Origin: Gemmatimonadetes bacterium 2013_60CM_65_52
GTDB lineage: Bacteria > Gemmatimonadota > Gemmatimonadetes > Gemmatimonadales > Gemmatimonadaceae
NCBI GenBank assembly: GCA_002215645.1
Contig: NGFI01000005.1
Span: 240,678 to 304,677, forward strand
Direction: 5' to 3'
Length of the DNA: 64,000 nucleotides
Positions 1-64,000 of this stretch are shown piece by piece (position 1 is the first letter of the stretch; every line of letters begins with the position of its first letter). Below the pieces are notes generated by a model that was given only the letters and a program-made list of their open reading frames with translations, made no database searches and was not told the origin of the DNA. The translations under genes were made by a program, and so were the position numbers.

Positions 1-1
1 T

Positions 2-376
2 GCACCGACGGTTGGTGCGGCGTTTCTCGCGCTGGCGCGTGGCGACAGTGCCGGTGCGTCGGGGAAGTTCGTCGAAGCCGCGGCGGCGGAACCCGCCGTG
101 GCGCCGGCGCTGCTTCTCATGGCTGCGCGGCTCAAGGGTGTGCGTGGAGATGCCGCAATTCCCATCTGGCAGAAGATCGTGGCGGACTTTCCCGGAACGC
201 CCGAAGCGGCAGAGAGCGAGCTGGAATGGGCTCGCGCTCTGCGGCGACGTGGCGATCTCGCCAGCGCGACCGCGCGTTTCGAGCATCTCATTCTCAGTGC
301 GCCGCAGAGCGCGCTGCTTCCGCAGGCGCGCCGCGAGCTCGAGCAGCTTCGCGGCACAGTTCCCCCGAGCTCATGA
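2..376 (+). CDS. TPR-like protein, C-terminal part (cut by window start)
   Basis: An open frame runs from the first bases of the window to a TGA at 374-376, so the gene starts upstream. The visible 124 residues are Ala/Leu/Arg-rich helices. The pattern W-x-x-I-x-x-x-F-P-G-T-P-E-A followed by a second helix pair with ATARFEHLI and SAPQSALLPQARRELEQL is typical of the last tetratricopeptide repeats of BamD/YbgF-like or outer-membrane-assembly TPR proteins. Its stop overlaps the next start (ATGA at 373-376), which suggests the two are translated together. The partner is a secreted protein, so this one is probably exported too, but its N-terminus is not visible. The exact family cannot be named. 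Confidence 0.7.
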   Translation, partial: APTVGAAFLALARGDSAGASGKFVEAAAAEPAVAPALLLMAARLKGVRGDAAIPIWQKIVADFPGTPEAAESELEWARALRRRGDLASATARFEHLILSAPQSALLPQARRELEQLRGTVPPSS

Positions 377-1638
377 AGTACCCTGGAGTCATTCGTTCTG
401 CGTTGGCGCTCATACTCACGGCGACCTCCGCACGCGCTCAACGTCTGCTCGTGCCGATGGATGATGCACAGACCAATCACCTCAAGGCCTATGGCCTGAC
501 CTACAACGCGGTGAAGACCGGCGTGCAGGCGGAATGGCTGCTCAACTATCGCGGCGGCTCGTTTCTCGTGCCCGACGCGCCGGAGCTGCGCCGCCGAGCA
601 GCGCTCGACGGAATTTCCGTCGAGCCGGTGACTGATGCACAGCTCGCCGCCATTCGCCGCGACATCGCAGGCGCCAACATGGAGAGCGTTCCGCTCGAGC
701 GGGCACCGCGCATCGCCGTGTACACGCCGCCAGAGGCGCAGCCGTGGGACGACGCCGTCACGCTCGCGCTCAAGTATGCCGGCATCGACTTTACGCCGAT
801 CTACGACGACCAGGTGGAGCAGGGCGACCTCTCCAAGTTCGACTGGCTGCACCTCCACCACGAGGATTTCACGGGGCAGTTCAACAAGTTCCACCTGGGC
901 TATCGCGACGCGCCGTGGTTTCGTGACCTCGTCGCAAAGAATGCCGCCGCCGCCAAGCGAATGGGCTTCTCGAGCGTGCCGGCACTCAAGAAGGACGTGG
1001 CCGAGAAAATCCGGGCATTCGTCGAGCGCGGTGGCTTCCTCTTCGCCATGTGCGGCGCCACCGAAACACTCGAGTTGGCGATCGCCGGACACGACGTCGA
1101 CATCGCTGGGGAGTTTGCCGACGGAACGCCCATGGATCCGGACGCCGACTCGCGCTTGAACTGGAAGCGCTCGCTCGCGTTCAAGGACGCGCACCTCGAG
1201 CGCTCGCCGTTCGTGAACGCGATGAGCGACATCGACGGCCATCAGGTGAACGTACCGGGCCGACGCCAACCACTCGGCACCTTCACGCTCTTCAACTTCT
1301 CGGCGAAGTTTGATCCGGTGCCGAGCATGCTCGTGCAGGATCACCGCAGCGTCATCAGCGATTACTACGGCGTCACGACCAGCTTTACCAAGGCGACGCT
1401 CAAGTCCGGCGTCGTCGTCCTGGCCACCGAAGAGGGCGCACCCTGGGTGAAGTACATTCACGGCGACTACGGAAAGGGCACCTGGACATATCTCGGTGGG
1501 CACGACCCGGAGGATCCGCAGCACGCCATCGGCAATCCGCCCACAGACCTCTCGCTCCACCGGAGCAGCCCAGGCTACCGGCTCATCCTCAATAACGTCC
1601 TGTTTCCCGCCGCGAAGAAGAAGCCGCTGAAGACCTAG
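373..1638 (+). CDS. Secreted protein of unknown function (often auto-named 'asparagine synthetase B')
   Basis: The 421-residue product begins with a clear Sec signal peptide (MKYPGVIRSALALILTATSA, cleavage near ARA-Q). I chose the ATG at 373 because it gives this signal peptide and overlaps the upstream stop. The frame is open further upstream, but that stretch has no protein-like features. The mature part has a Rossmann-like core, including RIAVYTPP near the middle, LHLHHEDF, and GGFLFAMCGATETLEL, which resembles glutamine-amidotransferase-like/ThuA-like folds. Similar proteins are labelled asparagine synthetase B in databases. I see neither an N-terminal nucleophile Cys nor the ATP-pyrophosphatase motif of AsnB, so I do not accept that function. 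Its role is unknown, and it acts outside the cytoplasm. Confidence 0.75.
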   Translation: MKYPGVIRSALALILTATSARAQRLLVPMDDAQTNHLKAYGLTYNAVKTGVQAEWLLNYRGGSFLVPDAPELRRRAALDGISVEPVTDAQLAAIRRDIAGANMESVPLERAPRIAVYTPPEAQPWDDAVTLALKYAGIDFTPIYDDQVEQGDLSKFDWLHLHHEDFTGQFNKFHLGYRDAPWFRDLVAKNAAAAKRMGFSSVPALKKDVAEKIRAFVERGGFLFAMCGATETLELAIAGHDVDIAGEFADGTPMDPDADSRLNWKRSLAFKDAHLERSPFVNAMSDIDGHQVNVPGRRQPLGTFTLFNFSAKFDPVPSMLVQDHRSVISDYYGVTTSFTKATLKSGVVVLATEEGAPWVKYIHGDYGKGTWTYLGGHDPEDPQHAIGNPPTDLSLHRSSPGYRLILNNVLFPAAKKKPLKT

Positions 1639-1673
1639 GACAACCGAGGGCTTTCGGTTTATCTTCAGGGGTC

Positions 1674-4196
1674 ATGACCTCCCCAAACCGGCTCGGCCGT
1701 TCGGCTGCGTCCGCCATGCGGGCGGCCATCGCCATGGCGCGAGGCAACGAGGTCTGCTTCGTCTGCTCGCTGGACGCCGAGGGCGTGGTGGAGACCGCAC
1801 GAGTGGTCGCCCGCGGCAACGTCGAAAGTGTGCTCGCCCTTCCCGGATTTGCGCGGCGCGGCGAAATGCTCGTCCACAACCACCCCTCCGGGCTGCTCGA
1901 ACCAAGCGACGCGGACTATTCCGTGGCCGCCCGAGTTCACGATGACGGCATCGGCTTCGGGATCATCGACAACACCGCGCAAGACCTCTACGTCGTCGTC
2001 GAGATTCCGCATGCGCGGCGACAAACGGCGCTCGATCCCGTCAACATCGAGGGCGACCTCGGGCCCGGCGGCGCGATTGCCGGGCTGCACACGCGCTATG
2101 AGGATCGTGCGAGTCAGCGCGCCATGGCGTCCACGATCGCGCGGATCTACAACACGGGAGGCGTTGGCCTGCTCGAGGCGGGAACCGGCGTCGGAAAGTC
2201 GCTCGGCTATCTCGTGCCCGCGCTGCGCTGGGCCGCGGCTAACGGCGAGCGAACGGTGGTGTCGACGAACACGATCAACTTGCAGGAACAGCTCGTCGGC
2301 AAGGATCTGCCGTTTCTGGCGCGTGCGCTCTCGGACCAGAAGGTCCGCTTTGCGCTCCTGAAGGGCTGGCGCAACTACCTTTGCCTGTCGCGTCTCGATC
2401 AAGCGTCTGACGGCGCGGCGCATCTCTTCGATGACGGGCAAGCCGGCGAACTGGCGTCGCTCGCGCAGTGGGCGGCCCGAACGAGCGATGGGTCGCTGGC
2501 GGACCTCCCCACTCCACCCAGAGCGGAAGTGTGGGACGAAGTCTCGGCCGAGCCCGACGTGTGCACGCGGGTGAAGTGCACGTACTTCGACAAGTGCTTC
2601 GTGTTCAAGGCGCGCCGGGCCGCCGCGGAAGCCGACGTCATCGTCGTGAATCATCATCTGCTGCTGTCCGACCTTGCTGTGCGGCGCGCCGCGCAGAACT
2701 GGGAGGACGCCGCCGTTCTGCCCGCGTACGGACGGCTCGTCATCGATGAGGGACATCATCTCGAGGACGCGGCCGCATCGCACCTCGGCTGCACGGTGAC
2801 GCGGCGCGGACTTCAGCGGCTCGACAGCCGGCTCGACCGGCGCGGCAAAGGTTTGCTTCCGGCGCTTGCCGCGCGGCTTGCCGCCAAGCGCGATCTGCTC
2901 AGCTCCGCCAGTCTCGATCTCGTGGAGACTCGCCTCGCGCCCGCCGTTGCCGAGCTGCGCGAAAAGAGCGGCCTGCTGTGCGACCTTCTGGAAACGTGGC
3001 TCTCGACGCAGGGTGGAACCGTCGTGCGCCTGACGCATGCATTTGCGAGCGACGCGATCTGGCAGCAAGGACTCTCCGTGGCACTTCAGGGGACGCTCGG
3101 CGCCATCGAGCAGCAGCGGCAGGGACTCGAGCTCATTCGCGAGCGCATCGAGGGCAGCGAATCACTGGAGGAGGAGTTTGCGCCGCTTCTGAACGAGCTG
3201 CGCGGAGTCACGCGACGTCTTCAGACGCTCGGCGACGGTCTCGGTCGCGCACTGGCGCCGCCGCCCGACGACGACAGCATCCGCTGGATCGAGCTCCGCG
3301 GGCGAGAGCGCACCATCGCCATATCGAGCGTTCCGCTGGACATGGCGCCCATTCTGCGCGACGACCTGTTCAAGCGCCTCCAGAGCGCCATCGTCACCAG
3401 CGCGACGCTCACCGCATCGGCGGGGGACGTCGCCGCACGCTCTCGGCGCTTCGATTTTCTTGCGTCGAGGCTGGGACTCGACGACGCCTCGCTCACGCCG
3501 ACGACCGCGGTATTTCCGTCACCGTTCGATTTTTCGACGCAGGCGCGACTCGTCGTCCCCACCGACATTCCCGCGCCCAACGTGGATGCCGACGGGCATC
3601 GACGTGCGGTGACGCAAATAGTGCTCGACGTCGCCGATGCGTCCAACGGCGGACTGTTCGTCCTGTTCACGAGTCATCGCGAGGTGAAGCAGCTCGCGGC
3701 GGAGCTGCGCAGCCGCGGCGTGGATCGACGCTGGCCCCTGCTCGTGCACGGCGAGGAGAGCCGTGACGTCCTCCTCGATCGCTTTCGCGAGGCGGGGCAG
3801 GCGGTGCTCGTCGGCACCGCGTCGTTCTGGGAGGGTGTGGACGTTCCGGGCGATGCGTTGCGAGGGCTCGTGATCGCGAAGCTGCCGTTCCGTGTCCCCA
3901 CGGAGCCCGTCACCGCGGCGCAATGCGAAGCGATCGAAGCGCGAGGCGGCAATTCGTTCGCCGAGTACATGCTGCCGCACGCGTCGCTGCGGCTGAAGCA
4001 GGGATTCGGGCGACTCATCCGGACGTCCACGGATCGTGGGGTGGTCGTCGTGTGCGATCCGCGGCTCGTTTCCAAGCAGTACGGCCGCGGCATGCTCGAT
4101 GAGCTTCCGCCAGCGCGTCGCGAGATCGGCCCGTGGAGCAGGCTGCGCGACGGTATTCGCGCGTTTTATGGGACGGAGAGCACGGTGCCAGGCTAG
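1674..4196 (+). CDS. dinG: DinG/XPD-like DNA helicase with N-terminal RadC-type JAMM domain
   Basis: This 840-residue protein is a fusion. Residues 1-110 form a RadC/JAMM-type domain with a complete metal motif: E26, then H68-N-H70-PSG, S78 and D81, which fits HxHx7Sx2D. From about residue 130 it is a superfamily 2 XPD/DinG 5'-3' helicase. It shows Walker A AGTGVGKS (169-176), an Fe-S cluster set C237, C297, C302 and C308, the DEGH box at 358-361 and the motif VI-like QGFGRLIRT near the end. DinG proteins unwind D-loops, R-loops and forked DNA during repair. The JAMM half suggests a linked hydrolase or structural role, but RadC-type activity is itself unsettled. The start ATG follows a modest purine stretch (CAGGGG). 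The next gene begins 8 bases after the stop. Confidence 0.9.
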   Translation: MTSPNRLGRSAASAMRAAIAMARGNEVCFVCSLDAEGVVETARVVARGNVESVLALPGFARRGEMLVHNHPSGLLEPSDADYSVAARVHDDGIGFGIIDNTAQDLYVVVEIPHARRQTALDPVNIEGDLGPGGAIAGLHTRYEDRASQRAMASTIARIYNTGGVGLLEAGTGVGKSLGYLVPALRWAAANGERTVVSTNTINLQEQLVGKDLPFLARALSDQKVRFALLKGWRNYLCLSRLDQASDGAAHLFDDGQAGELASLAQWAARTSDGSLADLPTPPRAEVWDEVSAEPDVCTRVKCTYFDKCFVFKARRAAAEADVIVVNHHLLLSDLAVRRAAQNWEDAAVLPAYGRLVIDEGHHLEDAAASHLGCTVTRRGLQRLDSRLDRRGKGLLPALAARLAAKRDLLSSASLDLVETRLAPAVAELREKSGLLCDLLETWLSTQGGTVVRLTHAFASDAIWQQGLSVALQGTLGAIEQQRQGLELIRERIEGSESLEEEFAPLLNELRGVTRRLQTLGDGLGRALAPPPDDDSIRWIELRGRERTIAISSVPLDMAPILRDDLFKRLQSAIVTSATLTASAGDVAARSRRFDFLASRLGLDDASLTPTTAVFPSPFDFSTQARLVVPTDIPAPNVDADGHRRAVTQIVLDVADASNGGLFVLFTSHREVKQLAAELRSRGVDRRWPLLVHGEESRDVLLDRFREAGQAVLVGTASFWEGVDVPGDALRGLVIAKLPFRVPTEPVTAAQCEAIEARGGNSFAEYMLPHASLRLKQGFGRLIRTSTDRGVVVVCDPRLVSKQYGRGMLDELPPARREIGPWSRLRDGIRAFYGTESTVPG

Positions 4197-4204
4197 ATTT
4201 CGGG

Positions 4205-4819
4205 ATGCATCTCCGCCCGACCAAGATCATCTGCATCGGACGCAACTACGCCGCTCACGCCGCCGAGCTCGGAAACGAGGTCCCCAAGGAGCCGCTGATC
4301 TTCCTCAAGCCTCCGTCCAGCCTCATTCGCGACGGGGAATCCATCCGCCTGCCAACGGTGTCAAAGCAGGTGGAGTATGAAGGGGAGATCGGCGTCGTCG
4401 TGTCTCACCCATTGCGGCGTGCGAGCAGGGATCAAGCGGGCGCCGCCGTTGGCGGCATCGTTGCTGCGAATGACGTGACGGCGCGTGATCTCCAGAAGTC
4501 CGACGGACAGTGGACGCGTGCAAAGGGATTTGACACCTTCTGCGCCGTCGGTGCGGTGGGGCCGGCTCCGTCCGATCTCTCGTCGCTCACGGTCACCACG
4601 CGTGTCAACGGTTCCGTACGCCAGAGTGGCCGCGCGTCCAGCATGGTGTTCGACATTCCCGCGATTCTGAGCTTCATCTCGGGAATCATGACGCTCGAGC
4701 CGGGCGACCTGGTTCTCACGGGTACGCCGGATGGTGTGGGGAAACTCGCGCCGGGCGATGTGGTAGAAGTGGAGATCGCCGGCGTGAGCCGAGTCAGCAA
4801 CCCCGTCACCGACGCATAG
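4205..4819 (+). CDS. Fumarylacetoacetate hydrolase (FAH) family protein
   Basis: The 204-residue protein starts MHLRPTKIICIGRNYAAHA, the signature of the short FAH-family enzymes (YcgM/FAHD1-like), and is near their usual length of about 205-220. These metal-dependent enzymes act on 2-oxo-acids: acylpyruvate hydrolysis, oxaloacetate decarboxylation or aromatic meta-cleavage products. Metal-binding acids are visible in the VEYEGEIGVVV segment (E-x-E), and the active-site loop NDVTARDLQ and the C-terminal LVLTGTPDGVG motif are intact. A longer in-frame start exists upstream, but it overlaps the helicase end and lacks homologous sequence. The stop TAG shares its last G with the GTG start of the next gene, so the two are translationally coupled. 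The specific substrate cannot be told. Confidence 0.9.
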   Translation: MHLRPTKIICIGRNYAAHAAELGNEVPKEPLIFLKPPSSLIRDGESIRLPTVSKQVEYEGEIGVVVSHPLRRASRDQAGAAVGGIVAANDVTARDLQKSDGQWTRAKGFDTFCAVGAVGPAPSDLSSLTVTTRVNGSVRQSGRASSMVFDIPAILSFISGIMTLEPGDLVLTGTPDGVGKLAPGDVVEVEIAGVSRVSNPVTDA

Positions 4820-6006
4820 TGCCTCCGTTCGCCCGCCGCTTCGCCGCGCTTCCGCCATACCCGCTCGCGAACATCCCGCAGCGGAAGCGCGCGCTCCTCG
4901 AGCGCGGCGTGGACGTCATCGATCTCGGTGTCGGCGACGCGGATCTCAGTCCGCCGCCCGCCGTGCTCGACCGCATGGAGAGCGCCGTCCGCGAACCGGC
5001 ATTCAGCCGATATGGCTTCGGCATGGGCCACTTCCCGTTTCGCGAGGCGATTGCCGCATTCATGCAGCGCCGCTTCGGCGTGACGTGCGATCCGATGGAC
5101 GAAATCGTTCCGCTCATCGGCTCGAAGGAAGGCATCTCGCACATCGCGTTCGCGTACATGGAGGAGGGTGGCGTCGGCATCATTCCGGAGCCGGGCTACA
5201 ATGCGTACCAGGGGGGCACGCTGCTCGCCAACGGCGAGGCGTATCGCTTCCCGCTCCGGCCGCGCACGAAGTTTCTCGTCGAGCTGGACGAGATTCCCGA
5301 GGACGTGCTCCGCCGCGCGCGCATTCTCTATCTGAACTATCCCAACAACCCGACCGCGGCGGTGGCGCCGCTCGAGTATCTCGAGCGCGTGGTTCGCACC
5401 TGCCGCGAGCGCGACATCCTGCTCGTATACGACAACGCGTACTCGGAGCTCGCCTACGACGGCTACGTGCCGCCCAGCATCTTTCAGGTGGACGGCGCGT
5501 GGGACGTGGCGGTCGAGTTCCACTCGCTGTCGAAGACCTACAACATGACGGGCTGGCGCTGCGGGTGGGCCGTTGCGCGCCAGGAGACATGCGCCGCGCT
5601 CGCGAAGGTGAAGTCGTTCGTGGACACGGGGCAGTTCATGGCCGTTCAGGCCGCCGCCATCGGCGCGCTGGAGAGCTGGGAGACGTTCGTCCCCGCCAAC
5701 GTGGCCATCTTCCAGGAACGCAGGGACGCGGCGGTGGCGGCGTTCCGGTCCACGGGCTTCTCCTGCGAGGTGCCGCTTGCGACGATGTATCTCTGGGTCA
5801 AGCTTCCCGACGGCGTCGCGTCCGCGGAGTTCGCGGAGCGTTTGCTCGAGGAAGCCGGCGTGGTCGTGATGGCGGGATCCGCATTCGGCGCGGGCGGCGA
5901 GGGATTCTTCCGCGTCTCGTTCGTCACGGCGCCGGCGCGGATCGCAGAGGCGGCTGTGCGCGCCGGCCGCGTTCTCGCGACCATGATGGCGGGAGCCACG
6001 TCGTGA
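4819..6006 (+). CDS. PLP-dependent class I/II aminotransferase (DapL/AspC-like)
   Basis: The 395-residue product matches fold-type I aminotransferases related to LL-diaminopimelate and alanine/aspartate aminotransferases. It opens with RRFAALPPYPLANIPQRK, which resembles the DapL-type start LPPYLFAEI. It has the substrate-loop GVGDADLSPP, the YPNNPTAA motif that contacts PLP, the Asp of VYDNAYSELAYDG, and the Schiff-base lysine in SLSKTYNMTGWRCGW. It starts at a GTG that overlaps the previous stop. If it is a true DapL it would make LL-diaminopimelate for lysine and peptidoglycan. No other dap gene lies nearby, so the substrate stays open. Confidence 0.87.
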   Translation: MPPFARRFAALPPYPLANIPQRKRALLERGVDVIDLGVGDADLSPPPAVLDRMESAVREPAFSRYGFGMGHFPFREAIAAFMQRRFGVTCDPMDEIVPLIGSKEGISHIAFAYMEEGGVGIIPEPGYNAYQGGTLLANGEAYRFPLRPRTKFLVELDEIPEDVLRRARILYLNYPNNPTAAVAPLEYLERVVRTCRERDILLVYDNAYSELAYDGYVPPSIFQVDGAWDVAVEFHSLSKTYNMTGWRCGWAVARQETCAALAKVKSFVDTGQFMAVQAAAIGALESWETFVPANVAIFQERRDAAVAAFRSTGFSCEVPLATMYLWVKLPDGVASAEFAERLLEEAGVVVMAGSAFGAGGEGFFRVSFVTAPARIAEAAVRAGRVLATMMAGATS

Positions 6007-6827
6007 CGCGACGATCGCCCGGTGCGCTGCTCGCGTCCATCGCGGTCCACGTCGTCGTGGCCGCGCTCATTCTCAATGCGGCGTTCCACTACGACTTCTC
6101 GCACGGCAACACGGCCATCTACAGCGCGCCGAGGCGGGAGCACGTCACGTTCATCAATGCGGCGCCGGCGGGTGGCGTCACCGGAGGAACCGACTCCGCG
6201 AGCATGCCGGCGCGCGCGAAGACTCCGACTCCGGGGCTGGTGGCACCATTACGCGTGCCGACCGCCGTCGCACCCGTGTCCGTTACGGGCGGCCGCGAAG
6301 GCGGTGCCGAAGGAGGACGCGGCATCTCCCGAGAGGCCGACGCAGCGGCGGGTGTCGTCCCCCGCCTTCCCGATCCTCGTCTCACCAACGATCCGCACGC
6401 GTTTCTGCCGCTGCCGAAGACGCACGCCGAGCGCGTGGACAGCGCGGTGCGTGCGGCGATTTACGCGTACAACGATTCGGTTGCACGAGCGGCTGGCCTC
6501 AAGGGCAAGGAGCCGGGCGACTGGACGTTCGAGAAGAATGGCCAGAAGTGGGGAATCGATGGAAACAAGATCTATCTGGGCAAGTTCGCCATTCCGAGCG
6601 CAGTGCTGGCTGCGCTACCGATTCACATTCAGGGGAATCCCGGCGAAGGGCTGAGCGATCGTCTCGCGCCGTCGCGCCGCGCGGATCTCATGCTGCACGC
6701 GGAGTCGCAGTTTCACGACGATGAGTTCAATGCGGCGGTGAAGCGCATTCGCGAGCGCAAGGATCGGGAGCGGCGCGATCGGCAGAACGACGGCAACAAG
6801 CCATCGGCGGGGCCTGACGTTCCGTAA
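6003..6827 (+). CDS. TonB-like N-terminally anchored protein of unknown function
   Basis: This 274-residue protein begins at GTG 6003 inside the aminotransferase stop (GTGA). One hydrophobic N-terminal segment (ALLASIAVHVVVAALILNAA) follows a short basic head, as in TonB-type anchors. A Gly/Ala/Pro-rich linker follows (about residues 50-115), then a polar C-terminal half with TFEKNGQKWGIDGNKIYLG and a charged Arg/Lys/Asp tail. The topology predicts a periplasmic domain held at the inner membrane. The open frame extends far upstream inside the aminotransferase, but that part is a GC-rich shadow. No family is recognised. Confidence in the gene rests on the overlap, the membrane anchor and reading-frame quality. 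Confidence 0.7.
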   Translation: MTRRSPGALLASIAVHVVVAALILNAAFHYDFSHGNTAIYSAPRREHVTFINAAPAGGVTGGTDSASMPARAKTPTPGLVAPLRVPTAVAPVSVTGGREGGAEGGRGISREADAAAGVVPRLPDPRLTNDPHAFLPLPKTHAERVDSAVRAAIYAYNDSVARAAGLKGKEPGDWTFEKNGQKWGIDGNKIYLGKFAIPSAVLAALPIHIQGNPGEGLSDRLAPSRRADLMLHAESQFHDDEFNAAVKRIRERKDRERRDRQNDGNKPSAGPDVP

Positions 6828-6970
6828 CTGCGGACAGATCTTGTCCGGGACGGGCGTCTCTACTGCCAATTAACCACAGAGAGCACAGAGGACACGGAGC
6901 ACTACGGAGCACTACGGAGCACTATGGAGCACTACAGCTCAAGGCTCTGTGTCCCTCCGTGATTCAATTG
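6826..6970. repeat. Dispersed inverted-repeat element, copy 1
   Basis: This intergenic stretch starts with AACTGCGGAC and continues to CAATTAACCACAGAG, a run of CACAG/ACAC words, a tandem repeat, and then CTCTGTGTCCCTCCGTG, which is roughly the reverse complement of the first half. The same pieces occur in opposite orientation at 45244-45376: AACTGCGGAC, CAATTAGCCACAGAG, then CACAGAGG words. Shared ends plus an imperfect stem suggest a small non-coding mobile or REP-like family. The element overlaps the last two bases of the preceding stop codon. Confidence 0.65.
6896..6935. repeat. Four tandem copies of a 10-bp unit
   Basis: The unit GGAGCACTAC occurs four times head to tail. The third copy ends in T instead of C. 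It lies in the loop region of inverted-repeat element copy 1 and is absent from copy 2, so it probably arose by slippage after insertion. Confidence 0.9.
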
Positions 6971-6984
6971 GGCTGCTTGTTCTC

Positions 6985-7656
6985 TTAGCTGACGATCGGA
7001 TTCTCGCCGGTTATGGGCAGCAGGGGAGCAGGTGCCGCGTGCTCGCCGAAGGGGCGAAACACTCCACACACGACGCCGAGCACCGCGAAGTCGTCGCGAG
7101 GTCCCACCTCGATGGGCCGGTTCGTCTCGTTCGCTGATTCGAGTACGATGGTAGCGCCCCGATGCATGAGCGTGCGGATCACAGCGCCGTCAGCGAGACG
7201 GGCGGCCACGATGTCGCCGTCCTTGGCACGTGTGGATGGCGACACGAGCACGTAATCCTCGTCCAGGATGCCGCGCCCAAGCATGGCTTCGCCGGTGTTG
7301 CGGAGGTAGAAGACGTCGTCGCTGGGCAGGAAGCGGCGGTCCATCGTGATGTAGCCAGAGCGGTTGTCCGGCGCGAGCGGCGGCTCGGCGGCGACCACCC
7401 GCGCGAAGAGCGGCACGGGCTGCGTGCTGGCTTGCCCGGAGTGCCCGACGATGCGCACGCCGCGCGACCGCGACTGGTCGCGCTCGATGAAGCCTTTCTG
7501 CGACAGCGAGCCCAGGAGATCGCTGACCGTTTTTGTAGACTTTATGCGAAACTTCTTCGCAATTTCGCGAATGCTTGGCTGGTAGGTGTTCTCAGCCAGG
7601 AAATCGATGAGGTAGTGATAGACCCGGCGCTCCAGCGGTGTGAGGGGCTCGGTCAT
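6985..7656 (-). CDS. lexA: LexA-family repressor lacking self-cleavage residues
   Basis: The 223-residue protein has the LexA layout. It begins with a winged-helix domain (residues about 5-70, with TPLERRVYHYLIDFLAEN and PSIREIAKKFRIKS), followed by a linker and an S24-type C-terminal domain. Aligned by eye to E. coli LexA, the Ala-Gly scissile bond is Ala89-Ala90, the nucleophile Ser119 is Ala124 (NTGEAMLGRGI), and the general base Lys156 is Arg161 (DGAVIRTLMHRG). All three elements needed for RecA-stimulated autocleavage are therefore changed. It should still bind DNA and dimerise, so it may be a constitutive or differently controlled repressor rather than the SOS switch. It is single-copy in this window and sits upstream of gltX on the same strand. 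A palindrome lies just before its start. Confidence 0.85.
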   Translation of the reverse strand: MTEPLTPLERRVYHYLIDFLAENTYQPSIREIAKKFRIKSTKTVSDLLGSLSQKGFIERDQSRSRGVRIVGHSGQASTQPVPLFARVVAAEPPLAPDNRSGYITMDRRFLPSDDVFYLRNTGEAMLGRGILDEDYVLVSPSTRAKDGDIVAARLADGAVIRTLMHRGATIVLESANETNRPIEVGPRDDFAVLGVVCGVFRPFGEHAAPAPLLPITGENPIVS

Positions 7657-7671
7657 GGTGCCTCACGAATG

Positions 7672-7683
7672 TCACAAAAGTGA
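7672..7683 (-). promoter_or_regulatory. Possible operator TCAC-N4-GTGA upstream of the LexA-like gene
   Basis: The sequence TCACAAAAGTGA is a small perfect palindrome 16-27 bases upstream of the LexA-like start codon. A site here would suit autoregulation by the LexA-like protein. The arms are only 4 bases, so chance is a real alternative. Confidence 0.3.
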
Positions 7684-7771
7684 TTCAAGCGTCGGTCCCT
7701 GCGGGCGAGCGGTTTCCGGGGAAGGTGCGCCAAATGTACCCTCTCTCGGACCCTTCGCAACACTTGTTTCG

Positions 7772-9241
7772 TCAATCCGGCGTCGGCTCGTCCTGTCGTA
7801 GCCGCAGCAGGGCCGCTTCCAGCCGCTGTTGAGCTCGCTTCCTGCCGAGCACGACCAGGACCTCGAAGATGCCGGGGCTCACCGCGCGGCCCGTCAGGGC
7901 GACACGGAGGGGCTGGTAGAGCTTGCCGGGCTTCTCCACCAGGTCGAGACGCGCCGCCAGCTGGTTCAGCGCTGCCTCGGTCGACGTCAAATTCCACTCC
8001 GTAAGCGGAGACAACACCTCGAGCGCCCCGCGAAGGATGGCCTCCGTGAGCGCGCGATCCTTCCACTGCTTCCGCACCGCCTCGGCGTCAAGCTCGATCT
8101 GCTCATTGAAATACGGTGCCGCCTGCCAGACGATCTCGTCGATCGTGCGCGACCGAACCTTCAATAGCTCCAGAAGCGAGAACACCCATTCGCGGCGCGC
8201 CATGATCTCTTCGGCGGAGCCGTAGCCGGCGGCGACGAGCGCCGGCAACGCGCGCTGCAGCAGCTCGTCCGGCGAGATGAGCGCGAGGTGCTGTCCGTTC
8301 ATCCACTCCAGCTTCTTGAGATCGAATATCGCTGCGCGCTTCTGCAACCCGCTCGGATCGAAGAGCTCGATCATCTGCTCGCGCGACATCACCTCGATGT
8401 CGTTGCCCGGCGCCCACCCGAGCAGTGCGAGGAAGTTCATCATCGCGCTCGGCAGGATGCCGAGGTGCTGGTAGTCGCCCACCGCGGTTGCGCCGTGCCG
8501 TTTGCTGAGCTTCTTGCCATCCATTCCGTGGATCATCGGCAGGTGCGCGAACACCGGCAGCTCCGCACCCAGTGCGCGATACAACTGAATCTGTTTCGGC
8601 GTGTTCGAGATGTGGTCGTCGCCGCGCATGACGACCGTGATGGCCATCGCGATGTCGTCGCTCACCACGGCCAGGTTGTAGATGGGCGTGCCGTCGGTGC
8701 GGAGGACGATGAAGTCCTCGATGTCCTTGTTCAGGAACGCGATCGTGCCGTGCACGAGATCGTCCCAGCTCGTGGAACCTTCGGGGACGCGGAAGCGCAC
8801 CGTGAAGGGCATGCCCGCCGCTACGCGGCGCTCCACCTCCACGCGGTCGAGCCGATCGCATCGGCGGTCGTACTTGAATGCGGCGCCCGCCGCCTCGGCC
8901 GCCGCACGGCGTTGCGCCAACTCCTCCTGCGTGCAGAAGCAGCGATACGCCGTGCCATTCGCGAGCATGCGCTGCGCGTCCGCGCGGTGCCGCTCGAGAT
9001 TGGCGCCCTGGTGCACCACAGGCTCGTCCCACTCGAGGCCGAGCCACTGAAGGCCTTCGAAGATGGCGCGCGTGCTCTCTTCGGTGGAGCGCGCCTTGTC
9101 AGTGTCCTCGACGCGGAGCAGGAACTGTCCGCCGAATTTTCGCGCGTAGAGCCAGTTGAAGAGCGCCGTGCGCGCGCCGCCCACGTGGAGGTATCCGGTG
9201 GGCGACGGAGCGAAGCGGAGGCGCGGAACGCTGGGGGCCAT
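7772..9241 (-). CDS. gltX: Glutamyl-tRNA synthetase
   Basis: This class I aminoacyl-tRNA synthetase attaches glutamate to tRNA-Glu in the cytoplasm. The 489-residue length is normal. The ATP-binding HIGH region appears as SPTGYLHVGGARTALFNWL (near residue 12), with FLLRVEDTDKARST following. The KMSKS loop appears as KKLSKRHGA near residue 250, and the all-helical anticodon-binding domain fills the C-terminus. No second gltX is visible, so whether it is discriminating or also charges tRNA-Gln cannot be told. Downstream on the same strand is the LexA-like gene. The synthetase begins just after the terminator of the tRNA-Ser(GCT) gene. Confidence 0.97.
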   Translation of the reverse strand: MAPSVPRLRFAPSPTGYLHVGGARTALFNWLYARKFGGQFLLRVEDTDKARSTEESTRAIFEGLQWLGLEWDEPVVHQGANLERHRADAQRMLANGTAYRCFCTQEELAQRRAAAEAAGAAFKYDRRCDRLDRVEVERRVAAGMPFTVRFRVPEGSTSWDDLVHGTIAFLNKDIEDFIVLRTDGTPIYNLAVVSDDIAMAITVVMRGDDHISNTPKQIQLYRALGAELPVFAHLPMIHGMDGKKLSKRHGATAVGDYQHLGILPSAMMNFLALLGWAPGNDIEVMSREQMIELFDPSGLQKRAAIFDLKKLEWMNGQHLALISPDELLQRALPALVAAGYGSAEEIMARREWVFSLLELLKVRSRTIDEIVWQAAPYFNEQIELDAEAVRKQWKDRALTEAILRGALEVLSPLTEWNLTSTEAALNQLAARLDLVEKPGKLYQPLRVALTGRAVSPGIFEVLVVLGRKRAQQRLEAALLRLRQDEPTPD

Positions 9242-9251
9242 GTGCGAACGG

Positions 9252-9288
9252 TGAAAAGACGAAGGCCCGACGCGGACGGCGGCGGGCC
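9252..9288 (-). terminator. Rho-independent terminator of tRNA-Ser(GCT)
   Basis: On the minus strand, a 10-bp stem with one mismatch (GGCCCG.CGC / GCG.CGGGCC, plus-strand 9264-9288) is followed by TTCGTCTTTTC. It sits directly after the tRNA-Ser(GCT) 3' end and before gltX. Confidence 0.6.
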
Positions 9289-9295
9289 CTCGGAA

Positions 9296-9385
9296 CGGAG
9301 AGAGAGGGATTCGAACCCTCGATAGAGGTTGACCCCCTATGCCGGTTTAGCAAACCGGTGCCTTCAGCCTCTCGGCCATCTCTCC
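9296..9385 (-). tRNA. tRNA-Ser (anticodon GCT)
   Basis: The minus strand folds as a class II tRNA. The 7-bp acceptor stem is GGAGAGA with TCTCTCC, and the discriminator is G. The D-arm has GGCCGAGAGGCTGAAGGC, the anticodon loop is TTTGCTAAA, the variable arm is long, as expected for serine, and the T-arm has GGGTTCGAATCCC. CCA is not encoded. Confidence 0.95.
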
Positions 9386-9524
9386 TGGCGGCGTTGCGTA
9401 CGTGCGCCGAATGAAATGTAAGGGGGGGCGGAGTGGAACGACAGGACGGGGCCGCGAGCACGGAGACGTCCGGTGTGTGACGACGGTCCTGTCGCCCCTC
9501 GGTGCGGGGGGTGACATTCGCTGC

Positions 9525-12500
9525 ATGCTGATCTTCCTCTGCCTCGTTTTCGTGCTGTCGGGTGCCGCGGGACTGATGTACGAGTCCATCTGGACCCGGT
9601 ATCTCGGGCTGTTCGTCGGCCACAGTGCGTACGCGCAGGTGCTCGTTCTCGTCATCTTCCTCGGCGGGATGTCGGTGGGGGCGTTCGCGATCAGTGGGCG
9701 GACCGAGCGCATCCGGCGTCCCCTGTTGTGGTATGCGGTGGTCGAGCTGGTCATCGGGCTGCTGGGGATCGTCTTTCACGACGTGTTCGTCGCGACCACA
9801 CAGCTCGCGTACGACTCGATCTTTCCGGCCATCGGCCCCGGTGCGGCGCATTCGGTGGCAAAGTGGGCCATCGCGGCGCTGCTGATCGTGCCGCAATCCG
9901 TGCTCCTCGGCGCGACGTTCCCGCTCATGACGGCCGGCGCGATCCGCGGCCGAACGGGGTCCTCGGGGCGCGCCATCGCGCTGTTGTACTTCGCCAACAG
10001 CATCGGTGCCGCCGTCGGCGTACTGCTCGCCGGATTCGTGCTCATCGACATCAGCGGGCTTCCGGGTACGCTCATCGCCGCGGCAATGATCAATCTGGCG
10101 GTGGCCGGCGCCGCCATGATCGCGGAGATTCGCGCGAACGCCGCGCTGCTTGGTGCCGCCCTCGGTCGTGAATCCGGAATTGCGCCGGCGTCTCAGTCTC
10201 CAGCGCCGGCGGTGAGCGCGAGCGACGAAATCATCGAGCGCGCACGGAGCCTGCTCGTCCTGGTGGCGTTCGGGACGGCCGTCTCCTCGTTCGTGTACGA
10301 GATCGGATGGATCCGCATGCTGTCGCTCGTGCTCGGATCGGCCACGCACTCGTTCGAGCTCATGCTCTCCGCATTCATCCTCGGACTCGCGCTCGGTGCG
10401 TTCACCATCAGGACGCGAACCGAGTCGGTCGCGTCGCTTCGCACGCTCGGGTACGTGCAGCTCGCGATGGGCGCGCTCGCCGTGGCGACGCTGCCCATCT
10501 ACATGGAGTCGTTCAACTGGATGGCCGATTTCATGGCGGCCTTCTCGCGATCGCCGGCGGGATACCGCGCGTTCAGCCTCTCCAGGTACGCGATCTGTCT
10601 CGCCGTCATGCTTCCGGCGACGTTCTGCGCCGGCATGACGCTGCCACTGATCACGCGACTCCTGATGCGCGGCGATCACGGCGAGCGCGCCATCGGCCTG
10701 GTGTACGGCGTCAATACGCTCGGCTCCATCGTGGGAGTAGCGCTCTCCGGGCTCGTCCTCCTGCCGTGGCTCGGTCTCAAGTGGATGCTCGTGGCCGGCG
10801 CGCTCATCGACGTCGTGCTTGGCGTCGCCGTGCTCGCTCGGGTGTGGAAACGGGGCGAGCATCGTTTGCGCCGGCGCGACTGGGTGCCCGCCGCCATCGG
10901 CGTGTCCGCGCTGTTCATTCTCGGCGCGAGCGCGGACTTCAATCAGAGCGTGCTCACGAGCGGCGTGTATCGATACGGATCGGCGAAGGCGCCGAAGGTG
11001 CCGGACGTGCTGTTCTATACCGATGGCCGCACGGCGACCGTCAGCGTGCGTCGCATCGTCCTGAGCAAGGGACTTTCCCTCGCGACGAATGGAAAACCCG
11101 ACGCCTCGCTCGGTCCCGAGTGGTTTCATCCGCCAGGCGTTCGCGGCCCGTTTACACACGATGCGTCCACCCAGACGCTGTTACCGCTCATCCTGTTGGC
11201 GCATGCGCCTCACGCAAGGATGGGCGCGGTGATCGGGCAGGGGTCGGGCATGTCGTCGCACACACTTCTTCTCGACCGTGGGCTCGCGAAGCTCGTGACC
11301 ATCGAGATCGAGCCCGAGATGATCCGGGCATCCACGAAGTTCTATCCGGCCAACCGGATGGTCTTCGACGATCCGCGGTCCAGCTTCGCCATCGACGACG
11401 CGCGCTCCTACTTCGCGTCTCAGCGCAGGCGCTTCGACCTGATTCTGTCGGAGCCATCCACGCCGTGGGTCGCCGGCGTGTCGGGACTGTTCACCGCGGA
11501 ATTCTACGCGCACGTGCGGCGCTATCTCACGCCCAACGGCGTCTTCGGGCAGTGGCTGCACCTGACGGAGATCAATGACGGTCTCGTGCTCAGCGTGATA
11601 CGCGCGGTGTCCGAGCAATTTCCGTCGTACACCATCTATGCTGTCGGCAACCGCGACATTCTCGTCGTGGCGAGTCCGGCGCCGCAGCTGGCCAGGCCAG
11701 ACTGGAGTGTGTTCGAGCGGCCGCGCATCGCGGACGCGTTGCGGCGCGTCTATCCGCTCACGGCGCCGACTCTCGACGCGCTTCACATGGCGGACGGAAG
11801 AACCCTCACGCCGCTGTTGGGAGCCGGTGCGGCAAACTCCGATTTCTACCCGACGCTCGACCTCGGCGCGGAGAAGGCGCGGTACACGAACGAGGCGGCG
11901 AATGGCTTCATCGGCCTCGTGAGCGACCGCTTCGGCATCGCACCCATTCTCGAGGGGCGCCGCAGTGGTGTGACTGGTGAGGTCTTTACACCGGTCGCCT
12001 TTGTGCCGAGGCTCGAGGCGATGGAGCTCGCGGCCAGGTGGCGCGATGGCTATTGGACCGGCGCCCAGCCGCAGATGCTCGCGTCGGCCGAGCGTGCGGT
12101 GACGATCGATCGTCTCATGTCGGCGAACGTGGCGCCCATCGATTGGCACGTGTGGGCCGCGGCCATTCGCGAGTCGGAGGAGACGCGCAGTGGTGGAACC
12201 GCTGGTGTTGCCGACACAGCGTTCTTCAAAGCGGCGAACCACTACATGGATGTGCAGCACGCGCCCGATCAGGCGCGCGCGGTGGTGGCGTTCATCCATG
12301 GGCTCGCGGCCTGGAACTTCGCGGAAACCTCGCAGGCGGCCGACATCCTGATTCCGGCGGCGCGGCACGGCGATCTGTGGCTGCCCGCGGATCTGCTGCG
12401 CGAGGGCGCGGCGGTCGCGCGCATCATGCTCGGCGACGCGAAGGGTGCGAAGCAGGTGATGGACGAGCTGGCGGCGCAACGCACGCGCGACGCGAACGAC

Positions 12501-12584
12501 GTGCGTCCGCAGTTGTTGGACGCGTGGATTGCTGCGCTACAGGCGCAGAAGTCGAGGAAGGGAGCGCCGCCGGCGGCGCAATAA
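9525..12584 (+). CDS. Membrane-fused spermidine-synthase-like protein
   Basis: The 1019-residue protein has an N-terminal multi-helix membrane region (residues 1 to about 480). It resembles the MFS-like half of fused polyamine aminopropyltransferase proteins, with repeated blocks such as SGAAGLMYESIWTRYL and the related VSSFVYEIGWIRMLSLVLG. A cytosolic Rossmann methyltransferase-like domain follows, with IGQGSGMSSHTLLL, the acidic VTIEIEPEM and ILSEPSTPWVAGVSGLFT. The C-terminal 230 residues look helical/TPR-like. The motif-I glycine loop is altered (GQGSGM), so true aminopropyl transfer is uncertain. I chose ATG 9525 because the first helix follows at once and a G-rich Shine-Dalgarno-like stretch precedes it. 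The stop lies 5 bases from the 3' end of the convergent tRNA-Ser(TGA). Confidence 0.85.
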   Translation: MLIFLCLVFVLSGAAGLMYESIWTRYLGLFVGHSAYAQVLVLVIFLGGMSVGAFAISGRTERIRRPLLWYAVVELVIGLLGIVFHDVFVATTQLAYDSIFPAIGPGAAHSVAKWAIAALLIVPQSVLLGATFPLMTAGAIRGRTGSSGRAIALLYFANSIGAAVGVLLAGFVLIDISGLPGTLIAAAMINLAVAGAAMIAEIRANAALLGAALGRESGIAPASQSPAPAVSASDEIIERARSLLVLVAFGTAVSSFVYEIGWIRMLSLVLGSATHSFELMLSAFILGLALGAFTIRTRTESVASLRTLGYVQLAMGALAVATLPIYMESFNWMADFMAAFSRSPAGYRAFSLSRYAICLAVMLPATFCAGMTLPLITRLLMRGDHGERAIGLVYGVNTLGSIVGVALSGLVLLPWLGLKWMLVAGALIDVVLGVAVLARVWKRGEHRLRRRDWVPAAIGVSALFILGASADFNQSVLTSGVYRYGSAKAPKVPDVLFYTDGRTATVSVRRIVLSKGLSLATNGKPDASLGPEWFHPPGVRGPFTHDASTQTLLPLILLAHAPHARMGAVIGQGSGMSSHTLLLDRGLAKLVTIEIEPEMIRASTKFYPANRMVFDDPRSSFAIDDARSYFASQRRRFDLILSEPSTPWVAGVSGLFTAEFYAHVRRYLTPNGVFGQWLHLTEINDGLVLSVIRAVSEQFPSYTIYAVGNRDILVVASPAPQLARPDWSVFERPRIADALRRVYPLTAPTLDALHMADGRTLTPLLGAGAANSDFYPTLDLGAEKARYTNEAANGFIGLVSDRFGIAPILEGRRSGVTGEVFTPVAFVPRLEAMELAARWRDGYWTGAQPQMLASAERAVTIDRLMSANVAPIDWHVWAAAIRESEETRSGGTAGVADTAFFKAANHYMDVQHAPDQARAVVAFIHGLAAWNFAETSQAADILIPAARHGDLWLPADLLREGAAVARIMLGDAKGAKQVMDELAAQRTRDANDVRPQLLDAWIAALQAQKSRKGAPPAAQ

Positions 12585-12589
12585 CGAAG

Positions 12590-12676
12590 CGGGCAGGGTG
12601 GGATTCGAACCCACGAGACCCTTGCGGGTCCGCCGGTTTTCAAGACCGGTGCTTTCAACCACTCAGCCACCTGCCC
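12590..12676 (-). tRNA. tRNA-Ser (anticodon TGA), integration target
   Basis: On the minus strand the gene has acceptor GGGCAGG/CCTGCCC, discriminator G, D-arm TGGCTGAGTGGTTGAAAGC, anticodon loop CTTGAAA with TGA, a long variable arm (GGACCCGCAAGGGTC) and T-arm GGGTTCGAATCCC. Its first 44 nucleotides (5' end through anticodon stem) are repeated at 30450-30494. After integration, the 5' half and the promoter side of this gene are island-derived. Confidence 0.96.
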
Positions 12677-12677
12677 A
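12633..12677. repeat. att-like direct repeat, left copy (within tRNA-Ser)
   Basis: These 45 bases are identical to 30450-30494, in the same orientation. They cover the 5' half of tRNA-Ser(TGA) through the anticodon stem, plus one base upstream. The bases flanking both copies differ immediately on each side. Confidence 0.9.
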
Positions 12678-12752
12678 ATGGATGCCGCAGCATCGGCAGC
12701 AGCCAACGCCGACAATCTATAGCAGGTTGCTAGGAGGAGCCACCGAAAATGC

Positions 12753-14996
12753 CTAGCGCGGTGGCGCGGATGGCGTTGCTAACCACAAACGGGCAAGTTG
12801 GTAAACCCTGCCGAACTCCTCCGGTCGCACCACTCCACGTTCACTGTACATGGTGGCGAGATTGCGCAGGGCCCTTGCCCGAGAGAAGCGAGCGCTCAGA
12901 AACTCTGGACTACCTGTGCGCTCTGCGTCAGTCAAGTCCCGCTTAAAGTCCTCCGGGCGAGCGTCGACAGCGGTGATAGCAAGAGAGATGACCGCTTCGC
13001 GCAGTTCCCCTGGAGTCCCGGCGAGGACGTGACTTGGCAAGTGGAGCTGCCCCTGGTCGGAACCGCCGAACACGTCGTGACTATCGTACCGCAGTGTCAA
13101 AGTGCGGAAGGAGGTATCTCCGGCCGGAAGTGCCAGGCCAGAACTCCATCGCAACGGACCCGACACCTTCATTGAATACTGAACATTGCCGATGCTGGCT
13201 TGCCGAGTGCCGTCACTCAAGAAATGTTGCGCTCCTAGCGAGTCCACAACGGCCACTCTAAATGCAACCGGCCTTGTCGAAGCAAATAGGCGGACCGTTT
13301 GTGCAGAATCGCCTCCAAGAAGAACCGCATTGAGAGTGTCGGCGAGTGACTGACGGTCTTCAATGCGATGCTCGGTGCCCGCTAGAGGGGCAAAGGCACT
13401 TTGGGTTGAAAATGTCCAAGTGTTTACTCTGCGTAGTGCTGCCGATTGCTTGATGCCGTTGCTCGCTGGCACGCCCGCCGCCCGAAAGAAGGCACCGAGG
13501 TGATTCGCGTCAGCATCTCCAAGCTGTGGGCTAAGATCAGCGACCCGAGTCGCAACTGACAGTCTGGGGAAAGCAACCGAGAGCGGTACGGTCTTGGTAT
13601 TCAAGCGAATAACGCCGCCAGAAGAGACCTCAACGGAGTCAACGCGGCCTACGACCTTCGAGCGCGCCTGCGACAAACGGTATTGGCGCACGTTGGTTGC
13701 CTCCGTGCCAGTTGTACCGACACGGGCTGTTGACGTCGGCGTAAGATCCAACCCCGGCGCAGAAGCATTAACCATTACGCTAGCAACAAGACGAGTCTCG
13801 CCGGCGCTAGTGCGAATAGCTCGGAGTGAGGGCGCGCTGATGGTGGCGTTGAGCACCGGTGGTAAGGGTGCACCGAAGGCGGGATTGCGCCCGGCTATCA
13901 GCAAGCCTGCCAGCTTTCCAGAATCAATTGGGTCGGTTGTTACCATGATCTCTGTGAGCGCAAATGCGCCTCGAGAGATGTCGCCTGGACGCGCAACCCG
14001 TGCCAAGACGGTTAGGTATCCTGCAACCTTAGACGTACCGGGCTGCAAGCATAGCGAATCGATGCGAATATCTGTGAACGGGTCTTGAAAGCGTGCCAGG
14101 GTGGCGATGACACGCCCGTGCCACGTGACGTCCGATAGCGGCGCGGCCGACTTGGGAAGCGCGTTGACGCGGGCTAAACCATACTTGAACGGGGTTGTCA
14201 CAGCCATCACAGTTCGCACCAATGTATCGAAAGAAACAGCCACCCTAAACTCGGCCACGAGAACGGAATCGGCCCAAACGGGCCAGGTTGGCGGCGGCGT
14301 AGGCCTGAAGCCGTCACGTTTGGAATAGCGCTGTGAGGCATCTTGGACGACAAGTAGGCTGTACGTCGTCTTCGAGCGGTCCCTGTCGCGCCACCAAAGG
14401 AGCTCAGACGGGTGTATCTCAACTTTAGAATCGTGGCCGCCATCCCAAACCCAGGGGCCGTAGACGCAAATACTGTCGCCCTCGCGTGTTGGCAAAATCG
14501 ACAGCATTGGGCGCATATCCTCGTCGGGCGTGACCTCGGCTTCGAGGCATCGCGAGGTGGCATCGGGATCGCCATGGCATGGAACCAACTTGTCTGGCGC
14601 AAGAGTGTACAGGAACTCCGAGGCAGGGTTGGGGACCACGTGATGGTTCCAGTCCTCCTCGTGTTTTACTACCGCGCCATGATAGAAACGCTCATCCTTT
14701 AGGACCTGACCACACATTGTGCGCTTCGTCCCATCAACGGGGACCCAATGATCACCCCCAAACGAGCCCAGTAGTATCCATTCTTGTTTAGCCGTGAACT
14801 TGTCTCCGATGATCGAAGCGCCTACGCTGCGCGCTGAGACACCCAGCTGAAAGCTCTCCAGCGAGTCGCGATGCGCCGAGGCCTGATTGCCACAAAGGCA
14901 TGAGTCAGCCGCAACGACCGATTGGGCGGATAGCGGAGTACACGTTGCTGCGAGTAGTAGGGAAGCGGCAACGAGGTTGAGGGCGACCGGGCGCAT
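12753..14996 (-). CDS. Secreted protein of unknown function
   Basis: The 747-residue product starts with a signal peptide (MRPVALNLVAASLLLAATCT, cleavage near LSA-Q). I prefer this ATG at 14996 over one 35 codons earlier, which adds a basic Tyr/Gly-rich stretch before the signal. The mature N-terminal third is Cys-containing (SCLCGNQ, TMCGQV, PCHGDPDATSRC) and has the segment GPWVWDGGHDSKVEIHPSEL, where clustered Asp/His/Glu could bind metal. The rest looks like beta-rich Ig/adhesin-like sequence. Base composition is lower in GC than the backbone. It lies at the tRNA end of the island, apart from the defence cluster. No family is recognised. Confidence 0.75.
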   Translation of the reverse strand: MRPVALNLVAASLLLAATCTPLSAQSVVAADSCLCGNQASAHRDSLESFQLGVSARSVGASIIGDKFTAKQEWILLGSFGGDHWVPVDGTKRTMCGQVLKDERFYHGAVVKHEEDWNHHVVPNPASEFLYTLAPDKLVPCHGDPDATSRCLEAEVTPDEDMRPMLSILPTREGDSICVYGPWVWDGGHDSKVEIHPSELLWWRDRDRSKTTYSLLVVQDASQRYSKRDGFRPTPPPTWPVWADSVLVAEFRVAVSFDTLVRTVMAVTTPFKYGLARVNALPKSAAPLSDVTWHGRVIATLARFQDPFTDIRIDSLCLQPGTSKVAGYLTVLARVARPGDISRGAFALTEIMVTTDPIDSGKLAGLLIAGRNPAFGAPLPPVLNATISAPSLRAIRTSAGETRLVASVMVNASAPGLDLTPTSTARVGTTGTEATNVRQYRLSQARSKVVGRVDSVEVSSGGVIRLNTKTVPLSVAFPRLSVATRVADLSPQLGDADANHLGAFFRAAGVPASNGIKQSAALRRVNTWTFSTQSAFAPLAGTEHRIEDRQSLADTLNAVLLGGDSAQTVRLFASTRPVAFRVAVVDSLGAQHFLSDGTRQASIGNVQYSMKVSGPLRWSSGLALPAGDTSFRTLTLRYDSHDVFGGSDQGQLHLPSHVLAGTPGELREAVISLAITAVDARPEDFKRDLTDAERTGSPEFLSARFSRARALRNLATMYSERGVVRPEEFGRVYQLARLWLATPSAPPR

Positions 14997-15437
14997 TGGC
15001 TGGACGTTTTGGTGGCGGTGTCCACCGTAACAGTTTTGGCGAATGACCGCAAGGTGACCGCCATAGGCAAGTCTGGTCTTCCGTCTTTGTGGCGTGGGCA
15101 TTCTTAATATGTTTTAAGGTTCGCGGGTCGAGGGCGCGGCTATCGCAGTGGAGTGGATCGCGAGGTTGAACCGCTCGTCGTAAACGGAAGCCGCGCGGGA
15201 CGTATGTGACGCCTCCTAGGTCGTCGCGTGCAGTCTCTCCGTGACGGCGGTCGAGAGCAGCGCTATGAGTGCAGCGTGACAGGACTGCTACGCCGATACG
15301 CCGGGCGAGGTGTTCGCCGTGGTCGCGCTCCGTCGCAATACGTAACCATCACCCCAGGACGAGCGTGGTCCGAGGAGGCGGTTGCCATGAGTCGCCACAC
15401 CGCGTACTCCCTCACCAGCCAGCTCAGTCGCGCGTGG
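14997..15437. other. 441-bp intergenic stretch in the island
   Basis: I see no convincing gene here. Overlapping frames are open by composition only. The inverted repeat CTTAA-N6-TTAAG (15103-15118) forms an AT-rich, promoter-like patch about 107-122 bases upstream of the secreted-protein start at 14996. Nothing else stands out. Confidence 0.5.
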
Positions 15438-15656
15438 TCATTCGCGCCCGCGGATGACCAAGAGCGCGCCGGGGGAACAGTCCAGCGCGTCACAGAGCGC
15501 GGCGAGCATCTTCGTCGAAATGCGCGTAATGCGCTTCTGCTTCGCCAGGTTGTAGATGGTCGCAGGGTACATGTCCATGCGAGTCGCCAACGCATACGCG
15601 GTCAGGTTGCGCTCTTCGAGGAGCGCGCCGAGTTTCCAGTCGATGGGAGAGGCCAT
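15438..15656 (-). CDS. Small Cro/C1-type HTH regulator
   Basis: The 72-residue protein is essentially one helix-turn-helix domain of the XRE/Cro type: LGALLEERNLTAYALATRMD, then MYPATIYNLAKQK and MLAALCDALDCSPGALL. This is the short YozG-like class that often regulates neighbouring accessory genes. I use the ATG at 15656 (MASPIDWKL). An in-frame start 12 codons earlier adds only Arg-rich sequence. It is not adjacent to another gene: about 440 bases separate it from the secreted-protein start and 185 from the GIY-YIG gene upstream. Its target is unknown, with the restriction-modification operon the obvious candidate. Confidence 0.8.
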   Translation of the reverse strand: MASPIDWKLGALLEERNLTAYALATRMDMYPATIYNLAKQKRITRISTKMLAALCDALDCSPGALLVIRGRE

Positions 15657-15841
15657 GGCGCGCAATCTACTCCTTCGAAGCGGCTCGCACACCTAGTCGC
15701 CCTTGCGCACATGTGCGGCTCCCGCTAGTGCCAAGCGAATGAAACTGCTGCTAGGCAAGTCGCGTGTTAAGCCGCACACGAACATCGACCGCAGTTTGCC
15801 CAACATAGTCAAGAGCGACGAGCGGTGGAGGAGGAGACATT

Positions 15842-16342
15842 TTAGAGAGCCCTTGATCCCGGAAAACGTGTGTCAACAATGACTCTCACGCATTGGAAAA
15901 GTACGTCATTGATAGTCCCGCGCGAGGCATGTTGGCCGATCACAGTGTACCCTCTTACACGGAGGTGGGCAGCCAGCGCCTTCTCAACGGCCGCGACCGT
16001 GTTCCGAAGAGGCCGATGATCCTCCATGCAGGCCGCCTCTGGGAAAATGGGACCGACAGCCGTCATCTCGAACGTGCATTCGGCGGGTGCAATGCCGAGT
16101 GCCTTCAGTTGCCTTCCCATCGCATTGCCCTTGGCAGTCAAGCGCGTATCGAGATGCTGAGCAACCCGTGCAAAAGGGGAGCCGGCATTGGCTGAAGAGC
16201 TGTCGCCGGTTCTGCCCACATAGAGCCATTCGCCGTCCGGATGCGTGATGTGCCACACGTACAGCCAAAAGCCGCGCTGTAGCAGCTTGCCATCAAAACG
16301 CATGGCGAAGTGCGTCAGTTCTGGCCAGCTCGAGTCTCTCAT
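15842..16342 (-). CDS. GIY-YIG-like protein downstream of hsdR
   Basis: The 166-residue product contains a GIY-YIG-type core. A strand WLYVWHIT leads to the signature WLYVGRTGDSSS (YVG replacing YIG), then an Arg/His-containing helix FARVAQHLD and a late Glu in AAVEKALAAHLRVRGY. These parts match small GIY-YIG proteins found beside type I restriction genes. It may act as a nuclease or as a DNA-binding accessory factor. I start at MRDSSWPEL. The longer frame upstream overlaps the hsdR end and looks non-coding. It lies 208 bases after the hsdR stop on the same strand, so it may be the last gene of the restriction operon or have its own promoter. Confidence 0.65.
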   Translation of the reverse strand: MRDSSWPELTHFAMRFDGKLLQRGFWLYVWHITHPDGEWLYVGRTGDSSSANAGSPFARVAQHLDTRLTAKGNAMGRQLKALGIAPAECTFEMTAVGPIFPEAACMEDHRPLRNTVAAVEKALAAHLRVRGYTVIGQHASRGTINDVLFQCVRVIVDTRFPGSRAL

Positions 16343-16550
16343 AGGGCGCTCACACAGGATGGATGTATCGGAATTACCGCGACCGGGTGGCCATCCTCGT
16401 AGCTGCAAGACCGAACGTGGGGTCACCGACAGAACTAAAAAAGTGGCCGACGCGTTGGTAGGCGTGAAGCGAGAAGCGAGGTTCGTTCCGCTATCGCTGT
16501 TGACTAAGAACTCTCGACGGGCGTCTGAGGTGGCAACCGCACGGCCGGGC

Positions 16551-19500
16551 CTATCCGGCAGCCTGATCGCGCAATGCCTCGTACAGGTGAGCATGGTTGA
16601 GCAAGATGTCTTTGAGACCCTTCTGCACCGTTGCTGAGTTCAGGGCTTGGGTGCTCATGACCGTGTGCGCGTCTAGCGCCCCCATGATCGCGTTCATCAA
16701 TTCCGACTTCAAGTCCGGCGAATTGGCGAACTGCTCCTTCGTGTTGTTGGCCGCCTGTTGCTGAAGCGTCTCCGATTCAAGCAGCTTGTCTCTGATGACG
16801 TGATTCACGTACACAAGCTTGTCGTGATCCGTGAGGTTCCCGTCGAAGAGATCGTTCACCTTCTCGATGATCTCGCGGAGCCATGCCTTTTCCCTCACCT
16901 GTACGTTGCCACTACCCGCGTCCACAATCGGATAGAGCTTCGGCGTGTTGCCGTCGTTCAGCGGCATCGCCTGTTTGCCGAGGCCCTTCAAGTGATGATG
17001 GGTCAGCACGACCTTCGATAGATCGATCCCCTCTCTCTTGCGGCCGAACTCCAGTAGTGGCAGGAGCCGTTTGTAGAAGATGGCTCGCTTCTCGATTGTT
17101 GTATTGCCGTAGTCGAAGATTTGAGAAAGAAAGGTGTATAGGCGAACGAACGCGCCCATGTCGCTCTTGAACAGGAGCAGCGCGTTTAGCTCGTCGTCCG
17201 CCGCTTTGATCGCGGGATCGTCCTTCTTCTCCGTGGCGATCGCGAGTGCCTCCTGCGCGGCCGTGTAACGCTTCATAAGGCGGTCACACACGGGTTCCAG
17301 GGCGGCCACCAAGTCGCTCTGCTTGGACCTCGGGTCGAGTTCTACCGCGACCACTCGGTCGACTTCGAAATCGTCGTAGTGTCCGGCTGCGTCCAGCTTG
17401 GCCCGCAGGTTGAAAACGAGGTTCGGGTCCGTGGTCGTGGCGAGTGCGGCCGTCGTGTAATACGCCTTGAACGCCTCCAAGACATCGGCGGCGTCGTTTA
17501 CGAAGTCCACGACGTAGGTCGTGTCCTTGCCGGGATGGGCCCGGTTGAGCCGCGACAAGGTCTGGACCGCCTGAATGCCGGCCAGCCGCTTGTCCACGTA
17601 CATGCCGCACAGCAGGGGCTGATCGAAGCCAGTCTGGAATTTGTTCGCCACGAGCAGGATCTGATACTCGCCGCCCTTGAACGCTTCCCGAATGTCCCGA
17701 CCCTTCAGGTTGGAGTTGAGGGTCCGGCTCTGTTCCGTGAAGGCATCGGGGCCTGATTCCGTGTCATGGACCTCGCCCGAAAAGGCCACAAGCGTCCCGA
17801 TCGTGTAGCCGCACTCCGTGATGTACTTCTCGATGGCGAGTTGCCACCTGACGGCCTCTACACGGCTCCCGACGACCACCATGGCTTTGGCCTGCCCGTT
17901 GAGCAACGGTGCCACGTATTCGCGGAAGTGCTCCACGACGATCTGGACCTTCTGTGCGATGTTGTACGGGTGGAGCTTGACCCAGCCCATGATCCGTTTC
18001 AGGGCTGCTGTGCGCTCGACCTCTGTGTCGTCGATCTCCTTGCCTTCGTGGGCGAGCTTGAACGCCAGGCTGTACGGCGTGAAGTTCTGCAGCACGTCGA
18101 GGATGAACCCCTCCTCGATTGCTTGCCGCATAGAGTAGACATGGAACGGCGTCGGCACATTGTCCGGCGCTGGCTTCCGCGTCGGGTCAGGGCGGGTTCC
18201 GAAGATCTCGATCGTCTTGTTCTTCGGAGTTGCCGTGAAGGCGACGAACGTGATCCCGCCATCGTCCGCTCGAGCAGTCATCTGAGCGGCGAGGATGTCC
18301 TCGGTGCTGATCTCGCCCCCGTCGTTCAGGTCCTGCAATTCTTCGGGCGACAGCACGGCCTTGAGCATGGCTGCCGCCGTGCCGCTCTGTGAACTGTGAG
18401 CCTCGTCCGCGACCACGGCGAAACGCTTTCCCTGCGTGGCTGCAAGCGCGCGCACCGCTTCCAACGCGAAGGGAAATGTCTGTATCGTGCACACGACGAT
18501 CTTCTTGTCACCAGAGAGCGCCTCGGCGAGCTTTCCGCTCTTACTCCCGTCTTGATTGGTGATCGTCGCCACGACGCCACTGGTGCGCTGAAAGTCGAAC
18601 AGCGCCTCCTGCAACTGCGCGTCGATGACGTTTCGGTCGGAGACCACGAGCACCGTATCGAAGATCTTCGCGTGCTGGGCGTCATGCACTTCGGCGAGAA
18701 AGTGGGCCGTCCACGCGATCGAGTTGGTCTTGCCAGAGCCTGCAGAGTGTTGGACGAGATACTTGCCGCCGGGACCATCATGGAGTACGGCCGCTTGGAG
18801 TTTCCGCGTGACGTCAAGCTGATGGTACCGGGGAAAAATGACCTCGGTGATCTGCTTCTTCGTGTCTCGTTGGGCGATGAGGTAGCGGCCGAGAATCTCC
18901 AACCAGCTATCGCGTGCCCAGACCTGTTCCCACAGATAGGCCGTACGGTGGCCGTCCGGGTTCAGCGGGTTCCCAGCGGCCCCGTGATCGCCCTGATTGA
19001 ACGGAAGAAAGCGAGTCGCAGGGCCTGCGAGCCTGGTCACCATGTGGACCTCGCGGTTGCTGACCGCGAAATGCACTAGCGCTCCGTTCGGAAACGATAG
19101 GAGCGGTTCGGCGGGCTCTCCCTTGGAGCGCGGCAGCCGGTCAAAGCGGTACTGGTCGATCGCGTCGCCGATGCTCTGCGTGAAGTCCGTCTTTAACTCC
19201 ACGGTGGCGACCGGCACGCCGTTCAGGAACAGCACGAGATCGATGCAGTTCTCGTTGTGGAGCGAGTAGCGGACCTGCCGCACCACGCGTAGCCGATTGG
19301 CCGCGTAGCGGATGAGTATTTCGGGATTGATGCCTAGCGCGGGCTTGAACTCGGCGAGCTTGAGCGATTGTTTCAGGCCAAGAAGCTCGATCCCGTGACG
19401 CAACACGTCGAGGGTGCCGCGCTGGTCCAGCTGGTCGCGGAGGCGGGCCAGCACCGTCTCACCAGCCTGTGCGCCGTGGTTCTTTGTCAGCGTCTCCCAC

Positions 19501-19661
19501 GCGTGCGGCTGGGTCGCCTGTGCCCACGCAATCACGTCGGAGGGGTAGACCGCGCGTGCCCGGTCATAGTTCGCCGCGTTACTATCTGTGTAGAGCCATC
19601 CGCGCTCTCCCAGCTGATCGCAGATCTCCGCCTCGAAGCTGACCTCTTTGTGCACGCTCAC
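16551..19661 (-). CDS. hsdR: Type I restriction enzyme, R (motor/nuclease) subunit
   Basis: HsdR cuts unmodified DNA after ATP-driven translocation in a complex with HsdM and HsdS. The 1036-residue protein has the N-terminal PD-(D/E)XK nuclease (D141, then VATVELK with E155 and K157). It then has SF2 motor motifs, with Walker A SAGSGKT (306-312), the DEAH box in ADEAHSSQSG and motif III FTATPKNKT, and later NKFQTGFDQPLL and SRLNRAHPGK. The C-terminal helical HsdM-contact region is present and the length is normal. Its ATG overlaps the hsdS stop by 4 bases. No frameshift or lost motif is seen, so the system looks active. Confidence 0.96.
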   Translation of the reverse strand: MSVHKEVSFEAEICDQLGERGWLYTDSNAANYDRARAVYPSDVIAWAQATQPHAWETLTKNHGAQAGETVLARLRDQLDQRGTLDVLRHGIELLGLKQSLKLAEFKPALGINPEILIRYAANRLRVVRQVRYSLHNENCIDLVLFLNGVPVATVELKTDFTQSIGDAIDQYRFDRLPRSKGEPAEPLLSFPNGALVHFAVSNREVHMVTRLAGPATRFLPFNQGDHGAAGNPLNPDGHRTAYLWEQVWARDSWLEILGRYLIAQRDTKKQITEVIFPRYHQLDVTRKLQAAVLHDGPGGKYLVQHSAGSGKTNSIAWTAHFLAEVHDAQHAKIFDTVLVVSDRNVIDAQLQEALFDFQRTSGVVATITNQDGSKSGKLAEALSGDKKIVVCTIQTFPFALEAVRALAATQGKRFAVVADEAHSSQSGTAAAMLKAVLSPEELQDLNDGGEISTEDILAAQMTARADDGGITFVAFTATPKNKTIEIFGTRPDPTRKPAPDNVPTPFHVYSMRQAIEEGFILDVLQNFTPYSLAFKLAHEGKEIDDTEVERTAALKRIMGWVKLHPYNIAQKVQIVVEHFREYVAPLLNGQAKAMVVVGSRVEAVRWQLAIEKYITECGYTIGTLVAFSGEVHDTESGPDAFTEQSRTLNSNLKGRDIREAFKGGEYQILLVANKFQTGFDQPLLCGMYVDKRLAGIQAVQTLSRLNRAHPGKDTTYVVDFVNDAADVLEAFKAYYTTAALATTTDPNLVFNLRAKLDAAGHYDDFEVDRVVAVELDPRSKQSDLVAALEPVCDRLMKRYTAAQEALAIATEKKDDPAIKAADDELNALLLFKSDMGAFVRLYTFLSQIFDYGNTTIEKRAIFYKRLLPLLEFGRKREGIDLSKVVLTHHHLKGLGKQAMPLNDGNTPKLYPIVDAGSGNVQVREKAWLREIIEKVNDLFDGNLTDHDKLVYVNHVIRDKLLESETLQQQAANNTKEQFANSPDLKSELMNAIMGALDAHTVMSTQALNSATVQKGLKDILLNHAHLYEALRDQAAG

Positions 19662-21001
19662 GCTGCCACCGTTTCGACCAACCCGCGTACGTCGATCTGA
19701 CCGGTAACGGCGGCGGAGATCAGCGCGTCACGGCGCTCTTGCAGGAGGTCGATCGCTCGCTGCGCTTCCGCAGTTAGAGCGTCGAACCTAGCTGTCTCGG
19801 CATGTATAAACGTAACGATCTCGCGTTGCTCATCGAACGGAGGCATTGCTATGAACAGACCACGAATGACCCCTTGGCCAATCTTCTTCATGGAGGGACT
19901 CGTGCCAGTGGCCTCTCTCTCGATTTGGAACCGAGCATTGAGCGAACGTAGGCAAAGAACGAGAAACTTCCCCTCTGCGAGTTCCGGTTTCGCCCGAAAC
20001 CGATAAAGCAGGTCAGACAGAAGAAGGCGAGGCCTCACTCGCGGCACGAATGTGGCCATGCCCACGAGAGAGCGCGTGTTACCCCGGCTCATTAGAATGT
20101 CGCCTGTTCTGATTTCGTAAGCCGTCAGCGGGTCGACGTCACGTGGAAGGGCCTTTTGCTCGGTAGGATCGAACTCGTCGCGATTTCCGCAGCCAACCTT
20201 TAGCACGCCCCAATCATCTTCCGCTGCCGGTTCATTCTCGCATGTCGGTGACCATCCTTGCTCGATCTTGGTAATCGAATGCCTTAGTGATTTCAATTCC
20301 CAGTGAGCCGGCACGTCGCCAAGCCATTCGACGCCCGACGGCTTCATCGGCGCATCGGGGTTCAAGCCTTTCGTGACGGCGTGGGAGATCACCGCTTTGC
20401 GCTTCTCAGCGAGCAGGTCGATCAGCCGGCGCTGTTCCGCGACCAATGCGTCAATTTTCGCGGTTTCGCAGTCAAGAAATGCAGCGATGAGCAATTGCTC
20501 GCGCGACGACGGAACCAAAACGGGAAACTCCATGAGATCGTCGCGGCTCATTTGCAAAGAGTTCGGTCGGATGCCAGTCAGCAACTGCGTATACCCCTGC
20601 ACGTAGATTCCGCTGCGCAACAAATGGTGAACGTACCGCCGCTCCAAACCCTCCGCGATGTCATAGCTGCGGTAGGCGGGGCTCACGTGCCCTTCATACT
20701 CTGTCACGCCAAGACCGGCGTAATTGAGCCACATGGTATTCACGACCAGCTGGCCAACACGCGCGATACGATATCCGAGCAAATCCTCGTCTAAGCGGCG
20801 CCGGTTGTCGTCGTCATATTCTTTCACCTCTACGCCGCGATAGCCGGAAACGGAAAGCATCGAACCAACGATCTCTCGCTCGATTTTCTCTATACTCTCG
20901 CGGAACAGGTGACGGAACTTCTTCACCTGCCAATCCTGCGGCACCTCACGCAGCCACTCTACACCGCTATCCTTGTACGCCGGGTAGCGCGGGAAGCTCA
21001 T
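19658..21001 (-). CDS. hsdS: Type I restriction-modification specificity subunit
   Basis: HsdS recognises the bipartite DNA target for the HsdM/HsdR complex. The 447-residue protein has two target-recognition domains, each starting with an SGVEWL-type segment ([15 protein letters not shown] near residue 10 and [15 protein letters not shown] in the middle). Each is followed by a conserved helical spacer ([20 protein letters not shown] and [20 protein letters not shown]). Start [13 protein letters not shown] overlaps the hsdM stop by 4 bases, and its own stop overlaps the hsdR start by 4. The recognition sequence cannot be read from the protein. The open frame upstream of this start lies inside hsdM and is a shadow. 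Confidence 0.95.
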
Positions 21002-22740
21002 GCCGTCAGCCCACTGATCATGGTCACGATGCGGTCGGTGACGACCTTCAAGTCGGCGTCGATCTCGCTTAGCGGGCGTGGCGGCTTGAAGACGTAGAAG
21101 TGGCGATTGAACGGAATCTCGTACCCGACCTTGGTCTTCTCGTCGTCGATCCACGCATCCGGCGCGTGCGGCAGCACCTCGCGTTTGAAATAAGCCTCGA
21201 CATCCTCACTAAGCGACACATTCTCCGTGTCACGAAGCGCGGAATCTGGTGAGGGCTTGCCCTTCCCCTTACTCTTGGTGCCAAGCACGACGTTGCCATT
21301 CGGATCGCGCTCGGGCCGATCTACTGTGATGGTGCGGTAGCCGAAGTCCTCGTTCTTGAAGATACGGCTGATGGGCACCCCATCGTGCGTTGCTTCCTCG
21401 AAGCGGCCGAATAGACGCGTGATCTCCTCGATGTGCGTCGGGCTCAATTCCTTTCGCTTGCTGCCGAGGCTCTTCCTCATCTTCTGCCAGAAGCTGCTCG
21501 CGTCGATCAGCTGCACCTTGCCCTTCCGGGCGTCCGGCTTCCGGTTGGTCACGATCCAGACGTACGTGCTGATGCCAGTGTTGTAGAACATGTCCGTCGG
21601 AAGCCCGATTATTGCTTCGACAAGGTCGTTCTCCAGAACATACCGACGGATTTCGCTCTCGCCGGAGCCAGCCCCGCCTGTGAAGAGAGGGGAGCCGTTC
21701 AGTACAATACCAAACCGGCTCCCACCATCTACGGCAGGCCGCATCTTGGAAATGAGGTGCAGAAGAAAGAGCAGGGACCCGTCGCTCACGCGCGGCAGAC
21801 CCGGTCCGAACCGACCATTGAAGCCCATCTGGTCGGCTTCCCGGCGGACCTCCTTCTCGATCTTCTTCCACTCTACTCCGAAGGGCGGATTGGAGAGCAT
21901 GTAGTCGAAGTGCTTCCCCGATAGACCGTCGTTCGAGAGCGTGTTCCCGAAGATGATGTTCCCGATATCCTGTCCCTTGATGAGCATGTCCGCCTTGCAG
22001 ATGGCGTAGGACTCGGGATTCAGTTCCTGCCCATACATGACCAGCCGCGCGTCCGGATTCAGGCTGGAAAGGTGCTCCCCGGCCACGCTCAACATGCCTC
22101 CGGTTCCTGCCGTTGGATCGTAGATGTGCCGCACGATCCCTGGCTTTGTGAGGGCTGCGTCATCCTCGATGAACAGGAGGTTCACCATCAGCCGGATGAC
22201 CTCACGCGGAGTGAAGTGCTCTCCGGCCGTCTCGTTTGACAATTCCGAGAACTTCCGGATCAGTTCCTCGAATACCGCGCCCATCTGGGCGTTGCTCACG
22301 ACCTCGGGATGCAGGTCGATCGTGGCGAACTTCTCGGTGACGAGATAGAGGAGGCCGGACTTGGCCAGGCGGTCGATCTGCGTGTGGAACTCGAAGCGCT
22401 CGAAGATGTCGCGTACGGCGGGTGAGAAGGCATGCATGTATGCCCGCAGATTCTCGCCGACGTGGTCCTGATCGCCCATCAGCTTCTTCAGATCGAGCGG
22501 CGAGGTGTTGTAGAACAACTGCCCGGACTTCCGGAGCAGAAAAGGCTCGGGATTCAGGCCAGCCTTCTCGCGGGTCGCAAGTTCGCCGAGTACGCTCGCC
22601 TTCGTGGGTTCCAGCACACAGTCGAGCCGGCGGAGGACCGTGAACGGGAGGATGACCTTCCCGTACTCGGATTGCTTGTAGTCGCCTCGCAGAAGATCGG
22701 CGACGGACCAAATGAAGGCTGAAAGGTTGACGTCACTCAT
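20998..22740 (-). CDS. hsdM: Type I restriction-modification DNA methyltransferase (M subunit)
   Basis: HsdM transfers a methyl group from S-adenosylmethionine to adenine in the site chosen by HsdS, and it also forms part of the restriction complex. The 580-residue protein has the N-terminal helical HsdM domain ([19 protein letters not shown]). It has SAM motif [10 protein letters not shown] and the catalytic motif IV NPPFG, with a long C-terminal HsdS-contact tail. ATG 22740 ([11 protein letters not shown]) is chosen because it begins the conserved domain. The upstream extension is Arg-rich and unsupported. A 172-base gap separates it from the DUF4238 gene, so it may have its own promoter as well as read-through. 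Confidence 0.96.
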
Positions 22741-22912
22741 GGAGTGCGAATATACGTTGGACGACCATCGCCGGGCTGCGATCAGTCGACGCATTGAGGC
22801 TTTCGTGAACGGCGTACTACGCGTGCGATAGAACGAACGGGAATACCAAGCGGCAACAGGAGACGCGGTTGTACCTGCGTGCGGCTAATGGGCGATTGCA
22901 CTTGCGTATCGC

Positions 22913-23950
22913 CTACTTATGCTGCTCAAGGTTGGCTTCGTGCCAGCGTTCGAGTTGGCGCTTCTGGTCCTCGTAAACCTCGCAATCAACCACCCGCCTG
23001 CGCATGGACTCCACGCGCGGCATCGGCGACGTGGCGAAGATGGCTCGATACGCTCGCCTCGCGAGAATGCTCTGCACAGTGAGGCACTGCCCGCGATCGA
23101 AGGCAAGATGCGGCGGGTACGTATAGGCGACCTTGGAATACAGAAGAGCATGTGGGGATAACGGCAGCATGATCTCCGAACCCTTGAATCCCCATCCTCC
23201 ACCGAACGAGACGTTGTTCCACGCGTGGTAGTTCATGCGCAACAAGGGGTGATCGCTAGTGAACCATTCTGTACTGCTCGGCGGGGCAATGATCGACCAC
23301 GTCAATCCGCCCGAGGCGATCAGCTTTGGCGCTGTGACTTCCAGGGCATTCTGGATCGCCCACAGCCAGAGTTCTCGACCGCTAACGACGCTCGTCTCGA
23401 GTCTCGCATCTCCGCCATTCCCTGGCACGCGGACGTTGACTTGAATGGGTGGCAACGGTCCCGCAACTGGAAATTGCTCAATACGGACCCCGCGTCTTGC
23501 GGCGCGCTCCAGCTTCTTCTTGGCGCCTTGGAGAACATCTCTCATCATCTGTGGAAGCTGCTTGTTCCAGCGCTCCGCATGATCAGCAAAGGCAGATGGC
23601 GTTCGTTGATCCAGCGCCATCGCGAAGTAGGTGATGCGATGATGATCCTTCTGGCTTAGGACACCGCCGCTCTCGGCGCGAGCGAGTGCGTCGAGGGCCG
23701 GGTCCTCGATCTCATCCTTCAGATACCGCTCAAAGGCGTCGGGCTCGGAGCCATCGCGCGTGGTCGTGTACAAGTGGTCGGCGGCAGCAACTGAGCGTAT
23801 CGGTCGCATCTCCCAAATGGGATATTTCTCGTGCGGCACAAGTGTCTCATACGTGCAGACTCGCTTGCGATCGAGAGACCAGCGGCGGAGGTAGGCGCGC
23901 GGGACCCAGTGATGCCAGCGGCTCGGCGATTGACCGACGTCTTTGGTCAT
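22913..23950 (-). CDS. DUF4238 protein, partner of the STAND-nuclease
   Basis: The 345-residue product begins MTKDVGQSPSRWHHWVPRAY, and the HHWVPRAYLRRWS motif is the hallmark of DUF4238. Further family features are the acidic helix EIEDPALDAL, the early helix ITYFAMALDQRTP, and the C-terminal WFTSDHPLLRMN and IMLPLSPHALL segments (T/S-D-x-P and P-L-S-P). The conserved His/Asp/Pro pattern suggests an enzyme, but the activity is unknown. The ATG lies inside the stop of the 1432-aa ATPase gene (ATGA), so the two are almost certainly co-translated. DUF4238 genes are often seen in accessory regions. Here it plausibly acts as effector, regulator or immunity partner of the STAND-nuclease. Confidence 0.85.
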   Translation of the reverse strand: MTKDVGQSPSRWHHWVPRAYLRRWSLDRKRVCTYETLVPHEKYPIWEMRPIRSVAAADHLYTTTRDGSEPDAFERYLKDEIEDPALDALARAESGGVLSQKDHHRITYFAMALDQRTPSAFADHAERWNKQLPQMMRDVLQGAKKKLERAARRGVRIEQFPVAGPLPPIQVNVRVPGNGGDARLETSVVSGRELWLWAIQNALEVTAPKLIASGGLTWSIIAPPSSTEWFTSDHPLLRMNYHAWNNVSFGGGWGFKGSEIMLPLSPHALLYSKVAYTYPPHLAFDRGQCLTVQSILARRAYRAIFATSPMPRVESMRRRVVDCEVYEDQKRQLERWHEANLEQHK

Positions 23951-26900
23951 GGCGCCATTGTGCGCCGTGCCTTGCGGGCGACCGGGCGCGTTGGGCGCAG
24001 CATGCTCCTCTCGAGCGAGACGTCCAGGACTCCCGCCAGCACGTACAAGCCCCTCTGCGACGCTGCGCGTGCTTGGCGCTGCACACGTACGAGCAACGCC
24101 TGCAGCCCTTGTCCAAAATTGCGCTTCCTGCGTTGGTCGCGCGGATCCCACACTGGTGAATCGTACCACCCGACAACGTAGATACCGTGACGCGTGCGCT
24201 GGTTGTTCTGCAGATAGTCTCCCACGAGCTGAACGTCGAGAGCCGTGAGTACATCGGGACTCCAGGAGCACTTCACCTCCAGCACTATTGAGACGCTATC
24301 AAAGGAATGCTCGCTACTTCCCGGCGTGACGGCGAAGACCGTGATGTCAGTCCGACTGCCGCTCACCCCATCCCCGGCACCACGGCGAATCACCACCTCG
24401 CGCCCTGCGACAATGCCGCGAGTCTTCAAATCTACCACGAGATGGCGTTCGAGAGCGTCGGCAAGCTCACCCTCATCTCGCGGCCTCCAACGTCGCCACG
24501 GCAAAGGGTGCCACAGTGTTCGAACAAGCGGTGTGGTGCCAATCAATTCACCTTGAAAACGATAAAGCGACTCATTTACCACCCTGAGTAGCTCATGCCC
24601 GTCGCGAACGAGTCTCACCGTGGTGCTATCGATCATCCGGAGCAAATGCGCAGGAGCAGGTGGCTGCCAGGTTGAGCGCCAAGCTGCCGCGCGACCATCC
24701 CGAAGCGCGTAGGCGTGACCGGGCCATGGAAGCTCCTCGTAGATTCGTTGCAGCGCCTGGACTGCTTCCCACGTACCCGCATGTTCAAGCGCGTTGAGCA
24801 ACTGTCTGCGCCAATGACCGATGTTATAGCGAGGCCATGGGCTGAACACCGTTTCGGGATTTGGATCTTGCGAGGATGGAAACTGGTGTTCGAGCCACAG
24901 ATACAACTCGCCAACGTGATACTCTCCCCACGTGGCAAGTATGTTCGGGATGAGCCAGTCCCGGTTCTCGGCGAGTGAGAGCAACAGGTCGCGACCAAAG
25001 TTCGCGTCCGCTTGCATTGCCGGCCAAATCAGTGAGTGTCCCAACGCAGAGCTGGACCTGATGAGCGCGCGCGCTGCGACAAAGACGAGCTGCCTCTCAC
25101 CATCATCTGGTGACTTGAGCCGTGAAAACAGTTCGCTCGCGTAATCCTGCGCGCCCTCTACGTCCCTTGCGAGAAGCTCGTGGAGCAACTGCTCGGTGCT
25201 TCGCGCGCTGAGACGCATTTGGCCCAAGAAGGACAGCAGACGCTCCCCAAGCCCGGCGAGCCACATTTGCTCCAAACGCGAGAGGGCAAAAAGGCCGTGT
25301 CCGGTCCCGTCTTCGTTCCGAATCACTTGAGCCAGCACCGGCCACAGGGCATCTGGAGCCGCCCGGAACGCACGCGCGAGAAGCACTTGATCTGCGTCAT
25401 GGTCACGCGAATCGTACACTGTTTGGGCAATCATTGCTGGTCCCCAGATCGCCCACCCCTGGTCTCGCTCAGAGGGAAGGCGGCTTCGCTCACGCGAATA
25501 AAGGAGGTGTAGCGCCCGGATGCCCGCGAGATCAGGGTGATAGATAAGATTCTTTCCAACCCACTCATCGAGCTTGGGCTTCCAAACGCGGACGTATCCC
25601 GATGCCGCACCGACCACCCGCTCCTCGGTACCAGCATCCAGTAACTGCCATCCTGCCTGGCGATCGACAGCGATGTAGTTGCGATCCTCCAGCGTTCCTT
25701 CAGCGTTGCGCGCGAGGTATGTACACAGATACCACCACGCCTCGGATTCTCCCGCGTCGAATCGGTCAAGGTAAGAGACAATCTTGGCAAGCGTGGGAGG
25801 GTACGCAGGTCTATCGTCGTCCTTCCGCTGCTGCCATTTCAACATGGACGCTTGTTGATCTCTGAGCTCCGTTGCTCGTGGTGAGTCGAGCACTATGCCA
25901 TCGAGGAAGTCGGCGAACTCGTGCCGTAGATCGTCCTGTCCAAGAGTCTGGGCCACACGAAATATTGGCTCGTATGCTGCTTCGGGAGCACGCGACGAGT
26001 AGAAGAGCATCCGGACGGCTGCAATAAGCGTCCTACGTCTACTGGCTTCGTGCGTACCGGCTAACCGAGCAACCACCCACTCTATATCACTCGCTGCCAG
26101 AATGGTCTGCTCGGAATGGAGGAGCGTGATGACTTCGCGGTCATCGGCCATGTTGAGTAGCCTCTCAGCCAGCAACCGCCGCCTCGTTGTGTCGTCCGCA
26201 AGTTGTTCAGCGAACGACGGCTCATCGTGGTGGCGGCCGTTCAGCAAGCCTTCTCGCTCGTCTGCTACTATCGGGCGATACTGCCGAAGCCTGTCATAGG
26301 CAATTGCCGAAAACCCCGCGAGCACTTCAGGGAGATCAATGTGTTCCCATGCTCGCCGCAGAATACCGCTTACGCAGGTTCCGACATACCCATCGGCCAT
26401 CGCGTGTTGTCGGGCCCACGATAGAGCCGTGGGCAGGTCATCACGCGAAAGAGACGCACCAAGGTCGGCCAAAAAACGTTGGTAAGTTCCCGACAAGTTC
26501 GAGCGCTTCGGGGTACTGAGCGCACCGAAGAGTTGCTCTGCCGAAAGGAAATCTGGCCAAGTGAGGGACAAGGCAGTTCCCTTCAGAAGGTCGTCGTCAT
26601 CATCCGCAGGTGGATCGACCGCAATGGGCACCATGCGTTGTGTCGCACTAGCTACAGCCAACCGGGCGAGGGCAACGATCGCGTCGTATCTCAGGAGAAA
26701 GGGCTCGCTAGCATCCAGTGCGATCGTTGCCAGAACGTTGGCGAGCGATGAACACCGACAAGCGCCGGCGAGATCGGCAGCGAACTTGCGTGCTTCGGTG
26801 TGATCCTTCGCGTTCGAAAGAACAGGTTGGAGCTGTACGGCGAGTTGAGGATGATCGAGACGTGCCAGTATGTCGTTGGTGTAGCCAGCCGATGCGGCGA

Positions 26901-28245
26901 CGTTGTCCGCGCGCGAGCGCTCAAGCAAGGCGTCCACCAGTGATGCGCGCTGCGAGCGAGAACCGATGTCGGTGGCTTTGAGGACAACATCGGGGTCGCG
27001 CGCCGCGATGTGCCGTAGCAGACCGATTCCGTATTCCGCGGCTCGCGCCGCCGTTTCATGCAGCTGCGGCACAATGCGTTCAGCACCGCGTTGCCGAGAA
27101 AACATGATGCTGCGCACTTGCTCCCAGGCGAGACGGTGCTGCCATATGTACCACGCGGCCAGGTGCTCGGCGAATGTCTGGTGGGCGAAGCCTATGCGAG
27201 AGCCACTCTTGGCCGCGAAGAGCGCGCAGTGTAGGACCTCTAAAACGTGCTCTCTGCGAAGTGCAATGCGAACGCCGCCGGCGGTCTCACGGCGTCCACC
27301 GAGCAGGTCGCTAATGCGTACATCACTGCTCGGGATGTCCCCGTAGTCAGCATCGACCCAGACCGAGCTTCGGTTGGCGAACATGAGCACGAATGCGATG
27401 CGAGCAGCGATCGCGAGACGTTCTTCAGCCTCAAGCGCTCCCGTGCGACGCGAGGCTTGACGGCTGGCGCTTTCCTCCGTGGCGAGGAGTAGGCAGCCAT
27501 TGTTGTACAAAGCGCGTCGCGACCGGGCGAGGGTGCCGTGATGCTGGTAAGTGGTTAGCAAGAGCCGCAGCGCGACCGGACGCGTCGCCAAGGAGCCCGC
27601 GTGTCGGTCACGTATGGCGGATATGAGGTGATCGGGTTGCGCGATGCCCTCGGCCAAAGCCGCGCTCTGGACGTCTTCCAGTCTCAGCGGGGCGAGTGTG
27701 AGTGACTGTGCCCAATCCATGCGCCACCGTGCTGCGATTGCTTCGGTTAACTGCTTCGGCCAGTCGGCGGTGCGACTCACCAGCCTGAAATGAAGGCGCT
27801 CGGTTGGCAGGTTTTCGAGAAACTCTGCTATTGTCGTGCTGAGAGTTGCGAAGCCGAGCAGACCTTCATCTAGGCTGTCCAGGAAGAGCGTCAGCCGGTA
27901 GCCACCCTCTAGCCAAGCCCGGAATACAGCCGTGTCCTGCACCTTTTCCTTGAAAGCCGCGCGTGAGTCGATGTCGCGAAGCTGGACGAACATTGCGACG
28001 TCGGCGTCGGACAACCCTGCTTCAACCGCCGCGAAGGCAGTGGCAACTTCTGTGCTCTTTCCGCTTCCAGGCTGCCCGAGCAGAATCAAGCAGGGATGTG
28101 CTGCAAGCTCAGACAGGGTGAAGAGCTTGCTCCCGAGCATCTTCGCGACGAGGCTGTCCCGATCGTACAGAAAGCCATCCTCGGTGAGACGAGGCTCGGT
28201 ATCCGACGGGTGCCAAAACCGCTGCCATTCATAGTGTTTGCCCAT
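23947..28245 (-). CDS. STAND/NACHT-type ATPase with helical repeats and C-terminal PD-(D/E)XK nuclease
   Basis: The 1432-residue protein has three parts. Residues about 50-370 form a STAND P-loop ATPase with Walker A GQPGSGKST (57-65), Walker B LTLFLDSLDEG (118-128), a sensor-like LVSRTADW (155-162) and the NACHT-associated FAHQTFAEHLAAWYI near 355-370. A long helical-repeat region of about 850 residues follows and could sense a target. The last 150 residues hold a PD-(D/E)XK nuclease: RTDITVF (D1300), IVLEVKCSW (E1323, K1325) and Q1339 in DVQLVGDYL. Avs-type antiviral STAND proteins carry their nuclease at the N-terminus, so this is the reverse order. It is the first gene of a pair with DUF4238 and lies upstream of hsdMSR. 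A defence role is inference from architecture and context. Confidence 0.8.
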   Translation of the reverse strand: MGKHYEWQRFWHPSDTEPRLTEDGFLYDRDSLVAKMLGSKLFTLSELAAHPCLILLGQPGSGKSTEVATAFAAVEAGLSDADVAMFVQLRDIDSRAAFKEKVQDTAVFRAWLEGGYRLTLFLDSLDEGLLGFATLSTTIAEFLENLPTERLHFRLVSRTADWPKQLTEAIAARWRMDWAQSLTLAPLRLEDVQSAALAEGIAQPDHLISAIRDRHAGSLATRPVALRLLLTTYQHHGTLARSRRALYNNGCLLLATEESASRQASRRTGALEAEERLAIAARIAFVLMFANRSSVWVDADYGDIPSSDVRISDLLGGRRETAGGVRIALRREHVLEVLHCALFAAKSGSRIGFAHQTFAEHLAAWYIWQHRLAWEQVRSIMFSRQRGAERIVPQLHETAARAAEYGIGLLRHIAARDPDVVLKATDIGSRSQRASLVDALLERSRADNVAASAGYTNDILARLDHPQLAVQLQPVLSNAKDHTEARKFAADLAGACRCSSLANVLATIALDASEPFLLRYDAIVALARLAVASATQRMVPIAVDPPADDDDDLLKGTALSLTWPDFLSAEQLFGALSTPKRSNLSGTYQRFLADLGASLSRDDLPTALSWARQHAMADGYVGTCVSGILRRAWEHIDLPEVLAGFSAIAYDRLRQYRPIVADEREGLLNGRHHDEPSFAEQLADDTTRRRLLAERLLNMADDREVITLLHSEQTILAASDIEWVVARLAGTHEASRRRTLIAAVRMLFYSSRAPEAAYEPIFRVAQTLGQDDLRHEFADFLDGIVLDSPRATELRDQQASMLKWQQRKDDDRPAYPPTLAKIVSYLDRFDAGESEAWWYLCTYLARNAEGTLEDRNYIAVDRQAGWQLLDAGTEERVVGAASGYVRVWKPKLDEWVGKNLIYHPDLAGIRALHLLYSRERSRLPSERDQGWAIWGPAMIAQTVYDSRDHDADQVLLARAFRAAPDALWPVLAQVIRNEDGTGHGLFALSRLEQMWLAGLGERLLSFLGQMRLSARSTEQLLHELLARDVEGAQDYASELFSRLKSPDDGERQLVFVAARALIRSSSALGHSLIWPAMQADANFGRDLLLSLAENRDWLIPNILATWGEYHVGELYLWLEHQFPSSQDPNPETVFSPWPRYNIGHWRRQLLNALEHAGTWEAVQALQRIYEELPWPGHAYALRDGRAAAWRSTWQPPAPAHLLRMIDSTTVRLVRDGHELLRVVNESLYRFQGELIGTTPLVRTLWHPLPWRRWRPRDEGELADALERHLVVDLKTRGIVAGREVVIRRGAGDGVSGSRTDITVFAVTPGSSEHSFDSVSIVLEVKCSWSPDVLTALDVQLVGDYLQNNQRTRHGIYVVGWYDSPVWDPRDQRRKRNFGQGLQALLVRVQRQARAASQRGLYVLAGVLDVSLERSMLRPTRPVARKARRTMAP

Positions 28246-28364
28246 TTCTAGCTATGCCATGAGCACGAGGAAGGCGTCGACTTGGCCCGCATACCGCGCG
28301 ATTCTTCGCGCCCGTACATCGGATCGGATAGGATGCGCATGCTCGAATGCCGATGCCAGCAAGT

Positions 28365-28673
28365 TTACAGCATGCGAGTAAGAGCGCGAAGGAACTTGAG
28401 CAGCATCTCCGGAGAAAAGCTCCCGTTAGTGATGCCAGATTGTTCCCAGAGTTGGAAGACGCGGCTTTCCTTCTCGTTTGGTCTGCGACCACCGCCACCG
28501 CCGCCGCCGCACATGCCGGCAGCGAGTTGGAGGTCCACGCCCCCTTGAGCCACGCGTACACGAACGCAGGGCCTCTCCGCATCGCGTTGCGCAGCGCGAA
28601 ACTCTCGCTTGATCCATTCCTCGTTCGCCAGCTCGAGGTCCCGGCTGGCCTGCCCAATCGTGATGGTGATCAT
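28365..28673 (-). CDS. Small Gly-rich protein paired with DUF3892
   Basis: The 102-residue product (MITITIGQASRDLELANEEW) has an N-terminal beta-strand start and a helix with the charged segment IKREFRAAQRDAERPCVRV. A central Cys-plus-seven-Gly tract (MCGGGGGGGRR) follows, then a C-terminal helix pair (EKESRVFQLWEQSGI, FSPEMLLKFLRAL). It starts in the stop of the DUF3892 gene (ATGA overlap). The longer open frame upstream is the DUF3892 gene read out of frame. It lies 119 bases before the STAND-nuclease on the same strand. I know of no function. Translational coupling and the well-formed domains support a real gene. Confidence 0.7.
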   Translation of the reverse strand: MITITIGQASRDLELANEEWIKREFRAAQRDAERPCVRVRVAQGGVDLQLAAGMCGGGGGGGRRPNEKESRVFQLWEQSGITNGSFSPEMLLKFLRALTRML

Positions 28674-28963
28674 GTTGGGCACTCCGGGAGCTTCAGCAGG
28701 TTGTCCTTGGGCGTGAAGTCGGGGCGGGTCTTCACGTACTTCGTTCCGCGACTGGTGACGGCGGTGATCACGTCTACCTTTACCGTCCCGACTTGCACGT
28801 AGGCAGAATTGCCCCGCACCGACAGCCAATCGTACATCTGGAGACGCGTCGATCGACCCTTCTCGGCGGACCCGTCCATGACCCATCCCAGGTGTGAGAT
28901 CGCCTCGTGTGGCTCCTCGTGGTATCCGCCAGCTTTGTTGATGCACGTGATGCGAATAGCCAT
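28670..28963 (-). CDS. DUF3892 domain protein
   Basis: The 97-residue protein matches the small DUF3892 family from end to end: MAIRITCINKAGGYHEEPHE, AISHLGWVMD, the STRLQMYDWL helix, GNSAYVQVG, RGTKYVKTRPD and the final KDNLLKLPEC. The family has no known function and is often seen in mobile or defence contexts. The start has an excellent ribosome site (GAGGAGGG about 8 bases upstream). It is the first gene of the cluster that leads through the Gly-rich protein to the STAND-nuclease and restriction genes. It lies just downstream of a palindrome that overlaps a possible promoter. Confidence 0.85.
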   Translation of the reverse strand: MAIRITCINKAGGYHEEPHEAISHLGWVMDGSAEKGRSTRLQMYDWLSVRGNSAYVQVGTVKVDVITAVTSRGTKYVKTRPDFTPKDNLLKLPECPT

Positions 28964-29039
28964 GGTTCGTTGCCCTCCTCAACACCAGATCATCGGCGGC
29001 GGGTGCGGCCGTCTCGCAGCGCTTCCCATTGCGGAGGGC

Positions 29040-29078
29040 GTTAGGTTAACACCTAACGAATGGCGCCGCAGTTTTCAA
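29040..29078 (-). promoter_or_regulatory. Possible promoter with overlapping perfect palindrome (operator)
   Basis: On the minus strand, TTGAAA (29073-29078) and TAGGTG (29050-29055) are 17 bases apart, a standard -35/-10 spacing, though the -10 match is weak. The -10 lies inside GTTAGGT-TAAC-ACCTAAC (29040-29057), a perfect 7-bp inverted repeat. It is about 77-94 bases upstream of the DUF3892 start, with the strong ribosome site between. A half-site CCTAAC also lies 18 bases upstream of the XRE gene (30145-30150), so the XRE regulator may bind both. Confidence 0.5.
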
Positions 29079-29097
29079 GGGGGCCCCCTGGTGGGTC

Positions 29098-29808
29098 TCA
29101 GATGAGCCCTGCCTCCTCCACCGCGAAGCCATGCTGACGCAGGCCAATGGCGAGCGCTTCAGCCGACAGGCCGAAGACATCGCAGAGCGGCGGATGACCG
29201 TTTATTTCGGCGCGTGCAAGGAGCGCCGAGTGCTCAGGCAGAGTCGACGACCTCAGGTTCCATGGTGCGTCGCGTCTCGCGACGGGTCGATCATTGAAGC
29301 GAAGTGAAAACTCTTCGCGCAGGTACTCAGGGTCGAGCAGGAGAGCGATGGCGAACCGGTTCGCCTGCCACTCTTCGCGTGCGACCGGTTGACGGTGGTC
29401 TGGAAACACTGAGCGCTCGAGAGAGACCAAGACGCTGTCATCTGACAGGTGTTCGAACAGGTCGAGCGCACCGAGACTTGCCAAAAAAAGGGGGCGATGG
29501 AGCGTCCAATGCCCAAGCTCATGGGCGACCGTGAAGCGGTATCTCCCGTCCACGCCGTCCTGCTTCAAGACTCTGTGAATCTCAATCTTGCCTGTGATGG
29601 GAAGAGTGCGCCCAAGGACGACGTGTCCGTTGTGAGTCGGAATGTCGCACTCATCGTCAAAGGAGAGGCGATCTCTCTCGCTCAGGTAGTCGCAAACCAG
29701 CTCCTCGAGATTGACCCGCCGCTCACGAGCCTGCGCGCCAAACGCGGCGTGGAGAAGTCGACGCGCTTGGACATCGATCTGCTCTTTGGTGAGCCAAGGG
29801 TAGTCCAT
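29098..29808 (-). CDS. ImmA/IrrE-family metallopeptidase
   Basis: The 236-residue protein has the zinc-peptidase signature HELGH (in FTVAHELGHWTLHRP). A downstream Glu in REEWQANRFAIALLL gives the third zinc ligand, and the HExxH spacing is typical of the COG2856 ImmA/IrrE family. In mobile elements and phages these proteases cleave or remove a partner XRE repressor when DNA damage or another signal arrives. The XRE gene lies 3 bases upstream on the same strand, the classical arrangement. The target is therefore probably that repressor, which could switch the defence cluster. Confidence 0.9.
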   Translation of the reverse strand: MDYPWLTKEQIDVQARRLLHAAFGAQARERRVNLEELVCDYLSERDRLSFDDECDIPTHNGHVVLGRTLPITGKIEIHRVLKQDGVDGRYRFTVAHELGHWTLHRPLFLASLGALDLFEHLSDDSVLVSLERSVFPDHRQPVAREEWQANRFAIALLLDPEYLREEFSLRFNDRPVARRDAPWNLRSSTLPEHSALLARAEINGHPPLCDVFGLSAEALAIGLRQHGFAVEEAGLI

Positions 29809-29811
29809 CTC

Positions 29812-30126
29812 CTAGCCTTCGAGCAGCCTGCGCTGATCGTCTAGTGACATCTCTTTGACCTTCCGAAACAGCGCCACCTCCTGAGCGGACTCTGGCCGCA
29901 AATCCTTCGGCAGGCGACGTGCGAGGGCGAAAAGCTCATCGGGGTTGATCCCGAGGGCGTTGCCAATCGCAAGGAGCGTCTCCTCCGAAGCGACGGGCGG
30001 CTGATCGTCCAGTTCGAGCTGTGTCAGGTAGGGAGCCGATCGATTGATGATTCGGGCGAACTCACGCAATTTGAATCCTTTCAGCTTGCGCTGTTCGCGT
30101 ATGAATGTTCCGAGCTCAGAGGGCAT
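29812..30126 (-). CDS. XRE-family repressor, partner of ImmA-like protease
   Basis: The 104-residue protein has an N-terminal Cro/C1 HTH (LGTFIREQRKLKGFKLREFA, with recognition region RSAPYLTQLELD) and a C-terminal tail (QEVALFRKVKEMSLDDQRRL). Such tails are where ImmA-type proteases act. It leads a two-gene operon with the protease 3 bases downstream. CCTAAC, half of the palindrome before the DUF3892 gene, lies 18 bases before its start, which suggests autoregulation and control of the main cluster. It could instead be the antitoxin of a toxin-antitoxin-like ImmA pair. Confidence 0.88.
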   Translation of the reverse strand: MPSELGTFIREQRKLKGFKLREFARIINRSAPYLTQLELDDQPPVASEETLLAIGNALGINPDELFALARRLPKDLRPESAQEVALFRKVKEMSLDDQRRLLEG

Positions 30127-30449
30127 GAGAACGTTTGGGAGATGCCTAACAGTACGTCGGCACGACGTGTGAGCGGAAGTAGAGACTGGCAGCGGGAAGA
30201 CTCAGCTACCGTCCAGCCAGGAGTACGAGTGCAGCAATCATCGCATTCGCGCCTTCGATGATGCGGGCGGTGGCACGAATGTGAAAGGGACCAGCGTGGA
30301 ACGCTGGCCCCTCCGGTACTCATGCACAATGTCAGGCAGACACGGGAGCCTTCAGCGGACACATGAGGACGAAACTGCTCACGCGTCTCAGCGCATAGAA
30401 TCGATTCCAGACTAGGACAGCCTCGGCGGACGTGTGCTGACAACGTCAA
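30127..30449. other. Non-coding right edge of the island, with a hairpin at 30286-30312
   Basis: I see no supported gene. A strong stem-loop lies at 30286-30312 (AGGG.CCAGCGT, loop GGA, ACGCTGG.CCCT; one mismatch). It has no T-tract, so it is not clearly a terminator. No trace of an integrase frame is visible on either strand. Confidence 0.5.
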
Positions 30450-30494
30450 CCGGTTTTCAAGACCGGTGCTTTCAACCACTCAGCCACCTGCCCA
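30450..30494. repeat. att-like direct repeat, right copy (tRNA-Ser 5' half)
   Basis: This is an exact 45-base copy of 12633-12677. It contains nucleotides 1-44 of tRNA-Ser(TGA) plus one upstream base, and the 3' half of a tRNA is absent. It marks the displaced original 5' half after island integration. Confidence 0.9.
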
Positions 30495-30556
30495 GCGCCT
30501 GAAAAGTCGCACGCCGGCCGCGATTGCGGCAGTGCGCGCGACCAGGGCGCCATGAG

Positions 30557-31489
30557 CTACGCCGTCGGCTTCACGTCAGGAACGTCGCGCCCACTCCGCT
30601 CCTTCATCGCTGACCGGAGCATCGTGACAGCGGTGTACAACACGACCACGACGACGAGCCACCGCAGTGGGACGAGCGGCAGACTCTTCACCAGAAACGC
30701 GGCGATGAGCACGGCGGGAATGCCCCCGATGGCGAGGCCGATGACGGTGCGCGCATCGTACGCGCGCTCGCGGATGAACCGCACGCTCGCCGTCGGCATG
30801 AGAAACGCGCACGAGCCCATCATGATGGGGAACGCCGCCTTGGGATCCATGCCGAGCAGATAGATGAGAATCATGCACGGGGCATAGAGCCCGATTCCCA
30901 TGGTCATGAGCGCGCCGAGCGCGAAGTTGCCGATCACGCCGATGGCCAGGGAAACTCCGGTAAGCCGCAGCTCCGTGCCGCCTCCGGGCATCAGGCTCAG
31001 TTGCGCGGCAACCATGAGCGTGGCGGCGACCAACAGCGCGATGCCCATGCCGGTCTGCACGCGCGAACGCTGCCATCGTGCCACGACGCCCGCGCCGAGC
31101 CATGAGCCGAGCACCGCGGCGGCGATCATCAGGATGAGCGTGGTCGATTCGACCGGCACGAGCCGCGTGAAGATGTAGGCCTGCGCCACGGTCGGCAGCG
31201 TATGGCCGATGTTCAGCGTGCCGGGAATTCGTTCGTCGCGCACCATCTTCCATTGCCGGAAGATGGCCGTGCTCGTCGCGAACGAGCCGATGCCGAGCGT
31301 GTCGAAGAAATTGGTGACGAACCCCGCCACGATGCCGCCGGGCGTTGGCTTGTTCGTTTCACCGGTTTCGGCATGGTGACGCCGCAGACCGCGAACGAGC
31401 ACGATGAGATAGAGCACCGACACGATCGCCAGCGCGGCGAGCAGGATGGTCTTCGCGTCGAGAGCGATCGGGGCGGCGTCGGCTTGCAT
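30557..31489 (-). CDS. TSUP (TauE/SafE-like) membrane permease
   Basis: The 310-residue protein has about 8-9 hydrophobic helices and the two repeated TSUP blocks: GGIVAGFVTNFFDTLGIGSF near residue 55, and ALGALMTMGIGLYAPCMILI near residue 175. TSUP proteins export sulfite or sulfonates or move organic anions across the inner membrane. The substrate cannot be told here. ATG 31489 follows the DUF2723 stop by 4 bases, with AGGTAGG as a good ribosome site inside the end of that gene. This is the last gene of the long minus-strand run, next to the island's right edge. The upstream open frame is a shadow. Confidence 0.88.
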   Translation of the reverse strand: MQADAAPIALDAKTILLAALAIVSVLYLIVLVRGLRRHHAETGETNKPTPGGIVAGFVTNFFDTLGIGSFATSTAIFRQWKMVRDERIPGTLNIGHTLPTVAQAYIFTRLVPVESTTLILMIAAAVLGSWLGAGVVARWQRSRVQTGMGIALLVAATLMVAAQLSLMPGGGTELRLTGVSLAIGVIGNFALGALMTMGIGLYAPCMILIYLLGMDPKAAFPIMMGSCAFLMPTASVRFIRERAYDARTVIGLAIGGIPAVLIAAFLVKSLPLVPLRWLVVVVVLYTAVTMLRSAMKERSGRDVPDVKPTA

Positions 31490-31493
31490 TTTC

Positions 31494-33821
31494 CTACCTG
31501 CGTTTGGACGGAAGCGATCGCGACCGGGCCGTGTCGCCCGCCGATGGAACCAGCAGCGGACTCTGCGACGGCGCTCGCGGAGCCGGCGTCGCAACCTCCA
31601 TCTGCGAGAGGAGATCGTTGAGCTTCACGCCGACTGCAACTCGCCGCGCCTGCGACATCACGCGCTGCGCGCCGGCGGTGTCGCCCTCGGACTGCAATAC
31701 CTCGGACAGCAGGACGCCCGTGGCGACGTACAGATATGGGATGCCGACCGAGGGGCGATCCACCCAGTCGTGCCGCGCGGCGAGGGACTTCGGCGCGACG
31801 AAGACACTGTCCCACAGCGTCAGCGATCGCTTGACGTCCACCCAGCCGGCACCGGGCACCATGAGAGTGTCTTTTCCCGGTCCCGTGGGCGGGACGAAGA
31901 CCTTGCTCGCGAGCCCCTGCGTCAACAGGTAGTTGCCGATGCCGAGCTCGTTGCCGTAGCCGGCGGACGTGCGGCTCAGATAGATGGGGCGGTCGCCGTA
32001 GGAGTCGGCGATCATGCGAAGCACGAAGATGTCGGCGCGCTGGAGCACGCCTTGAATGGAGAGCCGCTGCGGATCGATGGTGGCTCTGACTGGGCCACCC
32101 TGATACACCATCGGCCGATCGAGCTGGATGTATGCGGGCACGGAGTCGGCCTGCGCGATGCTCATGTGCAGCGGCGAGCCGGAAGGCTTTTTCCATTCGG
32201 CGTTACGATACACCGATGGGCCGGCCGCCTTGTCATACTCGAACACGGGACGCCGGATCAACTGCCGCGTGTACCAGTCGGTGTTGAGCAGCGACGTATT
32301 GGCGACGACGACGTCCTTGCGAATGCCCTCCACTTCCTGCGCATACCAGAGCGGGAATGTGTCGTTGTCGCCCACGGTGACGAGGACGCCGTAGGGCTCG
32401 ACGGAGTTGAGCAGATCGCGCGCGAAGTCCACGGTGTCGGTCTGACCGGCGCGCGACGCCGTGGTCCAGTTGGTAAAGAGCGGAATGAGCGCGAGTGCCA
32501 GAATGGGCGACGCCAGACGTAGCGCGGAGCTGGTCGGGCGCTCGTACGTCTCGCGACCTTCGGTTACCGTTTCTCGCGCGATGAGCGCGGCCACGGAATC
32601 CCACACGGCCACGAGGCCGAGCGCGGCCCACACGCCCCAGGCGGAGAAGCTCCAGAGATAGAAGTAGTCTCGGTCGCGGACCTCGCGGTTCACGCCGGTG
32701 AGCTCCGGATCCTGCGACGCACCGTACTTGAAGTTCAGATAGTAGATGAGCACGAGCGTCATCGTGAACATCAGCGACCCGAAGTACCAGAAGCTCCGCC
32801 TGTCGCGCTGATAATGCACGTAACCGCCGAGCAGCCCGAGGACGAGGAACAGCGCTGCAAGGCCGCTCTGCGCGAACGGGTGATCGTAGTGCGCGTCGCG
32901 AAGCCACTGCCACCGGAAGTACAGCCACCACATCCCGAGCTGGGCGGTGAACGGCGCCTGCCGCTCCGTCAGCTCGGGCTTGCCGTACTGGCCGCGGTTG
33001 AAGTTGTACATGAAGGCGTCATACGTGCCCGCACTCAGCGTACAGCTCACCTTGAGCCCCTCTCGGCAGGCGGTCGGCTCACCCTCGTTCAGCGCGGGGA
33101 AGTGCGCCGCCCGGATGGGCTGGATGGCAAACGGCGTGATGCCGAGAAACAGCGCGCCGAAGCAGGCGAGCAACAGACGCCAGCGGAGCAGCGTGCGGTA
33201 CTTCACGATGAGCACCGCAAGTCCGACGGCGGGCGCCGCGAGCATGCCTGCCATGTGGTTCGCGTAGCCGAGGCCGCAGAGGTAAGCGACGAGCACGAGG
33301 ATGCGATCGGCCTTGCGGCCATCGGGCTCATCGCACCAGCGGATCATCAGCCACGAGATGATCGCGATGCCCATGAGCGAGACGGTGTAGACCTTCTCGT
33401 TGACCACACTCTGATTCCACACGGTGAACGACGTCGCGCCGATGAGCGCCGCGAGCGAGCCGCCAAGAATGCGCTGCCAGCGCTGAGAGAACCAACTGAC
33501 GAGCACGCGCTCGGTGATGAGAAACCACATGCCCGCCGACACCGCGCTGCAGACCGCCGCCAGCACATTGATGCGCATGGCCACCGACTTCGCGATGGGC
33601 AGGATGGCAAAGACGCGCCCGATGAGCACGAACAGCGGATTCCCCGGTGGATGCGGGAGGCCGAGCGTGTACGCGGCGGTGATGTACTCGCTCGTGTCCC
33701 ACATGGCGGTGGATGGCGCGAGCGTGACGACATACAGCGCCAGTATCACCACGGAAACGACGGCCGCGGCAAGATAGGACGGGCGATAATCGAGATCAGA
33801 CGGCGGAGACGACGTCGCCAT
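31494..33821 (-). CDS. DUF2723 family membrane protein (glycosyltransferase-like)
   Basis: The 775-residue protein starts with about a dozen membrane helices and the DUF2723 signature WDTSEYITAAYTLG, followed by LPHPPGNPLFVLIGRVF. The early Asp-Glu pair resembles the catalytic loop of protein O-mannosyltransferases and other GT-C enzymes. The C-terminal 250 residues are soluble and periplasmic-type, with VTVGDNDTFPLWYAQEVEGI typical of the family. It probably glycosylates exported proteins or lipids, but this is inferred. ATG 33821 (MATSSPPSDLDYRP) is preferred. The upstream extension runs through the zinc-ribbon gene in another frame. Confidence 0.88.
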   Translation of the reverse strand: MATSSPPSDLDYRPSYLAAAVVSVVILALYVVTLAPSTAMWDTSEYITAAYTLGLPHPPGNPLFVLIGRVFAILPIAKSVAMRINVLAAVCSAVSAGMWFLITERVLVSWFSQRWQRILGGSLAALIGATSFTVWNQSVVNEKVYTVSLMGIAIISWLMIRWCDEPDGRKADRILVLVAYLCGLGYANHMAGMLAAPAVGLAVLIVKYRTLLRWRLLLACFGALFLGITPFAIQPIRAAHFPALNEGEPTACREGLKVSCTLSAGTYDAFMYNFNRGQYGKPELTERQAPFTAQLGMWWLYFRWQWLRDAHYDHPFAQSGLAALFLVLGLLGGYVHYQRDRRSFWYFGSLMFTMTLVLIYYLNFKYGASQDPELTGVNREVRDRDYFYLWSFSAWGVWAALGLVAVWDSVAALIARETVTEGRETYERPTSSALRLASPILALALIPLFTNWTTASRAGQTDTVDFARDLLNSVEPYGVLVTVGDNDTFPLWYAQEVEGIRKDVVVANTSLLNTDWYTRQLIRRPVFEYDKAAGPSVYRNAEWKKPSGSPLHMSIAQADSVPAYIQLDRPMVYQGGPVRATIDPQRLSIQGVLQRADIFVLRMIADSYGDRPIYLSRTSAGYGNELGIGNYLLTQGLASKVFVPPTGPGKDTLMVPGAGWVDVKRSLTLWDSVFVAPKSLAARHDWVDRPSVGIPYLYVATGVLLSEVLQSEGDTAGAQRVMSQARRVAVGVKLNDLLSQMEVATPAPRAPSQSPLLVPSAGDTARSRSLPSKRR

Positions 33822-33846
33822 GTTGGACACAGGGGTGAATAGCAGA

Positions 33847-33866
33847 CGCCCCGCGCAGGCGGGGCG
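33847..33866 (-). terminator. GC hairpin between zinc-ribbon gene and DUF2723 gene
   Basis: A perfect 8-bp stem (CGCCCCGC, loop GCAG, GCGGGGCG) lies 5 bases after the zinc-ribbon stop. There is no T-run, so it may attenuate rather than fully stop transcription before the DUF2723 gene. Confidence 0.4.
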
Positions 33867-33871
33867 GTGAA

Positions 33872-33967
33872 TCAACTCCCAAAGATGGCCTCTGGCCGGA
33901 CTTTGGGACAGTGGCCGCAACGTGCCTTGGACAGCGCCACGCCGCAAAAAGTGCACATCCGCCGCAT
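33872..33967 (-). CDS. 31-residue zinc-ribbon microprotein coupled to purH
   Basis: This short frame codes for [20 protein letters not shown] and a short tail ending IFGS. The two C-x-x-C knuckles (C5, C8 and C17, C20) make a minimal zinc ribbon. Its ATG shares the A of the purH stop (TGATG), a classic sign of translational coupling, and its stop is followed 5 bases later by a hairpin. The sequence is protein-like and too regular to be chance in a GC-rich spacer. Zinc ribbons of this size usually bind RNA, DNA or a protein partner. The role here is unknown, and the coupling suggests a link to purine synthesis or simple co-expression. Confidence 0.6.
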
Positions 33968-35499
33968 CAATGCCGGAAGAGCCTGACGCCGGTGAAGACC
34001 ATGGCAATGTCGTGCTCGTCCGCCGCCGCAATCACCTCGGCATCGCGCACGGAGCCTCCGGGCTGAATGATGGCCCGAACACCCGCCTCAGCCGCCTGAT
34101 CCACCCCGTCCCGGAATGGAAAAAATGCGTCGGAGCCGAGGGCCGCGCCTTTGGTCTCGAGTCCCGCGACAGTCGCCTTGTGCACGGCAAGAAATGCGGC
34201 GTCCACGCGTGACATCTGCCCCGCGCCAATGCCGATCGTCGCACCATCTCGTGCGAGGACGATGGCGTTGGACTTCACGCTCGCCACAGCGCGCCAGGCG
34301 AACAGCAGATCGCGCTCCTCTTCAGCCGTGGGACGACGCTTCGTGGGCACGGTCCAGTTGCTTCCGTCGAAGGACGTGGAGGGCCGCTGCTGCACGAGAA
34401 GACCGCCGCGCACGCGCTTGTAGTCGTGCGACGCGGGGTTCCATCGCGCGCGTCCCTCGAGGACTCGGAGATTCTTCTTGCGGCCGAGAGTCTCGAGCGC
34501 ACCCGGAGTGAACGCTGGCGCCACCACGCACTCGACAAAGAGTCCGGATACGGCGTTGGCGGTGGCGTCGTCCACCGGCACGCTGAAGGAAATGACGGAA
34601 CCGAACGCCGAGACGGGATCGCATGCGAGCGCTTTCCTGTATGCTTCGAGAGGAGTGGCGCCGGTCGCGAGACCACAGGGCGTCGTGTGCTTGACGATCG
34701 CGCAGCAGGTATCCTCGCCGAAGGGATCGGTGGCGAGCAGCGCCCCCTCGAGATCCAGCAGATTGTTGAACGAGAGCTCCTTGCCGCCGCGCTGCTGCAA
34801 GCCCGAGAGACCGGCACCCACGCGCTCGACGTAGAACGCGGCGGACTGACCCGGGTTCTCACCGTAGCGCAGCGACTGCTTGCGGGTGAGCGCGAGGACG
34901 ATGTGGTCCGGAAAGGTCTCATGGCGCTGCTGCGCGAACCACGTTGCAATCGATGCATCGTACGCGGCCGTGTGCTCGAAGACCTTGGCCGCCAGTCGGC
35001 GCCGGAAATCCAGGTCGTCGTCGCCGGCAGTGATGACGCCGAGTACCTGCGCGTAATCCGCGGGATCCACGACGGTGGTGACCGAAGCGAAATTCTTCGC
35101 CGCCGAGCGCAGCATGCTCGGGCCGCCGATGTCGATCTGCTCGATGACCTCGTCGGGCTGGACGTCCTTTCGTGCAGCAGTCTGCCGGAACGGATAGAGA
35201 TTCACGGCGACGAGATCGATCGGCTCGATGCCGTGCTCCCGGATGGCGTCCATATGGGCCGGCAGATCGCGGCGTGCGAGGAGCGCTCCATGGACGGCCG
35301 GATGCAACGTCTTGACGCGCCCGTCGAGCATCTCGGGAAAGTGCGTGACGTCACTTATGTCACTCACCGGAATACCCGCGTCGCGGATGGCACGCGCGGT
35401 GCCGCCGGTGGAGATCAACTCCCAACCGAGGGCGTGAAGTCCGCCGGCGAACTCAGGGAGTCCGGTCTTGTCGGAAACGGAAAGAAGAGCGCGTGGCAC
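33967..35499 (-). CDS. purH: Bifunctional AICAR formyltransferase / IMP cyclohydrolase
   Basis: PurH performs the last two steps of IMP synthesis: formyl transfer from 10-formyl-THF to AICAR, then ring closure. The 510-residue length is normal. The N-terminal cyclohydrolase domain begins [20 protein letters not shown] and contains [14 protein letters not shown] and DGRVKTLHP. The transformylase domain has [14 protein letters not shown], and [11 protein letters not shown] carries the catalytic Lys-His. The start is GTG (35497-35499). It is 30 bases from purN upstream and overlaps the zinc-ribbon start downstream. Confidence 0.97.
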
Positions 35500-35529
35500 C
35501 TGGCAATACGTGATTGGAAAGGCTGAGAA

Positions 35530-36234
35530 CTACACTGCGCGTGCCGCATCGACGATGCGGCCGAGCGTGTCTGCATCGAGGGTGTCGTCGAACGGGGGCA
35601 GTGGCCGCGCGAGAAACGGACGCTGAAGCAGCCCGTCCTCGCCGACACCAATCTCACCCGCCGCGAGCGCCTGCACCACACGCGGGAACAACACATGTTC
35701 GGCGCTGAGTACCCGGGCTGCGAGCGAGCGGTCGTCGTCGTCGGGATGAACGGGTACGCTCCAGTGCGCGATGGTGGCACCGTGATCGTATTCGTCATCC
35801 ACGAAGTGGACCGTTGGACCACTGTGCGCGGCGCCGGCCGACAGCAGGGCACGATGCACCCGAGCGCCGTACATGCCGGGGCCGCCGAATTCAGGCAGCG
35901 GAGCAGGATGCACGTTCACGATGCGGCCCGCGAACGCCCGCGTCACGTCGGAAGGAACGTGTTGCAGATAACCGGCGAGCACGATGAGATCGGGCATGTA
36001 ACGATCGATGACGCGCGCGAGCGGAACTTCTTCTGGAGCAAGACGCGACGCGCTGACCTCCGTGGGGATCCCCGCGCGGCGCGCGCGATCCAGCGCCGCG
36101 GCGGAAGGGCGATCCGCGGCGACAACCACAATGTCTCCGGCGCGCTCGTCGCCGAGCGCCGAGAGGTGATCGAGAAGCGCCTGGAAGTTCGATCCGCCGC
36201 CGCTCGCCAGCACAGCGATGCGCTGACGACTCAT
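35530..36234 (-). CDS. purN: Phosphoribosylglycinamide formyltransferase
   Basis: PurN formylates GAR using 10-formyl-THF in the third purine step. The 234-residue protein begins MSRQRIAVLASGGGSNFQAL (the GSNxxAL phosphate loop). It has LAGYLQHVP, then the catalytic VNVHPAPLPEFGG (Asn and His in place) and the Asp of VHFVDDEYDHG. The HPAPLP loop has Pro where HPALLP is usual, a mild oddity. It overlaps the upstream phosphatase stop by 4 bases and is followed by purH. The long C-terminal tail is normal for this clade-like size. Confidence 0.95.
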   Translation of the reverse strand: MSRQRIAVLASGGGSNFQALLDHLSALGDERAGDIVVVAADRPSAAALDRARRAGIPTEVSASRLAPEEVPLARVIDRYMPDLIVLAGYLQHVPSDVTRAFAGRIVNVHPAPLPEFGGPGMYGARVHRALLSAGAAHSGPTVHFVDDEYDHGATIAHWSVPVHPDDDDRSLAARVLSAEHVLFPRVVQALAAGEIGVGEDGLLQRPFLARPLPPFDDTLDADTLGRIVDAARAV

Positions 36235-36794
36235 GGCGCGCCGCCAAGGAAACGTTCGACCGCCTCGGTCAGGCTTGCCACGATTGCGACACCTGAACCT
36301 TCGGCACACTCGAGATCGACTGGCTTCGTGTTCGAGGACTGCACGAGCACGGTGTCCGCTCCGAACGAGAGACCCGGTGTGATGTCGCGCGCCTTGTCAC
36401 CGGCGAAGAAACAACGTGCCAGGTCGAGCTCGTGCGTTGACGCGGCGCGCTCGTATAGAGCCACATCGGGCTTCCGGCACGCGCACGGACCGGTGATCTC
36501 GGGATGATGCGGACAGGTGAACGTATCCAGCAGCTCGGCGCCTTCCGCACGAAGCAGCTCATCGAGCCGCTGTCGGACGAGACGGTACTGTTCCAGCGAT
36601 ACCTTGCCTCGCGCGATGCCGGACTGGTTCGTGATGACGATGGCGGGGTAGCCAGCGCTTGCGAGCCGGCGAATCGCAGCCGCTGCGCCCGGCAGCAGGC
36701 GTACGTCGTCGGGATTGTTGGTGTAATCCCGGTCCACGATGATGGTGCCATCGCGGTCAAGCAACGCGGCAAGTCGGCTACGGTGTCTAGTCAC
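36231..36794 (-). CDS. gmhB: HAD-family phosphatase (GmhB/HisB-N-like)
   Basis: The 187-residue protein is a HAD-IIIA phosphatase: motif I LLDRDGTIIVD, motif II ITNQSGIARG, Zn ligands C-P-H-H with GPCACRKP, motif III K in the same loop and motif IV FFAGDKARDI. This pattern matches D-glycero-D-manno-heptose 1,7-bisphosphate 7-phosphatase (GmhB), which supplies ADP-heptose for LPS, but histidinol-phosphate phosphatases look alike. It starts at GTG 36794, 8 bases inside the selA end, which gives the family N-terminus. The stop overlaps the purN ATG. No other heptose gene is in the window, so the substrate is uncertain. Confidence 0.85.
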   Translation of the reverse strand: MTRHRSRLAALLDRDGTIIVDRDYTNNPDDVRLLPGAAAAIRRLASAGYPAIVITNQSGIARGKVSLEQYRLVRQRLDELLRAEGAELLDTFTCPHHPEITGPCACRKPDVALYERAASTHELDLARCFFAGDKARDITPGLSFGADTVLVQSSNTKPVDLECAEGSGVAIVASLTEAVERFLGGAP

Positions 36795-38145
36795 GGGCGT
36801 CGAGAACGGCGGTGATGAGCGCATCCACATCGGCGGGCGCAATGGCACGGACGTCGAGCATGAACGCGTCGTCGCGTACCCTACCGATGACGGCCGGAGT
36901 GCCGGCGCGAAGCCGGCGCGCCCAGTGCTCCGCATCTCCCGCGAGAGCGATTGCGACGCTCGGCAGCTCCGCGCCGGGAAACGCGCCCGCACCCACCGTG
37001 CTGATACTGTCGACGATCTCGCACTCCGCGCCGGCTGCGGTCAGCGCATCGTGGATCCGCGTTGCACGTGAACGAAGGTCGGCTAGCGAGGCGCCAAGGA
37101 GTGCGAGTGCCGGAATCTCGCGCATCGCACGTTCCGGTTCACGGTAGAGAGTCAACGTGGCCTCGAGCGCCGCGAGCGTCAGCTTGTCCACGCGATATGA
37201 GCGAGCCAGCGGATTGGCGCGCATTGCAGCGAGCAGCGCCGCACTCCCGATGATGATACCAGCTTGCGGCCCTCCGAGCAGCTTGTCGCCACTCATAACC
37301 ACGACCGATGCGCCGGCGGCGAATGCCTCGCGGGCGGTGGGCTCGCCCTCCAGCCCCAGCTCGGCGAGCGAGATGAGAAGGCCGCTGCCAAGGTCGTGCA
37401 CAATTGGCACGCCGAGTCGCTGGGCGAGTGGCACGAGGTCCCGTACCGGCGTATCGGCGACGAAGCCCTCGATCGCAAAATTGCTCCGATGCACCTTGAG
37501 GATGGCGCCCGTGCGCGGGCCCGCCGCTCGCTCGTAGTCGGCAAGGTGCGTGCGATTGGTGGCGCCGACCTCGCGGAGGACTGCTCCGCTCTTCGCGATG
37601 ATCTCGTGGACGCGAAAGCTGCCGCCGATCTCGACGAGCTCTCCTCGTGAGAGGATGGCTTCGCGCCCCTCGGCGATGGTGTTCAGCGCGAGCACGAGCG
37701 CGGCGGCGCAGTTGTTGACCACCAACGCGTCCTCCGCACCCGTGAGCTCGCGGAGCAGCGATGCACAGTGCGTGTAGCGGGATCCGCGTGCGCCGGCATC
37801 CAGATCGTACTCGAGGTTGCTGTAGCCCGCGGCAATGCGCGTCATGGCGTCGATCGCATCAGGTGCGAGCGGTGCGCGCCCAAGATTCGTGTGCAGCACG
37901 ATGCCAGTGGCGTTGAGCACCGGCCGGAGCGACGCTTGCTGCGCCAGCCGAATGCGATCTGCAATTGCGCTCATCCACTCGGATTCGGCTATCGGCGCGG
38001 ACGTCGAGTCGAAGCGGGCATGGCTTACCACGGCTCGCACGGCGTCCACCACGACACCGCGTGGCGCCGATTCGAGGAGCGCACGCACACCGGCACTCTC
38101 GAGCAACGCACTCACACTCGGCAGTGCCCGCCGCGGATCGCTCAT
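36787..38145 (-). CDS. selA: L-seryl-tRNA(Sec) selenium transferase
   Basis: SelA is a PLP enzyme that converts Ser-tRNA(Sec) to selenocysteyl-tRNA using selenophosphate. The 452-residue protein has the N-terminal dimerisation segment and the conserved RPVLNATGIVLHTNLGRAPL. It also has VEIGGSFRVHEI, HRSNFAIEGF, the VHDLGSGLL Asp and the PLP lysine in VMSGDKLLGGPQAG. Its presence implies selenoproteins in this genome, but selB, selD and tRNA-Sec are not in this window. Both ends overlap neighbours: 4 bases with the lipoprotein stop and 8 with the phosphatase start. Confidence 0.96.
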   Translation of the reverse strand: MSDPRRALPSVSALLESAGVRALLESAPRGVVVDAVRAVVSHARFDSTSAPIAESEWMSAIADRIRLAQQASLRPVLNATGIVLHTNLGRAPLAPDAIDAMTRIAAGYSNLEYDLDAGARGSRYTHCASLLRELTGAEDALVVNNCAAALVLALNTIAEGREAILSRGELVEIGGSFRVHEIIAKSGAVLREVGATNRTHLADYERAAGPRTGAILKVHRSNFAIEGFVADTPVRDLVPLAQRLGVPIVHDLGSGLLISLAELGLEGEPTAREAFAAGASVVVMSGDKLLGGPQAGIIIGSAALLAAMRANPLARSYRVDKLTLAALEATLTLYREPERAMREIPALALLGASLADLRSRATRIHDALTAAGAECEIVDSISTVGAGAFPGAELPSVAIALAGDAEHWARRLRAGTPAVIGRVRDDAFMLDVRAIAPADVDALITAVLDARD

Positions 38146-39371
38146 CGCGTTGCTGGAGGTTTGGCCGCCGCGGGTGGCGTCGGTGCACCCTTCGCCGCCG
38201 TGGAATCGGCCTTTGGCTTCGGAGGCGGAGGCCGCGGCGTGGTGAAGCTGCGCTCGCTCGGCTGCACGCGTCCGCTCAGAGCGCGAACACCCGTGGCGCT
38301 GAGCCGAAAGAGGGTGTTTGTCGGGAGCGGATGCGGTAGCCTGAGTAACACGACCGTGAACGGCGGCGGCAGTGACGGCTTTGGCGGAGGAGGAGGCGTC
38401 TTGGCATTTGCCGCTCTCGGCGCCGTCTCGATCACTGGTGGAAGCGTCTTGCCGGCCAGCGAGTCCGCGCGCCGCGTCGAATCGGCGGAGAACCTAATTT
38501 TTGTGCTGTCGGCGACATGCTCGTCGCGTGGCGACCGTGCGCTGACGACGGGGATGGCCACGCTGTCGGCACCAACGAGACGGAACTGTTCCGGCGAAAG
38601 CTTCTGCGTTGGATCCAGCGCATGATCGAACGTCGCCGAGAGCGTGAGCGAGTCGGAGACCGCGACGCTGAGGATCCTGGCGGGCAGAGTGTCGCGCAGC
38701 GTCGTGAGCAACTCGACAGGCTTTGCCTGCGGCACGGTGACGCGCACCGTGTCGAACGGCTCGTTCCGGTCGAGCGCGCGATTGTTGTTCTGATCGATGA
38801 TTCCGCGCACGAGGTACGTACCCGGAGGCAAAGGCCCGACGACGAACTTTCCAAGCGTGTCCGCCTGCGCGAGATAGGTGACGCTGTCGGGGGTGATCGC
38901 CTCGATGTAGGCCTGTGCCGGCCTTTCCGCGATCCAATCGAACGCAATGCCCGTAATCCGTTCCTTCGGAATCGTGGCACCTGTCGAGAACACGAGCGAC
39001 ATCCCGTCCTTCATCTTGTTGTTGCGAAGGTCGGAGAGCCCGGGCAACAGGGTGATGGTGTACGCCGTGTTGTCCCTGAAGCCGTGACGAGGCCGCACGT
39101 CGATGCGGCTGCGATGCCAGTTCACATTGGCCGCTCCGTCGCTGGGCGACACGAGGAAATAGCTGTCCACCTCCTGCGCGCCCGTGCCGCGGTCGTTGAT
39201 GACCTTGTCGAAAAAGAAGCTGACGTTGTCCGGATGCACGTTGAGCGCATTGGTATCCGGCGTTACGCGCAGCAGTATCGGCGGCGTCTTGTCTTCCGGG
39301 CCGCCGGGTGGGGGCGACGCCGAGGCGCACGCGTTGAGAAGCACGACGACGGCGATCAGTGCTTGCCGCAC
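38142..39371 (-). CDS. Ig-like lipoprotein of unknown function
   Basis: The 409-residue product starts at GTG 39371 (MRQALIAVVVLLNACASASP), which gives a typical lipoprotein signal with lipobox LLNAC. The mature N-terminus shows the bacterial Ig-like SbsA pattern: PPGGPEDKTPP, then a NALNVHPDNVSFFFDKVIND strand pair and TAYTITLLPGLSDLRNN. A carboxypeptidase-like repeat (GPLPPGTYLVRGIIDQNNN) follows, then a Pro-rich C-terminal tail. Such proteins sit on the outer-membrane inner face or the surface, often as structural or sugar-associated parts. The start lies 16 bases inside the valS 3' end, and the stop overlaps selA. The open frame upstream inside valS is a shadow. Confidence 0.85.
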   Translation of the reverse strand: MRQALIAVVVLLNACASASPPPGGPEDKTPPILLRVTPDTNALNVHPDNVSFFFDKVINDRGTGAQEVDSYFLVSPSDGAANVNWHRSRIDVRPRHGFRDNTAYTITLLPGLSDLRNNKMKDGMSLVFSTGATIPKERITGIAFDWIAERPAQAYIEAITPDSVTYLAQADTLGKFVVGPLPPGTYLVRGIIDQNNNRALDRNEPFDTVRVTVPQAKPVELLTTLRDTLPARILSVAVSDSLTLSATFDHALDPTQKLSPEQFRLVGADSVAIPVVSARSPRDEHVADSTKIRFSADSTRRADSLAGKTLPPVIETAPRAANAKTPPPPPKPSLPPPFTVVLLRLPHPLPTNTLFRLSATGVRALSGRVQPSERSFTTPRPPPPKPKADSTAAKGAPTPPAAAKPPATR

Positions 39372-42139
39372 AGCGCCTCGACGCGTGTCCTGAGCACCTG
39401 CCGCTTCGTCACCCACTCCGTGCGCTTCGCGCGCTCGGCGTCCACGACCTGCGCGGGCGCACGCGAGACGAAACCGGGATTTTCCAGGCGACTCTCGAGG
39501 GCGGTGAGCTGCTTCTCGAGTGCGGCCAGCTCCGTTTGCAGCTTCGCGCACTCGCGCTCCACGTCGATCAGACCCTCGAGCGGGACGATCAACTCGATGC
39601 CTGCCGACAGGACGACGCTCGCCGCGGCACTCGAGGGCGCGACGCCGGCAAACACGAGCGTGGTCCTGGCGAGACGACCGAGTAGCGGCGATTCCTCCGC
39701 AAGCATTCCTCGAACGCCGTCGCGTGCGATCAGCACCGCCTCGACGCTCCTGCCCGGCGCGATGGAATACTCCGAGCGAATGCGGCGCATCGCGTCCACG
39801 ATCTCGCGCACCGTGTCGAATTCGGCAGAGCGCGCGTCGGGCCGCGCCGATCTCGGTTCCGGCCACGAGGCCGTCGCGAGGAAGGTTCCGTCGACGTGTC
39901 CGGGGAGGCGCTGCCACAGCGCCTCGGTCACGAACGGAACGATTGGATGGAGCAGCCGAAGCGCCTGATCGAACACATGCACCAGAACGGCACGCGCAAC
40001 GTCGCGATCGTCGCCAGGCGCGGCGAGACGCCCCTTGCTTGCTTCGACGTACCAGTCCGCGAGCTCGTTCCACACGAATCGGCGCGCCGTCTCAGCGAAG
40101 TCGTTGAGACGGAGTCCGGCCGTGCGCTCGTCGTCGCGCCAAGCGCCGAGTGACGGCGCAATTGGTCCGATGGCCCGGTCGCATTCACGAATGGCGACGT
40201 CGAGCCGATCGAGAATCCATGCATCCGCACGCGTGAGCTCAGTCGCGGACACGCTCGTCATTGGGCGAACGGCCTCACTTCCGACGTTCATGAGCAGGAA
40301 ACGGCCGATGTTCCAGAGCTTCGTCGCGAAGTTGCGCCCGGTGGCGAACGACTTCTCGAGATCCGCCGGATCGAGAAACACGTCGGCGCCCAGCCCCATG
40401 CCCGCGATGAGCGTGTAGCGAAGCGCGTCGGCGCCATACAGGCGCACCACGTCCATCGGATCGATGCCGTTGCCGAGCGACTTCGACATCTTGCGTCCCT
40501 GGGTGTCGCGCGCCGTCCCGTGTAGATACACGGAATGGAACGGCGTTTCGCCCTTGAACGCGAAGCCGGCCATGATCATCCGCGCCACCCAGAAGAACAG
40601 AATCTCCGGCGCCGTGACGAGGACGTCGGTGGGATAGAACGCGCGCAGATCTGTCGCCTGCTCGTTCGGCCAACCGAGCGTGGACATCGGCCACAGCCAA
40701 CTCGAGAACCAGGTGTCGAGCACGTCCTCGTCCTGCACCACGTCGCAACCACAGTACGGGCAGGCGGTGAGATCCTCGCGGCTGGCGATGACGTCCTGCG
40801 GCGGATCGCACTCGCGGCAATACCAGACCGGAACGCGATGTCCCCACCAGAGCTGCCGCGAGATGTTCCAGTCACGGATGTTGGTCATCCAGTGCTCGTA
40901 CACCCCAACCCACTTTTCGGGCAGAATGCGGATGCGTCCGTCGCGCGCGGCCTGGAGTGCCGGCTCCGCCAGCGGCTGCATGCGCACGAACCACTGGTCG
41001 CTGAGCCGCGGCTCGACGATCGTGTCGCACCGGTAGCAGTGCCGCACGGCGTGCTGATGCTGCTCGGTCTTCACGAGTCGTCCCGCGTCGTGGAGCAGCG
41101 CCGCGATGCGCTTCCGCGCGTCGAACCGGTCCATGCCGCGCAGCTCGGCGGGGACGCGGCCACCGGCGTCGGCCACCTCGTTCATCGCGCCGTACATGTC
41201 GATGACGACCGGCGACGGCAGGGAATGTCGGCGCCCGACTTCGAAATCGTTCGCATCATGCGCTGGCGTGATCTTCACGGCGCCAGTGCCGAACTCGGGA
41301 TCTGCGTACTCGTCCGCGACGACGGGAATCGGCAGATTCACGATCGGCAACAGGACATTCCGCCCGATGAGCGACGCATACCGTTCGTCGCCCGGGTTCA
41401 CGGCCACGGCGACGTCGCCGAGCATCGTCTCGGGGCGCGTCGTGGCGATGACGATGCTGCGCGTGGGATCGTCCTCCACCGCATAGGCGACGTGGTAGAG
41501 GGTGCCGCTCGTCTCCTCGCCTTCGGCCTCTTCGTCGGAAAGGGACGTCAGGCAGCGCGGACACCAGTGAATCACGCGGTGTCCCCTATAGATGAGCCCA
41601 CGCTCGAAAAGGCGCACGAAGCACTCGCGCACCGCGACGCTCAGCTCCGGGCTGAACGTGTACGCCGTGCGGGACCAGTCCGCCGACGTGCCGATGGACT
41701 TGAGCTGCTGGAGGATGACTCCGCCCGTCTCATGGACGAACGCGCGCGTCCGCTCGATGAACCGCTCGCGTCCGAGATCCTCGCGCGTGCGTCCCTCGGC
41801 GGCGAGCTGCTTCTCGATGATGTTCTGCGTTGCGATGCCGGCGTGATCGGTGCCGGGAACCCAGAGCGTTTCGCGTCCCTTCATCCGTGCCCAGCGCACG
41901 AGCACGTCCTGCACCGCGTTGTTCAGGCCATGTCCGACGTGGAGAATGGCGGTGACGTTCGGCGGAGGCATGACGACGCTGTACGGCTCGCGATCGCCAC
42001 CAACGCGCGTGGATCGTGCGGCGTCGGCCGTGAAGCAGCCCGCCTCGAGCCACCGCCAGTAGATGTCGGGCTCGGAGGACGCGGGATCATACGTCGCCGG
42101 AAAGGTGTCCGGCGACTCTGGGGTGGCTGAAATGGACAT
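39356..42139 (-). CDS. valS: Valyl-tRNA synthetase
   Basis: ValS is a class I synthetase that charges tRNA-Val and edits threonine in a CP1 domain. The 927-residue length is normal. The ATP site is PPPNVTAILHVGHGL (HIGH as HVGH), the editing-domain region contains IATTRPETMLGDVAV, and the KMSKS loop is GRKMSKSLGNGIDP. The C-terminal coiled-coil arm (LQTELAALEKQLTALESRLE) binds tRNA. It leads the long overlapping minus-strand run (lipoprotein, selA, phosphatase, purN, purH). No T-box or other leader is seen in the 63 bases before it. Confidence 0.97.
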   Translation of the reverse strand: MSISATPESPDTFPATYDPASSEPDIYWRWLEAGCFTADAARSTRVGGDREPYSVVMPPPNVTAILHVGHGLNNAVQDVLVRWARMKGRETLWVPGTDHAGIATQNIIEKQLAAEGRTREDLGRERFIERTRAFVHETGGVILQQLKSIGTSADWSRTAYTFSPELSVAVRECFVRLFERGLIYRGHRVIHWCPRCLTSLSDEEAEGEETSGTLYHVAYAVEDDPTRSIVIATTRPETMLGDVAVAVNPGDERYASLIGRNVLLPIVNLPIPVVADEYADPEFGTGAVKITPAHDANDFEVGRRHSLPSPVVIDMYGAMNEVADAGGRVPAELRGMDRFDARKRIAALLHDAGRLVKTEQHQHAVRHCYRCDTIVEPRLSDQWFVRMQPLAEPALQAARDGRIRILPEKWVGVYEHWMTNIRDWNISRQLWWGHRVPVWYCRECDPPQDVIASREDLTACPYCGCDVVQDEDVLDTWFSSWLWPMSTLGWPNEQATDLRAFYPTDVLVTAPEILFFWVARMIMAGFAFKGETPFHSVYLHGTARDTQGRKMSKSLGNGIDPMDVVRLYGADALRYTLIAGMGLGADVFLDPADLEKSFATGRNFATKLWNIGRFLLMNVGSEAVRPMTSVSATELTRADAWILDRLDVAIRECDRAIGPIAPSLGAWRDDERTAGLRLNDFAETARRFVWNELADWYVEASKGRLAAPGDDRDVARAVLVHVFDQALRLLHPIVPFVTEALWQRLPGHVDGTFLATASWPEPRSARPDARSAEFDTVREIVDAMRRIRSEYSIAPGRSVEAVLIARDGVRGMLAEESPLLGRLARTTLVFAGVAPSSAAASVVLSAGIELIVPLEGLIDVERECAKLQTELAALEKQLTALESRLENPGFVSRAPAQVVDAERAKRTEWVTKRQVLRTRVEALCGKH

Positions 42140-42202
42140 GACCCGGGAAAGTTAATTCCCGGGTCACGCGAGAAGCAGGTGCGACGCTGTTGTCCGCTTC
42201 GG

Positions 42203-42958
42203 CTACATGGCGCTCGTGGGATCGTCGACGTGATCGGCTTTTGGCACGCCGCGTCCGGGTTTGCGCGCGCGCCGGCTCGTATCCAGGACGTCATCGGCGG
42301 CCTCGCGCACCTCGACGTCGGATCCCGTCCACTTCTCCGCGAGATCCACACGTGGCGTCTGATGCCGATCCACATCGTCCGAGGAGCCCTGACGCCGGCG
42401 TCCCGTTCCCACGGTCCGTCCCTCCCAATGCCGCTCGGTCAGAGCGTCGTCGCCATTGGCGTAACGGCGCGCGTAATCGCGGACCCGGTCTTCCTCCTCG
42501 CCGACTGCCATGCGATTCAGGACCGCTTCCACGCCCGGCACGCCACGCGCGAGGACCACGGCATGCTCCGCCTCCGCGTCCGTCTTGACCCATCCCGCGA
42601 GCTCGATCGTGCGATCGCCGATGCCGCCGATGTCGACGGCGCGCTCGCACAGAATCGGATCGTTGCGGAATGCCTCGAGGACGCGCTCCTCCAGTCCCTC
42701 GGTGCCGCTCTCTTCCTCGATCTCGTCCTCCTCGAACTCGTCGAGCTCCGCAAAATCGTCGGCGACGGCCGGGCTGCCCTCGTCCTCCGTGCGTTCGGCG
42801 CCACGGCGGCGGACGCGCTCCGCCAATCCGCTGAACCCGCCCACGCGCTGTGCCACGTACATGCCAACGGCGAAGCCGGCCAGCGCGCCCAGCAAAACGC
42901 TCGTAACCGTGCCCGCGAGGTGACTCTCGTCCTCGTCCCGGAAGCGCAGGTATGACAT
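42203..42958 (-). CDS. BON-domain membrane protein
   Basis: The 251-residue protein has one helix near residues 15-40 (AGTVTSVLLGALAGFAVGMY), then an acidic linker (DDFAELDEFEEDEIEEE). A BON domain follows at about residues 95-160 (LEERVLEAFRNDPILCERAV, IELAGWVKTDAEAEHAV, VPGVEAVLNRM). A polar Arg/Asp-rich tail ends the protein. BON domains bind lipids or support envelope integrity, as in OsmY. The order (membrane helix before one BON domain) puts the domain in the cytoplasm or periplasm depending on topology. I choose ATG 42958 at the conserved start MSYLRFRDEDESH. The upstream frame overlaps divergent sequence and looks non-coding. It faces away from the small membrane gene. Confidence 0.8.
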   Translation of the reverse strand: MSYLRFRDEDESHLAGTVTSVLLGALAGFAVGMYVAQRVGGFSGLAERVRRRGAERTEDEGSPAVADDFAELDEFEEDEIEEESGTEGLEERVLEAFRNDPILCERAVDIGGIGDRTIELAGWVKTDAEAEHAVVLARGVPGVEAVLNRMAVGEEEDRVRDYARRYANGDDALTERHWEGRTVGTGRRRQGSSDDVDRHQTPRVDLAEKWTGSDVEVREAADDVLDTSRRARKPGRGVPKADHVDDPTSAM

Positions 42959-43067
42959 GGGGAAAGCCTGTGGCGAAGGGTCTGCCGCAAGGATAGCTTG
43001 CAGGGCGATGTTCCGCGAACGCGGTGCAAGAAGAAGGCCCGTGTTCTTGCCCTGAAATTGTCCGCGA

Positions 43068-43229
43068 TTGCGCCTCTCGAGAATCTTCCGAACCGACGAC
43101 GGCACGTCCTTCGACGAAGCCGTGCCGCTCCGCCGCACCGTCTTCTGGGTGGCCGTGTGGGTGGTCGTGCTGGTCGGCGTGATTCTCTATTTTCGATACG
43201 CCCGGCTGCTGACGCCGCTCCTCGGCTAA
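43068..43229 (+). CDS. Small single-helix membrane protein
   Basis: A 53-residue frame starts at TTG 43068 (MRLSRIFRTDDGTSFDEAVP) and holds one strong membrane helix, TVFWVAVWVVVLVGVILYF, then a basic-ending RYARLLTPLLG tail. Its stop is 25 bases before thrS, and it faces away from the BON gene. No start with a good ribosome site is evident; GTG 43122 is an alternative that would keep the helix. The amphipathic start, single helix and positive flanks look real, but no family is recognised. It was found by reading the frame, since it lacks an ATG. Confidence 0.5.
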   Translation: MRLSRIFRTDDGTSFDEAVPLRRTVFWVAVWVVVLVGVILYFRYARLLTPLLG

Positions 43230-43254
43230 CGCCCCGCTCCCCGCTCGCCACAAC

Positions 43255-45225
43255 ATGATCGACCGTCCCGACTCGCACGCCGAGGTCACTCTCGTCCTGC
43301 CCGATGGCGCCACTCGCACCGTGCCGGCGGGCACGCTGCCGTCCGACGTCGTCCGATCCATCGGAGAGCGACTCCTGTTGGCCGCAGTAGCGGTCAGTGT
43401 GAACGGAGAGGTGCAGGATCTCATGACGCCGTTGCGGCGCGGTGGCGCGTTCCGCGTGCTCACGGAAAAGGATCCCGAGGCGCTCGCCGTGCTGCGACAT
43501 TCCGCGGCACACGTGCTGGCAACTGCTGTACGACGTCTTCGTCCCGAAGCGAAGATCGGCTTCGGCCCCGCCATCGAAGACGGCTTCTACTACGACTTCG
43601 AGGTCGCGCATCCGTTCACGCCCGACGATCTCGCGGCCTTCGAGGCCGAGATGCGCAAGGTGGCGCAGGAGAAGCTTCCGTTTGTGCGCGAGGAGGTGGA
43701 CACCGCCGAAGCGCGCCGGCGATTCGTGGATGATCCGCTCAAGCTCGAGCGGCTCGACGACTTTACCGATCCCGCCGAGATCATCTCCACCTACACCGAT
43801 GGACCGTTCGTCGATCTCTGCCGCGGCCCGCACGTCCCCGACACGGGCCGCCTGAAGCACTTCAAGCTGCTGAGCGCCGCCGGTGCATACTGGCGTGGCG
43901 ACGAGAAGCGGCAGATGCTGCAGCGCATCTACGGCACGGCCTTCTTCAAGAAGGACGAGCTGGACGCGCACCTCTTCCGGCTCGAGGAGGCGAAGAAGCG
44001 CGACCACCGGCGGCTCGGCAAGGAGCTCGATCTGTTCATGCTCCATCCGTTCTCGCCCGGCGCCACCTTCTGGACCGAGCGCGGCACGATCCTCTACAAC
44101 CTGCTGGTGGAGTACGTGCGCGAGCGGCAACAGCGCGACTTCGCCGAGATCAAGACGCCGCTGCTCTACAACAAGGGGCTGTGGGAGTTGTCCGGCCACT
44201 GGGGCAAGTACCGCGAGAACATGTTCCTGGTGCTGGACGCGGAATCGGGCGAGCACGACATCTCGCTCAAGCCGATGAACTGCCCGTCGCATTATCTGCT
44301 GTATCTCTCGAAGAAGCACTCGTATCGCGAGCTGCCCAAGCGGTTCGTCACCTTCGACGTGCTGCACCGCAATGAGGTGACGGGTGCGCTCTCCGGTCTC
44401 ACTCGCGTGCGACAGTTCGCGCAGGACGACTGTCACGTCTTTCTTCGCGAGGACCAGATCACGAGCGAGGTGAAGTTCCTCATGGACTTCATTCTCGGCT
44501 ACTATGAGTCGTTCGGTCTCACGGCGACGCTCAAGTTCGCGACCCGGCCTCCCGAGCGCGTCGGGGACGACGCCATGTGGGATCGCGCCGAGTCCGCGCT
44601 CAAGGCGGCGCTCGAGGCCACCGCCAAGCCGTATCAGCTCAAGGCCGGTGACGGCGCGTTTTACGGGCCGAAGATCGACTTCGACGTCACGGATTCCATT
44701 GGGCGCGCCTGGCAGCTGGGCACCATTCAGCTCGACTACGCCGCGCCCGAGCGGTTCGATCTCACCTACACCGGCGACGACAACACCACGCACCGGCCGG
44801 TGGTGATCCATCGCGCGGTGAGCGGATCGTTCGAGCGGTTCATCGCGATTCTCATCGAGCATTTCGCGGGGGCGTTCCCGACATGGCTCGCGCCGGAGCA
44901 GGTGCGCGTACTGCCTATCACGGACGATCAGCGCGACGTCGCGGCGAAGATCGTGGAGCGCATGTTGGCGGCGGGAATCCGTGCGCACCTCGATGACAGA
45001 TCGGAGACGCTCAAGTATCGGGTCGCGGAAGGCGCGCGCATGAAGATTCCGTACATGTGCGTCGTCGGAAAACGCGAGGCTGAATCCGATCAGGTGGCGG
45101 TCAATACGCGTGGGGCGGGGGAAGGGCAAAAGCCCGCGCCGGTGCCGGCGGATCGCTTCATTGAGCGTGTGCGGGACGAGACGCGGTCGCGATCGTTGCT
45201 GCTCGAGGCGGGTCGGGCGCCTTAG
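43255..45225 (+). CDS. thrS: Threonyl-tRNA synthetase
   Basis: ThrS is a class II synthetase charging tRNA-Thr. The 656-residue protein has the N-terminal TGS domain (VTLVLPDGATRTVPAGTL) and the editing domain with LRHSAAHVLATAVR (HxxxH). The catalytic core has motif 1 GATFWTERGTILYNLLVEY, the zinc-binding SLKPMNCPSHYLL Cys, motif 2 LSGLTRVRQFAQDDCHVFL and motif 3 SGSFERFIAILIEH. The anticodon domain ends the protein. Length and motifs are normal. A ribosome-site-like purine run is weak. The gene is followed by dispersed-repeat copy 2. Confidence 0.97.
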   Translation: MIDRPDSHAEVTLVLPDGATRTVPAGTLPSDVVRSIGERLLLAAVAVSVNGEVQDLMTPLRRGGAFRVLTEKDPEALAVLRHSAAHVLATAVRRLRPEAKIGFGPAIEDGFYYDFEVAHPFTPDDLAAFEAEMRKVAQEKLPFVREEVDTAEARRRFVDDPLKLERLDDFTDPAEIISTYTDGPFVDLCRGPHVPDTGRLKHFKLLSAAGAYWRGDEKRQMLQRIYGTAFFKKDELDAHLFRLEEAKKRDHRRLGKELDLFMLHPFSPGATFWTERGTILYNLLVEYVRERQQRDFAEIKTPLLYNKGLWELSGHWGKYRENMFLVLDAESGEHDISLKPMNCPSHYLLYLSKKHSYRELPKRFVTFDVLHRNEVTGALSGLTRVRQFAQDDCHVFLREDQITSEVKFLMDFILGYYESFGLTATLKFATRPPERVGDDAMWDRAESALKAALEATAKPYQLKAGDGAFYGPKIDFDVTDSIGRAWQLGTIQLDYAAPERFDLTYTGDDNTTHRPVVIHRAVSGSFERFIAILIEHFAGAFPTWLAPEQVRVLPITDDQRDVAAKIVERMLAAGIRAHLDDRSETLKYRVAEGARMKIPYMCVVGKREAESDQVAVNTRGAGEGQKPAPVPADRFIERVRDETRSRSLLLEAGRAP

Positions 45226-45243
45226 GACAGCAGAGGACAGCAG

Positions 45244-45376
45244 CACTGAACTACGGAGACCAGCAAAAAAAATGAAGCACAGAGGACACAGAGACACAGA
45301 GAACTGCCTTTGACTTTTTGATCTCTGTGCCTCTGTGCCTCTGTGTCTCTGTGGCTAATTGTTGCCGTCCGCAGTT
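45244..45376. repeat. Dispersed inverted-repeat element, copy 2
   Basis: This is the inverse-orientation relative of 6826-6970. A run of CACAGAGGACACAG words (about 45274-45302) pairs with TCTGTGCCTCTGTG words (about 45322-45354), so the transcript would form a long imperfect stem. The end CTAATTG then GTCCGCAGTT mirrors AACTGCGGAC and CAATTAACC of copy 1. It lies between thrS and the histidine kinase, which converge, so it may also act as a bidirectional terminator. Confidence 0.65.
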
Positions 45377-45399
45377 CCCTCGCTGTGAGCGACGCCCGT

Positions 45400-47790
45400 C
45401 TAAACGGCTCTCCCCTTCCTCACCGCCGGGACATCCGCCGCCACGGACAAGACCTTCTCCGTGAGCGATTCCGGCGTGAACGGTTTCTCCAGGAAGGCGT
45501 GCCTGGACTTCCGGATTCCTTCGAGAATCAGATTGTCATTCGTGTAACCCGACATGAATACGAGCGGCACGCCTGGAAACAGCGCGCGAACATGCCGCTC
45601 CACCTCCGCACCACCGCCATTCGGCATCACCACGTCGGTGAGGACGAGAGTGAGCGACGCCAACGTGCGGCTCAGTGCCGCGGCCTGCGCGGCATCCGCC
45701 GCCTCGACGACATCGAAACCGAGGCCGCGCAGAATGCGCGCCGCGATGTTGCGCACCTGCGGCTCGTCCTCGACGACGAGCGCGGTTCCGCGCGGCGGAA
45801 CGGCGCGCGCAGCCGGCAGTGCGGCCTGCGGTCGCACGGGATGCGTATCCGGCACCGGCTCGTCGACGAGAGGCAAATACAGTGACACGGTCGTTCCCTC
45901 ATTCTGCGCGCTGTTCATCAGGACGTACCCTTCCGACTGCTTCACGAAGCCGAAGACCATGGAGAGGCCCAGGCCGGTACCCTTGCCCACCGCCTTCGTC
46001 GTGAAGAACGGCTCGAACGCGCGCGAGAGTGTGACGTCGTCCATCCCGACGCCCGTATCGATCACACGGACGCAGCAGTAGTTGCCCTCGCGCGATCCCT
46101 CATGCGTTGCCACGAACTGCCCATCGAAGCGGACTTCGGCCACCTCGATGCGCAGCGTGCCGCCGTTCGGCATGGCGTCGGCCGCGTTCACCGCGAGGTT
46201 GATGATGGTCTGCTCCAACTGCGAGGCATCCACCAGGGTGGCGTGCCGCGGCGATTCGGGCAGCGTGATGGCGATGCTGATCGTCTCGCCGACGAGGCGG
46301 CGGAGCAGCGACCCAAGCCCGGCGACGACGGCGCTCACGTCGTTCAGCGCAGGCTTGAGCACCTGGCGCCGGCTGAACGCAAGCAGTTGTCTCGTGAGAT
46401 CGACACCTCGCTGTGCCGCATGGCGGATCTCCAGCAGATCATCGCGCGGACTCTGACCAGACTCCTGCGACTCGAGTGCGAGATCGGACGCCGCAACGAT
46501 GACCGTGAGCAGATTGTTGAAGTCGTGCGCTACGCCGCCGGCGAGCCGGCCGATGGATTCCATCTTCTGCGCCTGACGGAACTCCGACTCCAGACGCCGG
46601 CGCTCGGACGTATCGAGCAGAAATCCGTGCAGCTCCACGAGCTCGCCATCCTGATCGAACTGTCCCACGACGTTCTCCTGCACGAATCGCGGCGCGCCAT
46701 CCACACCGCGCAACTCGATGTCCATGCCGGCGACATGTCCGTCACGGCGCAGCGCCGCGATCATTGCCGCGTGCGCCGACGGATCCGGATACAACGATTT
46801 CGTATTCGCCCGGCACGCTTCCTCGGCTGAGGCAAAGCCGAACAGCGAGGCGAAGCGGGCATTGCAGGCGAGGAGCCTTCCGTCCGGCGTGGAGACGAAG
46901 TTGCCCGCCGGACTCTCGTCGAAGATCTGCGCATAGCGCGACTCGCTTTCCCGCCGCGCAACGGCCTGAACGCCGACCTCGCGGCGTAACACGAAGATCC
47001 ACGCCGCCGCGATGCCGCCCACGAAGAGCACCGCAAGGGCAACGACGCCCAGCATACGCTTGCGTGACGCGGACCACCCCATGATCCGGAGATCGGCGGA
47101 CGACCGTGGGAGGAGCACGTACACGTGCACGCCGCCGATGTCGTCCCGTCGCGAGAGCACGCCGGTGACGGCGACACGATCGCCCAGATGGAGCGATGCG
47201 AAGTCAATCGGCACCGTGCCCTCTGCGAACTCGAAGAGGGTGATCGACGCCGGCTGCACCGACGTGGAGTCTCCACGGGACTTTGCGCCCTCGGGAATGA
47301 TCTCGACGCTCGGATTGCCGATCTGCGGCCACGTCCGCGATACCACACCGCGCATGGCGACCAGCTCGCCGAGGTGTCGTGGCGCCTGGTCGAACGTCAG
47401 CGGCTTTGGGTCGGTGGTCGCTTTGAACGACGGCACCACGCGCACCGTGGCGCCGAATACCTCGGGCATTCCGCGATACGCCGCGCGCGTACCCGTGGCT
47501 TCGACTGAGTCGCCGATCGTGACCGCCGTTCCGCCCGTGTCGTTGAAGACCAGCCACCCGCGCGTGGATGTCTGCACGTAGATCTGCAGCCTGGAGTGCG
47601 AGATCGTGCCGGTGCCGATCGTGACGCGGCCGGCGATGCGGATCGGTCCCCCCGTGTCGCCCGCGACGAGCGCCCGCGACGGTGTGCGCGGACGCGCTCC
47701 CGCGGGCCGCTGCGCCCGCGCGGAAATGCATGGCGCCAGCACGAGCAGCGCCGCCGCGAGGCTGCGTAGCAGCCGGGGCACTGATTTCAC
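45400..47790 (-). CDS. Hybrid sensor histidine kinase with OB-like sensor and receiver
   Basis: The 796-residue protein has a signal-type first helix and an exported region of about 210 residues with two OB-fold-like blocks (IRIAGRVTIGTG... and RHLGELVAMRGVV). A transmembrane helix follows (LGVVALAVLFVGGIAAAWIF). It then has a PAS domain (YAQIFDESPAGNFVSTPDG), a HisKA H-box (RLAGGVAHDFNNLLTV), HATPase motifs (LEQTIINLAVNAADAM, DTGVGM, KGTGLGL) and a C-terminal REC domain (VEDEPQVR, phospho-Asp in VLTDVVMPNG). No response regulator lies next to it. The sensor input is unknown, and the OB-like region is unusual for this class. The gene is divergent from the thiolase gene across 200 bases. Confidence 0.92.
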   Translation of the reverse strand: MKSVPRLLRSLAAALLVLAPCISARAQRPAGARPRTPSRALVAGDTGGPIRIAGRVTIGTGTISHSRLQIYVQTSTRGWLVFNDTGGTAVTIGDSVEATGTRAAYRGMPEVFGATVRVVPSFKATTDPKPLTFDQAPRHLGELVAMRGVVSRTWPQIGNPSVEIIPEGAKSRGDSTSVQPASITLFEFAEGTVPIDFASLHLGDRVAVTGVLSRRDDIGGVHVYVLLPRSSADLRIMGWSASRKRMLGVVALAVLFVGGIAAAWIFVLRREVGVQAVARRESESRYAQIFDESPAGNFVSTPDGRLLACNARFASLFGFASAEEACRANTKSLYPDPSAHAAMIAALRRDGHVAGMDIELRGVDGAPRFVQENVVGQFDQDGELVELHGFLLDTSERRRLESEFRQAQKMESIGRLAGGVAHDFNNLLTVIVAASDLALESQESGQSPRDDLLEIRHAAQRGVDLTRQLLAFSRRQVLKPALNDVSAVVAGLGSLLRRLVGETISIAITLPESPRHATLVDASQLEQTIINLAVNAADAMPNGGTLRIEVAEVRFDGQFVATHEGSREGNYCCVRVIDTGVGMDDVTLSRAFEPFFTTKAVGKGTGLGLSMVFGFVKQSEGYVLMNSAQNEGTTVSLYLPLVDEPVPDTHPVRPQAALPAARAVPPRGTALVVEDEPQVRNIAARILRGLGFDVVEAADAAQAAALSRTLASLTLVLTDVVMPNGGGAEVERHVRALFPGVPLVFMSGYTNDNLILEGIRKSRHAFLEKPFTPESLTEKVLSVAADVPAVRKGRAV

Positions 47791-47989
47791 GGAACCTCTG
47801 TTCTGGTCATCGCCGCTTCCGAGGTGGTAGGCAGCTCGGGAGCATCCGGCGTCACGATGAAGTATCGGCCAGGGCGTCCATTTCCTTTACGAGTCCGGCT
47901 GTGAATGGGTCAACACGACTCAAGTTGTTCCCGCGATGCGCGCCAAATACCTTGCAGCGTCATCGTCAATGGACCTCCGGCCTCGCTTC

Positions 47990-49186
47990 ATGTCCGATAA
48001 ATCGCGCATCCCAGTGATCGTCGCCGCCGCGCGGACGCCCATCGGGAAGTTTCTCGGCGGACTCGCTCCCCTGTCCGCGCCGGAGCTCGGCGCCGTCGCC
48101 ATCAGGGCGGCGCTCGAACGCTCGGGAGTGCCAGCGGCGGACGTCGACGAAGTCATCATGGGCAACGTGGTCCAGGCCGGGGTCGGCCAGGCGCCGGCTC
48201 GCCAGGCCGCGCTCAAGGCGGGCGTTCCGGCCACCGTCAGTGCCCTCACCGTGAACAAGGTCTGCGGCTCGGGACTGAAAGCCGTGATGCTCGCGGCGCA
48301 ATCCATCAAGGCCGGCGACGCCCGGGTCATCATCGCGGGCGGCCAAGAATCGATGTCGAACGCCCCCTACTATGTATATGGCATGCGGGTGGGCGTGAAG
48401 CTTGGCGACCAGCAGTTCGTGGACGGCGTGATCAAGGACGGTCTCTGGTGCGCGACGTGCGGCGTCCACATGGGCGGACATGCCGAGTACACGGCGAAGA
48501 AGGCCGGAATCACGCGGCAGGCGCAGGATGAATTCTCTGCGGCCTCGCATCGCAAGGCGGTTGCGGCGCAGAAGGCTGGCAAGTTCGCGGCGGAGATCGC
48601 CCCGGTGACGATCGCGGGACGCAAGGGCCCCATCGTCGTCGATACCGATGAGGGTCCGCGCGCCGACACCACGGCGGAGGCGCTCGCGGCGCTGAAGCCC
48701 GCATTCGAGAAGGGAAGCGAAGCGACGGTGACCGCCGGCAACGCGAGCTCGCTCAATGACGGCGGTGCTGCCACGATCGTGACGACGCTCGAGTATGCGG
48801 AGACGCATGGGCTCGAGGTGCTCGGCCGCATCACGGCGTACGCGACGGGCGCCACGGATCCGCGCGACTTGTTCTTCGCGCCCATTACGGCCGTGAACAA
48901 TCTGATGAAGAAGGAAGGCCGCACCATCGGTAGCTATGATCTGATCGAGGCCAACGAAGCGTTCGCGTCTCAGGCCCTTGCCGATGGTGCGGGACTCGGC
49001 TGGGACTGGGATCGCGTCAACGTCAACGGCGGCGCCATCGCTCTCGGTCATCCCATCGGCGCCAGTGGTGCGCGTGTGTTGACGACACTGCTCTACGCGC
49101 TCAAGGACCGCGGACTCGACACCGGACTCGCAACTCTTTGCCTCGGCGGCGGCGATGCCGTGGCACTCTCTGTTTCCCGGAGCTGA
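47990..49186 (+). CDS. Acetyl-CoA acetyltransferase (thiolase)
   Basis: The enzyme joins or splits acyl-CoA units (acetoacetyl-CoA thiolase type). The 398-residue length is normal. The nucleophile Cys is in TVNKVCGSGLKAVML, the catalytic His in NGGAIALGHPIGASGARV and the second Cys in TLCLGGGDAVAL. The start ATG 47990 (MSDKSRIPVIVAAARTPIG) suits the family better than an upstream ATG. The gene leads a compact plus-strand run of bioY, a CPBP protease, hydroxyacyl-CoA dehydrogenase and acyl-CoA dehydrogenase. Together these point to fatty-acid or butanoate/branched-chain breakdown, or reversal of it for synthesis of storage polymer precursors. Confidence 0.95.
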   Translation: MSDKSRIPVIVAAARTPIGKFLGGLAPLSAPELGAVAIRAALERSGVPAADVDEVIMGNVVQAGVGQAPARQAALKAGVPATVSALTVNKVCGSGLKAVMLAAQSIKAGDARVIIAGGQESMSNAPYYVYGMRVGVKLGDQQFVDGVIKDGLWCATCGVHMGGHAEYTAKKAGITRQAQDEFSAASHRKAVAAQKAGKFAAEIAPVTIAGRKGPIVVDTDEGPRADTTAEALAALKPAFEKGSEATVTAGNASSLNDGGAATIVTTLEYAETHGLEVLGRITAYATGATDPRDLFFAPITAVNNLMKKEGRTIGSYDLIEANEAFASQALADGAGLGWDWDRVNVNGGAIALGHPIGASGARVLTTLLYALKDRGLDTGLATLCLGGGDAVALSVSRS

Positions 49187-49189
49187 CGC

Positions 49190-49726
49190 ATGACCACACT
49201 TGCTCTCGCCGCGCGCACGCCGCGCACGCGCGCACTCGCCATCCTGATCGCGGTCGGCGCACTGGCGCTCGCGTCGCAGTTCGCGTTGCCGCTACCCGGC
49301 ACTCCTGTGCCGCTCACGCTGCAACCCTTTGTGGTCGTCTTGACGGGACTACTGCTTGGACCACGCGACGCCGCGGTGGCGATGGTTGCCTATCTCATGC
49401 TTGGAGCCGTCGGACTTCCCGTATGGGCGCCGATCGGAGCGCCAGGGTTGATGAGGCTCCTCGGCCCCACGGGCGGCTATTTGCTCGCGTATCCGGTGGC
49501 GGCGGCTGTCGCCGGCAAGCTCGGCGCGGGACAACAGGGTTTCGCGACGCGGGCACTGGCGGCCGGGGCGGGGATTCTCGTCCTCTACGTCGGTGGTCTG
49601 ACACAGCTCGCGGTTCTCACGGGAAGTCTTACCAGTGGCGTGCTACTCGGTGTCGCGCCGTTCATCGCGGCGGATGGCGTGAAGGCGCTGGCTGCGGCGG
49701 CCCTGTCGCGACGCTGGAGTGCCTGA
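49190..49726 (+). CDS. bioY: Biotin transporter substrate-binding component
   Basis: BioY is the S component of an ECF-type biotin importer in the inner membrane. The 178-residue protein has six hydrophobic helices and the family motifs PLPGTPVPLTLQPFVVVLTG, GPRDAAVAMVAYLMLGAVGL, and GPTGGYLLAYPVAA, with the C-terminal FIAADGVKALAAAAL. It starts 3 bases after the thiolase stop. No EcfT/EcfA genes are beside it, so it either works alone or uses a shared energising module. Its place among acyl-CoA genes fits biotin-dependent carboxylases. Confidence 0.93.
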   Translation: MTTLALAARTPRTRALAILIAVGALALASQFALPLPGTPVPLTLQPFVVVLTGLLLGPRDAAVAMVAYLMLGAVGLPVWAPIGAPGLMRLLGPTGGYLLAYPVAAAVAGKLGAGQQGFATRALAAGAGILVLYVGGLTQLAVLTGSLTSGVLLGVAPFIAADGVKALAAAALSRRWSA

Positions 49727-50573
49727 GAGAGCCGAGATCGCGCCCACAGTCGGGCGCGTTCTCGCTTTCGTGGCGCTGCTGATCGCCTGCAATGCGGCGG
49801 CGTACGCGTTCCTCGCGCCGTTGGTCCGGTGGGTGATCATCACTTCCGGACAGCCACTGCGGCTGGAGGTCTTTCCGGAGCTCATTGCCGCACTGGCCGC
49901 CTCGGCCATCATGGTGTGGTCCATCGATCGGCGCCCGTGGAGCAGCCTCGATCTGCATCGAGCTGCGGCCCGCCCGCGGCTGTTGTCGTTCGGATGGCTC
50001 ACGGGCGGCATGACGATCGGAGCCGCGTGCGCGGTGCTTTTCGTCGCCGGACTGCTGCGTTTTCGGGCGTCCCCCGGTGACGGATCCTGGCTCGGGGCCG
50101 CAGGGCGAATCTCGCTGGTGCTCATACCGGCTGCTCTCGCTGAAGAACTGATGTGTCGTGGCTATCTTTTGACCGTCATTCGCGAGTGCGTCGGTGAGCG
50201 CTGGGCGATCGTTCTCACGAGCGTGCTCTTCGGCGTGCTGCACCTTCAGAATCCCGATGCGACGGCCGTGTCCGTGGTCGTGGTCGTGTTGGCGGGTGTC
50301 ATGCTGGCCGGTGCGCGGGTCGTGGGGGGCAGTCTGTATGCCGCCTGGATGGCGCATCTCGCATGGAACTGGGTGATGGCGGTGCTGCTGCATTCGACGG
50401 TGAGCGGGCTGCGCTTCGAGGCGCCCGGTTATTTCGCCGAGGCGACTGGACCGTCGTGGTTGAGTGGTGGTTCGTGGGGTCCCGAAGGCGGGCTCGTCGC
50501 CGCGACGGGGTTGGTGGTGACAATCGTTCTATTGTCGCGGCGGCGCCGCGAGGAGTCCTTGCACGATGGCTGA
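49719..50573 (+). CDS. CPBP family intramembrane glutamic endopeptidase
   Basis: The 284-residue membrane protein has about eight hydrophobic helices and all three CPBP (Abi/Rce1-like) motifs: EELMCRGYLL (EExxxR), FGVLHLQNP (FxxxH) and HLAWNW (HxxxN/W). These proteases process prenylated or membrane-bound peptides, and bacterial members include immunity and maturation enzymes. It starts at GTG 49719, overlapping bioY by 8 bases, and its stop overlaps the next start by 8. It is probably co-expressed with lipid genes. The substrate is not known. Confidence 0.87.
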   Translation: MPERAEIAPTVGRVLAFVALLIACNAAAYAFLAPLVRWVIITSGQPLRLEVFPELIAALAASAIMVWSIDRRPWSSLDLHRAAARPRLLSFGWLTGGMTIGAACAVLFVAGLLRFRASPGDGSWLGAAGRISLVLIPAALAEELMCRGYLLTVIRECVGERWAIVLTSVLFGVLHLQNPDATAVSVVVVVLAGVMLAGARVVGGSLYAAWMAHLAWNWVMAVLLHSTVSGLRFEAPGYFAEATGPSWLSGGSWGPEGGLVAATGLVVTIVLLSRRRREESLHDG

Positions 50574-51411
50574 CCGCATTGCCGTGATCGGCGCGGGGCA
50601 GATGGGAAACGGAATCGCTCACGTCTTCGCGCAGTCCGGCTTCGACGTCACCATGATCGACGTGGCGGAGGCGGCGCTCGCGAAAGGTCGTGACACCATC
50701 GCGAGAAATCTCGACCGGCAGATCAAGAAAGGGACGCTGCCGGAAGCGGAACGTGCCACCATTCTCGGCCGGCTTTCGATCTCGACCTCAACCGATGCCA
50801 TTGCAGGCGCGGCTCTCGTGATCGAGGCGGCCACGGAAAACCGCGAGCTCAAGTTTCGCATCTTCGCCGAGCTCGATGCAAAGGCCGACGCCGGGGCCGT
50901 GCTCGCGACAAATACAAGCTCCATCTCGGTGACGGAAATCGCCGCCCGCACGAAGCGTCCGCAGCACGTGATCGGCATGCACTTCATGAATCCCGTGCCG
51001 GTGATGCAGCTCGTGGAGATCATTCGCGGGCTCGCAACGTCGGACGAGACGACGACGCGAGTGATCGCGTGGAGCACTGCCGTCGGAAAGACGCCGGTCG
51101 AGGTGAACGACTTTCCCGGATTCGTGGCCAACCGGATCCTCATGCCGATGATCAACGAGGCCGTCTATTGCGTCATGGAGGGCGTGGGTACTCCCGAAGC
51201 GATCGACACGGTGATGAAGCTCGGCATGAACCATCCCATGGGGCCGCTCGCGTTGGCCGATCTGATCGGCCTTGATACCTGTCTCGCGATTCTCGAGGTG
51301 CTGCACTCCGGGCTTGGCGACACCAAGTACCGCCCGTGTCCCCTGCTCAGGAAGTACGTGGCAGCAGGGTGGCTCGGACGAAAGACCGGTCGCGGTTTCT
51401 ACTCCTATTGA
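50566..51411 (+). CDS. hbd: 3-hydroxyacyl-CoA (3-hydroxybutyryl-CoA) dehydrogenase
   Basis: The enzyme oxidises or reduces 3-hydroxyacyl-CoA with NAD(H) in the cytoplasm. The 281-residue length fits short-chain HbdA/FadB-C-like types. The Rossmann loop is VIGAGQMGNGIAH, with catalytic residues in VIEAATENRELK, IGMHFMNPVPVMQLVEII (the active His) and NDFPGFVANRILMPMINEA. The C-terminal GPLALADLIGLDTCL helix is typical. ATG at 50566 lies inside the CPBP gene's end. It works with the thiolase and acyl-CoA dehydrogenase of the same run. Confidence 0.95.
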   Translation: MADRIAVIGAGQMGNGIAHVFAQSGFDVTMIDVAEAALAKGRDTIARNLDRQIKKGTLPEAERATILGRLSISTSTDAIAGAALVIEAATENRELKFRIFAELDAKADAGAVLATNTSSISVTEIAARTKRPQHVIGMHFMNPVPVMQLVEIIRGLATSDETTTRVIAWSTAVGKTPVEVNDFPGFVANRILMPMINEAVYCVMEGVGTPEAIDTVMKLGMNHPMGPLALADLIGLDTCLAILEVLHSGLGDTKYRPCPLLRKYVAAGWLGRKTGRGFYSY

Positions 51412-51415
51412 GAGC

Positions 51416-52582
51416 ATGACGCTGACCGCACTGACCGACGTTCAATCCGAGATTCAATCTCTCGCGCGCACCTTCGCGCGTGAGGAGATTGCCCCGCATG
51501 CGTCCAAATGGGATCGCGAAGCCTGTTTTCCGCTCGACGTGGCAAGGCGAATGGGCGAATTGGGATTCCTCGGCATGCTCATCCCGGAGCAATACGACGG
51601 TCTCGGCCTCGATACGGTGTCGTATCTTCTCGCGCTCGAGGAGATCGCCGTGGCCGACGCATCCGTGGCAGTGCTCATGAGCGTCCACAACTCTCTGCCC
51701 ACGCAGATGTTGCTGCACTTCGGCACCGACGCGCAGCGGGATCGCTTTCTGCGGCCGATGGCGCGCGGTGAGATGATCGGCGCCTTCGCGCTCAGCGAAC
51801 CGGAGGCAGGCTCGGATGCGTCGTCGCTGCGCTGCCAGGCCACGCGTGACGGCAACGCATGGCTGCTCAGCGGCACCAAGAGCTGGGTGACGTCGGGCAA
51901 CTTTGCCGACGTGATCGTGGTCATGGCGCGCACCGATACGGCCGACGGCCGCCTTGGCTCGCGCGGAATTTCCGCCTTCATCGTGACGCCCGATCTGCCG
52001 GGGTTTCACGTCGGCAAGAAGGAAGACAAGATGGGCCTCCGCGCGTCGCCGACCGTCCAGCTCAACTTCGACGCGCTGCGCGTGCCGGCCGACAACGTGC
52101 TTGGCGACGAAGGGCAGGGATTCATCTACGCCATGCGCTCGCTCGACAACGGGCGGCTCGGCATCGCGGCACAGGCCATCGGTATCGCTCGCGCGTCGCT
52201 GGAGGCATCACTCGACTACGCGGCCGAGCGAAAGCAGTTCGGCCAACCGATCGCGGACTTTCAGGCAATTCAGTTCAAGCTGGCGGACATGGGATCCCGC
52301 ATCGCGGCGGCGCGCGCGCTGCTGCACGCGACCGCGGAATCGAAGGATCGTGGCGAGTCCACGACCATGCATGGGTCCATGGTCAAGCTGCTCGCGAGCG
52401 AAACAGCGATGTGGGCCGCGAACCAGGCGGTCCAGATCTTCGGCGGGTACGGGTATGTGAAGGACTATCCCGTGGAGAAGCTGTTCCGCGACGCGAAGAT
52501 CACGGAGATCTACGAGGGTACCTCCGAGATACAACGGCTCGTGATCGCGCGCGAGCTCCTTTCCGAGCGCGCTCGCCGCTGA
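51416..52582 (+). CDS. Acyl-CoA dehydrogenase
   Basis: This FAD enzyme makes 2-enoyl-CoA from acyl-CoA in beta-oxidation or branched-chain amino-acid breakdown. The 388-residue protein has the N-terminal helical domain (VQSEIQSLARTFAREEIAPH) and FAD-contact motifs GAFALSEPEAGSDASSL and WVTSGNFADVIVVMA. It also has ERKQFGQPIADFQAIQFKLA and the catalytic Glu in ITEIYEGTSEIQRLV. This is the short/branched-chain or butyryl-CoA dehydrogenase pattern, but chain length cannot be fixed by eye. It starts 4 bases after the hydroxyacyl-CoA dehydrogenase stop. The open frame extends upstream by overlap only. Confidence 0.95.
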   Translation: MTLTALTDVQSEIQSLARTFAREEIAPHASKWDREACFPLDVARRMGELGFLGMLIPEQYDGLGLDTVSYLLALEEIAVADASVAVLMSVHNSLPTQMLLHFGTDAQRDRFLRPMARGEMIGAFALSEPEAGSDASSLRCQATRDGNAWLLSGTKSWVTSGNFADVIVVMARTDTADGRLGSRGISAFIVTPDLPGFHVGKKEDKMGLRASPTVQLNFDALRVPADNVLGDEGQGFIYAMRSLDNGRLGIAAQAIGIARASLEASLDYAAERKQFGQPIADFQAIQFKLADMGSRIAAARALLHATAESKDRGESTTMHGSMVKLLASETAMWAANQAVQIFGGYGYVKDYPVEKLFRDAKITEIYEGTSEIQRLVIARELLSERARR

Positions 52583-52641
52583 GGCGGTAGGCGCACGGCC
52601 GAAAATCGGCCCTCTCAACCACGACACCACTCATTCGCGTA

Positions 52642-53712
52642 ATGAAGCTCTTCGATACGATCGCCGGGATGGGCCACGAGCAGCTCGTCATCTGCAACGA
52701 TTCCTCGGCGTGCTACCGCGGCATCATCGCCGTTCACAGCACCGTGCTTGGGCCCGCTCTGGGCGGCACGCGCTTCTGGCAGTACGCGTCGGACGAAGAC
52801 GCCATCGTGGACGCGTTGCGCCTCGCACGCGGAATGACGTACAAGAACGCCGTGGCGGGTCTCAACCTGGGCGGCGGCAAGTCCGTCATCATCGGTAACA
52901 ACAGGACGGCCGATCGCGAGATGATCTTCCGCGCACACGGCCGGTTCGTGGAGTCGCTCGGCGGCCGGTACATCACGGCCGAGGACGTCGGCACGAGCAC
53001 CGCCGACATGGATTTCGTGCACATGGAGACGACGAACGTCGCGGGCCTCGCGGGCCGCTCCGGCGATCCGTCGCCGGTGACGGCGCACGGCGTGTTTCGC
53101 GCCATTCAAGCGTCCGCGAAGGAGCGGTGGGGGTCCGACGACCTGAGTACGAGGACCGTGTCCATTCAGGGGGCGGGCCACGTCGGCTACTATCTCGCCA
53201 AGGAGCTGCACCAGTCCGGCGCAAAGCTGATCGTCACGGACATCGACGCCGAGCGGGTGAAGCAGGTCGTGTCCGAGTTTGGCGCGCGCGCCGTTGCGCC
53301 GGACGACATCTATGGCGCACAGGCGGACGTCTTCGCGCCATGTGCGCTGGGCGCCATCGTGAACGACACGACCATCCCGCAGCTCAGGGTCGAGATCGTC
53401 GCTGGAGCGGCCAATAACGTGCTCCTCGAGGAGCGGCACGGTGTGGAGCTCGAGGAGAAGGGCATCCTCTATGCGCCCGACTATGTGGCCAACGCCGGCG
53501 GCGTGATCAACGTGTACTCCGAGCTCGCCGGCTGGAGCTCGGCGCGCGCATTCCGCAAAGCGGACGAAATCTACGACACCATCCTCAAGGTGTACTCGAT
53601 CGCGAAGAAGGATCGCATTCCCACGTACCAGGCTGCTGACCGGCTCGCCGAGCAGCGCATTGCCGCGGTCGCGAACATGGTCCGCACGTGGCCGCAGTGG
53701 CCGAACAAGTAG
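52642..53712 (+). CDS. Leucine/branched-chain amino-acid dehydrogenase
   Basis: This Glu/Leu/Phe/Val dehydrogenase family protein (356 residues) deaminates branched-chain amino acids with NAD. The substrate domain has [15 protein letters not shown] and the catalytic Lys in [20 protein letters not shown]. The nucleotide domain has [17 protein letters not shown] and the acidic [10 protein letters not shown]. The C-terminal part has [14 protein letters not shown] and [17 protein letters not shown]. It is closest in look to leucine dehydrogenases (Ldh/Bcd). It sits 59 bases behind the acyl-CoA dehydrogenase and just before rpiB, so leucine/valine catabolism feeding acyl-CoA is plausible. Confidence 0.92.
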
Positions 53713-53713
53713 C

Positions 53714-54178
53714 ATGACGTCCGACACGATTCTGATCGCGTCCGACCACGCCGGCTTCGCCCTCAAGGAGACGCTCGAGAAGGAACTCGAGGCGCTCGGC
53801 TACGACGTCGAGGATCTGGGGCCGCAATCCGATGCGAGCACTGACTATGCCGACTACGCCCATCCGCTGGCGGAGCGCGTGTCGAGCGGAAACGTGAAGC
53901 GTGGCGTGTTGCTGTGCGGCACCGGGCTCGGCATGTCCTACGCGGCCAACCGGCACGCCAACGTCCGTGCGGCCGTGGCGTGGTCTCCCGAGATCGCCGC
54001 GCTGGCGCGCGAGCACAACGACGCCAACGTGCTCGTGCTGCCTGCTCGATTCGTGGGCGAGGACGAGGGACGCGCTATCTTGAAGGCATGGCTCGACACG
54101 CCATTTGCCGGCGGGCGACACGCGCGTCGCGTGGCGAAGATCGAGATCGGTGACGAACCTACCAAGGAGAACAGCTGA
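53714..54178 (+). CDS. rpiB: Ribose-5-phosphate isomerase B
   Basis: RpiB interconverts ribose-5-P and ribulose-5-P in the pentose-phosphate pathway. The 154-residue protein has the family start [16 protein letters not shown], the active-site pair [13 protein letters not shown] and [16 protein letters not shown] (the catalytic Cys), then [23 protein letters not shown] 53714 follows the dehydrogenase stop directly. Its C-terminus codes for an AAGGAG ribosome site (54164-54169) for glyA, whose ATG overlaps the rpiB stop. It also suits the xylose cluster nearby, which delivers xylulose-5-P. Confidence 0.95.
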
Positions 54179-55464
54179 TGTCGTCCTGGGCCGAGTGGAA
54201 GTGCAGTCCTCCGAACGATGCACTGCGCGAGGCGGATCCCGAGATCGCGTCGCTCATTGCCGAGGAAATCGCGCGGCAGAATGAAGGCATCGAGCTGATC
54301 GCGAGCGAAAACTTCGTGTCGCCGGCGGTGCTCGAGGCGATGGGATCCCAGCTGACGAACAAGTATGCGGAGGGACTTCCGGGCAAGCGCTACTATGGCG
54401 GCTGCGAGGTGGTGGACAAGGTCGAGCAGCTTGCCATCGACCGGGTGAAGACGTTGTTCAACGCCGAGCATGCCAACGTGCAGCCGCACTCCGGGGCACA
54501 GGCCAATGCCTCCGTGTTCCTCGCCTTTCTGAAGCCGGGCGACACCTTCCTCGGCATGGACCTCTCGCAGGGAGGCCATCTCACGCACGGTTCGCCCGTG
54601 AATTTCTCCGGGCTGCTCTACAAGGCCGTGTCGTATGGATTGAATGAGGACGGCTACATCGACTACGATGCCATGCGTCGCCAGGCGCGCGAGCATCGGC
54701 CGAAGATGATCATCGCGGGCTACAGCGCGTATCCGCGTGTGATCGACTTCTCGGCATTCGCCGACGTCGCGAAGGAGATCGGCGCCGTCTTCATGGTGGA
54801 CATGGCGCACTTCGCGGGGCTATCCGCCACCGGCGTTTACCCGAACCCGGTGCCTTTTGCGGACGTCGTCACGTCGACGACGCACAAGACGCTCCGCGGT
54901 CCGCGGGGTGGACTGATTCTCTGCAAGTCGGCGCATGCCGCTGCGGTGAACAAGGCCGTGTTCCCCGGCACGCAGGGCGGTCCGTTGGAGCACGTGATCG
55001 CGGCGAAAGCGGTGGCCTTCAAAGAGGCGCTGGAGCCGTCGTTTACAGAGTACGCGCGCCAGATCGTCGCGAATGCGAAGGCGCTGGCGGCCGCGATGCT
55101 TTCGCGCGGCTTTCAGTTGGTGTCGGGCGGAACCGACAACCACCTGATGCTGGTCGATCTTCGCAACAAGGGATTGACTGGCAAGGTGGCGGAGACGTCG
55201 CTCAACGAGGCGGGGCTGACCGTCAACAAGAACACGGTGCCGAAGGAGACGCAGTCTCCGTTCGTGACGAGCGGCATTCGGATTGGCACACCGGCAGTGA
55301 CGACGCGTGGCATGCGCGAGCCGGAGATGGCGCGCATCGCGGAGCTGATCGACCGGGTGGTCCTGTCTCCCGAGGACGCCGGCGTGCGGCGTAGCGTGCG
55401 AGCGGAGGTACAGGAGCTGGCGGCGGCGTTTCCGCTGTATCCGTCCTCCAGGGTGACGGTCTAG
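54178..55464 (+). CDS. glyA: Serine hydroxymethyltransferase
   Basis: GlyA moves the serine side-chain carbon to THF, giving glycine and 5,10-methylene-THF. The 428-residue length is normal. It has [38 protein letters not shown], the PLP Schiff-base Lys in [14 protein letters not shown] (read [18 protein letters not shown] here) and [15 protein letters not shown]. It is translated from TGATG overlapping the rpiB stop, with a strong AAGGAG site 8 bases upstream. It supplies one-carbon units that purN and purH elsewhere in the window would use. Confidence 0.97.
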
Positions 55465-55550
55465 GCTTCTCGCCAGAAAATGATCTATCGGGCTGGCGGG
55501 CAGGGCATTATGTTCGTGTAAATAACAAAATACAGCCGCCCTCCTGCTCG

Positions 55551-57716
55551 ATGATCCGTGCCTCAGTTCTCACACTCGCCGCCATACTGCTGATCGCGGC
55601 CAACGCCCAGGCGGAAACAGGCTACGAGCTTTGGCTGCGGTATCGCCGGCCTTTGGATGCGACGCTGCTCGCACAGTATCGGGAGGAAATCAGGCACCTC
55701 GTCGTCCTCGGCAGCTCGCCGACGCTCCTGGCAGCTCGCGAAGAGCTCGAACGCGGACTCACCGGCATACTCGGCCGGGCTGTCGGGGTCGAGCGGGCGA
55801 TTTCGCACCGTGGGTTCGTTCTCGTGCAGGGCTCCGGCAATGGTTTGCCGCGCGACATCACCAGCGCGCTCATGCGGGCCGGCGGCGAAGGCTATGTCAT
55901 TCGCGCCGCCACCATTGGCGGACACCGCGGCATCGTCATCGCTGCGAACTCCGACATCGGCGCGCTCTATGGCAGCTTCGCGTTCCTGCGCCATTTGCAG
56001 ACCGGCGGCTCGCTCGTCGGACTCGCGATCGTGAGCGCGCCGAGGATTCAGCTTCGCATGCTGGATCACTGGGACAATCTCAATCGCAGCGTCGAGCGCG
56101 GGTATGCGGGCCTCTCGCTGTGGGAATGGGACTCGCTCCCAGGTCGCCTTTCTCCGCGCTACAAGGATTACGCGCGCGCAAATGCATCCATCGGGATCAA
56201 CGGCGCCGCGCTCACGAACGTCAACGCCAACGCGAAGGTCATCACGGCGGAGTATCTGCCGAAGGTCGCTGCCATCGCGGGTGTGCTGCGCCCCTACGGC
56301 GTGCGCGTCTTTCTCACCGCTCGATTCAGCGCGCCCATCGAGATTGGCGGATTGAAGACCGCCGACCCGCTCGATCCGGCGGTCCGCGAGTGGTGGAAGC
56401 GGAAGATCGACGAGATCCACGCGGCCATTCCGGACTTCGGCGGTTTCGTCGTGAAGGCGAACTCGGAGGGACAGCCGGGTCCGCAGGACTACGGCCGCAC
56501 GCATGCGGACGGTGCCAACATGTTCGCCGATGCCCTCGCGCCGCACGGCGGCGTGGTGATCTGGCGAGCGTTCGTCTACAGCAGCGAAGTGCCGAAGGAT
56601 CGCGTGCGGCAGGCGTACGACGAGTTCAAACCCCTCGACGGACAGTTCCGCGACAACGTCTTCGTGCAGGTGAAGAACGGCGCGCTCGATTTCCAGCCGC
56701 GCGAGCCATTCCATCCGCTCTTCGGTGCGATGCCGAAGACGCCGCTCATGATGGAGTTCCAGCTCACCAAGGAATACCTCGGCCAGGACACCCATCTCGC
56801 CTACCTTGGCGCCGAATTCGAGGAGGTTCTGCGGGCGGACACGTTTGCCAAAGGGACGGGGTCCACCGTCGCGCGAGTGATCGATGGTTCATTGCATGGA
56901 TACCGTCACACAGGCATCGCCGCGGTGGCGAACGTCGGGACGGACACCAATTGGACCGGGTCGAACTTCAATCAGGCGAACTGGTATGCCTATGGGCGTT
57001 TCGCGTGGAATACCGAGACGAGCGCCGCGGCCATCGCCGCCGACTGGGTGAGGCAGACACTCACGAATGATTCGGCGGCCGTGCGTCAGGTCGTGCACGC
57101 CATGATGATCTCGCGCGAAGCCGTCGTGAACTACATGACGCCGCTGGGTCTCGCGCACATCATGGCCACGGGACATCACTACGGACCCGCTCCGTGGGCC
57201 GTGCTGCCGCGCGCTGACCAGTCGCCAGTGTACTTTCATCGAGCGGACACGTTGGGTCTCGGTTTCGACCGCACGCCGACTGGCAGCAATCAGGTCGCAC
57301 AGTACTTTGCGCCGGTTCGCGATCGGTACGCCAACCTCGCCGCCGTGCCCGACTCGAATCTGCTGTGGTTCCATCACGTGCCGTGGGACTATCGGCTCCC
57401 CTCGGGCCGCATACTGTGGGACGAGCTCGTCGTTCGCTACAACGCCGGCGTGGATTCGGTGCGGGCAATGCAGCGCGTCTGGAACGCGGTGAGGCCGTCG
57501 ATCGACGCGGAGCGATTCTCCGAGGTCGCCGGCTTTCTCGGCATTCAGGAGCGCGAAGCGCGCTGGTGGCGCGATGCTGCACTGTCGTACTTCCAGACCT
57601 TCTCGCGCAGACCGATTCCCGCACCGTATGATCAGCCCGCGCATACGCTCGAGTATTACCGGCAGGTCCGCTGTCCAGCCAATCGTCTCAAGCCGCGCTG
57701 CGAAACTGTTCCCTAG
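55551..57716 (+). CDS. Secreted GH67 alpha-glucuronidase
   Basis: This enzyme removes (4-O-methyl-)glucuronic acid from glucuronoxylan oligosaccharides. The 721-residue length matches GH67. A Sec signal peptide is clear (MIRASVLTLAAILLIAANAQ, cleavage near AQA-E). Family features include LRMLDHWDNLNRSVERGYAG, SIGINGAALTNVNAN, the catalytic-loop region GFVVKANSEGQPGPQDYGR and MMEFQLTKEYLGQDTHLAYL. Export to the periplasm or surface distinguishes it from cytosolic GH67 types. It leads the xylA-xylB cluster 27 bases upstream of xylA. The 86 bases before it contain an AT-rich patch (AAATAACAAAAT) that may be the promoter. Confidence 0.93.
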   Translation: MIRASVLTLAAILLIAANAQAETGYELWLRYRRPLDATLLAQYREEIRHLVVLGSSPTLLAAREELERGLTGILGRAVGVERAISHRGFVLVQGSGNGLPRDITSALMRAGGEGYVIRAATIGGHRGIVIAANSDIGALYGSFAFLRHLQTGGSLVGLAIVSAPRIQLRMLDHWDNLNRSVERGYAGLSLWEWDSLPGRLSPRYKDYARANASIGINGAALTNVNANAKVITAEYLPKVAAIAGVLRPYGVRVFLTARFSAPIEIGGLKTADPLDPAVREWWKRKIDEIHAAIPDFGGFVVKANSEGQPGPQDYGRTHADGANMFADALAPHGGVVIWRAFVYSSEVPKDRVRQAYDEFKPLDGQFRDNVFVQVKNGALDFQPREPFHPLFGAMPKTPLMMEFQLTKEYLGQDTHLAYLGAEFEEVLRADTFAKGTGSTVARVIDGSLHGYRHTGIAAVANVGTDTNWTGSNFNQANWYAYGRFAWNTETSAAAIAADWVRQTLTNDSAAVRQVVHAMMISREAVVNYMTPLGLAHIMATGHHYGPAPWAVLPRADQSPVYFHRADTLGLGFDRTPTGSNQVAQYFAPVRDRYANLAAVPDSNLLWFHHVPWDYRLPSGRILWDELVVRYNAGVDSVRAMQRVWNAVRPSIDAERFSEVAGFLGIQEREARWWRDAALSYFQTFSRRPIPAPYDQPAHTLEYYRQVRCPANRLKPRCETVP

Positions 57717-57743
57717 TACGCCCACCGTTACGCGACTCGCTCA

Positions 57744-58922
57744 ATGCCCCGCACAATCTCGCATGATGCCTACACCCCGCGACCGGAGCACCGATTCACT
57801 TTCGGTCTCTGGACCGTGGGTAATCCCGGACGAGATCCGTTTGGCGACGCAGTGCGCCCCGTACTGAGCCCCTCGTACATCGTCGAGAAGCTCGGAGCGC
57901 TCGGCGCATACGGAGTGAACTTCCACGACAACGATCTCGTGCCGCGGGATGCGACCGCCGCGGAGCGGGACAGCATCGTGCGCGAATTCAGGAAGGCACT
58001 CGGTGCGAGCGGCGTGAAGGTGCCGATGGCGACGACCAACCTCTTCGGCGATCCCGTGTTTCGCGACGGCGCGTTCACCAGCAACGACGCTCGCGTGCGC
58101 CGTCACGCCATTCAGAAGACGATGCGCGCCATGGACCTCGGCAAGGAGTTCGGCGCGGAGACGTATGTGTTCTGGGGCGGGCGAGAAGGTACCGAGACGA
58201 ACGCCGGAAAGAACGTCATCGAGGCCATGAAGTGGTTCCGCGACGCCCTGAACTTTCTCTGCGAGTACAGCATCGCGCAGGGCTACGACTATCGTTTCGC
58301 GATCGAGCCGAAACCCAACGAGCCGCGCGGCGACATCTTTCTCCCGACCATCGGGCACGCGCTCGCGTTCATCTACACGCTGGACCGTCCCGACATGGTG
58401 GGTCTCAATCCGGAAGTCGCGCACGACTCGATTTCCGGGCTCGACTTCTCACACGGTGTGGCGCAGGCCATCGAAGCGAACAAGCTGTTCCACATCGACC
58501 TCAATGCGCAGAAGCCCGGGCGGTACGATCAGGACCACCGCTTCGGCAGTGAGGACATCAAGCAGTCGTTCTTTCTCGTGAAGCTGCTGGAGGATTCGGG
58601 CTACGAGGGCATGCGTCATTTCGACAGCCACGCGTATCGAACGGAGGACGAGCAGGGCGTCTGGGACTTTGCCGCGGGAAGCATGCGTACCTATCTCATC
58701 CTCAAGGAAAAGGTCGCGGCGTTTCACGCGGACAAGGAGATCCAGCACCTGCTCGGTGAGCTTGGCAAGCGCGGCGCGGCTCCAGGAAAGCGCATCTCCT
58801 ACGGCAAGGACGCCGACGCGATCCGCAACGAGACGTTCGACCTCGATGCAATGCGGAAACAGGGCTACGCATACGAGCGCCTGGATCAGTTGACCGTGGA
58901 GCTCTTGCTCGGAGCACGCTGA
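57744..58922 (+). CDS. xylA: Xylose isomerase (class I)
   Basis: XylA turns xylose into xylulose in the cytoplasm with two metal ions. The 392-residue length and sequence are of the short, Streptomyces-like class I type. Active-site segments are visible: [10 protein letters not shown] (catalytic His), [31 protein letters not shown] (metal Glu), [11 protein letters not shown] and [19 protein letters not shown] (metal Asp). The stop is 2 bases from xylB. It works between the secreted alpha-glucuronidase and xylulokinase in one operon. Confidence 0.97.
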
Positions 58923-58924
58923 CA

Positions 58925-60421
58925 TTGGCCGAGTCGTATTTTCTCGGCGTCGACGTCGGGACGAGTGGCGTGAAGGCCATTCTCGTCTCGCCTGAAGGTG
59001 ACGTTGCTTCCGCGGCGGTGACACCGTTGACGCTCTCCACACCGCGGCCGGGTTGGGCCGAGCAGGAGCCCGCTGCGTGGTGGGCCGCGGCCGTCGAGTC
59101 GATGCGCGCGGTGCGCAGTGCCCGTCCGCACGCTGCGATCGCCGCGATCGGAATCTCGGGGCAGATGCATTCATCGGTGTTTCTCGACCGCACCGGCGAC
59201 GTCATCCGTCCCGCGCTGCTCTGGTGCGACGGACGCACCACCGCCGAATGCGCGGAGATCACGGAGAAGGTCGGCGGTGAGGAGAGGCTGCGCGAGCTCG
59301 CCTGCAATCCTGCGCTCGAGGGCTTTACGCTGCCGAAGGTGCTGTGGCTGCGTCGCCATGAGCCGCAGGCTTACGCGCGCCTCACCACGGTGCTGCTGCC
59401 GAAGGACTACATCAGATATCGGCTCACCGGCGTGCTGGCCACCGATCCATCGGATGCATCGGCCACGCTGATGTACGATACGGCGCAGCTCCGCTGGAGC
59501 GAAGAGATCCTCCGCGCGGTGGATGTGCCGATGTCCATCGTGCCGGACGTCGGTGAATCGGCGCAGGTGCTCGGGCAAGTGACTGCCGCGGCGGCGCTCG
59601 TGGTCGGAATTCCTGCGGGAACACCGGTCGTGGGCGGCGGCGCGGACAACGCGTGCGGCGCGGCGGGTGTCGGCGCGCTGAGTGAAGGCGAGGTGGTCTC
59701 GAGCTGGGGGACGTCGGGCACCGTGTTGGCGCCGCTCACCAGCCCGCGAGTGGATCCCGCGTTGCGCGCGCACACGTTCTGTCACGTCGCGCCGAATCTG
59801 TGGTACATGATGGGTGTCGTCCTCTCGGCAGGCGGAGCCTTTTCGTGGTATCGCGAACAGCTCGCACGGGAGCTTGCGGGCGACGCAACGGCGGCACAAC
59901 AGCTTGACGCGGAGGCTGCCTCGGTACCTCCGGGCGCGGATGGAGTGACGTTTTTGCCGTATCTGCAGGGCGAGCGCACGCCGCTCCGCGACGCCGAGGC
60001 GCGCGGCGCGTTCCTCGGACTGTCGCTGGCGCACACGCGCGCGCACCTCACGCGTGCGGTGCTGGAGGGCATCACCTTCGCGCTGAATGATTCGCTGCTC
60101 ATTCTCCGTGCGCTCGGCATCTCGCCCGCCAGTCTTCTGCTCACCGGAGGCGGCGCGAAGAGTCCGTTTCTCAGGACTCTCCAAGCGGAGATCTTCGGCC
60201 TTCCGGTCACCACGGTGAGTCGGGAGGAAGGGCCGGCGTATGGAGCCGCTCTTCTGGCGGCAGTCGGCGCGGGCGCGTTTCCTGACATTGCAACGGCCGC
60301 AAGGGCGACGCTGCAGAGGGCGCCGCTGGAGCATCCGAAGCCCGGAGCGCATGCTCTCTACGCCGAGCCGTACGCGACGTATCGTTCCTCCGTGAAGGCG
60401 GCCCGACCCGATCGACTATAG
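58925..60421 (+). CDS. xylB: Xylulokinase
   Basis: XylB phosphorylates xylulose to xylulose-5-P. The 498-residue FGGY-family protein has the phosphate loop GVDVGTSGVKAILV, the substrate motif GISGQMHSSVFLD with LWCDGRT, GADNACGAAGVG, and the C-terminal signature LLTGGGAKSPFLRTLQAEIF. It starts at TTG 58925 straight after the xylA stop, which is the only frame start that keeps the N-terminal loop. It ends in a 6-base overlap with the small convergent gene. Confidence 0.96.
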   Translation: MAESYFLGVDVGTSGVKAILVSPEGDVASAAVTPLTLSTPRPGWAEQEPAAWWAAAVESMRAVRSARPHAAIAAIGISGQMHSSVFLDRTGDVIRPALLWCDGRTTAECAEITEKVGGEERLRELACNPALEGFTLPKVLWLRRHEPQAYARLTTVLLPKDYIRYRLTGVLATDPSDASATLMYDTAQLRWSEEILRAVDVPMSIVPDVGESAQVLGQVTAAAALVVGIPAGTPVVGGGADNACGAAGVGALSEGEVVSSWGTSGTVLAPLTSPRVDPALRAHTFCHVAPNLWYMMGVVLSAGGAFSWYREQLARELAGDATAAQQLDAEAASVPPGADGVTFLPYLQGERTPLRDAEARGAFLGLSLAHTRAHLTRAVLEGITFALNDSLLILRALGISPASLLLTGGGAKSPFLRTLQAEIFGLPVTTVSREEGPAYGAALLAAVGAGAFPDIATAARATLQRAPLEHPKPGAHALYAEPYATYRSSVKAARPDRL

Positions 60422-60601
60422 CTGGTCCACCTGTTGGAACGGGATCTTCAGCTCGGCCGCCGCGAATGCCGCGTCGCGCATCTTTTTCCGCCGATTGCCG
60501 CCGGGATCCAGCGGGCGGGACGCACGCTCCAGCTGACGCAGCCGGGCGATCAGTGCGTCGCGCTCCGGATCGAGTGCGTCACCGCCCGAGGGTTTCGACA
60601 C
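60416..60601 (-). CDS. Small charged protein of unknown function
   Basis: The 61-residue frame starts at GTG 60601, one base after the M28 peptidase stop. It reads SKPSGGDALDPERDALIARL, then RQLERASRPLDPGGNRRKKM and a helix with DAAFAAAELKIPFQQV. It is Arg/Asp/Ala-rich and probably helical. The tight spacing to the peptidase suggests co-expression. It overlaps the convergent xylB end by 6 bases. No family is recognised. The segment LDPGGNRRKKMRDAAF loosely recalls the N-terminus of PLP decarboxylases, so it could be a remnant. Confidence 0.4.
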   Translation of the reverse strand: MSKPSGGDALDPERDALIARLRQLERASRPLDPGGNRRKKMRDAAFAAAELKIPFQQVDQL

Positions 60602-60602
60602 G

Positions 60603-62114
60603 CTATCGCAGCACGAAGCCTGCGTCCACCGGAGGCCGAGTCGTGGCGTTCCCCGCGATCCAACCCGTCATGTACATCCACTGCGTCATCCGCGTGAGCT
60701 TCGGATAGTTGATGTTCTTCGGTTCGTCGCGCGGCGTGTGGTAGTCCGGATGCAGATTCGTCGAGAAGAACAGCGACGGCACGCTGCGCTCCGCGTAGGG
60801 GACGTGGTCGCTGCGGAAGTACCAGCCCTCGGGATGTGTCGGCCGATCCCAGAGCGAGTCGATGACGAATCTCCCCGTGGCACCGTTCGCCTCGAGTGCC
60901 ATCTGCACGAGCGCCGCCGAGTTGCGATGCGGAGGCTGCGAGCCGAGCAGCGCCGCCGTATCGGGGTGATTGCGCCCGATCATGTCGCCGTTCAGGACGG
61001 CGACAATCCTGTCCAACGGCACCACAGGATGTGCAACGTGATAGCGGGAGCCCAGCAATCCGCGCTCCTCCGCTCCGTGGAAGATGAACAGGGCCGAGCG
61101 CTTGCTCGGCTGCTTCACCCATGCTCGCGCAATGGCGAGCAGCGCCACGCTGGTGGACGCGTTGTCGTCCGCGCCGTTCCAGATTGAGTCGCCGTTCACC
61201 GGGTAGCGGACGCCGTCGTGATCCTGATGCGAGCTGAAGACGACGTACTCGTCGCGCAGCCTGGCGTCCGTTCCACGCACCTCGCCGATGACGTTGACCG
61301 ACGGCGTCTCGAAGGTCTCGGTGCGCAGCTCGATGGTCACCGTTTGACCGTCGGTCTTCCAGTCGGACAGCGCGCCACGATGGACGAGCAGCACCGGGAC
61401 GGGCGGTCGAACGTTTGCGGCGCGCGCTGCCGCCGGATTCCGCGTGAAGCGCGGCACGCCTCCAACCACGTCGTACGTGCCGCGCATCTGCGTCCTGGCG
61501 ACAGCCTCGACAGCGAGCTCGGCGATGGAGTCTGCGACGACCACCACGGCGAGCGCTCCCCAACGCCCAAGTGCGGCCATGGGTATGAGCGCGGCACGAG
61601 TGTAGTTGTGCTCGTAGGTGTTCGTCGTGGTGCGAATCGCCGAAGACGCCGGGGGCGCCAGCCTGATCACGGCGACCTTGCCGCGAACGTCGAACGTCGA
61701 GTCGTTCAGGTTCGAGACGAACACGGTCGGCGCCGTAACTTCGGCCGCGACGTTCGAGGTGGGCGTGATGTCAGTCCACAGCCCGAACGCGCGATCTCCG
61801 AGCTTGATCGAACTCGTCGTGCTCGACACGCGTGTGCGGCGCATGTTCCACCACTGGTACCAGCCCCCGTCCTCGCCTTTGGGCGAGACGCCGATTTTCC
61901 GCATCTGTTCCGCGAGCCACGCGGAGGCACGCATCTCGTCCAGCGTGCCGGCCTCCCGGCCGCGCATGTTGTCTCCGGCGAGCGCGTACATGTCGCGCTC
62001 GAGATCCGCCTGCCTGATGCTGGCGATGGCCGTGGGGACTTGCGGCGACTGGGGCGCCGCAGCGCGCGCCGTCAGGAGCGCGAGTATCGATCCCGTCAGA
62101 ATATTTCTCTGCAT
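60603..62114 (-). CDS. Secreted M28-family zinc peptidase
   Basis: The 503-residue protein has a signal peptide (MQRNILTGSILALLTARAAA) and a PA-like insert. The M28 aminopeptidase zinc site is complete by eye: VFSSHQDHDGV (His), NGADDNASTSVALL (Asp), FIFHGAEERGLLGS (general-base Glu-Glu), AVLNGDMIGRN (Asp) and DYHTPRDEP (His). Such enzymes trim peptides in the periplasm or outside the cell. It runs opposite to the xylan cluster, with one small gene 1 base downstream. Confidence 0.93.
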   Translation of the reverse strand: MQRNILTGSILALLTARAAAPQSPQVPTAIASIRQADLERDMYALAGDNMRGREAGTLDEMRASAWLAEQMRKIGVSPKGEDGGWYQWWNMRRTRVSSTTSSIKLGDRAFGLWTDITPTSNVAAEVTAPTVFVSNLNDSTFDVRGKVAVIRLAPPASSAIRTTTNTYEHNYTRAALIPMAALGRWGALAVVVVADSIAELAVEAVARTQMRGTYDVVGGVPRFTRNPAAARAANVRPPVPVLLVHRGALSDWKTDGQTVTIELRTETFETPSVNVIGEVRGTDARLRDEYVVFSSHQDHDGVRYPVNGDSIWNGADDNASTSVALLAIARAWVKQPSKRSALFIFHGAEERGLLGSRYHVAHPVVPLDRIVAVLNGDMIGRNHPDTAALLGSQPPHRNSAALVQMALEANGATGRFVIDSLWDRPTHPEGWYFRSDHVPYAERSVPSLFFSTNLHPDYHTPRDEPKNINYPKLTRMTQWMYMTGWIAGNATTRPPVDAGFVLR

Positions 62115-62195
62115 GACCGATATGGTATCGAGTTGTTCACGTCGTAGATAGATCTCGGGGCGCTCGAGTACCTGTGCCGCTGAAGACCGCCTGCG

Positions 62196-62639
62196 CTACC
62201 GCTTCTTCGCGAGAATAGTCCCTCGGCAGTTCGGTGCGCCGCACGAGCAGGGAAACCGCCGTTTCGCGGCCGGTGAGTGGCGCTCGTCGAGCACGTACGC
62301 ATAGTCATACGCGAGCTCCTCGCCGATCTCGATCGCGCGGATCGTCTCGATCCAGATACGGCCGCCGTCGATGACCGCATCACAGTTCGGATTGCACGAA
62401 TGGTTGATGAAGCGCGCCTCGTTTCCGTTCACGGCCGCGTCGATCACCACGTCGTCGTCAATGGCAAAGAGAAAGGTGTGGTGCCGTTCGCCGGCCACGT
62501 CCGGATAGCGTGCGTCCGCGGCGGCCGGCGTGAGCCGCTCGCCGGTGTACTCGATCAGGCGTTCACCAGCCGGAATGCGCTCGGTCGCGAAAGCGCCGAG
62601 CCCTTGCATCGGCGAGGCCCGAATCGCGAATGAAAGCAT
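62196..62639 (-). CDS. SET-domain protein-lysine methyltransferase
   Basis: The 147-residue protein is a compact SET domain with post-SET zinc cluster. It has GLGAFATERIPAGERLIEYT, the SAM/pseudoknot motif RFINHSCNPNCDAVI, the catalytic ELAYDYAYVLDE and the Cys-rich FPCSCGAPNCRGTI. Such proteins methylate lysines on proteins, classically histones in eukaryotes. Bacterial members modify ribosomal, DNA-binding or unknown proteins. ATG 62639 starts just before the domain. An in-frame ATG 11 codons upstream is possible. It is monocistronic, with an 81-base gap to the peptidase gene. Confidence 0.9.
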   Translation of the reverse strand: MLSFAIRASPMQGLGAFATERIPAGERLIEYTGERLTPAAADARYPDVAGERHHTFLFAIDDDVVIDAAVNGNEARFINHSCNPNCDAVIDGGRIWIETIRAIEIGEELAYDYAYVLDERHSPAAKRRFPCSCGAPNCRGTILAKKR

Positions 62640-62682
62640 GCGAGAAATTCTAGTAGGGTATGTTGCTAACATGACACCACGC

Positions 62683-63189
62683 CGCTGGTGGACACACGTT
62701 TCCTGAGCGTGTCGCCGATTCGGTCGCCCAATGGCCGTTAGCTGGCGTACGTCTCCCCACGAGAGCGGGCAGCTTCAGGTATACGTCGTGCCGTTCCCCA
62801 CTACGAGAGCCACTAAATGGGCCGTCTCGACGCGCGGTGGGTTCGGACTCAAGTGGTCGCCGAATGGGCGAGAGCTGTTGTACGTGGACGATAATAACCA
62901 CGTCATCTCCGTCGCGGTTGACACGGGACCGGTGTTCGCGATACGTCAGTCCACTATCCTGTTTCGACTTTCGTACTCACAGAAGGGTTGTTGGGGCCGC
63001 GAACTCGAATTCTCGCCGGACGGCAAGCGATTCATTCGGGTGCGGAACGGCGGCCGACCATTAGTGGACAAGATGATCTTCTGCCCCCGGCGCCGGCTTG
63101 TCCACTCTGATTACGTTGTCGGGACGGGAATCCTCGTCCGCACGCGCCGGACGTCGCTCCTCGTTCCGACCCTGGTTTTCATGGAGTAA
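62683..63189 (+). pseudogene. Decayed PD40/TolB-like C-terminus of a Ser/Thr kinase-type protein
   Basis: This frame codes for the end of a PD40 beta-propeller, as in kinase-PD40 fusions. The wanted sequence SPNGRWLAYVS..ESGQLQVYVVPFP is broken: the Trp codon is TAG at 62737-62739, and one base of shift follows within about 20 bases. Later repeats KWSPNGRELLYV and EFSPDGKRFIRVRNGG are readable, but the N-terminal kinase and most repeats are missing, and the C-terminus drifts off family. A frame with ATG 62731 is open for 152 residues, but its first residues are out of phase. The gene is best read as a truncated, frameshifted remnant. Confidence 0.7.
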
Positions 63190-63194
63190 GCGCT

Positions 63195-64000
63195 TTGCGA
63201 CGTCTCGTGCACCGTCTGGCCTCGAGTCAGGAGTTCGGCCTCGTTCTCGTTGTCGCACTCGTGACGATCATCCTGGCCTCACTCGCCGGCTCGCATCCCG
63301 ATCGCATCTCGGGTGCCATGGTCAACAACTTCTGGAACGCCAACACGCTCGTACAGACCGCCACGGACGCGAGCTTCTTCGCGATCATGGCCGTCGGCGC
63401 GACGGTCGTCATCATCTCCGGCGGCATCGACCTCTCCGTCGGCTCCATCTATGCGCTCGCCGGTGTGTCGGCGGCGTTGCTGCTCAGGCGGATGCACGGC
63501 GCGGGCGACGTCACCATCGTGCTCGCTGGCCTGGGGACGTGTCTCGGCATCGGCATTTTGTGCGGTCTTCTCAACGGCGTGCTGGTGGTGGGACTCCGCG
63601 TCCACCCCTTCATCATCACGCTCGGCAGCATGTGGATTCTGCGCGGCAGCGCATTCGTCGCCACGAAGGCGGAAAGCATTCTACTTCCGCCGCCGATGAC
63701 CGCCGTGGTGAAGGCGCCGCTCGGTCTCGGCGGCGGCCTCTATCCCGTGCCGATGCTCACGATGCTCGCGGTCACGGCGCTCGGTGCGATCTATCTCACG
63801 CGCACCGTCATGGGCCGTCACGTCTTCGCGTTCGGCGGCAGCGTCGAGGCGAGTCGCTACGCAGGGTTGCCACTCTCGCGCATTCAAGTGGGCGTGTTTG
63901 CGGTGTCGGGTCTCACTGCCGGACTCGCCGCCTTCCTCGGCGCCGGCTTTTATGGATCGGCCTCATCCGGTGACGCCCAGGGCTACGAGCTCTACGTCAT
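63195..64000 (+). CDS. Sugar-type ABC transporter permease (RbsC/XylH-like), cut by window end
   Basis: An open frame runs from TTG 63195 to the window end without stop. It begins LRRLVHRLASSQEFGLVLVV and continues through several membrane helices. The pentose/ribose permease family motif VIISGGIDLSVGSIYALAGV near residue 75 and VMGRHVFAFGGSVEASRYAG (the EAA-like loop) further on are clear. The start follows GGAG (63182-63185) by a normal spacing. Lying just beyond the xylan/xylose cluster, it probably imports xylose or a related sugar. Partners must be outside the window. Six to nine helices are predicted in the visible part. Confidence 0.9.
   Translation, partial: MRRLVHRLASSQEFGLVLVVALVTIILASLAGSHPDRISGAMVNNFWNANTLVQTATDASFFAIMAVGATVVIISGGIDLSVGSIYALAGVSAALLLRRMHGAGDVTIVLAGLGTCLGIGILCGLLNGVLVVGLRVHPFIITLGSMWILRGSAFVATKAESILLPPPMTAVVKAPLGLGGGLYPVPMLTMLAVTALGAIYLTRTVMGRHVFAFGGSVEASRYAGLPLSRIQVGVFAVSGLTAGLAAFLGAGFYGSASSGDAQGYELYV

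Follow-up and report, generated by a model that had tools for sequence, protein, structure and literature searches.

The lexA2 gene and its lost cleavage residues

The window (the whole 64,000-nucleotide stretch of Gemmatimonadaceae DNA that was analyzed) contains a minus-strand gene, termed lexA2 here, that lies next to the glutamyl-tRNA synthetase gene gltX (Table 1). The reading frame is a real gene, as its 223-aa product scored 153.8 bits against TIGR00498, the LexA equivalog model (curated cutoff, 110.95), and contained in the same chain a winged helix-turn-helix (HTH) DNA-binding domain (PF01726; 55.4 bits against a cutoff of 23.7, 5e-15) and the S24/LexA C-terminal fold (PF00717; 77.4 bits, 9e-22). 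With both domains present, the protein is a member of the LexA family. The gltX gene was found immediately 5' of lexA2 and on the same strand in all 115 distinct Gemmatimonadaceae orthologues, and the order tRNA-Ser, gltX, lexA2 recurred, with tRNA-Ser(GCT) preceding gltX in most of the loci that were read far enough. On the 3' side, a convergent plus-strand gene ending at position 6827 has kept its place across the family; its products are ~31 to 73% identical and have no Pfam match. Elsewhere in the window, a plus-strand gene for a DinG-like helicase (positions 1674 to 4196) has, within its first ~110 residues, an HNHPSG...D stretch resembling the one in RadC/JAB proteins and, when read by eye, is an apparent fusion of a RadC/JAB-like stretch with a DinG-like helicase.

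Table 1. Positions of lexA2, its neighbors and related sites (window positions unless a contig is given)
Feature	Position	Strand	Basis or remark
lexA2, LexA-family repressor paralogue without self-cleavage residues, 223 aa	6985..7656	-	TIGR00498, PF01726 + PF00717, predicted LexA fold
Former general base, Arg161 (CGC), Lys replaced	7174..7176	-	Alignment
Former nucleophile, Ala124 (GCC), Ser replaced	7285..7287	-	Alignment
Former scissile site, Ala89-Ala90 (GCC GCC), Ala-Gly replaced	7387..7392	-	Alignment
Recognition helix of winged HTH, helix 41-53 (TKTVSDLLGSLSQ), S-T-K-T/S-V	7498..7536	-	Alignments; helix 41-53 in model
Putative own lexA2 promoter, -35 TTGCGA 7755-7760, -10 TACATT 7733-7738	7733..7760	-	Footprint alignment, conserved in genus
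Palindrome AACACTTGTT overlapping -35 box, weak autoregulatory operator candidate	7759..7768	.	Motif recurs in lexA2 promoters
gltX, glutamyl-tRNA synthetase, immediately 5' of lexA2	7772..9241	-	115/115 family sequences
tRNA-Ser(GCT), upstream of gltX	9296..9385	-	Anticodon read in window
TTCGG-N6-TTCGG boxes of canonical lexA	G000:C13:917552-917591 (L198/L199)		25 further sites of the repeat elsewhere in genome (L174-L197, L200)

Alignment with Escherichia coli LexA placed Ala84, Gly85, Ser119 and Lys156 of that protein opposite Ala89, Ala90, Ala124 and Arg161 of the window protein. An earlier note on this DNA had claimed precisely these replacements of the Ala-Gly site, the Ser and the Lys, and the alignment and the codons agreed with it in every detail. 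The window protein lacks both the scissile Ala-Gly (or Cys-Gly) bond and the Ser-Lys catalytic dyad of self-cleaving LexA. No Ser or Lys at a shifted position that might substitute at the active site was found in the alignment, which bears out the claim that all of the self-cleavage elements are lost; the C-terminal domain contains a single Lys, K145, and Ser is present at positions 100, 112, 139, 141 and 174. Eight close congeners (75 to 83% identical) align around the three sites, and seven of these have A-G, S and K while the eighth, L066, has A-G, S and R. As the window protein has lost all three cleavage elements, RecA-stimulated self-cleavage is not expected. The window derives from a single draft genome (14 contigs, 4.2 Mb), so a sequencing or assembly artifact was considered; this is hardly credible, however, given three separate changes within an open frame, the Lys-to-Arg change also present in the independently assembled L066 (76% identical) and the same kind of loss in dozens of other genomes.

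A separate, intact LexA and a likely SOS box

A search of the genome for a second, intact LexA, which had been proposed in the earlier note, detected one on the same contig, ~670 kb from lexA2 (C13:917656-918255; 203.7 bits). This canonical LexA has kept every cleavage element (GAVAAG, GNSM and TVKKF) and has its own SOS-type box; A-G, S and K were kept in all 38 canonical LexA copies examined in the phylum. Most of the 150 Gemmatimonadaceae genomes searched had both lexA2 and canonical lexA, while genera g22 and g24 had canonical LexA only. Beyond the Gemmatimonadaceae, lexA2 orthologues were present in families f4, f5 and f6 of the same class, mostly beside gltX again, and most genomes of the order-mate families f2 and f3 were without the gene. 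On this sequence evidence, the window gene is a paralogue belonging to an orthologue group of its own (LexA2) and is not the SOS LexA. The reading of the earlier note, that of a non-cleavable LexA, therefore stands with respect to the three lost elements and cleavage but not with respect to the protein's identity, which is that of a gltX-linked paralogue rather than the SOS LexA.

Canonical lexA promoters share a direct repeat, TTCGG-N6-TTCGG, that was detected in 31 of 31 extracted promoters and is usually present twice. None of the 115 lexA2 promoters contained this repeat, so that lexA2 does not carry in its own promoter the box that marks the SOS LexA of the phylum. The genome of the window contained 27 sites, compared to 1 for a reversed control pattern, and boxes were located upstream of lexA (two), recA, ruvB, the gene for a UvrD-family helicase, gyrB, the divergent ku/ligD pair and two radical-SAM genes, one of which appears to resemble the gene for spore photoproduct lyase. 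This gene set resembles an SOS regulon, canonical LexA is likely to bind the box, and TTCGG-N6-TTCGG is the likely LexA/SOS box now available for Gemmatimonadota; no published description of a LexA box for this phylum was found in the open-access literature. As the intact LexA has its own box, which also lies before recA, ruvB, uvrD and ku/ligD, SOS induction is probably normal, and the SOS response appears to be run by this separate protein and not by lexA2.

One further means by which LexA2 could influence the SOS response is by damping it, through heterodimers with canonical LexA or competition for its boxes. The two proteins share a fold and a dimer domain but are only 32% identical, the lexA2 promoter has no TTCGG box, and the residues at E. 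coli LexA positions 41, 44 and 45 are K, S and D as against A, H and E, all of which makes damping distinctly improbable.

Three minor observations concern the boxes. The Gram-positive LexA box, GAAC-N4-GTTC, showed no genome-wide enrichment (43 sites versus 36 for the control). The SOS-type box of gyrB, which would be an unusual SOS member, is ~40 nt before the start region (G000:C10:582585-582600; L194). The ku and ligD genes diverge around one box (L185, box at 1501-1516), whose placement suggests LexA-controlled non-homologous end joining.

Repeated loss of self-cleavage and constraint on LexA2

The complete A-G/S/K set was present in 41 of the 115 Gemmatimonadaceae lexA2 orthologues, and at least one element was missing in the other 74. 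On the best tree of these sequences the cleavage trait required ~9 changes, at least 5 of which were forced by well-supported branches alone, indicating that cleavage has been lost repeatedly. An alignment had been proposed in the earlier note as a way of determining whether the losses were common to the whole phylum; they were not, having arisen several times in a family in which many orthologues are intact. From the sequences we infer that the ancestral lexA2 was self-cleaving and that the direction was one of loss and not gain, because the cleavage residues are shared with canonical LexA. Lys was replaced by Arg in 65 of the 71 alignment rows without Lys, these rows not being independent events; this replacement keeps the charge and removes the base. 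The genus of the window is mostly intact. In L066, the nearest sequence in the tree, the Lys-to-Arg replacement is the sole change (AGSR), and this suggests, with moderate support (86), that in the lineage of the window Lys was lost first and the scissile site and Ser afterwards. Losses at the site with retention of the dyad were seen elsewhere (L068, PSSK; L069, ATSK; L124, AASK). The dyad was wholly or partly gone in all members read from families f4 and f5, and both f6 members were intact.

Relative to the cleavable congeners L064 (dS of 1.22) and L062 (dS of 1.12), codons 1 to 70 of the window gene had zero replacements (dN of 0.000), a pattern beyond chance because it was observed at dS values above 1.1, with silent sites close to saturation. 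The C-terminal domain of the window gene had dN/dS ratios of 0.10 to 0.23 (L064, 0.17; L062, 0.23), compared to 0.03 to 0.10 between intact congeners, all of these ratios being approximate because dS values above 1 are imprecise. Pairs of non-cleavable orthologues exhibited low dN/dS ratios in both domains, with C-terminal values of 0.0 to 0.3 except for one pair at 0.50. Evolution of the C-terminal domain was 2 to 3 times faster in non-cleavable lineages, an increase that partial decay would also give; judged by these ratios, the domain is relaxed yet constrained, and purifying selection persists. The recognition helix was near-invariant class-wide, even in proteins without the dyad, and was unlike the helix of canonical LexA. 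As the HTH has been held fixed, LexA2 probably binds what its cleavable orthologues bind. The combination of an unchanged N-terminal domain and the same loss occurring several times in relatives gives LexA2 the look of a working regulator that has been taken off the damage signal.

These data also bear on whether lexA2 is a decaying copy heading to a pseudogene, with the catalytic losses as ordinary decay. Such a process would be in keeping with the two- to threefold rise in C-terminal dN/dS, with the loss of much of the cleavage loop in some orthologues and with the loss of lexA2 from genera g22 and g24, but is improbable as the frame is intact, the N-terminal dN/dS stayed near 0 after the loss, all but one of the non-cleavable pairs kept their low C-terminal ratios and large clades have retained the non-cleavable copy.

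An AlphaFold model of the window protein had a mean pLDDT of 85.9, and its top PDB matches were all LexA, with a TM-score of ~0.85 (by target length) to LexA C-terminal domains. The matches included LexA-DNA complexes and the S119A and G85D mutants (PDB 1jhh, 1jhf), laboratory non-cleavable forms that are changed at the same sites with the fold kept; the window protein differs from these in having been changed at all three sites together and by natural evolution. The model of a strongly decayed orthologue, L152, had a mean pLDDT of 89.8 and LexA structures as its best PDB matches, and PF00717 was recognized in 43 of the 45 members of the decayed lexA2 set. The window protein is, therefore, predicted to keep the LexA fold, and the C-terminal domain, being constrained and predicted to be folded, is probably still useful.

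A C-terminal domain that is constrained and predicted to be folded after the loss of catalysis could also be explained by inactivation of LexA2 through another route (a separate protease, a ligand or modification), in which case the protein would be stress regulated and not constitutive. There are precedents in the LexA of Synechocystis (PMC7567884), in IrvR of Streptococcus mutans, which is controlled without RecA-driven LexA self-cleavage (PMC7101444), and in DdrO of Deinococcus, which is cut by the separate protease IrrE (PMC8072749). While LexA2 resembles IrvR and DdrO in being a repressor outside RecA-driven LexA self-cleavage, neither an IrrE-like partner nor any other partner or protease gene adjoins lexA2, whose flanks are gltX and the convergent gene without a Pfam match, and this route is considered possible but rather doubtful.

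Proposed mode of action, related systems and the lexA2 promoter

Spacing from gltX differed between the two types of lexA2. All 41 cleavable genes were at least 65 nt from gltX, and many had their own TTGAC/TTGCG...TACATT-like promoter. A start within 45 nt of gltX was found for 49 of the 74 non-cleavable genes (many overlap by 4 nt) versus 0 of the 41 cleavable genes, a distribution that fits a move in part of the family from lexA2's own promoter to gltX-driven expression, although there are too few independent events behind it. The window gene has a 115-nt gap and has retained its own putative promoter.

The reading that we favor, with a probability of about 70%, is that LexA2 is a gltX-linked, ancestrally self-cleaving paralogue that is now a non-cleavable repressor with its fold kept, uncoupled from RecA and set by its level, with the SOS response left to the intact LexA. 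The sequences themselves show that the three elements are gone, that the gene is a paralogue with an intact LexA elsewhere in the genome, that its place next to gltX is conserved, that loss was repeated, that purifying selection acts and that the LexA fold is predicted. The S24 domain would be a pseudo-protease that remains folded and is probably still the dimerization module, while the winged HTH would continue to bind the operators of cleavable orthologues; fold and constraint agree with dimerization through the C-terminal domain and with operator binding. RecA* would no longer lift repression of LexA2 targets, and the amount of LexA2, determined by its own promoter or, in gltX-fused relatives, by gltX transcription, would set repression. 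The SOS response would fall to the other, intact LexA and its TTCGG-N6-TTCGG boxes. For the class as a whole, the chances are slightly better than even that a gltX-tied second LexA has undergone at least five parallel uncouplings from RecA and DNA damage, yielding a structurally kept pseudo-protease, usually by Lys to Arg, with a fixed DNA-binding specificity, so that related species share one regulon with and without damage induction.

Pseudomonas putida has, in addition to its main LexA, a second one, LexA2, whose operator is probably different. The LexA2 of Leptospira interrogans likewise stands beside a main LexA, probably with another operator, but it has kept the Ser, the Lys and a Cys-Gly site, which are absent from the window protein, and was depleted after UV (PMC3789691). 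In the LexA of Synechocystis sp. PCC 6803, the cleavage site reads Gly-Gly and the nucleophile is replaced by Asp (PMC3091678); this protein is non-cleavable and apparently acts as a repressor tuned by modification (phosphorylation) (PMC7567884). The window protein is like this LexA in having no Ala-Gly site or nucleophilic Ser and in not being the SOS regulator. In Synechocystis, however, one LexA with a changed role has been described, whereas the window protein is a paralogue accompanied in its genome by an intact SOS LexA; it has also lost the Lys, and loss of cleavage is seen again in many other lineages. No report of a gltX-linked LexA paralogue or of parallel loss of LexA self-cleavage was found in the open-access literature. 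Non-cleavable LexA proteins and second LexA proteins are known; what appears to be new is a paralogue that is linked to gltX, extends across the class and has lost cleavage in parallel.

These genes constitute a natural replicated experiment in which one transcription factor with one DNA-binding domain occurs with and without self-cleavage, a contrast available between close relatives (~80% identity) and repeated across several independent lineages. As cleavable and non-cleavable relatives exist, the shift of a damage-switched repressor to a constitutive or otherwise-sensed one becomes directly testable, as does the order of loss, with Lys first in the sister of the window and the scissile site first in others.

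A dyad search for an operator common to the 115 lexA2 promoters detected none, no target gene was found, and there was no obvious operator upstream of gltX, where the tRNA-Ser(GCT) gene lies. A search for a link to translesion polymerases detected only one Y-family polymerase gene (PF00817), which was without either box. The palindrome AACANNTGTT overlies the -35 box in 10 of the 115 lexA2 promoters, representing about four lineages and including the window, and may point to autoregulation; genome-wide it was not enriched (12 sites versus 11 for the control, mostly inside genes). Several lexA2 orthologues (L042, L043, L051, L061, L067, L075, L078, L083 and L157) have a strong G+C-rich inverted repeat (for example, GCCGGGCCCTC...GAGAGCCCGGC) between the promoter and the start codon, which differs in sequence but is similarly placed and is a possible leader hairpin.
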